Of a DNA stretch of 38,495 nt, positions 1 through 38,495 are shown piece after piece. The notes under the pieces were generated by a model. It did no database searches, was not told the origin of the DNA, and worked only from the letters and a program-made list of their open reading frames with translations. The translations under genes and the position numbers were made by a program. The first letter of the stretch is position 1, and every line of letters begins with the position of its first letter. This DNA comes from Alphaproteobacteria bacterium (GTDB taxonomy: Bacteria > Pseudomonadota > Alphaproteobacteria > RF32 > CAG-239). Location of the stretch: contig JAFVFH010000038.1 of the NCBI GenBank assembly GCA_017475525.1, positions 1 to 38,495 on the forward strand, written 5' to 3'.

Positions 1-101
1 TACATATCATTGAAATTTTATCTTAAAAGCATTTAATAAACATCTTTTTATATGATTTTTCCAAATCTTGTCAAAATCAAGAAAAAATAACCAATACCGA
101 C

Positions 102-134
102 AAAAAATCCCCGCGACCGTTTTAGTCAGCGGGG
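102..134 (-). terminator. Intrinsic terminator of the 153-989 gene
   Basis: On the minus strand a CCCCGC/GCGGGG stem (109-114 with 129-134, extended by GAC/GTC) is followed by a run of T. It lies just past the stop codon. The same stem design recurs at 1085-1115 and, degenerated, near 1818-1852. Confidence 0.75.
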
Positions 135-152
135 AAAATTTCTTAAAGCATC

Positions 153-989
153 TCAGACTCTGATATACCTTCCGCCTTCAAAGACGTAAGTCGAGGTAAT
201 ATCATGCACGGAGCCAACGCACAAGGCAGAATGTACAACCACCTTACCTGTGGTTTTGTCGATTTCAAAGGCATTGTTGCTTTGGAGCAGAGAGGCCCCG
301 AGACAGTTGAGGGTCTTGCTGATGTGGTAGAGGACTTGCTCATTGGCTTTTCGGATTTTGAGCAGATGACTGACACGGGTTTGAACCAGCCCTTCAATCT
401 GGCCGAAATAGCGAAATGTCAGCCTCTCTCTATGGGAGCAAACCTCAAAAAGCTCATTAGCACCGGCCCAGAAAATCATGTTTCCGAAAGCTGTTTCAAA
501 CAGCGGCACAAAGTCGATAATTTTGAAACAATCCTTGTCGGCAATCATGGGTAAAGCGCCGGCAATCAAGAGCTTGGACATACCGCCGATATAGGCATAA
601 TCCCACTCAGGGAGCTCACCGTATTCAGTGGCATCTGTCGCCGATCTTGCAAAAACCTTCATCTCGCGAGTGTAAATACCTTCCGTGACGAGGACAAAAT
701 TAAGGTCCCAGAAGTCACGCAGTTCTTTGACAGCCTGAAGAAGTTTTTCTCCGTTTGTGCTCGGAAAATATTGCTTTTGCATTCCGGCAATGTTATCGGG
801 CAATTGAACTTCCTCTCGAGAAATGCGATAAGCACGTGCATTTTTTGCCAACAGGTGCATTTTATCACCTTTTGCAACGTAAATGTTGCAATCAGCATCC
901 TTGAAAACGTTGTCGAAAATGTTTTCAAATTTTTCAGGTACCCCAAGTTTTTTGAGGCTTTCCTGATCAAGAGTATACTTTCTCTCCAT
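153..989 (-). CDS. Hypothetical cytoplasmic protein, 278 aa
   Basis: I do not recognise the family. The protein starts MERKYTLDQESLKKLG and has no signal peptide or clear membrane segment. The middle (about residues 130-195) is hydrophobic and aromatic (GGMSKLLIAGALPMIAD, FGNMIFWAGANELFEV), as in a compact globular fold. The start ATG at 989 lies about 48 bases from a strong promoter, with no obvious Shine-Dalgarno sequence in between. The 5' region is shared with the neighbouring gene at 1122-1721, although the proteins are unrelated in sequence, so the two may be co-regulated. The gene has its own terminator. Coding is supported by length and by the flanking promoter and terminator; function is unknown. 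Confidence 0.7.
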   Translation of the reverse strand: MERKYTLDQESLKKLGVPEKFENIFDNVFKDADCNIYVAKGDKMHLLAKNARAYRISREEVQLPDNIAGMQKQYFPSTNGEKLLQAVKELRDFWDLNFVLVTEGIYTREMKVFARSATDATEYGELPEWDYAYIGGMSKLLIAGALPMIADKDCFKIIDFVPLFETAFGNMIFWAGANELFEVCSHRERLTFRYFGQIEGLVQTRVSHLLKIRKANEQVLYHISKTLNCLGASLLQSNNAFEIDKTTGKVVVHSALCVGSVHDITSTYVFEGGRYIRV

Positions 990-1036
990 AATTATTATAA
1001 ATTTGAGTTAAACATATCTATACCATATTGTAACAA

Positions 1037-1065
1037 TTTATACCCTCCTTACGTCTATTTGTCAA
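1037..1065 (-). promoter_or_regulatory. Sigma70-type promoter of the 153-989 gene
   Basis: Reading the minus strand, -35 TTGACA (1060-1065), a 17-base spacer, and -10 TATAAA (1037-1042). Just downstream is TTGTTACAATATGG, related to the palindromic element at the sister promoter (1769-1797). Confidence 0.75.
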
Positions 1066-1084
1066 GAAAAATAATGAATACTGA

Positions 1085-1115
1085 CAAAAAATCCCCGCAC
1101 TTAGAAAAGGCGGGG
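1085..1115 (-). terminator. Intrinsic terminator of the 1122-1721 gene
   Basis: A CCCCGC (1093-1098) / GCGGGG (1110-1115) stem is followed on the minus strand by a T-run (complement of 1085-1092). It abuts the promoter of the next gene (1037-1065), so terminator and promoter form one compact module. Confidence 0.8.
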
Positions 1116-1121
1116 AAAATT

Positions 1122-1721
1122 TTAAGCAAGAAGCTCGCAGAGGGTTATTTGCGTGCGTACTGAGAAGCCTTGGTTCAAGGCATACATCTTGTTGAGCTCC
1201 ATATCCTTGAGCTCAAGGAGCTTCATCTCCGCATCATCGGACAGGCGATGATGTGTGATATAAAGCTTGATGAGTTCCTTGTCCTTGAGGCCCATGAACT
1301 TGAGCTCAGCCTCAGCATTAAACCGATACTTCGAGATATAGAGCTCGATAAGCTCTTTATTCCCGAGTTCCAGGAATTCGAGATCCTTTCTGAAGAAGGG
1401 GCGCTTCGAGATATAGAGCTGAATCAGCTCAACATCGTTCATTTCTAAGAACTTGACTTTCGCCTCATCCTCAAATCCGCACCTTGAGATATAGTGCCGG
1501 ATCAGTTCCTTGTCCTGAAGCTCAATGAGCTTGATTTCAGCTTCAACTGCAAAGCTAAATACAGAAACGTAAAGCTTTGTCAGTTCCTTATCTCCGCGTT
1601 CAAGGAGCGCTATATCAGCCTCGCCGTGGAGAGGGTATCTGGAGATGTACTCCTTCAGGATTTCTTTGTCAGCGCTTAGGACAAACGCTGCCTCTTTTTT
1701 TGCATTTTTAATTTTTTCCAT
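1122..1721 (-). CDS. Protein of tandem 26-residue helical repeats, 199 aa
   Basis: The protein is almost entirely a tandem array of 26-residue units, about six copies, with consensus D-K-E-L-I-x-L-Y-I-S-x-x-x-F-x-x-E-A-E-x-K-x-L-E-L. Examples are DKELIRHYISRCGFEDEAKV and KELIELYISKYRFNAEAELK. The spacing of Leu, Tyr and Phe suggests two short helices per unit, stacked as an alpha-solenoid. No signal peptide. Start ATG at 1721 follows a good promoter (1769-1797). I do not recognise a named family; a protein-binding role is inference from the architecture. It shares its promoter/terminator module with the upstream-oriented gene at 153-989. Confidence 0.75.
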   Translation of the reverse strand: MEKIKNAKKEAAFVLSADKEILKEYISRYPLHGEADIALLERGDKELTKLYVSVFSFAVEAEIKLIELQDKELIRHYISRCGFEDEAKVKFLEMNDVELIQLYISKRPFFRKDLEFLELGNKELIELYISKYRFNAEAELKFMGLKDKELIKLYITHHRLSDDAEMKLLELKDMELNKMYALNQGFSVRTQITLCELLA

Positions 1722-1768
1722 AACTGTAAATAATTTGGGTTAAACATATCTATACAATATTGTAACAA

Positions 1769-1797
1769 TACATACTCTTCTTTTGTCCGTTTGTCAA
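1769..1797 (-). promoter_or_regulatory. Promoter of the 26-residue-repeat gene, with palindromic element
   Basis: Minus strand: -35 TTGACA (1792-1797), 17-base spacer, -10 TATGTA (1769-1774). Immediately downstream is TTGTTACAATATTGTATAG, containing TTGTTACAA and ACAATATTGT palindromes that could be an operator. The segment from -35 to the start codon is strongly similar to 989-1065. Confidence 0.65.
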
Positions 1798-1817
1798 GAA
1801 AAATAACGAATACCGAC

Positions 1818-1856
1818 AAAAAATCCCTGCAGCCATTTAAGGCGGCAGAAATTTTG
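1818..1856 (-). repeat. Third, orphan copy of the terminator/promoter module
   Basis: This segment resembles 80-134 and 1070-1118 (shared GACAAAAAATCCC box and a hairpin, here CTGC-GCC/GGC-GCAG). As a minus-strand terminator it would end a gene lying to its right, but none exists there now. It looks like the residue of a lost member of the array. The rest of the 1857-2040 gap is AT-rich with no gene visible. Confidence 0.5.
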
Positions 1857-2049
1857 CAAATCTTTTAAATAAATATTTATTTGCTCAACAACTTTGAAAA
1901 CGCGTTCGCAACAAAAAACGGTTGACGAATGCCGTAAATCAAAACAAGCTGTTTTTTATTTGCATAAATCATTTTTTTTAATTTGAATTTTTTCTTTCTT
2001 ATTTTAAAAGGATAGATGAAGATTAAATTTAATTTTAGGAGAAAATTTT

Positions 2050-2370
2050 ATGAAAAAAGTTTTATATGCTGTTGCATTTGTTCTCACATTTTCAGCTTTC
2101 AATGCCAATGCGGTTGACTTGGTCTCAAAAGCTGAGCAGGCACAGGCAAAAATTGATGCTGTTGAAGCTAAAAAAGCAGAAGTTTCGGCTCGTGTAGAGG
2201 CTAAAAAAGCAGAGGTGAAAGAAAACATTGAAACAAAAAAAGCAGAAGCAGAGGCGCGCCGTGCCGAGCGTGAAAAAGTTCGTGCAGAAAAGAAGGCTGC
2301 GCGCGAAGCGAAAGCAAGCCGTGTTAAATCAGACATTGAAACATTGAAAAAAGATTTAATCGCGGAATAG
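2050..2370 (+). CDS. Small secreted coiled-coil protein, 106 aa
   Basis: Residues 1-21 form a typical signal peptide (MKKVLYAVAFVLTF... ending FNANA before VDLV). The mature part is a highly charged Ala/Glu/Lys/Arg-rich helix with repeated EAKKAEV and EARRAER units, predicting one long periplasmic coiled coil. The Shine-Dalgarno GGAG precedes the ATG by a suitable gap. A bidirectional terminator follows. I do not assign a function; the shape recalls Lpp-like or OmpH-like structural periplasmic proteins, but no lipobox Cys is present. Confidence 0.8.
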   Translation: MKKVLYAVAFVLTFSAFNANAVDLVSKAEQAQAKIDAVEAKKAEVSARVEAKKAEVKENIETKKAEAEARRAEREKVRAEKKAAREAKASRVKSDIETLKKDLIAE

Positions 2371-2389
2371 TGTTTCAAAAATACAAAAG

Positions 2390-2414
2390 CGCCATCTGAA
2401 TAGATGGCGTTTTT
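2390..2414 (+). terminator. Intrinsic terminator, probably bidirectional
   Basis: CGCCATCT (2390-2397) pairs with AGATGGCG (2402-2409), followed by TTTTT. The opposite strand has CTTTTG after the stem, so it may also end the convergent gene at 2442-3473. Confidence 0.85.
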
Positions 2415-2441
2415 AAGATTAAAAAACGAATTTTGTTCCGA

Positions 2442-3473
2442 TTAAAGCTTTCTCCCTCCGCCGAAACTGTAAGAAACACCGAAGTTAACGGTCGGGGTTG
2501 AGGTAAATTCTGGCGCTTTGTTTTGTGTCGGCGTGATGTTTTCAACAGCCACAAATCCTTGAACACCATTTTTACCTGCCGCGACTTGCACCGAATATGT
2601 TTCACCTGTTTTTATGCCTTGCAAAACATACGTCATACCGCTGTTGAGCGATGTATATGCCCCGCGGACATAGGCGTTCAAAACTTTGCTGTCAAAGTCA
2701 TAATTACCGCCGGCAGCAACACCGAAATTATCTTTCTTAAGAGAAGCTGACGCAAAAGCTTTGTGCGTGTTTTGCCCCAAGCGTGTTGCGGCCGAGAGTG
2801 AAACCTTAAAGCCGTCTTTTTCAAAACTTTCAACAACTTTGGCATAAAAAGCTCTGACTTCAGGATCTTTCAGGTTTGGAAGGAAATAAAACCCGTCATT
2901 TAATTTATTGCTGAAACCCAAAATGACCTCATGACCTTTGTGCTTTGCTGTCAGAAGCAAGCCTTGTTGCCCGTCACCGAATACACCTATGCCTTTCGAA
3001 TCCGTATAGTAATCAACTGTACCAACGCCGTTAAAAAACACATTCGGCGCTTCCATCGGTCCTCTTCCTGCTTTAATGGATAATTGTGTGTCATTGCCAA
3101 AATGTTTACCGACTTCAATCAAAAATTTATTATTGATGGCGGTCCAATCATTATTTGAAAAAATGACAAGTTCACCCGCTGTCATGTTTGCATAAAAACC
3201 ATTTTTTTCAATGCCGGCACTGACGGTCGGGAAAAAATCATTGTAAAAAGTCGCCTTATCTTTTTGTATTTCAAGCGCTGAAATGTTTGAAAAGCCGACA
3301 TTAAGTTCCGTTTTAACGCCTTCTTTGTCGTCTTTTTGCTCTTTTTCTTTTGTTTGTGCTTGAGCGCCGGCACAAACGGCCATCAAAGTTGCCGTTGTCA
3401 AAACAAATTCTTTGACTTTTGCATGAATTCTTGAATTTTTGATTCTGTCCTTAAGTGTTTTGCTGTTCGCCAT
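2442..3473 (-). CDS. Outer-membrane beta-barrel-like protein, 343 aa
   Basis: I chose the ATG at 3473 (MANSKTLKDR) over the more upstream start at 3527 because AAGAAAGGG sits just before it. A long basic N-region is followed by a hydrophobic stretch (FVLTTATLMAVCAGAQAQ), a signal peptide cleaved near residue 40. The mature part alternates short beta-like strands with Gly/Asn/Asp turns (GVAAGGNYDFDSKVLNAYVRG) and ends TVNFGVSYSFGGGRKL, consistent with a barrel whose last strand is aromatic. Role as a porin or adhesin is inference. It faces the coiled-coil gene across a shared terminator. Confidence 0.75.
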   Translation of the reverse strand: MANSKTLKDRIKNSRIHAKVKEFVLTTATLMAVCAGAQAQTKEKEQKDDKEGVKTELNVGFSNISALEIQKDKATFYNDFFPTVSAGIEKNGFYANMTAGELVIFSNNDWTAINNKFLIEVGKHFGNDTQLSIKAGRGPMEAPNVFFNGVGTVDYYTDSKGIGVFGDGQQGLLLTAKHKGHEVILGFSNKLNDGFYFLPNLKDPEVRAFYAKVVESFEKDGFKVSLSAATRLGQNTHKAFASASLKKDNFGVAAGGNYDFDSKVLNAYVRGAYTSLNSGMTYVLQGIKTGETYSVQVAAGKNGVQGFVAVENITPTQNKAPEFTSTPTVNFGVSYSFGGGRKL

Positions 3474-3833
3474 TATTTTACCCTTTCTTAAAAAAGTTGA
3501 TTTTGTCATTTGTCTAAAGTGTAACATAAACCAACGTTTAAATTGAGCCTATACTTCGGAAAAAGCTAACTTTTTAAGTGTTTGATTTTGTGTGATAAAA
3601 ATTTTTAGAAAAATCGAAAAAAAGTGGTTGATTTAAACGTTCCTTTAAATTGAACACATTAAATCTGCTTAAATGCTTGATTTTATTGAAAACTTACGGC
3701 AATCGGTTCGTCAAATTTCTTTTTTTAAAACAGATACCCCCCAATAAATCGGGGGCTATCTATTGAGCGTCATATACATTTTTGAACCGAATTGTTCTTT
3801 CCATCCTTTTTCGCAAGATGAAAATGATAATTT
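3474..3833. other. Non-coding gap with one stem-loop
   Basis: No supported ORF. It holds the upstream region of the 2442-3473 gene, including two similar boxes (AACGTTTAAATTGAG near 3533-3547 and AACGTTCCTTTAAATTGAAC near 3638-3657). A strong stem-loop lies at 3732-3761 (AGATA-CCCCC / GGGGG-C-TATCT). Its position fits a terminator for the acid phosphatase gene only loosely. Confidence 0.5.
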
Positions 3834-4559
3834 CTAGTCTTTTACAGCTGATTTTTTGAAGACATATTCTTTCTTTGCTTTGTCAAGCTGGTTCAAAAAT
3901 TCATCATTTGCGTGCAATCTGTTGACAAGTGCGGATGTGATGATTCGTGCTGCATCGACGTCGCTTTGATAATGAAAACCGACAATCACTCTGCTTTGCC
4001 CATATTCAAACCCTCTTTTTAAAATAGCGTTTTGATGTTCGGGATTGATTTCCGCAAGCACCAATGCAATGGCCCAGCCCATTGTTGTGTGTCCGGAAGG
4101 ATAAGATGAGTTTTTTTTCAGCTTTTCCTCATCTTCCGGCACAGGGGTCGGTTCATTAAATTGTATAAAAGGTCTTGTTCTCATAATCTGGCTTTTTGAT
4201 TTTTTGTTGCATAAATAAGTTGTCTCCAGCAATCTGCTGATCATCAGCATTATTTCAGGCGTGTTATCTTCAGAAATAACCATTCCGAAAGGCTCTGAAT
4301 AAATTTCAGCAAAATATTGAGGTGTGTGAACGGCGTCATTTTTAGCCGTTTGTCCGCGCTCTGTGTTTCGCATTGTCTTACCCCATTGATACAAGCGCCA
4401 GTCGTTATAAAAAGCCGCATCGGTCGGCTCAGGTGGCAGTGGCAAAAATTCAGCACCTGCCGGAATTTCATCTTCGCTTAAAAATGAGGAAAATTCTGCC
4501 TGAGAGTTTTTTCCGATAAAAATTGAAAAGATAAATAAAAAAGCAATAATTTTTTTCAT
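3834..4559 (-). CDS. Class A nonspecific acid phosphatase, PAP2 superfamily
   Basis: Start is the ATG at 4559 (MKKIIAFLFIFSIFIG), preceded by GGAGAA; the longer frame upstream is not needed. Residues 1-21 are a signal peptide, so the enzyme should be periplasmic. The three PAP2 signature blocks are present in order: K-S-Q-I-M-R-T-R-P (K-x6-RP), S-Y-P-S-G-H-T, and S-R-V-I-V-G-F-H-Y-Q-S-D (SR-x5-H-x3-D). The 241-aa length fits PhoN/PhoC-type enzymes, which release phosphate from organic phosphomonoesters. The actual substrate cannot be told. Confidence 0.92.
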   Translation of the reverse strand: MKKIIAFLFIFSIFIGKNSQAEFSSFLSEDEIPAGAEFLPLPPEPTDAAFYNDWRLYQWGKTMRNTERGQTAKNDAVHTPQYFAEIYSEPFGMVISEDNTPEIMLMISRLLETTYLCNKKSKSQIMRTRPFIQFNEPTPVPEDEEKLKKNSSYPSGHTTMGWAIALVLAEINPEHQNAILKRGFEYGQSRVIVGFHYQSDVDAARIITSALVNRLHANDEFLNQLDKAKKEYVFKKSAVKD

Positions 4560-4639
4560 CAATGTTCTCCAAAGTTCAAAATTTTTATAAAAATGGCATA
4601 TCAGTCCAATAAAGTCAAGAAAATGTCTGAATGGTATAC

Positions 4640-4860
4640 ACACAAAAAAACCGCCATAAAGGCGGCCTTTGTGTCTTGACCCTTTTGACTGGACTGACTT
4701 CGTTTCACTCCGTCGCCCCTGCGCTCATCGCCTTAACGGCGACCGCGATACTCTCGTCTCGCTTTCGCTTGTGGTCAAACCAGCTCCTCGCCGGTTCGAG
4801 CCCCATGCTATCGCATTCAAGACACAAAAAAACCGCCATAAAGGCGGTCTTTGTGTCTTG
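4640..4860. repeat. Direct repeat of the tRNA-Pro terminator (two copies)
   Basis: A 39-bp segment at 4640-4678 recurs at 4822-4860 with one difference, and the bases just after it keep a TGACTGGACT core matching the 3' part of the tRNA gene. The roughly 140 bp between is more GC-rich than its surroundings and carries no convincing ORF or second tRNA. It looks like a partial duplication of the tRNA 3' end plus terminator, possibly a scar of an integration event. Confidence 0.6.
4825..4847 (-). terminator. Terminator of tRNA-Pro
   Basis: CCGCC (4833-4837) pairs with GGCGG (4843-4847). On the minus strand a T7 run follows. A duplicate lies at 4643-4665. Confidence 0.8.
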
Positions 4861-4935
4861 GTCGGATTGACTGGACTCGAACCAGCGACCTCTTCGACCC
4901 GAACGAAGCGTTCTACCAGGCTGAACTACAATCCG
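4859..4935 (-). tRNA. tRNA-Pro (anticodon CGG)
   Basis: 77 bases folding as a cloverleaf: acceptor CGGATTG/CAATCCG, D stem GTTC/GAAC, anticodon stem CTTCG/CGAAG with loop TTCGGGT (anticodon CGG), T stem GCTGG/CCAGT with loop TTCGAGT, discriminator A, and encoded CCA. The C1-G72 pair is typical of bacterial tRNA-Pro. Confidence 0.93.
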
Positions 4936-5070
4936 AATTCAAAAAGTGTTCATACTCATACACCATAATTTTTTTATTCGCAAGTCTTTTTTTCTCATTT
5001 TATCAAAAAAATGGTGGCATCTCTTCTTTTTTGCGCTATACTCTCAAAAATTGATGAAAGGATATATCAG

Positions 5071-5904
5071 ATGCTTCATATCGGCGCACATCTCTCTTCT
5101 TCCAAAGGTTTTACGGGCATCGCATCAGATGCTCTTAAAATCAAAGCAGATACATTTCAGTTCTTTACGCGAAATCCCCAAGGCTTTAAGGCTAAAGATA
5201 TTGACCCATCAGATGTTCAAAGCTTTCTGAAAATTTCCCGAGAACATCATTTTCAAAAGTTTGTTGCCCACGCCCCATACACCTTAAATCCATGTTCCGA
5301 TAAAATTGAGACGCGTGAATTTGCCGAAATGGTTTTTCAAGATGACTTAAAGCGTATGGAATATGTGCCCGAAAATTACTATAATTTCCACCCCGGCTCT
5401 CATGTCGGGCAGGGGATTGAAGTCGGTATTGAAATGATTGCGGTTCTCTTAAACAAGATTTTAAGCTCTCATCAATCAACCATTGTGCTTTTAGAAACAA
5501 TGTCCGGTAAGGGCTCGGAGGTTGGCTCTATGTTTGAAGAACTCCGCTTAATCATTGACCGAATCGAGCTCAAAGATAAAATTGGCGTTTGCTTAGACAC
5601 CTGTCATGTTTATTCGGCAGGCTATGATATTGTGAACAATTTGGAAGGTGTTTTAGAAGAGTTTGACCACATCATCGGCTTAAATCGCCTTAAAGCCGTT
5701 CACTTAAACGATAGCAAAATGCCTTTTGCTTCTCACAAAGATAGACACGAGCAAATTGGCAAAGGCACCATCGGAGCTGAGGCAATTGTCCGTTTCATTA
5801 ATCATGAAAAATTAAAACACCTGCCGTTTGTTCTTGAAACCCCGAATGATCTTGATGGCTGGGCAAAAGAAATCGCTTTTTTAAGACAAAACTTTAATGA
5901 ATAA
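5071..5904 (+). CDS. nfo: Deoxyribonuclease IV (AP endonuclease IV)
   Basis: Cuts DNA 5' to abasic sites in base-excision repair; a TIM-barrel enzyme with three zinc ions. I chose the ATG at 5071 ([13 protein letters not shown]) with GAAAGGA upstream; the upstream extension lacks family similarity. Hallmarks: [11 protein letters not shown] at the N-terminus, [27 protein letters not shown] (metal-binding Glu), [32 protein letters not shown] and the terminal ETPND. The length of 277 aa is normal. It stands alone, followed by a glycosyltransferase on the same strand. Confidence 0.96.
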
Positions 5905-5962
5905 GCTTGCTTTTTTCTGCCAATGCTTTAATATCAAAGAAAATATTTGAGCGAGGTCTTTT

Positions 5963-6904
5963 ATGTCTGTTATTTCCGTCATCATTCCTGTTTACAACGC
6001 CGAAAAATATTTGAATCGTTGCTTAGAATCTGTTCTCAAACAAACTTTTCATGATTTTGAGGTTATTTGCGTTGATGACGGTTCAAAGGATAATAGCTTA
6101 AAAATCTTAAAACAAATCGCCAAACAAGATGATCGTGTCAGTGTTATTTCTCAAAAAAACGGCGGGGCGGCTGCGGCGCGCAATCGCGGTTTACAAAATG
6201 CAAAAGGACAATGGTTTTGTTTTGTTGATGCCGATGATGCCGTTCATCCGATGTTTTTGGACATTTGTCTTCACTTTGCCTCTTTGTATAAAACAGATCT
6301 TGTTTGCTTTCGCTTTTCTCGTTCTGATGGCGGGGATTATCCGACAGGCTATATCAATGCCGATAAAATTCGTTTTAAGCTGACGGATTATCCATTAAAA
6401 TCAGCCATGTCTAAAGGAAATTTTCGTATTCCGTTTAGTGTGTGCACCAAATTCTATAAAAAGAGTTTATTTGAAAATATCCGCTTTATTGAGGGTAATA
6501 TGTATGAAGATTGCGCGCATACGTATGCGGTCTTAAAAAAACACCATCGAACAATCATTTTAGATCAAAAGCTTTATTTTTACACACGCAATATGGATTC
6601 TGTTTCAAACACGAAGATGACAACAAAACAGCTTGAACATTATCATGCGTTAATGCTCTATCTTGACAATCTTTATGCCGATACACCTTCCAAAGACTAT
6701 AAAATTATTTTCCGTGAGCTGTATCCGCGTTTGATTCGCAATCAATATAAGTGTTGTCGCAAAGCGTCTGTTGATATTCAAAATGAGATGTTTAAGCTTT
6801 TTTGTGCATATTTAAGAGAATATCGTCTCAAAAAAATGATGCGTGCTTCGGGTATCGGTCTTATCAAATATATGAGATACTTGTGGCTGATGAAAAAGTA
6901 TTAA
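5963..6904 (+). CDS. Family 2 glycosyltransferase
   Basis: The N-terminal GT-A fold is clear: SVIIPVYNAEKYLNRCLESV at residue 4 on, VDDGSKDNS (nucleotide-binding), NGGAAAARNRGL and FVDADDAV (the DxD-like metal site). The C-terminal third is basic and may contact a membrane or acceptor (REYRLKKMMRASGIG). It likely transfers a sugar from a nucleotide donor onto a surface polysaccharide; donor and acceptor cannot be deduced. The start ATG has a GAGG site. No other polysaccharide gene lies nearby. Confidence 0.92.
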   Translation: MSVISVIIPVYNAEKYLNRCLESVLKQTFHDFEVICVDDGSKDNSLKILKQIAKQDDRVSVISQKNGGAAAARNRGLQNAKGQWFCFVDADDAVHPMFLDICLHFASLYKTDLVCFRFSRSDGGDYPTGYINADKIRFKLTDYPLKSAMSKGNFRIPFSVCTKFYKKSLFENIRFIEGNMYEDCAHTYAVLKKHHRTIILDQKLYFYTRNMDSVSNTKMTTKQLEHYHALMLYLDNLYADTPSKDYKIIFRELYPRLIRNQYKCCRKASVDIQNEMFKLFCAYLREYRLKKMMRASGIGLIKYMRYLWLMKKY

Positions 6905-6910
6905 TTCTGC

Positions 6911-7591
6911 TTAAAGAGCGCTCAAAATCTTTTGCCCGAATTCGAGAGTATATGTATTGTTTTTGTCTGACGCCAAAGCTCTGTTGAAAAGGGCAAGAGC
7001 TTGCTCTCTTATCTCGGGTCTGGATTTGATGAGTGCTTGCATCACACGATAAATCCACATTACGGATTCGTGGTTGTTGTTGCATTCACTTAAAGCAAAA
7101 TAAAAAACATCAAACACATTGTTCGTAAATTCCGGTTGTTCGACAGCAATTGCCTGTAACAGTCGGTAGCTTTGCGAAAGAGAATACGAATCGCTTTTGT
7201 CTGATTTCAAAGTTTTTTTGAAAATCTCAAAAATTTGCTCGGCATATTGCGGGCGTGTTTTGAGAAGTCCGCGCAAAACTTCGGCTGCGGATAAAACGCT
7301 TACATAGGTGTTTTGAGATGATGTCAGAGCTTCCTTAAAGGTTTCAAAAGTCTCATCTATGAAATCCGGATCATCTTCAATCAGCTCTCCCAAATGTTTA
7401 TAAGCCGTCACCAGTGATTGTTCGGTGTTTTTGTCTGATTTCAAAATGGCAGAAAGAGTTCTTAACACATCTGTCATCAAATCAGAGTGGTTTACACCGA
7501 CTTCGCCGACTTTTTCATAAATCCAAGAATAAACATCTTTGTCTTTTTTGATGATGTTGCGAACAAGTGTTGTATAATCTTTATTTGCCAT
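6911..7591 (-). CDS. HEAT-like alpha-solenoid protein with 39-residue repeats, 226 aa
   Basis: The protein consists of about five tandem 39-residue units with pattern (E/D)xFKxALxSxxNxxxSxxxAYRxLxxLxxxxPEFxxxxF; for instance EIFKKTLKSDKSDSYSLSQS and the matching ETFKEALTSSQNTYVSVLSA. Each unit should form a helical pair. No signal peptide, so probably cytoplasmic. The ATG at 7591 has a near-perfect promoter upstream. I do not recognise a named family. It is a different repeat class from the 26-residue repeats at 1122-1721, but similar in logic (small solenoid with its own promoter). Confidence 0.8.
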   Translation of the reverse strand: MANKDYTTLVRNIIKKDKDVYSWIYEKVGEVGVNHSDLMTDVLRTLSAILKSDKNTEQSLVTAYKHLGELIEDDPDFIDETFETFKEALTSSQNTYVSVLSAAEVLRGLLKTRPQYAEQIFEIFKKTLKSDKSDSYSLSQSYRLLQAIAVEQPEFTNNVFDVFYFALSECNNNHESVMWIYRVMQALIKSRPEIREQALALFNRALASDKNNTYTLEFGQKILSAL

Positions 7592-7610
7592 AATTACTCT
7601 CCCAAATTAT

Positions 7611-7639
7611 ATTATATATCTTTTCCCTTCATTCGTCAA
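7611..7639 (-). promoter_or_regulatory. Promoter of the 39-residue-repeat gene
   Basis: Minus strand: -35 TTGACG (7634-7639), 17-base spacer, -10 TATAAT (7611-7616), about 20 bases from the ATG. Confidence 0.8.
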
Positions 7640-7706
7640 GATAAATACAAGCAAATCTTGTCATTTCTATGGTAAAACTTGCTGGGGATGAAGCATGTTG
7701 AATTTA

Positions 7707-8312
7707 TTACTTTATCCGGTGAGAATATCTTTGATTGAGCATTAAAGGGTGTTTTTGAAGTGTCTCTTGTTTAATATCTGGTTTGACAGGCGTTCTTTTA
7801 TCTTTAATTTCAGCAATCTTCTCATTCGCATCAAATTGTATTGATTCTGCTCGAACCATGACCGAAGCAAATACTTTTCGATATTCCGGATCTCGATAAT
7901 CTTTTTCTGTTTCATTGGCAGCCTTTGTACAAGCTTCGGCAATAAGAGCTCGAAATTCCTCATTTTCACTTTCCGCAAGAATCTTCTCATGAATAGCTCT
8001 TCGTTTTATTTGTTTGAAAGCCTGTATATCTTCAGCTTTTAGTGCATCTTGTGCATCAAACAATAAAACCATTCCTCGGATTTCTTCATTGAGTCTTTCT
8101 TTTGGCTTTGATTGGAAGGGTGCTGAAGAACTGATGCGAATACCATCAATCAAAACAATCGCGTGTCCGTTCTTCCTGCCGAGATACCCATTTTGGGAAG
8201 AAATAATCCCCGTATACCCTTGCGCAAAATTTTGTTTTTTGGCATCGGTCGTTTTTTCCTCAATCAAATCATGATTTTTTCTTCTCTTCAAAAATTTATC
8301 TAAAATAGACAT
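7707..8312 (-). CDS. Hypothetical protein, 201 aa
   Basis: Unrecognised. It starts MSILDKFLKRRKNHDLIEEK and is hydrophilic with no membrane segment. A possible beta core (GYTGIISSQNGYLGRKNGHAIVLIDG) is followed by helical, charged sequence (IKRRAIHEKILAESENEEFRA) and a Pro/Lys-rich C-terminus. A GGAG site precedes the ATG at a suitable distance. Own promoter at 8330-8359. No functional inference is justified. Confidence 0.75.
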   Translation of the reverse strand: MSILDKFLKRRKNHDLIEEKTTDAKKQNFAQGYTGIISSQNGYLGRKNGHAIVLIDGIRISSSAPFQSKPKERLNEEIRGMVLLFDAQDALKAEDIQAFKQIKRRAIHEKILAESENEEFRALIAEACTKAANETEKDYRDPEYRKVFASVMVRAESIQFDANEKIAEIKDKRTPVKPDIKQETLQKHPLMLNQRYSHRIK

Positions 8313-8329
8313 GATATAGCTCCTTATTT

Positions 8330-8359
8330 ATAATACGCCTTCTCAAAATTCTATGTCAA
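8330..8359 (-). promoter_or_regulatory. Promoter of the 7707-8312 gene
   Basis: Minus strand: -35 TTGACA (8354-8359), 18-base spacer, -10 TATTAT (8330-8335), 17 bases before the ATG. Confidence 0.65.
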
Positions 8360-8385
8360 AAAATAAAATTTGTCAAGATATACAC

Positions 8386-9639
8386 CTAATAAATCGGGAA
8401 CAGGTGGCACAAATCAATCATTTCTTTTGCTGTTTTTTCAATCACTTCTTCACTGTTATTTGCCGCGAGCGCATCCATCACATCAGCAATCGCATTGCCG
8501 ATTTTTTCAAATTCGACGGGTGTAAATCCGCGTGTTGTACCGGCAGGTGTGCCGAGCCTGATGCCTGATGTGATTTTCGGCGGTTGCGGATCAAAAGGAA
8601 TCGCGTTTTTGTTACAGGTGATATGCGCCCGTTCCAAAGCAGAAGCGACCACATCACCGGTCAAGTTTTTCGGCCTTAAATCAACGAGCAACAAATGCGT
8701 ATCCGTGCCGCCCGAAACGAGCTTTAAGCCTCTTTTTTCAAGCGTTTTACCTAAAATTTTTGCATTTTCAATCACATGAGAAGCATATACTTTAAAAGAA
8801 TCGCTCAAATCTTCCTTGAAACACACGGCTTTGGCCGCAATCACATGTTCCAAAGGACCGCCTTGCGTTCCGGGAAAAACGGCAGAATTAATTTTTTTTG
8901 CAATATCTTCGCGGTTTGTCAAAATCATACCTCCGCGCGGACCGCGCAAGGTTTTGTGTGTGGTTGTTGTCACCACATCGGCAAATTTGAGCGGATTTTC
9001 ATGCAAGCCGGCTGCGACGAGACCTGCAAAATGCGCCATATCAATCATCAAATAAGCGCCGACTTTATCCGCAATTTTTCTAAAACGTGCAAAATCAATC
9101 TGCCTCGGATAAGCCGAACCGCCTGCAATAATCAGCTTGGGTCGACAATCAGTAGCCAAGCGCTCCGCTTCATCATAATCAATAAGACCCGAATCTTCTT
9201 TCACACCGTAAGAAACGGCATTGAGCCATTTACCCGAAATCGAGACTTTCGATCCGTGCGTCAAGTGTCCGCCGGCTGCGAGCGACATTCCCATAATTGT
9301 ATCGCAAGGATTCAGCAATGCCACGTAGACAGCGGTGTTAGCTTGGCTTCCCGAATGGGGCTGAACGTTTGCAAATTGGGCATTAAAAAGTTTTTTGGCA
9401 CGCTCAATGGCGATCGTTTCAATTTCATCAACGTTTTCACATCCATGATAATAACGGTGTCCGGGATACCCTTCGGCGTATTTGTTTGTCAAAACAGAAC
9501 CTTGTGCTTCCATCACAGCTTTTGAAACATAGTTTTCCGAAGCAATCAGCTCAATTTGTTCCAATTGCCTGATTTTTTCTTTCTCAATAATATCAAAAAT
9601 TTCTTTATCTTCTTGTGCAAGTGTTTGTTCAAAATCCAT
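8386..9639 (-). CDS. glyA: Serine hydroxymethyltransferase
   Basis: PLP enzyme interconverting serine and glycine while charging tetrahydrofolate with a one-carbon unit. Family blocks: [64 protein letters not shown], the PLP-lysine motif [14 protein letters not shown], and [10 protein letters not shown]. The 417-aa length is normal. It starts five bases after the rpiB stop, so the two form an operon. In many alphaproteobacteria rpiB and glyA are neighbours, often with nrdR and nusB, which here sit about 20 kb away. Confidence 0.98.
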
Positions 9640-9644
9640 TTTCT

Positions 9645-10076
9645 TTATTCCTTATCTAATTTATTTAGCCTTGCTTGGTGCCTTCCTCCTTCAAAGGAGG
9701 TGTTTAAGAATGTTTCAATATATGAAACCACATCATCAAATTTCATTGTGCGTCCGCCAAAAACAATGATGTTTGCATTGTTGTGTTTTTTTGCCATTTC
9801 AGCAACAAATTGATTGTAGAGCAGAGCGGCTCTGATGCCTTTATGCCTGTTTGCGGCAATGGATATTCCGACACCTGTTCCGCAAATCAAAATACCCAAA
9901 TCGGCTTGACTTGAAAGAATATATTCGGCCATTTTATCTGCAAAATCAGGATAGTCAACCGAATCGGCTGAATTTGTGCCCAAATCGTCCAAATTCATGT
10001 TTTTGAGCCTGAAATAATCAACGAGTTTTTGTTTTAATTCGAATCCGCCATGGTCGGAAGCTATTGCTATTTTCAT
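9645..10076 (-). CDS. rpiB: Ribose-5-phosphate isomerase B
   Basis: Interconverts ribulose-5-phosphate and ribose-5-phosphate in the pentose phosphate pathway. Motifs: [15 protein letters not shown] (substrate-binding Asp8-His9), YPDFADKMA, and [22 protein letters not shown] with the catalytic Cys at 65. 143 aa is the usual length for RpiB/LacAB. First gene of the rpiB-glyA operon. Confidence 0.96.
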
Positions 10077-10180
10077 GATTTTTTTCCTTAAAGTTTCTTA
10101 TACTTAACAATAAATAGATATGAATTAAAAGTATTTTTTTCGAGTTTTTAAAAAAAATTGCAAAAAATGAAAAAAAAGTA

Positions 10181-10208
10181 TTGACGAGCGCAAAAATATT
10201 TGTATATA
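10181..10208 (+). promoter_or_regulatory. Promoter of the tRNA-Cys/tRNA-Asn operon
   Basis: -35 TTGACG (10181-10186), 16-base spacer, -10 TATATA (10203-10208), about 28 bases upstream of tRNA-Cys. Confidence 0.7.
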
Positions 10209-10235
10209 TGGAAATCACCGCAAGGGTATCAGGTT

Positions 10236-10310
10236 GGCCGGTTGGCAGAATGGCTTATGCAGAGGACTGCAAATCCTTTTATATCGGTTCAATTCCGGTA
10301 CCGGCCTCCA
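10236..10310 (+). tRNA. tRNA-Cys (anticodon GCA)
   Basis: Acceptor GGCCGGT/ACCGGCC, anticodon stem GAGGA/TCCTT with loop CTGCAAA (anticodon GCA), T stem ATCGG/CCGGT with loop TTCAATT, discriminator T and encoded CCA. 75 bases. Confidence 0.95.
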
Positions 10311-10316
10311 AATTAT

Positions 10317-10391
10317 TCCGACTTAGCTCAGCGGTAGAGCAATCGGCTGTTAACCGATCGGTCGTCCGTTCGAACCGGACAGTCGGAGCCA
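10317..10391 (+). tRNA. tRNA-Asn (anticodon GTT)
   Basis: Acceptor TCCGACT/AGTCGGA, D arm GCTCAGCGGTAGAGC, anticodon stem ATCGG/CCGAT with loop CTGTTAA (anticodon GTT), T stem GTCCG/CGGAC with loop TTCGAAC, discriminator G and encoded CCA. Six bases after tRNA-Cys, so co-transcribed. Confidence 0.96.
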
Positions 10392-10392
10392 A

Positions 10393-10425
10393 AAAAAACC
10401 TCGCTTAAAAAAGCGAGGTTTTTTG
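10393..10425 (+). terminator. Terminator of the tRNA operon
   Basis: AACCTCGCTT / AAGCGAGGTT stem followed by T-rich sequence. The A-run on the 5' side means it may also serve the convergent gene ending at 10432. Confidence 0.9.
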
Positions 10426-10431
10426 TTGTGC

Positions 10432-11973
10432 TTATTTATAACGTAGCCGAAACGTATTTCCCGTCGGTTTTGAAACTTTAGCAGCTTCTTCAATGGTATA
10501 GATACGTCGAATTATTCTGCCATCGGGATTAGATGGGTCAAATTCAACACTTTTATTTTTAAGCAATGCAGTTAAGGTATCATATTTGCCAATCATATTT
10601 CCATCACCGTCATAGGCTAAAATATAACCGTCTTTTGTGTTTTTATAGGTTTCTATAACAGATTCTGTTTGGTCATAAGATGATGTATACCCTTGTTCGT
10701 CAAAAACACCATGCCACGCTTCAATTTGTTTTTTGCTGATTAAATTACCATTTTCATCATAATCATAACGATAATTGTATGCATTATCAAAAGTAGTTCC
10801 ATCCTCTTCGTGGTAATGAGAACTTATTAATTTTCCATCCTCATCATACCAATAATATAGTTCTTTGTTATACATATTGCCATTTTCAGTCCATCTATCG
10901 TGTCTGACCATTTCAAGTTTCCCTGTTTCATAATTGTATTGATAGTCTGTTCTATCAGCACCGATGCGATGTCCGTTTTCATCTAAAACAGCCGTGTCAT
11001 AACTTTCATTTATAAGTATGTCCCCATGATAGGCGATACCATAATCTGATGTATGTTCGCCATATTCGTTGTACTCTGTATAGTAATCATATCTAGAGTT
11101 ATCGCTGTTTTGAAAATCGTGTTGCTCTATTTTTTTTCCTTCGTCATCAAAAATTCTAATATTAGTTGTTGAGCCATTGCTTGTTTCTTCTATTTTTTGT
11201 ATTTCCCCGTTATCCCCATACTTCAATTCACGAGTAAAATTAGGGTTAGAATATTCTGTTATAAATCCATCATCATTATATGTATAATGCTCATTACCTT
11301 GACTTATTCTGTTACCATTAATATCATATTCTGAAGTGAGGCAGGAAGAGGAACCATTTCCGCATTTAGTAACTTTATAGTTGCCGTCGCCTGTATCTTC
11401 ATATTGGTAAGTATATGTAGAATTAACTCCGTTCGCTGTCAGAGTCTCAGAATGTAATTGTCCGCTTTCATAATACTCATACGTAGTTACACGACCATAT
11501 TTATCTGTTTGCGATTTCAATTTTCCATCTTCGTAATAATCATAAGAGTATGAACTTCCATCTGTTCCTCTTTTGGTTAGTAGATTGCCGTTATCATCAT
11601 ATTGATAGAAATATTGCTTTGTTGACGGACTAATTTCGTTCAATTGTTGTATATTTTCTCCGTTATATAATTGCACTGTTTCCGTCACATGATTTTTCGC
11701 ATCATATTCATAGTTATAAACTTTTTTGGTTAAGCATTGCCCTTGCTCACACATGCTTGTTTGTATTTTCTGCGCCAATTTTCCATTATCATCATATTCA
11801 TAAGTCAAAACATAATTATAACCCTCTTTATTTCCTGTTCCATCAGGATTTTCACCATTAATGACTTCTTTAATCAATTGACCTTGTTCATTGTATGTTT
11901 TGACACCGGCTGTTGCCGAAAAAATAAATAAAGTATTTAAAACGATACTTAAAATCAAAATCCACTTCTTCAT
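10432..11973 (-). CDS. Secreted YD-repeat protein with conserved RLRYK tail, 513 aa
   Basis: Signal peptide at residues 1-23 (MKKWILILSIVLNTLFIFSA). The body is a chain of RHS/YD-like repeats of about 20 residues (YDDNGKLAQKI, YYEDGKLKSQTDKYGRVTTYEY, YDENGNLISKKQ), which in known proteins wrap into beta-sheet shells. The last 25 residues are RRIYTIEEA, AKVSKP, TGNTFRLRYK, a tail shared with three other genes in this window whose bodies are different. It lacks the large C-terminal toxin core of RHS polymorphic toxins. AGGAG precedes the ATG. It is preceded by leader RNA copy 1 and a palindromic element. Role at the cell surface is inference. Confidence 0.88.
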   Translation of the reverse strand: MKKWILILSIVLNTLFIFSATAGVKTYNEQGQLIKEVINGENPDGTGNKEGYNYVLTYEYDDNGKLAQKIQTSMCEQGQCLTKKVYNYEYDAKNHVTETVQLYNGENIQQLNEISPSTKQYFYQYDDNGNLLTKRGTDGSSYSYDYYEDGKLKSQTDKYGRVTTYEYYESGQLHSETLTANGVNSTYTYQYEDTGDGNYKVTKCGNGSSSCLTSEYDINGNRISQGNEHYTYNDDGFITEYSNPNFTRELKYGDNGEIQKIEETSNGSTTNIRIFDDEGKKIEQHDFQNSDNSRYDYYTEYNEYGEHTSDYGIAYHGDILINESYDTAVLDENGHRIGADRTDYQYNYETGKLEMVRHDRWTENGNMYNKELYYWYDEDGKLISSHYHEEDGTTFDNAYNYRYDYDENGNLISKKQIEAWHGVFDEQGYTSSYDQTESVIETYKNTKDGYILAYDGDGNMIGKYDTLTALLKNKSVEFDPSNPDGRIIRRIYTIEEAAKVSKPTGNTFRLRYK

Positions 11974-11995
11974 AATTTTTCTCCTTTTTTGAACT

Positions 11996-12064
11996 TACCC
12001 TCTTTCAATCCTCCCCTGAGCGCCTTTGGCGCGGTTAAGAGGGGGGAGGGATGAAAGGGGTGGC
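11996..12064. repeat. Palindromic element in the 5' UTR (copy 1)
   Basis: A CTCCCC...GCGCC-TTT-GGCGC...GGGGAGG imperfect palindrome flanked by short shared sequence. A close relative lies at 19326-19400 in the same position of another tail-gene leader, and a shorter form at 23100-23142. Confidence 0.65.
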
Positions 12065-12081
12065 AAATATTAACCCAAACC

Positions 12082-12114
12082 AAAAAAATTCCATCTTGAA
12101 AACCTCAAAATGGA
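12082..12114 (-). terminator. Intrinsic terminator inside leader RNA 1
   Basis: TCCATTTTGA (complement of 12105-12114) pairs with TCAAGATGGA (complement of 12090-12099), then a U-run. It lies between promoter and gene, so it should limit read-through into 10432-11973. Confidence 0.8.
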
Positions 12115-12240
12115 GGAGCCAACAAACTGTAAGTGCACAGATGGACTTATTCGTAGCATAATGCTCTTATATCATCCGCTCCCCGTTAAGGAGCTATGCA
12201 CTTAATGATGTTTGTTGAACACCGCAACCATTTTGGTTAC
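12082..12240 (-). ncRNA. Structured leader RNA, copy 1
   Basis: About 159 nt starting with GTAACCAAAATGGTTGCGGTGTT (first bases at the predicted start site). In order: hairpin AACCA/TGGTT; GGTGTT box; 5' strand of the long stem CAACAAAC and AAGTGCA; hairpin GCTCC/GGAGC; small hairpin AGCAT/ATGCT; CGAATAAG box; 3' strand TGCACTT-ACA-GTTTGTTG; CTCCTCC box; terminator hairpin. The two stem arms pair perfectly and differ in sequence from the other three copies, which is covariation. Class not recognised. Confidence 0.82.
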
Positions 12241-12246
12241 ACTCTG

Positions 12247-12275
12247 ATTATGCCATTGTTTATCTTAAAAGTCAA
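12247..12275 (-). promoter_or_regulatory. Promoter of leader RNA 1
   Basis: Minus strand: -35 TTGACT (12270-12275), 17-base spacer, -10 CATAAT (12247-12252). Predicted start coincides with the first base of the conserved leader. Confidence 0.8.
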
Positions 12276-12276
12276 A

Positions 12277-12309
12277 CAAAAAAAAGCCAACTTATTTGAT
12301 GGCTTTTCT
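12277..12309 (-). terminator. Terminator of the TPR operon
   Basis: AGCCA/TGGCT stem (12300-12304 with 12285-12289) followed on the minus strand by T8. It directly abuts the promoter of leader RNA 1, insulating the two units. Confidence 0.75.
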
Positions 12310-12313
12310 TTTT

Positions 12314-13720
12314 TTATATATATTGTTTTTTCTTTGAAAGATTTAAGAGCCTGCCGACCGTATCCGGCATGTTTTCTTCTTGTTTTGATTCGATGATGCT
12401 GATGATGTCGAGCTCTTTGTTAGTCAGGCTCGTGTTAATACCGATTGTTCTGTAATATGCATTACTGAGCCCATACAACGTTGCAGCTTTTTGCTTGTCG
12501 CCTTGCGTTTCATAATACTCGGCAAGTTTTTGGTTTGCATTCGCAATTTGGTGAGGATAAAGATTTTCATTTCCGTAAGCCAAAACATTTTGGTAAGCCA
12601 CCACGGCTTTACTGTCTGTTTTAGACTTGGCATAGCAGTCGGCTGCTCTGCTCCATGCGTTTGCATTTTTCGGTGAAAGCTCAAGTGCGAGCTCAAAAGC
12701 CGATGTTGCCAATGCCGGATCATCTTCCGTGTTGGCAATAGAGCCGAAAATGCAAGCATAATTAGATGCTTCTAAAAAAATGATATCGCGTTTTTGTGGC
12801 ATATTTGTTTCGGCGGCTTTATCCACCAGATAATTAATCAAAGATTCCATCAGTGAAAGTGTTGGCGCCGTCTCACCTTTTGAAAGAGCAATTAATGCCA
12901 TTTCCGGTGTTGGCAAATTATCTTTATCCGGCAGATTCAAAAAACGTCCGTTATTTGCAAGAGAAATAAAGTTTTGAATAGAGTCGATGGTTTGGATGAT
13001 TTCCTCTTCGCTTGCGCCGCTACCGCATCTTGATTTGATTGTTTGGGCGATTTTGCCGACATCAATATTTCGCCCGAGCATATTGATAATGAGGCCTAAC
13101 ATATCAATAATCGGCTTTGGCTGTACGCGTTCAAACGGCACCAAACCTGCGGCGATCTCATCTAATTCGCCTTGCTTTCCTGTTCTCCAATCAAATTCAT
13201 ACAAAGAAGCATTTCCTCTGAAATTTGGGACGGAAACCGGTTTTGGAAAAGGAATTGTTTTTGCCTTGAAGCGCTCTTCCTCTTCTTTTTGTTTTTTCTT
13301 TTCTTCCTCTTTTTGGCGCTCAATTTCTTTTTGAGCGTTGTAGAAAGCATCCTTTTCCTTTTTCTGTTGTTCTCTTAAAAAGGCACGTTCATTTTTGGTG
13401 TTTTCCAAATCGCGCTCTAATTCTTTTTCGAGCTCTTTTTCAAGTTCCTGATCTTCAACGCTTCTTCTCGCAAATCCGCCCTGAGAAGAGAGTGTTGCCT
13501 CACTTTCTTTGATAAATGATAAGAGTGATTTGATATATAAAATCACAATCAAGAACAAAAACAAAATAAATGCAAGCAACAATAAGATAATTGAAACGAT
13601 TCTCAAATTGTCCGTGCCGGCAAAATAGTGCTGAAAAAAGGTAGCCATCCCATTTAAATTCTGGTTGATGGCGGAGCTAAAGCGACTTATTGTCAAAAAT
13701 GTTATCATGTACTTTAGCAA
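12314..13720 (-). CDS. Membrane-anchored coiled-coil/TPR protein, 468 aa
   Basis: A single membrane segment at about residues 40-67 (IVSIILLLLAFILFLFLIVI) is followed by a very acidic/basic coiled coil (about 90-155, ELEKELEKELERDLE...) and a C-terminal half with TPR-like units (ALATSAFELALELSPKNANA, WSRAADCYAKSKTDSKAVVA). The frame opens with TTG at 13720, seven bases after AAGGA; an ATG at 13708 is the alternative. Probably a scaffold with its TPR part in the cytoplasm or periplasm; orientation is not determined. It follows another TPR protein at a 62-base gap, so they likely form an operon. Confidence 0.82.
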   Translation of the reverse strand: MLKYMITFLTISRFSSAINQNLNGMATFFQHYFAGTDNLRIVSIILLLLAFILFLFLIVILYIKSLLSFIKESEATLSSQGGFARRSVEDQELEKELEKELERDLENTKNERAFLREQQKKEKDAFYNAQKEIERQKEEEKKKQKEEEERFKAKTIPFPKPVSVPNFRGNASLYEFDWRTGKQGELDEIAAGLVPFERVQPKPIIDMLGLIINMLGRNIDVGKIAQTIKSRCGSGASEEEIIQTIDSIQNFISLANNGRFLNLPDKDNLPTPEMALIALSKGETAPTLSLMESLINYLVDKAAETNMPQKRDIIFLEASNYACIFGSIANTEDDPALATSAFELALELSPKNANAWSRAADCYAKSKTDSKAVVAYQNVLAYGNENLYPHQIANANQKLAEYYETQGDKQKAATLYGLSNAYYRTIGINTSLTNKELDIISIIESKQEENMPDTVGRLLNLSKKKQYI

Positions 13721-13782
13721 GCTTCGTTCCTTTTAATAAGTGCAAACTCCTTAAAATATAAACCGAAAATATTAAAAATGTC

Positions 13783-15024
13783 TTACCTCCTTGTTTTAAT
13801 ATTGAAGTCACGCTTTAATTTTTCCAAATTTTCAGGTAAAAAAGTTGTTTGATATTTTTTAAGGTGATATTTCAAAGCATTAAAATATTTTTTTGCATTT
13901 TCGATATGTCCTGCTTCAAGCTGAACTTTTGCTAAAAAGGCAAGCGAATCGGCATAAGCATCATTGTTCTTTTGTGCCATATAATTTTTCTTGGCAATGA
14001 GCGCAAATGCTGTTGCTTTTTTGGGGTTTCCGATTTCATAGTGCGCAAGAGCGATTTGTTCGCAGCTTAAAGCGACGCCGGCCTTATTTTTTAAGAGCTG
14101 ATGTTTTTTGAGCGCGGAGGTTGCATGTTTTAAAGCTTTTTTCGGATTTGAAGCGAGGTTTTCAAGGCGTGCTTGTTGGTTTAATATTTCGGCTAAATGC
14201 AGGGTGTCTTTGTTTTTTTTGTGCGAAGTTGCTGCTTGTCTGAAATACGAATCGGCTTCTTCTATTCGGTTTTGTGCCAAACAATTAATACCGAGCTCAC
14301 CTAAAATAAAGTTTTGACCATATGTGTTTTGAGTCTTTTTGTAGAGATGCATGGCAGAAGTCAACATCATTTCAGCTGCGTCGAAAGCGCCAAAAATATG
14401 ATACATTTGAGAGAGCATAAAATACGTATAAGCCAATTCGTCAAAACATTTTTTTCTTTGAAAAACTTTGCTTGTCTTTAGAAGTGTTTTGGAAGCTTTT
14501 TTAAAATCTGCTTTCAAAAACGAATGTCTTGCATTGCAAAGGTTTTTTATAGTTTTGAGCTTGCTTTTGCAAAAATAAGGAAAGTTCTTTAAGTCATTTT
14601 GAATAGGCGGATAATCAAAACAGCTTTCGTGAATTAATGCTAAAGCGAGCTTTGAAATGTAAGAGCCCTTAAAATTTTGTTGCCTGAATGCTTTTGTCGG
14701 GTATTCCATAATTTTTTGAAGTGCATGAGATAAGGGTTGCTCTTTCAAAGATAAATATTCAAATAACGCATTGAGTTCGTTTTTTTGCAAGCTTTTGATG
14801 ATTTCTGTTTGTTTTTTCTTTGACGCTTTTGCTACAACTTTTGCCGCCATTTCAAAAAGAATGTCTTTGAACAAACACAAATGATGTCTGTCAATTTTTT
14901 GTAAAGCCGCTTTTTGAATGAGGCTTTTGATTAATAAGACTTTGATTTTGTTTTGAAAAACACGCCAACAAAAATATGATAAAATCGGCGCTGAAAAAAA
15001 CAAACAATAAATAAAATATTTCAT
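13783..15024 (-). CDS. Membrane-anchored TPR protein, 413 aa
   Basis: N-terminal membrane anchor (MKYFIYCLFFSAPILSYFCW) followed by Lys-rich helices and a run of TPRs from about residue 190 (AYTYFMLSQMYHIFGAFDAA, GQNFILGELGINCLAQNRIE, AEILNQQARLENLASNPKKA, ALSCEQIALAHYEIGNPKKA). The ATG at 15024 is preferred to the TTG one codon upstream. No enzyme domain. The basic composition (pI clearly high) contrasts with the acidic coiled coil of its partner at 12314-13720; interaction between the two is a reasonable guess. Confidence 0.85.
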   Translation of the reverse strand: MKYFIYCLFFSAPILSYFCWRVFQNKIKVLLIKSLIQKAALQKIDRHHLCLFKDILFEMAAKVVAKASKKKQTEIIKSLQKNELNALFEYLSLKEQPLSHALQKIMEYPTKAFRQQNFKGSYISKLALALIHESCFDYPPIQNDLKNFPYFCKSKLKTIKNLCNARHSFLKADFKKASKTLLKTSKVFQRKKCFDELAYTYFMLSQMYHIFGAFDAAEMMLTSAMHLYKKTQNTYGQNFILGELGINCLAQNRIEEADSYFRQAATSHKKNKDTLHLAEILNQQARLENLASNPKKALKHATSALKKHQLLKNKAGVALSCEQIALAHYEIGNPKKATAFALIAKKNYMAQKNNDAYADSLAFLAKVQLEAGHIENAKKYFNALKYHLKKYQTTFLPENLEKLKRDFNIKTRR

Positions 15025-15099
15025 CAAATCGTTTACACTAAATTAGTTATTTTAATTTTATTATACCACTAAAAATAAAAAAGCAAAGGATAAATCATC

Positions 15100-17538
15100 A
15101 TGTCTATCACAAAATTGTCTGTTTCGGAACTATATAAAAAATGCGATTTGTCAAAGTTTGACTTTAATTCAACGGTTGAGCTGGAAGAACGTTTATCTTC
15201 GCTCGGTCAGGAGCGCGCCATCAGTGCGGTGGAATTGGGCGTGAATATCAAATCAAAAGGTTATAACCTCTTTTGTTTCGGCCCCGAGGGTACGGGCAAA
15301 ATGAGCCTTGTTAAGCGCATTTTGGAAAAAGAGGCAGCCTTTCGTCCAACCCCGAAAGATTGGGCGTATGTCTATAACTTTGAAGAGCCGTATAAACCGA
15401 TTGCCATCAGCTTTGAGGCGGGTGAAGGTGCAACTTTTGCAAAAGATGTTGATGATTTGATTGTTGAAGTGAGCTCGTCGATTTCTTCTGTCTTGGAAAG
15501 CGAAGAATATAAAGCGGCTTTGAGTATTGTTCAGCAAAAATACAAAAACAAAAAAGACGACTATATTAAATTTTTGCAAAAGAAAGCAAAGGGTAAAAGT
15601 GTTTCGCTTCTTCAAATGCCGGTCGGGCTTGTCGTGGCACCTGTCAAAAACGGGGAGGTCTTAAATCCTGAAGCGTTTGATGCATTGTCGCCGGCTGAAA
15701 AAGAAAAAATTACAAACGATTTAAATGTCATGCAGCAGGAAATTGAAAATTCTGCTCAAGATGTTTCAAAATGGGAAGAAAAACAGCGAACAGAGATTGA
15801 GAAACTGCGCGAAAAGTTTATTAAAAATATTACAACCGAGCCGATTGAGAAATTGCGACAAAAATATAAAAAGAATAAAGCGGCGGCAGATTTTCTAAAA
15901 TCGGTTTCAAAACATATTTTGGATAATATTGATGAGTTTTTACCCGATAGCGCTCAAAGCACACCTGCCGGTTTGGAAGATGATCCACTCTCGCAACTTT
16001 TAAACAGAATGAATAAAAATGAAGAAGATAAGTTTGCGAAATTTAAGGTGAATGTGATTGTCAAAAATACGCCGGACAGTGGCGCCCCGATTGTGCATTT
16101 GGATCATCCGACGCAGGGAAATCTTGTCGGTAAGGTTGAACGAATCCAACAATACGGTGCACTTTTGACTGACTTTACGCTTATTAAAGCAGGGGCTCTT
16201 CATAAAGCAAACGGCGGTTTTATCCTGATTGATGCCCGCAAACTTTTATTGCAACCCTTTGCGTGGGATTCGTTGAAACGCGCTATTGCCTCCAAAACCA
16301 TTAAGATTGAAGCGCCGACGGATGACACGACTTTTACAACCATTTCGCTTGATCCTGAGCCCATACCTTTGGATGTCAAGGTTATTTTAACCGGCGATGA
16401 AGAACTTTATGAGCTTCTTTCGGAGCGAGATCCTGATTTTAAGGATTATTTTAAGGTCGAGGCAGATTTTTGCACCACAATGGAGAGAACACCTGCAAAT
16501 GAAATAGAATATGCCAAATTAATCGGTTCACTTTCTCAAAAAAAGCACTTGCGCTCCTTAAATAAGCAAGCCGTTGCCAAACTTATTGAGCATGCTTCGC
16601 GTTTGGCTGACAGCAGTGAAAAATTAACGGCGCATATTTCATCTATCGGCGACTTGCTTCGTGAAGCAGATTATTGGGCAAGCAAAACAGGCGCCAAACA
16701 AATCGGTAAAAATCATATCACACAGGCTGTCGAGGCGCAGATTTATCGCAGCAATCGCATCAACGAAGCTATGTTGGAACAAATTGAAAAGGGCACGATT
16801 TTGATGGATGTGAAAGGCGAACGTGTGGGACAAATCAACGGATTGGTTGTCTATAACTTTTCGCGTAACACATTCGGCAAGCCATCGCGCATAACGGCTC
16901 AGGTCAGAATGGGCAGGGGCGAATTTGTCGATATTGAACGCGAAATAGACATGAGCGGTCCGATACACACCAAAGGTGTTTTGATTTTGCAATCTCTCCT
17001 TTCAAACCGTTTTGCAAAATACAAACCGCTATCGCTTTCAGCCTCCATTGTGTTTGAGCAATCATACGGCGGGGTGGATGGTGACAGTGCTTCTTCAACA
17101 GAATATTATTGTTTGCTTTCTGCTATTGCCGAATTGCCGATTAAACAAAGCATTGCTGTGACGGGCTCAATCAATCAATTCGGTGAAATTCAGCCCATAG
17201 GAGGTGTGAATGAAAAGATTGAGGGTTTCTTTGAAGTTTGTGTGCGCGAGGGTTTAACCGGAAAACAAGGGGTGATTATTCCGCGTACCAATGTTAAAGA
17301 CCTGATGCTTAAAGAAGAAGTTTTAAAATGTGTCGAGGAAAATAAGTTCCATATTTGGGCGATTGATACGGTTGATGACGGTATTGAGATTTTGACCGGC
17401 ATCAAGGCCGGAAAGCCAAACAAAAACGGTCAGTATCCGAAAGGGACGGTCAATGCGATTGTCGCACAAAAACTGGATGAATACTATCAATGCTATCTCC
17501 ATTATGCCAAAGAAACGCAAGGCTGTTTTGGAAAATAA
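15100..17538 (+). CDS. Lon-like ATP-dependent protease (AAA_32/Lon_C type)
   Basis: 812 aa. Walker A is GPEGTGK at 61-67; a long inserted coiled-coil region (about 140-270, QQEIENSAQDVSKWEEKQRT) splits the AAA module, as in the YcbZ/LonB-like group. Walker B-like ANGGFILIDARKLL follows. The C-terminal Lon protease domain shows the catalytic Ser in DGDSASS (S663) and Lys in GGVNEKIEGFF (K706), 43 residues apart as in E. coli Lon. No N-terminal LON substrate domain. It likely degrades damaged or regulatory proteins in the cytoplasm. AAAGGA precedes the ATG; transcribed divergently from the TPR operon. Confidence 0.94.
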   Translation: MSITKLSVSELYKKCDLSKFDFNSTVELEERLSSLGQERAISAVELGVNIKSKGYNLFCFGPEGTGKMSLVKRILEKEAAFRPTPKDWAYVYNFEEPYKPIAISFEAGEGATFAKDVDDLIVEVSSSISSVLESEEYKAALSIVQQKYKNKKDDYIKFLQKKAKGKSVSLLQMPVGLVVAPVKNGEVLNPEAFDALSPAEKEKITNDLNVMQQEIENSAQDVSKWEEKQRTEIEKLREKFIKNITTEPIEKLRQKYKKNKAAADFLKSVSKHILDNIDEFLPDSAQSTPAGLEDDPLSQLLNRMNKNEEDKFAKFKVNVIVKNTPDSGAPIVHLDHPTQGNLVGKVERIQQYGALLTDFTLIKAGALHKANGGFILIDARKLLLQPFAWDSLKRAIASKTIKIEAPTDDTTFTTISLDPEPIPLDVKVILTGDEELYELLSERDPDFKDYFKVEADFCTTMERTPANEIEYAKLIGSLSQKKHLRSLNKQAVAKLIEHASRLADSSEKLTAHISSIGDLLREADYWASKTGAKQIGKNHITQAVEAQIYRSNRINEAMLEQIEKGTILMDVKGERVGQINGLVVYNFSRNTFGKPSRITAQVRMGRGEFVDIEREIDMSGPIHTKGVLILQSLLSNRFAKYKPLSLSASIVFEQSYGGVDGDSASSTEYYCLLSAIAELPIKQSIAVTGSINQFGEIQPIGGVNEKIEGFFEVCVREGLTGKQGVIIPRTNVKDLMLKEEVLKCVEENKFHIWAIDTVDDGIEILTGIKAGKPNKNGQYPKGTVNAIVAQKLDEYYQCYLHYAKETQGCFGK

Positions 17539-17555
17539 CGAGATGATTTTTTTAT

Positions 17556-17584
17556 TTGACAAAGGCATAAAAATGTGGTAGATT
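17556..17584 (+). promoter_or_regulatory. Promoter of the 57-aa gene
   Basis: -35 TTGACA (17556-17561), 17-base spacer, -10 TAGATT (17579-17584). Confidence 0.7.
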
Positions 17585-17621
17585 TTAAAATGTAAATAAG
17601 TGTTGTTATTGGAGAAAGCCC

Positions 17622-17795
17622 ATGACAAATGTTGTTAATTTAAGAGAGTATAATCGCTTTAATACCAGAGCATCTAAGACAAACTTAGATATGACTCGCG
17701 CGCTCGTGGCGACGATGAAATTGGCTGACGAGAAAAAATCGGCAAATGTCAAAGAGGCTGATCTCGAGAAAACAGTTTCTCGCGAGCGACAATAA
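17622..17795 (+). CDS. Small hypothetical protein, 57 aa
   Basis: A short frame starting MTNVVNLREYNRFNTRASKT and ending TVSRERQ. It has its own promoter, a GGAG ribosome-binding site eight bases upstream and a strong terminator directly after, which together make it a real gene despite its size. The sequence is hydrophilic and probably helical, with no signal peptide or Cys pairs. Not recognised; a small regulator or adaptor is possible but unproven. Confidence 0.75.
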   Translation: MTNVVNLREYNRFNTRASKTNLDMTRALVATMKLADEKKSANVKEADLEKTVSRERQ

Positions 17796-17829
17796 AACTT
17801 CTTTTTTCATTTTTTGACTCCTTTTAATA

Positions 17830-17864
17830 GAAAACGCCGTTTCATACGGCGTTTTCGTTTTTTT
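17830..17864 (+). terminator. Terminator of the 57-aa gene
   Basis: GAAAACGCCGT (17830-17840) pairs with ACGGCGTTTTC (17846-17856), followed by GTTTTTTT. Confidence 0.93.
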
Positions 17865-17869
17865 CCTGT

Positions 17870-17918
17870 CACCACTGGATGTGTCGCTGTTAGGCGACCT
17901 ATTCCGGTGGTCTCTTTT
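17870..17918. repeat. Imperfect palindrome
   Basis: ACCACTGG...GTCGC / GCGAC...CCGGTGGT forms an imperfect stem between the small gene and the convergent LRR gene. It resembles the other REP-like palindromes of the window (flanking GTCAC). Confidence 0.5.
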
Positions 17919-17929
17919 TAAGATTAACG

Positions 17930-19300
17930 CTACTTATAACGAAGCCGAAACGTATTACCAGTTTTCTTTGACACTTTCTCTGCCTCCTCAATGGTGTAAA
18001 TGCGCTTGATATTGTGATTTGTTGCGTTCCCGCTTTCTTGCGCAGTAGGTGTTTCATTTTGTATAAATTGAGAAATAGGAGCTTCGGCAATAAACAAATC
18101 GGCAAGTTGAATATAATTTGACTTTGCATAAGCGCTGCAATTTGCAATCGTATTAGCAGTATTTGAGCCACATTGAAAACTATTGCCGTTTTCATCTTTT
18201 GCAAGTCCTGAAACCATATCCATCAAATTAAGGCATTCCTGTTTTGTAGCGCAGAGAGCTCCCCCTGCCATTGAAGCGGCTTTATTTTCTTTGTAAACGG
18301 CGGCTTCTGCCGTGCAACTTTCTAAGTTTGAGCAAGCTGTTTGTGATGCCATATTTTCAGGCGAGGAAAAATAATTTTCTCCGACTTTATACACGCCGTT
18401 AATATCCTTTTCAAATGAAACAAGGCTGACATTATCTTTCAAAGATTTATTGTCACAACCGGCATCTGTTTTGCAATAAATAGTAACATCTTTGTTGTTA
18501 GCACTTGTACATCCTCCTCCGATACACCGACCAATGTTATAAAACACTGAATCATTAAAAGCTGAAGCATCACCTTCAATAACCAAAGAATTCAGATTCG
18601 ATTGCTCAAAAGCTTGAGCACCAATACTTGTCACCGATTCCGGAATAACAAGACTTTCTAATCCGGAGTTATAAAACGCCTGATAACCGATACTTGTGAC
18701 CGATTCGGGAATAGTCAGATTTGTTAATGAAGTTGTACCATCAAAAAAGTAGTCACCTAAAGACGTTATTGTGTCAGGAATGGTCACACTGGTTAAACTG
18801 GTTGCACCGCTGAAAAAAGAATTTCCAAGTGATGTCACGCTGTTTGGAATAATAATGCTTTCTAAACCGGTCTGAGCAAATTCTTGATATCCGATTTCTG
18901 TAACATGGCTTGGGATAACAATGCTTTTTAAGTTTCCCATGCCTGTAAATACTTGGTCATCTATTTTTGTTAACGAATCGGGCAGACTAACACTTGTCAC
19001 ATTGAGAGCTCCCATAAAAGAATCAAAATCCAGTTTTGTGATACCTTCATTGACTACAATTGATTTAACACCGCGTAACCATTCTAAATCGTGGTCTCCT
19101 TTGCCTGTATATGTGCCCGTTCCTGAAATTATCATTAAACCATCGTCATCTATTGTATAGGTGCAAGTATCACTATTAAGGTATTCACGACTTGTGCTGT
19201 CATAGTACCGCGGTCCGCAAATTCCCGAGCTTGCAGCCCATACGTTTGTAGATAAAGTTGTTGTCAAAGCAAGAAGGCTGATAAATATTTTGTTCCTCAT
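17930..19300 (-). CDS. Secreted BspA-type leucine-rich repeat protein with RLRYK tail, 456 aa
   Basis: Signal peptide at 1-22 (MRNKIFISLLALTTTLS...WA). Residues about 75-240 are BspA/TpLRR repeats of 23 residues (LTSVTIPDTITSLGDYFFDG, LESLVIPESVTSIGAQAFEQ). A Cys-containing segment follows (YCKTDAGCDNKS ... YKVGENYFSSPENM ... CSNLESC), related to the matching part of the protein at 35336-36247. The end is KRIYTIEEA, EKVSKK, TGNTFRLRYK, the shared tail. In other bacteria TpLRR proteins act as adhesins or host-binding surface proteins. Expressed behind leader RNA copy 2; AGGAG precedes the ATG. Confidence 0.92.
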   Translation of the reverse strand: MRNKIFISLLALTTTLSTNVWAASSGICGPRYYDSTSREYLNSDTCTYTIDDDGLMIISGTGTYTGKGDHDLEWLRGVKSIVVNEGITKLDFDSFMGALNVTSVSLPDSLTKIDDQVFTGMGNLKSIVIPSHVTEIGYQEFAQTGLESIIIPNSVTSLGNSFFSGATSLTSVTIPDTITSLGDYFFDGTTSLTNLTIPESVTSIGYQAFYNSGLESLVIPESVTSIGAQAFEQSNLNSLVIEGDASAFNDSVFYNIGRCIGGGCTSANNKDVTIYCKTDAGCDNKSLKDNVSLVSFEKDINGVYKVGENYFSSPENMASQTACSNLESCTAEAAVYKENKAASMAGGALCATKQECLNLMDMVSGLAKDENGNSFQCGSNTANTIANCSAYAKSNYIQLADLFIAEAPISQFIQNETPTAQESGNATNHNIKRIYTIEEAEKVSKKTGNTFRLRYK

Positions 19301-19325
19301 AAATTTTTCTCCTATTTTTTGAAGT

Positions 19326-19400
19326 CACCCTTTTTTCAATCCTCCCCCTTAGCGCCTTTGGCGCGGATATGAGGAGGGGGGAGGTCTGGAGGGGGTGGCA
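19326..19400. repeat. Palindromic element in the 5' UTR (copy 2)
   Basis: Related to 11996-12064: TCAATCCTCCCC, a GCGCC-TTT-GGCGC centre, and GAGG/GGGGAGG on the other arm, ending in the shared GGGGGTGGCAAAT. Same position between leader terminator and gene. Confidence 0.65.
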
Positions 19401-19416
19401 AATGTTAATCCAAACC

Positions 19417-19449
19417 AAAAAAATCCATCTTGAAAAACTTCAAAACGGA
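19417..19449 (-). terminator. Intrinsic terminator inside leader RNA 2
   Basis: TCCGTTTTGA pairs with TCAAGATGGA (one G-U pair), followed by U7. Confidence 0.8.
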
Positions 19450-19579
19450 GGAGCTGAAAGAACTGTTAGTCACACAGTTTACCTTATTCGTGCATAAATA
19501 TGCCTTAGTTCGGAAACTCCTCATCCAAGGAGCGTTGTGACTAAACGTGTCTTTCAAACACCGCAACCATTTTGGTTAC
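19417..19579 (-). ncRNA. Structured leader RNA, copy 2
   Basis: About 163 nt with the same order of elements as copy 1: AACCA/TGGTT hairpin, GGTGTT, long stem GAAAGA...TAGTCAC with GTGACTA-ACA-GTTCTTTC, hairpin CTCCT/AGGAG, small hairpin GCATA/TATGC, CGAATAAG, CTCCTCC, terminator. The long stem has a different sequence from the other copies but pairs equally well. Confidence 0.82.
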
Positions 19580-19586
19580 GATGTTT

Positions 19587-19615
19587 ATTATGCCTGAATT
19601 TTAATCAAATGTCAA
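19587..19615 (-). promoter_or_regulatory. Promoter of leader RNA 2
   Basis: Minus strand: -35 TTGACA (19610-19615), 17-base spacer, -10 CATAAT (19587-19592); predicted start is at the first leader base (about 19579-19580). Confidence 0.82.
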
Positions 19616-19624
19616 ATGAAAAAA

Positions 19625-20854
19625 TTATTCGTATCTTAAAGCGTTAATCGGGTTTAAGAGCGAGGCTTTATAAGCCGGATAAAAGCCGAAGAAAAGTCCG
19701 ACAATGCCGGCAAATGAAAATGGCAATAAAATATAAAAAATTGAAACAACAGCCTTAAACGAACTGAAAAACGAAACAGACCACGCGCCCATCAGCCCGA
19801 ACACAACGCCGATTAAGCCGCCGATGAGCGAGAGCACCAAAGCTTCGGTTAAAAATTGCAATCTGATGTCCCAACTTTTGGCGCCGATAGCCATGCGAAT
19901 ACCGATTTCACGTGTGCGTTCGGTGACCGAAACAAGCATGATGTTCATAATGCCGATGCCGCCGACAAGAAGCGAAATCGAGGCAATGGAGCCGAGTAAA
20001 ATTGTTAAGACTTTTGTTGATGTTTCCATCATTTCCATCATCTGCGTTAAGTTCATAATCACAAAGTCATCATCTTTGTTTGCGCCTAAATTGTGGCGTT
20101 GACGCAAGAGGGCTTTGATGGCCTCTTGCGAGGTATATGTGTCTTCCGCCGTTTTGGCTTGCAACATAATCATATTCACCATATCCGGAAACGATATGCC
20201 CGTCACTTTCTTTTGCGCCGTTGAAAGCGGAATATAAATCATATCGTCTTGATCCATGCCGGGGCCGCTTTGTCCGCGTTCGGTCGTGACCCCGATCACG
20301 ATAAACGGAATCCCTTTCACGCGAATCGTCTTACCTAACGGGTCTACATCACCGAACAGTTCCTTGACCACCGTTGTGCCCAAAATAGCGACCTTTCCGG
20401 CGTTTTTGACATCTGTTTGGCTGAAATATCTGCCGTATTTCAAATCCCAATCTTTGATTTGAAAATAGCGATTATCCGTGCCGATAATCGAGGTTGACCA
20501 GTTGGCGTTGCCATAAACAATTTGTCCGGCATCATTCAAAACAGGAGCGGCAAGAGATATGCCTTCAATTTTTTCTTCAATAGCGTTGCCGTCGCCGGCT
20601 TTCATTGTGGGTTGCGAGCCGTGTCCCATGCGTTTGCCGCCTGAAGTTGATGTGCCGGATCTGATCATCACCAAATTTGTGCCCATGCTTTTCATCTCTT
20701 TTTGAATGGTGATTTGCGCACCGTTTCCGATGGCGAGCATGATAATCACGGCGGCGACGCCGATGATGATGCCCAAACTTGTTAAAATAGAGCGCATTTT
20801 GTTGGCTTTAATGGCGCGGATGGCGATGGAAAAAGTGGTTGAAGCGTCTATCAT
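19625..20854 (-). CDS. MacB-type ABC transporter permease
   Basis: 409 aa. Membrane topology of the MacB/FtsX family: first membrane helix near residues 23-48 ([20 protein letters not shown]), a large periplasmic domain (about 50-285), then three C-terminal helices ([60 protein letters not shown]). The conserved [15 protein letters not shown] loop after helix 2 is the coupling site to the ATPase. It starts within the stop codon of the ATPase gene (4-base overlap). E. coli MacB fuses both parts; here they are split. Moves its substrate (macrolide, peptide or lipid-like) from the periplasm through a TolC-like channel not seen here. Confidence 0.94.
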
Positions 20855-21540
20855 TTCTTTTTCCTTTCATCAGAGTGAATTTCGCCATCAACGATTTTAA
20901 TGACACGCTTGGCATAGAGGGCAATATCTTCTTCGTGGGTGACCAAAATAATCGTGCGCCCCATTCTTTCATTAAGCTCGGTAAAAAGCTGCATAATTTC
21001 AATGCTCATTTTTGTATCAAGGTTTCCGGTCGGCTCGTCGGCAAAGATAATCGGCGCATCGTTCACAATGGCGCGTGCGATGGCAACACGTTGTTGTTGA
21101 CCGCCGGATAGTTGGTTCGGCATATGGTGCATACGCTCAGAAAGCCCGACGGCTTTTAAGGCTTTTTCAGCGCGTTCCTGTCTTGCTTTAGCTGGGGTGT
21201 TGCTATAGACCATCGGGAGCTCGACATTTTCGAGCGCGCTCGTGCGTGAAAGCAAATTAAAACCTTGAAAAACAAATCCGATTTTTTGATTGCGTATTTC
21301 GGCAAGCTCGTCCGGCGTTAAATTTTGGACAGGTGCCCCGTCCAAAAAGTATGAACCCGAAGTCGGGGTATCTAAACAGCCTAAAATATTCATCAGCGTT
21401 GATTTGCCCGAACCTGATGGTCCCATAATGGCCACAAACTCGCCTTTCTCGATTTGAAGGGTGATACCTTTCAAAATCTCTAAATCAAAACCATCTAAAG
21501 GGTAGGATTTATGAATATCTTTTAAGTCAATCAGCGCCAT
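20851..21540 (-). CDS. MacB/LolD-type ABC transporter ATPase
   Basis: 229 aa. Walker [10 protein letters not shown] (about 40-48), Q-loop in FVFQGFNLL, signature LSGGQQQR, Walker [10 protein letters not shown] and the switch His in LVTHEED. The family powers mechanotransmission export rather than classical alternating access. Overlaps the permease gene by four bases and follows the adaptor gene by 12 bases, so the three form one operon (adaptor, ATPase, permease). Confidence 0.96.
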
Positions 21541-21552
21541 CTGCTTTCTCCT

Positions 21553-22695
21553 TTAGCGCGGCATTCTAAGACGTGCCTTGCTCTCTTTTTCGGCAGATTT
21601 TTTTGAAACGATGACCGTGTCACCCGCTTTGATTTTATCGGAGATGATTTCGGTGTTATTGTCATCCGAAATACCCTCTATGATGTTGATACGCTCGGGC
21701 ATGCCTTTATTTAATACCCAAATGCCTTTTTCTTGATAGCGTGCGTTTTCATCCATATAAAAGCGCAAAGCGGCATTCGGCACCAAAAGTGCCCCGTCTT
21801 TTTCAGCCGCTACAATTTCAACATTTGCCGTCATGCCGGGTTTGAGCTTCAAATCAGAATTATCAATACCGATGATGACACTGTATGTCACGACATTTGA
21901 TGTGGTGATGGCCTCATTTCGAACCTGCTTGACTTCGCCTAAAAATGTGTCATTCGGGAAGCTGTCAACATTGAAGAACACCTTTTGCCCGACGGCAACT
22001 TTTGAAATGTCGGCTTCAACAACAGAGGCCTCAATTTCCATTTTGGTTAAATCTTCAGCAACCGAGAAAAGTTCAGGGGTGGAAAAGCTTGCGGCAACCG
22101 TTTGTCCGACTTCAACCGATTTCGAAATCACAATGCCGTCAACAGGGGAGGTGATTTTGGTGTATTTGAGCTCTGTTTCGGCAGATTTTAAGGAGGCTTC
22201 GGCTTGTTTGACCTGTGCTTTTTGAAGGGCTAATTGCGCCACGGCATTATCATAATTGCGCTGAGCCGCTTCAAGCTCTTTATCAGTGGAATATTTTGAG
22301 TCTTTTAATTTTTTTATGCGGTTTAAGGTTTTTTGATAGTAGACAATGTCGTTTTCCTGAACTTGAACCTGTGCTTTAGCTATTTCTAAAGCGGCCTCGC
22401 GTTGTGCAACCGTTGCTTCAAACACATCAGGGTCAATCAAGGCCAAGAGTTCACCCTCTTTGACCTCGGAGTTGTAATCAACATAAATTTCTTTGACCGT
22501 GCCCGAAACCTGTGTGCCGATGGTGACCGTTGATAAGGGGTTAATCACGCCCGAAGCCGTGACCATCTGCTTGATATGTCCGGTTTGAACTTTTGAAGTC
22601 ACGAGCTCTTCTTTTGCGCTTTTTTTCTTTACAAAATAAAAGACAGCTAAAGCGGCTAAAGCAGCAACAATGAGCCATTTGATATATCTTTTCAT
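21553..22695 (-). CDS. MacA-type periplasmic adaptor (HlyD/RND family)
   Basis: Start at 22695 (MKRYIKWLIVAALAALAVFY), where GAGGAAA precedes the ATG; the longer frame to 22788 is not needed. One N-terminal membrane anchor, then a split lipoyl domain (TIGTQVSGTVKEIYVDYNSE ... KITSPVDGIVISKSVEVGQT) around a helical hairpin (about 90-165) and a beta-barrel plus membrane-proximal domain (KLKPGMTANVEI, LLVPNAALRF). 380 aa fits MacA. It would bridge the inner-membrane MacB-like parts to an outer-membrane channel. Confidence 0.94.
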   Translation of the reverse strand: MKRYIKWLIVAALAALAVFYFVKKKSAKEELVTSKVQTGHIKQMVTASGVINPLSTVTIGTQVSGTVKEIYVDYNSEVKEGELLALIDPDVFEATVAQREAALEIAKAQVQVQENDIVYYQKTLNRIKKLKDSKYSTDKELEAAQRNYDNAVAQLALQKAQVKQAEASLKSAETELKYTKITSPVDGIVISKSVEVGQTVAASFSTPELFSVAEDLTKMEIEASVVEADISKVAVGQKVFFNVDSFPNDTFLGEVKQVRNEAITTSNVVTYSVIIGIDNSDLKLKPGMTANVEIVAAEKDGALLVPNAALRFYMDENARYQEKGIWVLNKGMPERINIIEGISDDNNTEIISDKIKAGDTVIVSKKSAEKESKARLRMPR

Positions 22696-22826
22696 AAGTT
22701 TTTCCTCATCAATAACGAATGCACAAATATATAAACGAAAATAAGATAAAAAAAGTTCGTTTTCCAGAATTTTTTTTGATATATTCAATTCAATAAGTAT
22801 ATGATTTTTCTTATAAAAATATAAGA

Positions 22827-22842
22827 TGTTTCACGTGAAACA
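22827..22842. promoter_or_regulatory. parS centromere site (ParB binding)
   Basis: TGTTTCACGTGAAACA, a perfect 16-bp palindrome identical to the canonical chromosomal parS site bound by ParB/Spo0J. It is intergenic. Chromosomal parS sites usually cluster toward the replication origin, so this window may be origin-proximal. Confidence 0.92.
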
Positions 22843-22928
22843 TTTAATAGAAAAGAGAGTGCGCTGCTTTCTTTAGTATAAGATTATTTATGTTTCAACT
22901 AAAACAGGTTGTTTTTTTCTTTTTCCTT

Positions 22929-23037
22929 GTCACCCCTCGCTTTGCCGCAAGGCAAATGCGTCAAGGGGGCTACAGATTCCTTAAAAATAATTTGTAGATG
23001 CCTTGACCTCGCCTTAAAAAAGGCGAGGAGGCATGAC
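22929..23037. repeat. 109-bp repeat, copy 1
   Basis: Starts GTCACCCCTCGCTTTGCC and ends GAGGAGGCATGAC. It contains two hairpins (TTTGCC/GGCAAA and CCTCGCCTT/AAGGCGAGG). Copy 2 at 23210-23318 differs at about two positions, indicating a recent duplication or homogenisation. Confidence 0.85.
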
Positions 23038-23209
23038 TGTTCATTGTCACCCCTCGCCGAGGCTTGAAAAGCCGAGCGCGCCCAAGGGTCAACGAATTAT
23101 TGAATCCTCCCCCTTGAGGGGGGAGGTTTGGAGAGGGTGATAATAATAAAGTCACCCCTCCGAACGAAGTGAGGTCAAGGGGTCAACGAATTAAAAAAAA
23201 CATTTAAAA
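23038..23209. repeat. Mosaic of short palindromic elements
   Basis: Between the two 109-bp copies are further GTCACCCCTC...CAAGGGGTCAACGAATT-like units (near 23045-23098 and 23151-23191) and a CCTCCCCC/GGGGGGAGG palindrome (23104-23126). No gene is visible in 22860-23328. Confidence 0.6.
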
Positions 23210-23318
23210 GTCACCCCTCGCTTTGCCGCAAGGCAAATGCGTCAAGAGGTCTACAGATTCCTTAAAAATAATTTGTAGATGCCTTGACCTCGCCTTAAAA
23301 AAGGCGAGGAGGCATGAC
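23210..23318. repeat. 109-bp repeat, copy 2
   Basis: Nearly identical to 22929-23037. It ends 11 bases before the stop codon of the 23329-24015 gene, so its hairpins could act as that gene's 3' structure. Confidence 0.85.
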
Positions 23319-23328
23319 GGTTGTTGTT

Positions 23329-24015
23329 TTATTTGTAACGGAGTTTAAAAGTATTGCCTGTTGGTTTAGAAAGCTTTGTGGCTTCTTCAACTGTGTAAAT
23401 ACGTTTTCCTTTGGTTTGAGCATAAAATGATTCATTATTTACGGGTGTTTGAGGTTCGGATCGGGTAATGATTTCAGCGCCCGGCGTGACAGTGTATGTT
23501 TGCTCCAGATAGTAATTGCCATCTTCATCTCGATTGCCATATACGGGGGAAGCCTCAATCCAATTGATGATTGCTTGGGCATCCGAGTCTGAAAATATAA
23601 GGCCGTTGCCACCATAGTTTTCGGTATTTGCGCCAATCTCGCTTTGTGTATTACTGTATTTGCCATTGATATTGAGGTTTGTTGACACAATTGCATCCGG
23701 TGCGATGAGACCTCTGTTATAATCATAAGCATTCATCTCATCAACACGGTAAAAGTAAGCAACATTCGGATCTAATTCAAATGTTTCGCCCCCAATGTTG
23801 ACCGTATCGCTGAAACAGTTACAGTCATAGGGACCATAGCACATATCTATGCAATTATTATAGTTCACCGAGCCGCTTGGCACTGTCCAACTTGATTCTC
23901 CAACTATGACGTAAGTTTGTCCGCCATATATATCGGGTTGTTTATATACTTCGGCATGACTTGGATTTTGGCAAAGAACAATCATTGCAAAACTTAGTAA
24001 CAGTGTTTTTTTCAT
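23329..24015 (-). CDS. Secreted Cys-rich protein with RLRYK tail, 228 aa
   Basis: Start ATG at 24015 (MKKTLLLSFAMIVLCQNPSHA, a signal peptide), with GAAGGAG upstream; the longer frame runs into the leader RNA and is rejected. The mature N-part has a Cys cluster (NNCIDMCYGPYDCNCFSD), then a unique domain without recognisable repeats, containing TLDPNVAYFYRVDE-like beta sequence and SDSDAQAIINWIEASP. It ends KRIYTVEEA, TKLSKP, TGNTFKLRYK. The body is unrelated to the LRR or YD-repeat members, making it a third architecture carrying the same tail. Preceded by leader RNA copy 3. Confidence 0.86.
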   Translation of the reverse strand: MKKTLLLSFAMIVLCQNPSHAEVYKQPDIYGGQTYVIVGESSWTVPSGSVNYNNCIDMCYGPYDCNCFSDTVNIGGETFELDPNVAYFYRVDEMNAYDYNRGLIAPDAIVSTNLNINGKYSNTQSEIGANTENYGGNGLIFSDSDAQAIINWIEASPVYGNRDEDGNYYLEQTYTVTPGAEIITRSEPQTPVNNESFYAQTKGKRIYTVEEATKLSKPTGNTFKLRYK

Positions 24016-24041
24016 GAAATTTCTCCTTCTATTTAATAAAC

Positions 24042-24074
24042 AAAAAAAATCCACTTTGAAAACTTCAAAATGGA
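24042..24074 (-). terminator. Intrinsic terminator inside leader RNA 3
   Basis: TCCATTTTGA pairs with TCAAAGTGGA (one G-U pair), followed by U8. It ends 26 bases upstream of the start codon. Confidence 0.82.
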
Positions 24075-24204
24075 GGAGCCATAAAACTGTAATACCACAG
24101 ATGAACTTATTCGTCGTTAAACTAACGCTTATTTCATTCACTCCTCTTCAAGGAGTATTGGTATTAATGTGTTTTATGAACACCATCGTTTGATTTCAAA
24201 CGAT
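24042..24204 (-). ncRNA. Structured leader RNA, copy 3
   Basis: About 163 nt. The first hairpin is ATCGTTTG/CAAACGAT, replacing the AACCA/TGGTT hairpin of the other copies with an unrelated but paired sequence. Then GGTGTT, long stem CATAAAAC...AATACCA with TGGTATT-ACA-GTTTTATG, hairpin ACTCCT/AGGAGT, small hairpin CGTTA/TAACG, CGAATAAG, CTCCTCC and terminator. This copy gives the strongest evidence that structure rather than sequence is kept. Confidence 0.84.
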
Positions 24205-24210
24205 AAACGT

Positions 24211-24239
24211 ATGATAGCTTATTTTTTTATGTTTTGCAA
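24211..24239 (-). promoter_or_regulatory. Promoter of leader RNA 3
   Basis: Minus strand: -35 TTGCAA (24234-24239), 17-base spacer, -10 TATCAT (24211-24216). Confidence 0.7.
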
Positions 24240-24316
24240 GGAAAAAAACAATCTGACGCAAAAAGAATCGGATTCTGTTCATTGCTCCCGCATCTTTACA
24301 AAAAGTTTTCTTGATA

Positions 24317-24353
24317 CAAAAAATCCCCTTTGCAAAAATAAGGCAAAGGGGAT
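24317..24353 (-). terminator. Terminator of the 24399-24920 gene
   Basis: ATCCCCTTTGC / GCAAAGGGGAT stem, followed on the minus strand by T6. Confidence 0.88.
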
Positions 24354-24398
24354 AAAAATTGCTTTTACAATGCTTGTCTTGACACGGATATGACGCGC

Positions 24399-24920
24399 CT
24401 ATCGGCTTTTGATGCCAACTATTTCTTTAAGGTCTTCATTTTCGGGAAAAATGCTGACAATCCAATCTGATATAGGCTTGACGGAAGAAATCTTGAAGGA
24501 GTTATAATATCCTTTTTCTTCTCCATTTTCCAAAAATATTACTTCCATTTTTGCTTCTTCGAAATTAATATTAAGCTTTACCTTTTCAAAAGAAATACAA
24601 ATATCGGGCCACCAAAAGCAATAGCAAACCACATTGTGGCGAGGCGCTAACAGCTTACCTGAAGCAAGAGCAGACTTGAATGCTTTTGTTGTTTTGGCAG
24701 AAACATGGTCTGCTTTTCCAATCACCTCTTGCCACTCCGTTCCTTCACCATCGGCACGGAAATCTTGATGCAGACGGAAAACAGTAATGCTTTTGATATC
24801 CTGTTTGTCAATCAAAGCGAGAACATCATATTTAGCCGGTGTTGCGTTATTTTGACCCCATGTGCTGCAGCAGACAGATGGAATCAACGCAAAAAATAAC
24901 AAAACAATAATTTTTTTCAT
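24399..24920 (-). CDS. Small secreted protein of unknown function, 173 aa
   Basis: Signal peptide (MKKIIVLLFFALIPSVCCS). The mature domain (YDVLALIDKQDIKSITVFRL ... CYCFWWPDICISFEKVKLNI ... WIVSIFPENEDL) alternates beta strands and has a Cys pair in CYCFWWPDIC. No C-terminal RLRYK tail and no leader RNA, so it is not a member of the tail family despite its location. Own promoter (24981-25009) and terminator. Confidence 0.78.
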   Translation of the reverse strand: MKKIIVLLFFALIPSVCCSTWGQNNATPAKYDVLALIDKQDIKSITVFRLHQDFRADGEGTEWQEVIGKADHVSAKTTKAFKSALASGKLLAPRHNVVCYCFWWPDICISFEKVKLNINFEEAKMEVIFLENGEEKGYYNSFKISSVKPISDWIVSIFPENEDLKEIVGIKSR

Positions 24921-24980
24921 GGTGTAATAATATTAGAGTTAAACATAAAATAATAGCAGAATATAATTCAATTTGCTGAA

Positions 24981-25009
24981 ATTTTAGTTGAACCCAACAA
25001 AAAAGTCAA
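24981..25009 (-). promoter_or_regulatory. Possible promoter of the 24399-24920 gene
   Basis: Minus strand: -35 TTGACT (25004-25009), 17-base spacer, -10 TAAAAT (24981-24986). Confidence 0.5.
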
Positions 25010-25090
25010 ACGAAAAATGTTTTTTAAAAGAGATTAACGGGTCGGATTGCTGACGCAACACATCCGGCGGTGACCGGAAAAAAAAGGAAG

Positions 25091-25167
25091 CGGCGTTTGT
25101 GCACGCAAAACGTGCAACGCCGGCTTTGTGGACCCCTAACTCGCGTGACGTTGTCACGCTCAGGGGT
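25091..25167. repeat. Paired REP-like hairpins
   Basis: Two adjacent palindromes: CGGCGTT-GCACG / CGTGC-AACGCCG (25091-25122) and CCCCT-GCGTGAC / GTCACGC-AGGGG (25133-25166). They sit just downstream of hydG and may protect or end its transcript. Confidence 0.7.
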
Positions 25168-25179
25168 GACAGGAGGAAA

Positions 25180-26595
25180 TTAAAACCTGAAATCGCGTTC
25201 GCCGTTTTCGATTTTGGAAAGGTAGTCTGCCGTTAAAGATTTCACTTTTTCGCTTTTGACACGATTTATTTCGCGCGCAATCAGGGCTTCACCGACCTTT
25301 TTTGTTTCAGGCGAGGCGTAATCGACTAAAAATTCTTTTAAGGTCAAGAGGGCGTTCGGGTGACAGCAGTTCAAAATCTGCATTTTTTTGCACAAATCCA
25401 TAAATCTGTCGCCCGTGCGCCCGGCGCGATAGCATGCTGTGCAAAAGCTCGGAATATAATCCATTTGCATGAGCCATTTGACAACTTCATCAAGGCTTCG
25501 TTGGTCGCTGACATCAAACTGTTCGCTATCGTGCGGGCGTTCTTGTTTCTCATAGCCGCCGACAGATGTGCGTGAACCGCCGGAAATTTGCGAAATGCCG
25601 TAGTGAATCACACGCTCTCTGCAAGCTTGACTTTCGCGGGTTGAAATAATCATGCCGGTATAAGGGGTGGAAATACGTGTGCAAGCAATGATTTTTGCAA
25701 AAACATCATCATCTATGCCATGTAAAAAGGCTTTCGGATCAATATCTGCCGCATGTTTGAGCCGAGGAAATGAGATGGTGTGCGGACCGACACCAAATCT
25801 GGCTTCCAAATGCTCGGCGTGCATTAAAAGCCCCGCAAATTCGTATTTGTATGATTCGAGCCCAAACAAAACACCCAACCCGACATCGTCAATGCCGCCC
25901 TCCATGGCGCGGTCCATTGCTTCGGTATGGTAGCAATAGTTATGTTTCGGACCTGTCGGGTGCAGGTATTCATAAGATTCTTTGTTATAAGTTTCTTGAA
26001 ACAGAATATAGGTGCCGATGCCGGCATCGGCCAGCTTTTTATAGTTTTCGACCGTTGTGGCGGCAATGTTGACATTAACCCTGCGGCTGGCGCCGTTTTT
26101 ATGGTGAATAGAATAAATGGTTTTGATGCAATCTAAAATATATTCAATCGGGTTGTTGACAGGGTCTTCCCCCGCTTCAATCGCAAGACGCTTGTGGCCC
26201 ATATCCTGAAGTGCGATGACTTGCTCGCGGACTTCTTCCTGAGAGAGCTTTTTTCGAGGCATCTCTTTGTTTTTGGCGTGATACGGGCAATATCTGCAAC
26301 CGTTGACGCAATAGTTTGAAAGATAAAGCGGAGCAAACAAAACAATGCGGTTGCCGTAAAAATCTTTTTTGAATTGCTCGGCCAAAGCAAACATTTCATC
26401 ATTTTTATCTTTGAGCTCACAGGCGAGTAGCACACTCGCTTCGCGATGGTTCAAACCTTTGCGGAGTTTGGCTTTTTCTAAAATCTCATTAATTAATTTT
26501 TCATTTGTTTTGTTTTGATCGGCATACTCAAGTGTTGCCAAGATTTCTTCATGGCTGATAAACTCTTCAGCCTTAGAGGATTTTGGGTTATACAT
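25180..26595 (-). CDS. hydG: [FeFe]-hydrogenase maturase HydG (radical SAM)
   Basis: Cleaves tyrosine to give the CO and CN ligands of the H-cluster, using SAM. The radical-SAM cluster motif is C-V-N-G-C-R-Y-C (Cys 96, 100, 103). The second, C-terminal cluster motif CX2CX22C, which separates HydG from the thiamine enzyme ThiH, is present (CTAC ... NCC). 471 aa is typical. AAGGAAG precedes the ATG. It is co-oriented with the TM1266-type regulator gene upstream. The structural hydrogenase genes lie about 4 kb away on the other strand. Confidence 0.97.
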   Translation of the reverse strand: MYNPKSSKAEEFISHEEILATLEYADQNKTNEKLINEILEKAKLRKGLNHREASVLLACELKDKNDEMFALAEQFKKDFYGNRIVLFAPLYLSNYCVNGCRYCPYHAKNKEMPRKKLSQEEVREQVIALQDMGHKRLAIEAGEDPVNNPIEYILDCIKTIYSIHHKNGASRRVNVNIAATTVENYKKLADAGIGTYILFQETYNKESYEYLHPTGPKHNYCYHTEAMDRAMEGGIDDVGLGVLFGLESYKYEFAGLLMHAEHLEARFGVGPHTISFPRLKHAADIDPKAFLHGIDDDVFAKIIACTRISTPYTGMIISTRESQACRERVIHYGISQISGGSRTSVGGYEKQERPHDSEQFDVSDQRSLDEVVKWLMQMDYIPSFCTACYRAGRTGDRFMDLCKKMQILNCCHPNALLTLKEFLVDYASPETKKVGEALIAREINRVKSEKVKSLTADYLSKIENGERDFRF

Positions 26596-26655
26596 ATATC
26601 TTCCTTTCTTATGGGGCAGAAAAAATCTTTCCCGTCAGTTACAAGTCAAAAAAAC

Positions 26656-26901
26656 TTAAAGTTTGGAATAAACCGTTTGGGTGGAAACATCTTTTAAGGC
26701 GCCAATTTTGCCTGATAAGGCAGAGATTACATCTTGCGGAGCATCAACGGCAATAGAAATGATGTTGATGGCTTTTTGTTTATAGGGCAAACCCATGCGA
26801 CCGATGATAAACTCACCGTAATCATGCAAAATTTCGTTGATTTTGCTTGAAGATGCGCGGTCTTTGACCAAAATCGCAATGATGGCAACACGTGTTTCCA
26901 T
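26656..26901 (-). CDS. TM1266-type iron-only hydrogenase system regulator, 81 aa
   Basis: Start at 26901 (METRVAIIAILVKDRASSSK), where AAGGAATG gives a good ribosome-binding site. A small ferredoxin-like alpha/beta domain: VAIIAILV strand, helix KINEILHDYG, GRMGLPYK, then INIISIAVDAPQDVISALSGKIG. This matches the family found beside [FeFe]-hydrogenase maturation genes (TM1266 in Thermotoga), thought to be regulatory. The gene order with hydG supports the call. The mechanism is not established from the sequence. Confidence 0.85.
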   Translation of the reverse strand: METRVAIIAILVKDRASSSKINEILHDYGEFIIGRMGLPYKQKAINIISIAVDAPQDVISALSGKIGALKDVSTQTVYSKL

Positions 26902-26926
26902 AAGTTCATTCCTTCCTTGGTAGGGT

Positions 26927-26955
26927 TTTATAATCACTTATCAATGATGTGTCAA
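26927..26955 (-). promoter_or_regulatory. Promoter of the regulator-hydG operon
   Basis: Minus strand: -35 TTGACA (26950-26955), 17-base spacer, -10 TATAAA (26927-26932). Confidence 0.8.
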
Positions 26956-26975
26956 GGGGTGAATTTATTTTGCAC

Positions 26976-27004
26976 TTGCCTTTGAAGATATTTTAAAGTA
27001 TAAT
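26976..27004 (+). promoter_or_regulatory. Promoter of the 27030-27800 gene
   Basis: -35 TTGCCT (26976-26981), 17-base spacer, -10 TATAAT (26999-27004). Divergent from the hydG promoter, with about 20 bases between the two -35 boxes. Confidence 0.7.
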
Positions 27005-27029
27005 AAAACAAATTTGATGGAGAATTGAT

Positions 27030-27800
27030 ATGCAATTAAAAACGATTGTTTGTTCCGGTGTAAACGAAAAAAATGATGTTTCTCAGGCAATCCAATTTTT
27101 AAAACAATATCCGAATGTTGAGTTTGGGGTGCAATGTTCGCCAAAAAAAGCAGGCTTTGGCACAAAGCGCTATACATGGCTTAAAGAGTTATGTTCAAGG
27201 CTTGATGAGCAAAGAATCAAGGGGCGTGTGGCGCTCCATTTAAATGAGGGATTTGTAACCACGTTTTGTGAAGGAAAAGTGCCTGATGGGCTTGCCGAAC
27301 TCTTAAAAGAAAGCAAGGCCGTCGGGCGTTTGCAACTCAATTTTAAGATTGGACGCGAGGTGTTTGGTACCAAAAAAGTGCCTGATATTCACCTCCTTTC
27401 AAAGGCAATAGATGAAGTACAGGGGCATCAGGTGATTGTTTCAGCAAGCGAAGCTAATTTGGTATATATTAAAAAGATGTATTATCAAGGTTTGAAGTTT
27501 GACGTGCTTTTTGATGATTCGTTTGGTGAGGGGATTTTGCCGGATACACGAAAGAAACCTCTTTTTGATGATGTGTTGCAGGGCTATGCCGGCGGGATTT
27601 CACCGGAAAATGTGGCAGGCGAGCTTGAAAAAATAGCAAAAGTTGCGAGCGGCAATGTGTTTATTGATGCCGAAGGTAAGCTCAAAGAAGATGGAGCCTT
27701 TTCGTTTGAAAAAGCGGCAGAATATGTGAAAAATGCAATGAATTGGCAACAATTTCAGGGTTTACGGCAATTTCAAGCAAAAAGTGTGCAAGAAAAATAA
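27030..27800 (+). CDS. Phosphoribosylanthranilate isomerase-like TIM-barrel protein, 256 aa
   Basis: The C-terminal half has the phosphate-binding pattern of PRAI-type barrels: FDVLFDDSFGEGILPD, LQGYAGGISPENVAGELEKI and NVFIDAEGKLKEDGAFSFEKA (compare GGLxPENV and DxSSGVE in TrpF). The N-terminal KTIVCSGV strand and FGVQCSPKKAGFGTKRY differ from true TrpF, which has a catalytic Cys near residue 7 (here Cys 8 is present) . No other trp gene is nearby. It may be a TrpF homologue with another role. GGAG precedes the ATG. Confidence 0.7.
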   Translation: MQLKTIVCSGVNEKNDVSQAIQFLKQYPNVEFGVQCSPKKAGFGTKRYTWLKELCSRLDEQRIKGRVALHLNEGFVTTFCEGKVPDGLAELLKESKAVGRLQLNFKIGREVFGTKKVPDIHLLSKAIDEVQGHQVIVSASEANLVYIKKMYYQGLKFDVLFDDSFGEGILPDTRKKPLFDDVLQGYAGGISPENVAGELEKIAKVASGNVFIDAEGKLKEDGAFSFEKAAEYVKNAMNWQQFQGLRQFQAKSVQEK

Positions 27801-27870
27801 TTTGTAAATCCTCAGGATTTGCCAGAAGGCAACCCTGAAGGGTGACAAGTAATGCGTGTGGTATGGATCT

Positions 27871-28398
27871 TTATTTTTCTGCTCTTGCTTTTTCAAGTTT
27901 TTTGAGGAGCATGTTGCGTTTCAAGCGGCTCAGGTGGTCGATATATAAAATGCCATCCAAGTGGTCTATTTCATGTTGCAAAACAACAGCTAAATAATCT
28001 TCAGCCTCAATTTCGTGTTCAACGCCGTTTTTATCTTGATAGCGGACTTTGATTCTTTGATGGCGCTCGACATCGGCTCTTTGATTGGGAAGCGACAAGC
28101 AGCCCTCGCAAAAGAAAATTGTTTCTTCGGATTTATAAACAATTTGCGGGTTAACCAAAGCCATCGGATTGCCTTTTTGATGGTTGCCGTTTTCGTCTTC
28201 TTCCTGTTCGGCATCTATCACAATCATACGCTTGGAAACACCAACCTGCGGGGCGGCAAGACCTGCGCCGTGATCGGCATACATCGTTTCGAGCATATCG
28301 CTTAAAAATGTGCGCAAATCATCATCAAATTTTGTGACAGGTTCGGCTTTTTGGCGCAAAATCGGATCAGGGTATTCATACAAAGGCAAAAGACTCAT
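27871..28398 (-). CDS. def: Peptide deformylase
   Basis: Removes the N-formyl group from nascent proteins; Fe2+/Zn2+ enzyme. Motif 1 GAGLAAPQVG, motif 2 EGCLSLP (metal Cys) and motif 3 QHEIDHLDG (HExxH) are all present. 175 aa is normal. A small insertion (EQEEDENGNHQKGNP) lies between motifs 1 and 2, and a basic C-terminal helix follows. Last gene of murF-nrdR-nusB-def; three bases separate it from nusB. Confidence 0.98.
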   Translation of the reverse strand: MSLLPLYEYPDPILRQKAEPVTKFDDDLRTFLSDMLETMYADHGAGLAAPQVGVSKRMIVIDAEQEEDENGNHQKGNPMALVNPQIVYKSEETIFFCEGCLSLPNQRADVERHQRIKVRYQDKNGVEHEIEAEDYLAVVLQHEIDHLDGILYIDHLSRLKRNMLLKKLEKARAEK

Positions 28399-28401
28399 TT
28401 T

Positions 28402-28887
28402 TTAATTCCTCACGGCATGGGCAATTTGGTCTAAAAGCGCATTGACCATTTTCGGCTCATTCTTTGAGAAGAAAGCATAAGCCAAATCAACATATTCCTG
28501 AATCAAAACTTTGGTGTCAATGTCTAAAGTGTTGGTGAGTTCATAAACGGCGCAAAGAAGAAGAGCCTGCATGGTGCCGTTCATTTTATCAAAATCCCAC
28601 TTTTCATTTAAATAAAGATTCAAGGATTTTTCTAAAAGCTCTTTTTTAGCATGCACACCTTTGACAAGAGATTCAAAATACTCGACATCAATCGGGGAAA
28701 TTTCAACCATTTCTTCTGCTTGGGATGAGCTATCTTCATCAATGACATATCGACCGATTTTACCATCCTTAAAATCTTGAATGACCTCGTCAACAGGTAG
28801 TTCACCGAAGTGCGCCATATAAACAGCTTGGACGGCAGCTAAGCGCGCACCTGATTTTTTGCGGATCTTTTTGGATACAAATTTCAT
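28402..28887 (-). CDS. nusB: Transcription antitermination factor NusB
   Basis: All-helical RNA-binding protein that with NusE (S10) binds boxA RNA during rRNA antitermination. N-terminal KKSGARLAAVQAVYMAHFGE matches the family's arginine-rich first helix. The C-terminal block LLCAVYELTNTLDIDTKVLI, QEYVDLAYAFFSKNEPKMVN is the NusB core (EYVxLA). 161 aa. Five bases after nrdR; in many alphaproteobacteria nrdR and nusB are linked. Confidence 0.94.
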   Translation of the reverse strand: MKFVSKKIRKKSGARLAAVQAVYMAHFGELPVDEVIQDFKDGKIGRYVIDEDSSSQAEEMVEISPIDVEYFESLVKGVHAKKELLEKSLNLYLNEKWDFDKMNGTMQALLLCAVYELTNTLDIDTKVLIQEYVDLAYAFFSKNEPKMVNALLDQIAHAVRN

Positions 28888-28892
28888 ATGTG

Positions 28893-29369
28893 TTAATCCT
28901 TCTTTTCTATTACGGGTTTGACAAGTTCATCAATTGTTCGGACGAACTCCTCAAAATCCTTCAGTTCTTTAAAATCTTTATAGACAGAGGCAAAACGGAT
29001 GTAAGCAATGTTATCAAGTCTTGCAAGGCTTTCCATCACAGCTTCGCCAATTTCTTTTGTTGAAATTTCCTGTTCGCCGGAGCTTTCAAAACGGCGAATA
29101 ATCGAATTGACCACTTTATCTAAGCGCTCGGGAGAAACAGGGCGTTTGCTCACAGCAATTGAAATGGAACGGAAAAGTTTTTCGCGGTCAAACGGCACGC
29201 GTTCGCCGTTTTTCTTGACAACCGTTAAATCACGAAGCTGAACACGCTCAAAAGTTGTGAACCTTGAGCCGCATTCGGGGCATTCGCGGCGCCGGCGAAT
29301 AGAGTTATCATCACTGTTGCGCGAATCTTTGACGATTGTGTCTTCAAATCCGCAAAACGGACATTTCAT
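28893..29369 (-). CDS. nrdR: Transcriptional repressor NrdR
   Basis: Zinc-ribbon ([17 protein letters not shown] ... [16 protein letters not shown], four zinc Cys) plus ATP-cone ([20 protein letters not shown] ... [11 protein letters not shown]). It binds NrdR boxes to repress ribonucleotide-reductase genes depending on ATP/dATP. 158 aa is typical. Its ATG overlaps the last base of the murF stop codon (TAATG). Confidence 0.98.
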
Positions 29370-30688
29370 TATTCATTTCCTTTTTTAATCAGTTCTTCGG
29401 TGACTTGATAAAGTTTGCTCGAATATCTTGCACCCTTTATAAGCAAAATATCTTCAGATTGCAAGAGCTGATTTAACAAAAATTCATCAACACCGTCTTT
29501 ACTTTCAAAATAATACTGTTTGATGTGGGAAGGAAGTTCTTTTAACATATCTTTCATTTCTTCGCAAACACCGACGACAATATCAATATTTGTTGTGGCA
29601 AGGAGTTTGCCGACTTCAATATGTTTTTGTTTTGAATGTGCGCCAAGTTCTGCCATTTTGCCTAAAACAGCAATTTTACGCCCTTTTGAACTCATTTTAT
29701 CAAGCGCTGATATGGCGAGCTTCATTGCTTCGGGCTGTCCGGAATAACTATCATCTATCAAAATATAGGTACCGCCGTTTTTAAGTTTTAAGGTGTGTTT
29801 TTTGCCTCTGCCGTCAAGTGCGCCGAAGTCTTTGATAAAAGAGGCGGCTTTTTGAACATTGAGGTTTAGGGCTTCGATGACTTTTAAGGTTGCCCATGCG
29901 TTATAAAAATGTTGTTCTCCTTCGTCTTGAAGTTCAAAGGCAGCCTGAGGCTGATTGTTTTTGCCAAAGAGGAGGATCTTATCAGTTTTCTTTTGGGCTT
30001 GCCTGATTAAGACATCTGCAAAGTTTGTATCGGCATTGATGATGGCTGTGCCGCCTTTTCTCAAACCTTCAAAAATTTCGGCTTTGGCAAGCGCAATATG
30101 CTCCAAATCGGGGAAAAACTCAATATGCATCGGATAAACATTTGTGATGAGGGCAATATCCGGTTTGACATAGGAGGTGAGTCGCGAAATTTCGCCTTTG
30201 GCGCTCATGCCCATTTCAATAATGGCAAAATCTGCCGTTAAATCCATTTTGCAAAGGCTTTCAGGAACACCGACAAAGTTGTTGTGGTTGCCAGATGTGG
30301 CATAAACCTTGCCAAAGTGAGATAAAATAAACTTGATTTCTTCTTTGGTGGTGGTTTTGCCGGCACTTCCCGTTAAGCCAATGACAATACCTTTAAATTG
30401 ATCTCTGATATAGCTGCCGATTTTGCCATAAGCATCAAGCGAATCAGCAAAGAGAATTTGTTTTTCTTTCGGAGCATCTAAAACATAGTGTTCAACAACG
30501 GCGGCAACGGCGCCTTTGTCAATCACATCTTTAACATAAGCATGTCCGTCAAACTTTTCGCCTTTGACGGCAATGAACAAATCGCCTTTTTCAATGGTGC
30601 GGCTATCTGTTGAGATGTTGGTGATTTTTGTATTGTTTGCGATATTTGAGCCTAAAACAGAGGCAATTTCTTTTAATGTGATGTTCAT
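29369..30688 (-). CDS. murF: UDP-MurNAc-tripeptide--D-Ala-D-Ala ligase
   Basis: Adds D-Ala-D-Ala to the peptidoglycan precursor in the cytoplasm. N-terminal substrate domain with [23 protein letters not shown]-binding P-loop [27 protein letters not shown], the [10 protein letters not shown] motif, and the C-terminal [15 protein letters not shown] and VLGKMAELG. 439 aa, normal. It heads the murF-nrdR-nusB-def set; the other mur/fts genes are not next to it, which is unusual for murF. Confidence 0.97.
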
Positions 30689-30826
30689 GAGTGTGTGCCT
30701 TTCAAATTATTTAAGGACAATATAATAAGATAAAATAAAGATTATATTAAAAAGATTGAAAGAAAAGGTATTTTTTTTATCCTAAAATCTATCTCAAATA
30801 TTTTATTGAAATGTGTTAAAATGCGC

Positions 30827-30854
30827 TTGATTTGTATAAAAAATTTTTTATAAT
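30827..30854 (+). promoter_or_regulatory. Promoter of the hydrogenase operon
   Basis: -35 TTGATT (30827-30832), 16-base spacer, -10 TATAAT (30849-30854), with about 37 bases to the ATG. The flanks are extremely AT-rich. Confidence 0.7.
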
Positions 30855-30891
30855 TTGTGAAAGTTGTAACGATTTGTTTTAGGAGAATATC

Positions 30892-31368
30892 ATGGAAAAT
30901 GAGCCTTGTTTAGGTTGCCAAGTCGGCGACAAATGGCGCAAAAAACGCGGGTCACTTATTATGGCTTTGCATGAAATTCAGGGTGTGAAAGGTTATGTTG
31001 ATTTCAAAGATGCCATGGATTTGGCTTTTACAATGGGCATTCCGCTTGCACGTATTTATGAAGTGTTGACTTTTTATAACTTTTTCAAACTGGTTGCTCC
31101 CGGCAAGGCTGTGATTTCCGTTTGCACCGGTACAGCTTGCTATTTGAAGGGCAATGATAAGGTTTTGGAAAAATTCAAATCAGAACTCAAGATTAAAGAA
31201 GGCGAATCGACACCGGATCACTTGTTCCATTTGCAATGTGTGCGTTGTGTCGGTTGTTGCGGTTTGGCGCCTGTTTGTGTTGTCAATGGCAAAACATACG
31301 GACGTATGACGCCTGAGCAAGTGCCCGAAATCTTGAACGAATGGCGCGAAGTGTTTAAGGAGGCTTAA
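30892..31368 (+). CDS. hydC: NuoE-like subunit of [FeFe]-hydrogenase (HydC/HndA type)
   Basis: 158 aa thioredoxin-like [2Fe-2S] protein. Cluster ligands are in VCTGTACYLKG (C-x4-C) and CVRCVGCCGLAPV (Cys pair). The N-terminal helical bundle (LHEIQGVKGYVDFKDAMDLA, IPLARIYEVLTFYNFF) is the NuoE signature. Passes electrons between the flavin subunit HydB and the rest of the enzyme. First of three tightly spaced genes (3-base and 2-base gaps), the same order as Thermotoga hydC-hydB-hydA. AGGAG precedes the ATG. An extra N-terminal C-L-G-C motif at residues 6-9 is unusual. Confidence 0.93.
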   Translation: MENEPCLGCQVGDKWRKKRGSLIMALHEIQGVKGYVDFKDAMDLAFTMGIPLARIYEVLTFYNFFKLVAPGKAVISVCTGTACYLKGNDKVLEKFKSELKIKEGESTPDHLFHLQCVRCVGCCGLAPVCVVNGKTYGRMTPEQVPEILNEWREVFKEA

Positions 31369-31371
31369 AAT

Positions 31372-33048
31372 ATGGTAGATATGGCTGAAATCGCAAAAAG
31401 ATTTGATATTCACGAGATTGCGAAAAATAAACTGGCTGATATTGAAAAATATGAAGCGCATATTTATTGTTGTCACTCCACGGGGTGCAAGTCTTCGGGC
31501 AGTGATGATTTGATTGCTTTGATTGAAAGCATTTTAGAAGGACAAGGCCTCAAAGAACGTGTAAGGGTTGTGGCAACAGGTTGCATGGGGCTTTGCGCGC
31601 AGGGACCTTTAATCCGCGTTGAAATCAAGGGTAAAAAAGATATTCTCTTTAAGCGTGTTGATATTGATGCGACACGCGCCATTATCGAACATTATGTTAT
31701 TCCCGCATTAGATGGTGAGGTTCAATTAAGTGAGGATTTGCAAAAATATGTGTTGTCGCTTGATTTACCGTTTTTCACAAAGCAAGAAAAAGTTGTTTTG
31801 AAAAATGCCGGTCACATTGACCCTGAAGATATCACGGAATACATGGCGCGCGGCGGTTATTTGGCTCTTGAAAAAGCTTTGAAAACGATGACGCCACAAG
31901 AGGTTGTGGAAGAAATCAAAAAATCAGGTCTTCGCGGCAGAGGCGGTGGCGGTTTTTCGACCGGTATGAAATGGGAACTTGCCGCTAAAGTGCCGACCAT
32001 TGATGAAAAGTTTATTATCTGTAACGGCGATGAAGGTGATCCGGGTGCATATATGGATCGCTCCATTTTGGAAGGCGATCCGCACGCTGTGATTGAAGGT
32101 ATGATGATTGCGGCTTATGCAATCGGCGCAACGGCGGGTTGGTTCTATGTGAGGGCGGAATATCCTTTGGCGGTTGAAAGATTGCAAAAAGCTATTCAGG
32201 CTTGCAAGAAAAACAGACTCTTGGGCAACAATATTATGGGCACTGATTTTAGCTTTAATGTTGATATTCGCTTAGGTGCCGGCGCATTTGTTTGCGGTGA
32301 AGAAACGGCGCTTATCCACTCCATTGAAGGTGCAAGAGGAACGCCGCGCCCGCGTCCGCCGTATCCGACAAACAAAGGTTTATGGGAAAAGCCGTCGTGC
32401 GTGAACAATGTTGAAACTTTGGCAAACGTTTCTAAGATTTTGCTCAAAGGGGCAGATTGGTTTGCCTCTTTTGGAACGGCAACATCTAAAGGCACAAAGG
32501 TTTTTGCTTTGACCGGTCAGGTTGAGCACTCCGGTTTGATTGAAGTACCGATGGGAACAACAATCAATGAAATCGTTAATGAAATCGGCGGGGGTGTTCC
32601 TCAAGGCAAGACTTTAAAAGCCGTTCAGACAGGTGGTCCGTCAGGCGGTGTGATTCCGGCAAAATATATGGATATGCCTGTTTGTTATGAAGAACTCAAA
32701 AAGCTTGGCTCAATTATGGGTTCGGGCGGTATGATTGTGATTGACGACAGCTCTGATATGGTTTCGCTTGCAAAATTCTATTTGGACTTTACGGTTGACG
32801 AATCCTGTGGCAAGTGCGCACCATGCAGAATTGGCGGTAAGCAGATGCTCACTCTTCTTGATAAAATCAATCGAGGACGTGGCAAAAAGAAAGATTTGGA
32901 ACTTTTGAAACAAATCGCCTTTGCTATGCAAAAAGCATCGCTTTGCGGTTTGGGACAGACAGCGCCGAACCCTGTTTTATCAACGCTTCGCTTTTACGAA
33001 GAAGAATACACAAACAAACTGCTTGACGGCAAAACAGAGGAGAAATAA
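31372..33048 (+). CDS. hydB: NuoF-like flavoprotein subunit of [FeFe]-hydrogenase (HydB/HndC type)
   Basis: 558 aa. N-terminal thioredoxin-like [2Fe-2S] domain (IYCCHSTGCKSSGSDD ... VVATGCMGLCAQGPLI), then the NuoF core: SGLRGRGGGGFSTGMKWEL and CNGDEGDPGAYMDRSILEGD (FMN/NADH binding), GAGAFVCGEETALIHSIEGA, and the 4Fe-4S ligands in ESCGKCAPCRIGGKQML plus a distal Cys (KASLCGLGQ). It ends 26 residues later, so it lacks the C-terminal 2x[4Fe-4S] ferredoxin domain present in Thermotoga HydB and Desulfovibrio HndC. It is the likely NAD(P)H site of an electron-bifurcating or confurcating complex. Confidence 0.95.
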   Translation: MVDMAEIAKRFDIHEIAKNKLADIEKYEAHIYCCHSTGCKSSGSDDLIALIESILEGQGLKERVRVVATGCMGLCAQGPLIRVEIKGKKDILFKRVDIDATRAIIEHYVIPALDGEVQLSEDLQKYVLSLDLPFFTKQEKVVLKNAGHIDPEDITEYMARGGYLALEKALKTMTPQEVVEEIKKSGLRGRGGGGFSTGMKWELAAKVPTIDEKFIICNGDEGDPGAYMDRSILEGDPHAVIEGMMIAAYAIGATAGWFYVRAEYPLAVERLQKAIQACKKNRLLGNNIMGTDFSFNVDIRLGAGAFVCGEETALIHSIEGARGTPRPRPPYPTNKGLWEKPSCVNNVETLANVSKILLKGADWFASFGTATSKGTKVFALTGQVEHSGLIEVPMGTTINEIVNEIGGGVPQGKTLKAVQTGGPSGGVIPAKYMDMPVCYEELKKLGSIMGSGGMIVIDDSSDMVSLAKFYLDFTVDESCGKCAPCRIGGKQMLTLLDKINRGRGKKKDLELLKQIAFAMQKASLCGLGQTAPNPVLSTLRFYEEEYTNKLLDGKTEEK

Positions 33049-33050
33049 TC

Positions 33051-34814
33051 ATGGTTAAGTTAAAAATTGATAATATGGAAGTTGAAGTAGCCGAAAATAC
33101 AAGCATTTTGGAGGCGGCAAGGCAAGTTCAGATTGAAATTCCGACACTTTGCAAACACCCTGATGTTGATCCATCTGCCGGTTGCGGTATGTGTATTGTG
33201 AAAGTAAACGGTCGGATTATGCGTTCTTGCTGCACGCCTGTTTCCGAGGGTATGGAAATTATTACAAACGATGCCGAGCTCAAGGAAATCAGAAAAACAG
33301 TGCTAAAGCTCATTTTAAGCAATCACCCGAACGATTGTTTGAACTGCTCAAGAAGCGGTCAATGCGAATTGCAAGAAATGACGGCTGAAATGGGTATTGA
33401 TCAAAACGAAATTATCAAGATGCTTTCACAAGAACCGAAAGACGACACGACGGGGGCAATTGTCTTGGATCCGTCAAAGTGTATTGTTTGCGGAAGATGT
33501 GTGAACATCTGCCAAAATGTGCAAAATGTTTGGGCTTTGAGTTATTTGCATCGCGGGTTTGTTACCAAAGTCACCGGTGCAAACGACACAAAACTCGGCG
33601 ATTCGCCTTGCATTAAATGCGGTCAATGTGCGGCACACTGCCCGACGGGCGCCATTACGGATCATGATAATACACAAAAGGTTTTTGATTTGCTTTCAAA
33701 CAAAGATTATGTCACGGTGGTGCAGATTGCACCGGCCGTACGTGTAGCTTTGGGTGAGGAATTCGGGTTTGAATTCGGTTCAAACTTAACAGGAAAAATT
33801 TATGCCGCATTGCGTCGTTTGGGTTTTGCAAAAGTGTTCGATACGAACTTCGGGGCTGACTTGACGATTATGGAAGAGGCTTCGGAATTCGTTAAACGCT
33901 TTACATCAAACGATAATTTGCCGATGTTTACATCTTGTTGTCCGGCATGGGTAGATTATATGGAAAAATATTACCCTGAAAATATTCCAAATCTATCGTC
34001 TTGCAAATCACCGCACCAAATGGTTGGTTCAATTGCTAAAACTTATTGGGCCGAAAAAGCCGGTATTGATGCCTCAAAAGTCAAAGTTGTTTCGGTGATG
34101 CCGTGCACAGCCAAAAAGTGGGAAATCGGGCGCGATGAAACAATGTGCTCATCGGGATATAAAGATGTTGATGAGGTGATTACCACACGCGAGCTTGCAA
34201 AGATGATCAAACGCGCCGGTATTAACTTTAAGGCCTTAAAAGAAGAAGAGGCTGACAATCCTTTGGGCGAGTATTCCGGTGCGGCAACGATTTTCGGTGT
34301 GACCGGCGGTGTGATGACGGCGGCTTTAAGGTCTGCTTATTTCTTCATCACGGGTGAAGAATTGGGTGAGCTCAATTTTAAGGCCATTGAAGGCTTAGAT
34401 GCCGTTAAGGTTGCTGAAATTAATATTAAAGGCACAAAGGTTCGTATTGCTGTTGTCAACGGTGTTGGCAATGTCGAACGCGTGATGGAACAGATTAATC
34501 AAGCTAAAGCCGAAGGTGCGGAATTGCCGTATCATTTTGTTGAGGTGATGGCGTGCCCGGGCGGATGTATTGCAGGTGGCGGTCAGCCGCGTGTGATGGG
34601 GGCAACGTTCGATAAACCTTGGGGTATCAACAATGAGATTCGTAAGCTACGTTCCTGCGGTTTGAACTGTGAAGATGAGTGCGCAAAGAATCGTCTTTCT
34701 CACAAAAACGAATCAATTAAGAAATTGTATGCGGAATATTTGGGCGAGCCGGGTGGCGAGAAGTCGCATCATTTGTTGCATACGAAATATGTTAAACGCC
34801 CCTTATACAAGTAA
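33051..34814 (+). CDS. hydA: [FeFe]-hydrogenase catalytic subunit HydA
   Basis: 587 aa, modular. N-terminal [2Fe-2S] domain (CKHPDVDPSAGCGMCIVKVN), His-ligated [4Fe-4S] (HPNDCLNCSRSGQCELQ), two [4Fe-4S] clusters (CIVCGRCVNICQ, CIKCGQCAAHCPTGA), then the H-cluster domain: L1 TSCCPAW (Cys 296/297), L2 MPCTAKKWE (Cys 352), L3 MACPGGCIAGGGQP (Cys 502/506). The C-terminal small-subunit-like part follows (EIRKLRSCGLNCEDECAKNR, with three extra Cys). All H-cluster ligands are intact, so the enzyme should be active given HydEFG. Reversible H2 formation coupled through HydB/HydC is inferred. Confidence 0.98.
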   Translation: MVKLKIDNMEVEVAENTSILEAARQVQIEIPTLCKHPDVDPSAGCGMCIVKVNGRIMRSCCTPVSEGMEIITNDAELKEIRKTVLKLILSNHPNDCLNCSRSGQCELQEMTAEMGIDQNEIIKMLSQEPKDDTTGAIVLDPSKCIVCGRCVNICQNVQNVWALSYLHRGFVTKVTGANDTKLGDSPCIKCGQCAAHCPTGAITDHDNTQKVFDLLSNKDYVTVVQIAPAVRVALGEEFGFEFGSNLTGKIYAALRRLGFAKVFDTNFGADLTIMEEASEFVKRFTSNDNLPMFTSCCPAWVDYMEKYYPENIPNLSSCKSPHQMVGSIAKTYWAEKAGIDASKVKVVSVMPCTAKKWEIGRDETMCSSGYKDVDEVITTRELAKMIKRAGINFKALKEEEADNPLGEYSGAATIFGVTGGVMTAALRSAYFFITGEELGELNFKAIEGLDAVKVAEINIKGTKVRIAVVNGVGNVERVMEQINQAKAEGAELPYHFVEVMACPGGCIAGGGQPRVMGATFDKPWGINNEIRKLRSCGLNCEDECAKNRLSHKNESIKKLYAEYLGEPGGEKSHHLLHTKYVKRPLYK

Positions 34815-34833
34815 ATTTGTATAACGACTCATC

Positions 34834-34913
34834 TAGAGCAGAAATTTCGAAAACGGAAAAATTCATGTAGGTCTATCTACACTAAAATTTTTCCGCTTCT
34901 TATTTCTACTCTA
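34834..34913. repeat. 80-bp imperfect inverted repeat downstream of hydA
   Basis: Three nested stems: TAGAGCAGAAAT/ATTTCTACTCTA, CGGAAAAATT/AATTTTTCCG and TGTAG/CTACA, closing on a short loop. No T-run follows, so it is not a classic terminator. It may be a mobile palindromic element or a 3' stability structure. Confidence 0.65.
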
Positions 34914-34975
34914 CCTAAACCATTCTCCAAATTTACAGGAGATGCTCTCTGAGCTCTTTGCTTTTTTTGTTTTAA

Positions 34976-35076
34976 TTTGTAGATCGCTTGACGCATTTGC
35001 CTATTGGCAAAGCGAGCGATGACTTTTTATTGTTGTTATGGATTCTTACACTTCGCAATTGCTCAGTATCAGAATG
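34976..35076. repeat. REP-like palindromes
   Basis: A TTTGCC/GGCAAA hairpin inside ATCGCTTGACGC...GCGAGCGATGAC, then a GATTC...GAATGAC unit near 35041-35076. The arms and the closing ATGAC match the 22929, 23210 and 38395 elements. No gene is visible in 34815-35159. Confidence 0.6.
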
Positions 35077-35123
35077 ACGAGGAGTAAGGTGCCATGAGAA
35101 GGATGATTTTGTTATTTTTTTGC

Positions 35124-35152
35124 TTTACTTTTTTCGAAAGCTATGTGATAAT
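35124..35152 (+). promoter_or_regulatory. Promoter of leader RNA 4
   Basis: -35 TTTACT (35124-35129), 17-base spacer, -10 GATAAT (35147-35152); predicted start is at the first conserved leader base (35159-35160). Confidence 0.65.
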
Positions 35153-35159
35153 TAAAAGT

Positions 35160-35316
35160 GTAACCAAAATGGTTGCGGTGTTTACTAAACACATTAATCG
35201 CGTTTACTCCTTTTAAGAGGAGTTGTTGATATAAGGCTTTGCTCGAATAAAACAAACTGTGCGATTACAGTTTAGTAGCTCCTCCGTTTTGAGTTATTCA
35301 AAATGGAATTTTTTTT
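35160..35316 (+). ncRNA. Structured leader RNA, copy 4
   Basis: About 157 nt: hairpin AACCA/TGGTT, GGTGTT, long stem TACTAAAC...AATCGC with GCGATT-ACA-GTTTAGTA, hairpin ACTCCT/AGGAGT, small hairpin, CGAATAA, CTCCTCC, terminator. Only 19 bases separate the U-run from the start codon of 35336-36247, so the terminator acts directly in front of the ribosome-binding site (AAGGAG). Confidence 0.84.
35283..35316 (+). terminator. Intrinsic terminator inside leader RNA 4
   Basis: TCCGTTTTGA (35283-35292) pairs with TCAAAATGGA (35298-35307), then U8 (35309-35316). Confidence 0.84.
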
Positions 35317-35335
35317 GATTTAAGGAGTTAAACTC

Positions 35336-36247
35336 ATGAAAAGACTAACTTTAATATTAATTTTGATGGTAATAATAACAGCATCTGAGGCATCTGCCGT
35401 CATCAACTGTTATGATAATTTTGATCCGTCAGCCGGATGTTTAAGCAAAACCAATGATTCAGGGACGGTTTATTATACCATAAGTGAAGGGAAGATGACT
35501 ATTTACGGACCGGAACAAAAAGATGAAAACGGAAATTATACCGCAAGCGCGCAAATTCCCGATAATGCGTTTTGTAATGTTTTGGATAAATGGATTAAAG
35601 AGACAACAATTCCGGAGGTAAAAGAGGTTGAAATGAAAGGAAATATTACATCCATCGGAGACAGTGCTTTCTGGAACTCTCATATCAGCAATATTAACAT
35701 AGCCGACACAGTGACTGAAATAAAAGCAAATGCTTTTTGTTCTGCCAAATTGTTAAATACTATTACTATTCCTGATTCTGTTATATCAATCGGGTATGAT
35801 ATTTTTGATGGAGAACATGGTGAAAATCCGACAATTGTTATTCAAGGAGATAATGTTTCTTTTGAAGGAAGACTTTCTTCGAAAAAATATGCGAGCAACT
35901 TGACGCTTTATTGCAAACAAGGTGTTGAGGCTTGTGAAGGAAAAGCAGGTGATGTCCGATATTATGTTTTAACTGATGGTGGTTTATATCAAGACGTTGC
36001 AGATAATAAATACTTTGCAACAGCTGAATTTATGGCTCGCGGTGCGGCCTGTTCAAGTGAAAGAAATTGTATGGATATTCTGACTGCCATTCGTCATGGT
36101 ATGCCTTTTGACGTTGGTCTAAAAACATATAATTCGTTTGCTGATTTTATGAGTGGGAGATATATTCCAAAGCGTATCTACACAGTTGAGGAAGCAGAGA
36201 AGGTGAGCAAAAAGACGGGGAATACATTTAAGTTAAGGTATAAATAA
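35336..36247 (+). CDS. Secreted BspA-like LRR protein with RLRYK tail, 303 aa
   Basis: Signal peptide at 1-21 (MKRLTLILILMVIITASEAS). A short TpLRR/BspA region (about 95-170: ITSIGDSAFWNSHISNINIA, DTVTEIKANAFCSAKLLNTI, TIPDSVISIGYDIFDG) is followed by the same Cys-bearing segment as in 17930-19300 (LYCKQGVEAC ... GLYQDVADNKYFATAEFM ... ACSSERNCMDIL). It ends KRIYTVEEA, EKVSKK, TGNTFKLRYK. AAGGAG precedes the ATG, 19 bases after the leader terminator. This is the fourth member and the only one on the plus strand, so the module is not a simple tandem duplication. Confidence 0.92.
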   Translation: MKRLTLILILMVIITASEASAVINCYDNFDPSAGCLSKTNDSGTVYYTISEGKMTIYGPEQKDENGNYTASAQIPDNAFCNVLDKWIKETTIPEVKEVEMKGNITSIGDSAFWNSHISNINIADTVTEIKANAFCSAKLLNTITIPDSVISIGYDIFDGEHGENPTIVIQGDNVSFEGRLSSKKYASNLTLYCKQGVEACEGKAGDVRYYVLTDGGLYQDVADNKYFATAEFMARGAACSSERNCMDILTAIRHGMPFDVGLKTYNSFADFMSGRYIPKRIYTVEEAEKVSKKTGNTFKLRYK

Positions 36248-36254
36248 AAAAGAG

Positions 36255-36280
36255 ATTCGCGGGTCAAGCCCGCGAATGAC
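36255..36280. repeat. REP-like hairpin between the tail gene and recA
   Basis: ATTCGCGGG / CCCGCGAAT stem followed by GAC. It lies between convergent genes and could end either transcript weakly. Confidence 0.65.
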
Positions 36281-36301
36281 AATTTATGGATGTTTTTGTT
36301 T

Positions 36302-37327
36302 TTATTCTTCTTCAGCCGGTTCGTCGGAGCCGATCATCTCGGTTGTGAGGTGTCCGGCATCGGCACGAATTTTGTTTTCAATTTCATCGGCGACTTCCGG
36401 ATGTTCTTTTAAGAAAATCTTGGCGTTTTCACGGCCTTGACCGATTTTTTCGCCGTTATAAGAGAACCAAGCACCTGCTTTGTCAACAATACCGGCTTTA
36501 ACACCTAAATCAACGAGCTCGCCGGTTTTTGAAATGCCCTCGCCATACATGATGTCGAAATCAACGGTTTTGAACGGTGGGGCCACCTTATTTTTGACAA
36601 TCTTGACGCGGGTTTGGTTGCCGATGACATCATCTTTATCTTTAATGGCGCCGATGCGGCGGATATCCATACGAACAGAGGCATAGAACTTTAAGGCATT
36701 GCCACCCGTTGTTGTTTCAGGGTTGCCGAACATAACGCCCAATTTCATACGGATTTGGTTGATGAAAATCACAAGTGTGTTTGAGCGAGAAATGGTGGCT
36801 GTCAACTTACGCAACGCTTGGCTCATCAAACGCGCTTGTAAGCCCATGTGCGAATCGCCCATTTCACCTTCAAGTTCAGCCTTCGGGACAAGAGCGGCAA
36901 CAGAGTCCACAACTAAAACATCAATTGCGCCTGAGCGAACCAATGTGTCGGCAATTTCCAAGGCTTGTTCGCCGGCATCAGGCTGCGAAATCAAAAGATT
37001 TTCGATGTCAACTCCGATCTTTTTGGCATAAGACGGATCTAAAGCATGCTCCGCGTCAATAAACGCGCAAGTGCCACCTTTTTTTTGGCTTTGGGCAATG
37101 ACACTCAGAGCAAGAGTTGTTTTGCCGGAGCTTTCAGGTCCGTAAATCTCGATAATACGGCCTTTCGGAAGACCACCGATGCCAAGCGCAATATCAATAC
37201 CCAAAGAGCCGGTTGAAATCGCCTCAATATCAATGTTGGTGTTTTGTCCCAAGCGCATAATCGAGCCTTTGCCGAATGCACGTTCAATCTGGCTCAGGGC
37301 CGCGTCTAATGCTTTATCTTTTTCCAT
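36302..37327 (-). CDS. recA: Recombinase RecA
   Basis: 341 aa. Forms the ATP-dependent filament for homologous recombination and triggers LexA self-cleavage. N-terminal [18 protein letters not shown], Walker [33 protein letters not shown] (L2 loop), and KNKVAPPFK and [14 protein letters not shown] blocks. The short acidic C-terminus ([11 protein letters not shown]) is typical. It has an SOS promoter (37368-37396). Confidence 0.99.
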
Positions 37328-37367
37328 TTTTTCTCACTTTCGTTTGTTAAAAAATATCATTAACGTT

Positions 37368-37396
37368 AATATGTTCTATTTTTGTTCTGATTGCAA
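37368..37396 (-). promoter_or_regulatory. recA promoter
   Basis: Minus strand: -35 TTGCAA (37391-37396), 17-base spacer, -10 CATATT (37368-37373). The LexA box lies within the spacer. Confidence 0.7.
37373..37387. promoter_or_regulatory. LexA (SOS) box of recA
   Basis: GTTC-TATTTTT-GTTC, i.e. GTTC-N7-GTTC, the direct-repeat SOS operator typical of alphaproteobacteria (unlike the CTGT-N8-ACAG box of gammaproteobacteria). It overlaps the promoter, as expected for repression by LexA. Confidence 0.88.
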
Positions 37397-37418
37397 GAAC
37401 TTTTTTTAATTTTTCACA

Positions 37419-38303
37419 TTATCTGTTATTTGGTTTTCCTTTCGCAAGGATTTTGTTTAAGTTTCGCTTATCAAGTGTGCGGTATTCATCGAGCGCTGCC
37501 GTGACAACGGCGCCGAAAATAACGACAGCCCAATAAAGATACATCCAAACAAGCATTAAAGGAACAGCGGCAACCGCGCCGTATAAAGTTTTATAGGTGT
37601 TGTTTTTGAGCATGAAAAGCGCAAAGCCTTGTCTTAAAACAAGAAAGAGCAACATGGCTGTTATTGCGCCGGCAAAAGCGCTCAACAGGCTCACTTTTTT
37701 GTTTGGAATAAACACATATACCCCAATCAAGAGCAGGCAACTGATAATTGAAGGTAAAATTTTGCCAAGCCAAATCTGTGCCTCGGGAATTGAAGCTAAA
37801 ATTTTGTTGAACGCAACCATGCCGCGCAAAGACAAGCCCGTGCCCAAAAGAAGGGGACCCAAGGTAATCACCGTCCAATAAAGCGTGATTTTAGTGGTAA
37901 AGCGACGAGGGGTTGTGACCTTAAAAATAAAATTAAAGCTGTTTTCAATGGTGGAGAGTAACAAAATTGCCGTTAAGGCAATGCCGACAACACCGATGGT
38001 TGTGAGCTTTGCGGTGGCGTTGATAAAGTCATTAAAATAAGCGCTGATGTCTTGACCGGCATCAGGCATCAGGTTTTGAATAAACATATCTTGAATCTGC
38101 CCTCTGACATCGGCAAACACCGGAAACGCCGAAAAAACAGCAAGGGCAATCGCTAAAACAGGCACCAATGCAATCAGCGAAGTATAGCTCAAAGATGACG
38201 CCACACGCAAGATTGTGTCATTTTGTGTGCGTTTGGCTAAAAAAGCCAAAAAGCCTTTGGTGCTTTGAAAATAAGAATATAATTTTTCTTTGAAGGTCAA
38301 CAT
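37419..38303 (-). CDS. YihY/BrkB-family inner-membrane protein
   Basis: 294 aa with about six membrane helices (LSYTSLIALVPVLAIALAVF, LTTIGVVGIALTAILLLSTI, WTVITLGPLLLGTGLSLRGM, ILPSIISCLLLIGVYVFIPN, LLSAFAGAITAMLLFLVLRQ, GAVAAVPLMLVWMYLYWAVV). Family signs: ASSLSYTSLIALVPVLA near the N-terminus, FNFIFKVTTPRRF after helix 2, and YGAVAAVPLMLVWMYLYW. Often annotated as ribonuclease BN by mistake; the family's function is unsettled. GGAG precedes the ATG. It is upstream of recA on the same strand but separated by recA's own promoter. Confidence 0.92.
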   Translation of the reverse strand: MLTFKEKLYSYFQSTKGFLAFLAKRTQNDTILRVASSLSYTSLIALVPVLAIALAVFSAFPVFADVRGQIQDMFIQNLMPDAGQDISAYFNDFINATAKLTTIGVVGIALTAILLLSTIENSFNFIFKVTTPRRFTTKITLYWTVITLGPLLLGTGLSLRGMVAFNKILASIPEAQIWLGKILPSIISCLLLIGVYVFIPNKKVSLLSAFAGAITAMLLFLVLRQGFALFMLKNNTYKTLYGAVAAVPLMLVWMYLYWAVVIFGAVVTAALDEYRTLDKRNLNKILAKGKPNNR

Positions 38304-38394
38304 TTTTCTCCTTTATATGATATAAAGTTAATGTAGAAGATTTTTTTTTCAAAAGCAAATTAAGAGGAAAAAAGACTAACAGGAAAAACAAGGA

Positions 38395-38482
38395 AGCATC
38401 GCTTGTTCACACTTAAAAAGTGTGATGCGATGACTTTGAGATCCCTTAACGCACTGACGCATTGCGCAGTGCGAGGGATGAC
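38395..38482. repeat. REP-like palindrome pair at the window end
   Basis: GCATCGC...TCACACTT / AAGTGTGA...GCGATG, then ATCCCT...CGCACT / AGTGCG...AGGGAT, closing with GATGAC. Same layout as 25091-25167. Confidence 0.65.
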
Positions 38483-38495
38483 GGGAAAGGGCAAA

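Follow-up and report, generated by a model that had tools for sequence, protein, structure and literature searches.

The window, a stretch of 38,495 nucleotides of alphaproteobacterial DNA from the genome of an uncultured gut organism, carries four copies of a structured leader RNA, each of which ends in a terminator hairpin ahead of a gene for an exported protein. In copy 4, promoter-like hexamers stop just 5' of the leader, and in the other copies they occupy the equivalent position. The parts of copy 4, in which R1 denotes a covariance model of the leader built from 19 copies, are as follows:

35124..35152, + strand: promoter-like -35 TTTACT and -10 GATAAT, 17-nt spacer, sigma-70-like, score 9/12
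35157..35282, + strand: structured domain of the leader RNA up to CUCC (R1, 117.6 bits; the training set of R1 included this leader itself and 18 other copies)
35160..35176, + strand: P0 hairpin GUAACC/GGUUGC (99% of cells paired in 87 copies; both-side changes in 6/6 pairs)
35178..35192, + strand: H1 hairpin GUG...CAC, whose loop bears segment a (35183-35190), the partner of a' (35270-35277)
35195..35201, + strand: segment b (J), the partner of b' (35261-35267); both-side changes in 8/8 pairs
35206..35223, + strand: H3 hairpin ACUCC/GGAGU, candidate anti-antiterminator, covarying with P3* across genera
35217..35222, + strand: 5' strand of P3*, GAGGAG, with its partner at 35279-35284
35225..35253, + strand: P4 stem with the conserved internal loop GANAUAAG / CGAAUAA, scored by pair and covariation counts
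35256..35271, + strand: H5 hairpin ACUG/CAGU, whose loop holds b' (35261-35267); 4/4 CUG/CAG stem variants compensated
35270..35277, + strand: segment a' (K), the partner of the H1 loop
35279..35284, + strand: 3' strand of P3*, CUCCUC, the final two bases of which double as the start of the terminator stem
35283..35316, + strand: intrinsic terminator hairpin plus U8 (stem 35283-35307, 10-11 bp; eight T at 35309-35316)
35336..36247, + strand: gene for an exported BspA-type leucine-rich-repeat protein (PF13306, 6e-13) with the C-terminal tail KRIYTVEEAEKVSKKTGNTFKLRYK

Leader and terminator of copy 4 together span 160 nt, and 19 nt separate the T run from the ATG at 35336, the same distance that the first-pass annotation of this DNA had given. 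Directly 5' of copy 4, on the same strand, lies a three-gene cluster (30892-34814) that by reading resembles an NAD-linked FeFe hydrogenase, with NuoE-like, NuoF-like and hydrogenase large-subunit products. The remaining copies in the window all lie on the reverse strand:

12082..12243, - strand: copy 1 (leader 12115-12243, terminator 12082-12114)
10432..11973, - strand: copy 1 gene, exported RHS/MORN-repeat protein with the tail
19417..19582, - strand: copy 2 (leader 19450-19582, terminator 19417-19449)
17930..19300, - strand: copy 2 gene, exported BspA-type leucine-rich-repeat protein with the tail
24042..24210, - strand: copy 3, with a variant P0 hairpin (model match 24075-24200, terminator 24042-24074)
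23329..24021, - strand: copy 3 gene, exported protein with the tail and without a Pfam match

Copies 1 to 3 end in the same terminator hairpin with 7-8 T, and the start codon is more distant in copies 1 and 2, at 108 and 116 nt from the U-run. An extra insert of about 90 nt was seen in these two copies between terminator and ribosome-binding site (11980-12080 and 19310-19410); it contains a GCGCCAAAGGCGC hairpin and CCCCTCC stretches, and a similar sequence occurs near 23116-23150.

The local arrangement around copy 4 is part of a genome-wide set. With R1, 86 leader copies were found in the 1.44-Mb, 87-contig genome at scores of 67 to 137 bits, with a clean gap down to the next candidate at 19 bits; one copy clipped by a contig end scored 51.7 bits at first and 70.9 bits after realignment. 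With the genome in fragments and 85% complete, such counts are minimum values. A hairpin and U-run follow all 84 complete leaders, which extends to the whole genome the earlier observation, also borne out by the four window copies, that a 10-bp hairpin and a run of 7-8 U close each leader. Under a stricter terminator test, 82/82 leaders scored positive in comparison with 7.6% of shuffled sequences, and on these counts chance is excluded as the origin of the terminators. Termination at the leader U-run would be expected from this architecture. A promoter at the start of each leader had likewise been proposed, and -35/-10 scores of at least 9 within 45 nt upstream were obtained for 74/84 leaders (mean 9.3, against 7.9 for shuffled sequences), copy 4 with its hexamers at 35124-35152 among them. 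From U-run to start codon the distance has a median of 27 nt and is at most 40 nt in 59/76 cases, a gap too short, in most copies, to hold a second promoter between terminator and gene. The terminator therefore stands between promoter and ribosome-binding site in 84/84 leaders (median 27 nt to the start codon), and the gene behind it is predicted to depend on read-through.

To follow the RNA beyond this genome, two core models were used, R2, which took in the phage-type locus L084, and R3, which was built from gut leaders only and left L084 out to avoid circularity. The RNA was found with R3 in 95 of the 126 genomes of the family that were searched, representing 14/16 genera, at 1 to at least 38 copies per genome, with two genomes at 38 or more. 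With R2 and R3, copies also turned up thinly scattered through the Alphaproteobacteria, and a handful in other groups of the phylum. When named genomes were scanned by pattern, the hits were uncultured proteobacterial metagenome-assembled genomes, of which many carry the label Alphaproteobacteria and several originate in the rumen or gut; the scan for the core pattern gave no match in viral contigs. Within one genus, copy number ranged from none detected (G003 and G007, both incomplete genomes) to 86 in the genome studied here (G000), with G002 also compared, and the RNA has therefore recently multiplied or been lost. Near-tandem units on one strand were seen in L168 (151-272 and 356-480), L113 (6226-6352 and 6780-6905), L125 (2358-2484 and 2578-2702) and L224 (1501-1572 and 1964-2035), often each 5' of a gene for a small HTH protein. 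Such units suggest that the leader spread through local duplication.

The fold of the leader is established by comparison of its copies. Compensatory change supports P0, H1, the a:a' helix between the H1 loop and K, the b:b' helix between J and the H5 loop, H3, P4 and H5. Across the alignment, 95.6% of cells were paired, and cells with changes on both sides numbered 621 compared with 163 in shuffles; the covariation score of the tool-counted pairs was matched by none of 500 shuffles, although such counts are inflated by related sequences. We discarded a candidate mini-ORF within the leader (GGAG..NTGANATAA), as its start-like bases change along with stem P4a. When strands were exchanged between copies, the a:a' helix shrank from 8.57 to 4.59 bp and the b:b' helix from 7.64 to 3.72 bp; the pairing sequences are therefore private to most copies, and 82 copies contain 75 different b' strands and 56 different a' strands.

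A second conserved feature of the leader is a strand with two partners. The xxGGAG strand that forms the 3' side of H3 has an alternative partner, CUCC together with one to four bases at the start of the terminator, with which it can form the helix P3*. Among 84 copies in this genome, the first pair beyond GGAG:CUCC, x1:y1, is A-U 38 times, G-C 37 times and G-U 7 times; it is a standard pair in 70/72 of the genome's own copies and 89/93 relatives, where GC, AU, UA, CG, GU and UG all occur, and in 52/52 sequences of the alignment across genera (A6), again with six pair types. P3* is typically 6-8 bp long in other genera, and its extra pairs there number 2.87, compared with 1.58 or fewer in 2000 swaps. 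H3 varies in concert, with UCCAC, GUGGAG and CUCCAC in one genus replaced by UCCGC, GCGGAG and CUCCGC in another; in L070, GGUGGAG pairs with CUCCACC, and the terminator there is ACCGCC/GGCGGU. Both helices reach at least 5 bp in 66/72 own copies and 63/67 relatives, and the pair is supported by compensatory change in over 160 copies. Their mutual exclusion, and the overlap of P3* with the 5' strand of the terminator (67/72 own copies and 60/64 relatives, or 127/136), are likewise established by comparison. Because one strand has two partners and both pairings are conserved, P3* is a probable antiterminator and H3 a probable anti-antiterminator. The mean overlap of P3* with the terminator is small, 1.5 nt in this genome and 2.7 nt in other genera, and P3* may accordingly weaken the terminator rather than abolish it. 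In minimum-energy folding without constraints, which leaves pseudoknots out, all 72 own copies formed the terminator, 62 of the 72 formed H3, and none formed P3*. Since the terminator folds in every copy and P3* in none, the predicted ground state of the leader is probably OFF.

The genes behind the leaders are varied. All four window genes share the same 25-residue C-terminal tail, for which 116 matches, a few of them weak, were found in the 1.44-Mb genome; 56 belong to genes with a leader, and 60 have no recognizable leader, in some cases owing to contig ends. The other 30 leaders precede other genes or lie at contig ends. The tail (KRIYTVEEAEKVSKKTGNTFKLRYK and variants; 36170-36244 in the window and 115 other places) terminates about 100 otherwise dissimilar exported proteins. 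In the window proteins this tail is matched by no Pfam model; it has the look of a signal for sorting or export. In this genome the leader genes mostly encode exported surface proteins. Those of this genus include exported BspA-type leucine-rich-repeat, RHS/MORN-repeat and other tail proteins; prepilin-like proteins (GRSMVEMLGVLAIIGVLSAGAL) also occur, as do HTH proteins and unknown proteins in small number. In other genera the leader lies mostly before genes for small HTH proteins of the Cro/C1 type, some 75-100 residues long; certain genera have it before genes for other exported proteins. Prepilin-like proteins starting (G)RSMVEMLGxLAIxGVL were observed behind the same kind of RNA at L176, L178, L199, L202 and L206 of G000; a prepilin-like gene, independently placed, lies behind it at L229, in a different alphaproteobacterial family.

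To place the RNA among known families, Rfam models were compared with the leaders and their relatives. At gathering level, Rfam matched only tRNAs in the window; a PyrR binding site match (RF00515, 25.2 bits against a cut-off of 54) and a weak snoRNA match were judged to be chance. The model of sRNA-Xcc1 (RF02221, cut-off 53) reached at best 20 bits on the genome itself and 26.9 bits on L074. It rose above its cut-off at phage-type loci, with 71.6 bits at L254, 67.7 at L235, 66.2 at L233 and 57.5 at L252. R3 scored 28-38 bits at these same four loci, its matches coinciding in place with those of Rfam, and 59.8 bits at L225; four further loci gave weak sRNA-Xcc1 matches at the same place and on the same strand as the core model. 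The RF02221 consensus corresponds exactly to P3*, P4 and H5, so that sRNA-Xcc1 and the leaders have in common the closing stem and the two-hairpin core, that is, a stem with an AAUA-rich internal loop and a third hairpin. The proposed kinship thus rests on intermediates and on layout. The Rfam model lacks the 5' half (a and b) that gut leaders possess; 5' of the Rfam-matched core at L225, L230, L235 and L254, an H1-like hairpin and J were seen in the conserved layout. Gut leaders also differ from sRNA-Xcc1 in the U-run terminator that overlaps the closing stem and in their occurrence as dozens of copies before surface genes. In the literature searched, which covered few subscription journals, we found neither the gut leaders nor the 5' a/b half described. 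sRNA-Xcc1 itself is a Xanthomonas small RNA of about 100 nt detected by Northern blotting (PMC2996969). It usually lies just 5' of a gene, such as symE in integron cassettes (PMC12444791), and several copies occur in Xylella (PMC12189769).

The second relative is C4, the trans-acting antisense RNA of phages P1 and P7, which has three stems and the loops a' and b' (PMC5320573). Leaders and C4 (RF01695) have in common the three stems, a'/b' segments that pair with a and b, and a private a' specificity, and complementarity of a' and b' to a and b was found in the comparison of own with exchanged helices. The C4 model gave no match in the window or in the relatives tested. C4 and the phage-type relatives of the leader share a link to anti-repressor genes: the genes behind L225, L230, L235, L253 and L254 are phage anti-repressors (PHROGs). 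The ORF downstream of the sRNA-Xcc1-type RNA at L233 matched the phage regulator phrog_129 and, more weakly, a family to which the abortive-infection protein BstA belongs. At the phage-type loci, a and b lie upstream of the core and are repeated downstream, and in most of them the second b covers the ribosome-binding site, 8-18 nt upstream of the start codon, as in C4. Gut leaders differ here, in that b' has no target covering the ribosome-binding site: in the 90 nt past the terminator, complementarity to a'/b' was the same for own and swapped sequences. An intrinsic terminator lies where that target stood. Because the target is lost and the terminator is in place, transcription termination seems, by this comparison, to have taken over from translational antisense control in the gut leaders.

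We consider it fairly probable that the leader is an antisense module of the C4/sRNA-Xcc1 type that has become an attenuator of transcription in cis and has spread in many copies through the surface-protein repertoire. Transcription would begin at the leader's own promoter and yield a 5' part with a (H1 loop) and b (J), followed by the antisense core as the 3' part, where b' lies in the H5 loop and a' in K. In the OFF state, b' and a' would pair with a and b in cis and the GGAG strand would be kept in H3; CUCC and the 5' arm of the terminator would be free, the terminator would form, and an RNA of about 160 nt would be released. In the ON state, the core would close on itself, and GGAG would pair as P3* with CUCC and with one to four bases from the 5' arm of the terminator, weakening the base of the terminator and letting polymerase enter the gene. 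This direction of the H3/P3* switch is what we infer from the sequences, and the switch might be tipped by a protein, by another RNA or by the released leader acting on its own locus. Each gene is thus probably made only when transcription passes its own RNA switch. Antisense-RNA-mediated transcription attenuation is known from plasmids pT181 and pIP501 and from RnaG-icsA, where RNA pairing in the leader likewise sets whether an intrinsic terminator forms; the antisense RNA there comes from the opposite strand, whereas in the gut leader antisense and target are in one RNA. The order of parts is also that of type III toxin-antitoxin (ToxIN) operons, namely promoter, folded RNA, terminator, ribosome-binding site and gene. 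Unlike ToxIN, the leader has no tandem repeats, and its genes encode exported proteins or HTH regulators and no endoRNases.

The conserved exchange between H3 and P3* bears on the idea that the leader is chiefly an independent, C4-like antisense RNA (about 160 nt or processed) with a constitutive terminator, the gene living on low-level read-through. The layout does match trans-acting C4 (PMC5320573) and the sRNA-Xcc1 of about 100 nt (PMC2996969), private a'/b' sequences fit antisense specificity, and folding prefers the terminated state. A constitutive terminator, however, would not need a conserved exchange; there is no a/b target at the gene's own ribosome-binding site, and a median of 27 nt from terminator to ATG binds each leader to its gene, so we regard this account as rather unlikely, while a separate RNA of about 160 nt may exist alongside attenuation. 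The same exchange could also serve as the expression platform of a riboswitch for a metabolite or second messenger, in which P3*, H3 and the terminator would respond to a ligand bound by the GANAUAAG/CGAAUAA core. The first-pass annotation had left open whether attenuator or riboswitch was at hand. Its attenuation holds up, given the conserved H3/P3* exchange that shares the terminator base; its riboswitch does not, as the controlled genes have no common metabolic pathway and the fold is of the sRNA-Xcc1/C4 type. The invariant internal loop, the classical platform and the many copies of one RNA class would suit a riboswitch, and a GGDEF protein encoded in the genome would make a signal like c-di-GMP possible. 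Yet the core also occurs before phage anti-repressors and in sRNA-Xcc1, pairing of a/b with the ribosome-binding site explains it free of any ligand, and no Rfam riboswitch matches the leader, which is probably not a metabolite riboswitch; we hold a ligand pocket to be quite unlikely.

Control by an RNA-binding factor that sets read-through, perhaps the leader-linked small HTH protein itself, would fit autoregulation, since small Cro/C1-type HTH proteins are the usual leader gene product across genera. Proteins of this kind bind DNA, though, and most leaders in this genome precede non-HTH genes; a protein-dependent attenuator is very unlikely in our estimate. Finally, many foldable copies, and the ability of sRNA-Xcc1 to move in integron cassettes (PMC12444791), could be taken to mean a DNA-level element, a site of recombination or homogenization whose fold acts as single-stranded DNA. 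We consider this extremely improbable, as every copy has a fixed promoter on its 5' side and terminator and ribosome-binding site on its 3' side, strand-specific G-U pairs point to RNA, and variable positions remain paired inside each copy.

A bolder extension of the attenuator model would make each of the 80-odd surface genes subject to an orthogonal switch, with the released leader acting on its own locus alone through its private a/b segments. ON and OFF states would then be independent and possibly bistable, with no change in DNA, an RNA counterpart of phase variation derived from a phage immunity RNA. A test for selection against pairing across copies was negative, with cross-compatible pairs at 37 compared with 28 expected, which weakens the idea that private sequences serve to prevent cross-talk, and we regard this extension as unlikely.

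If the attenuator model is correct, a phage-type antisense module would have been domesticated as a terminator-controlled leader in at least 86 units of a 1.4-Mb genome, a density of use that may, to our knowledge, exceed that of any other single cis-regulatory RNA in bacteria. It would join sRNA-Xcc1 and C4, neither of which is well understood, in one structural superfamily with a 5' half so far unmodelled, and would suggest that the function of sRNA-Xcc1 is control in cis of the gene behind it. For gut bacteria, it would offer a testable route by which they could vary their surface.
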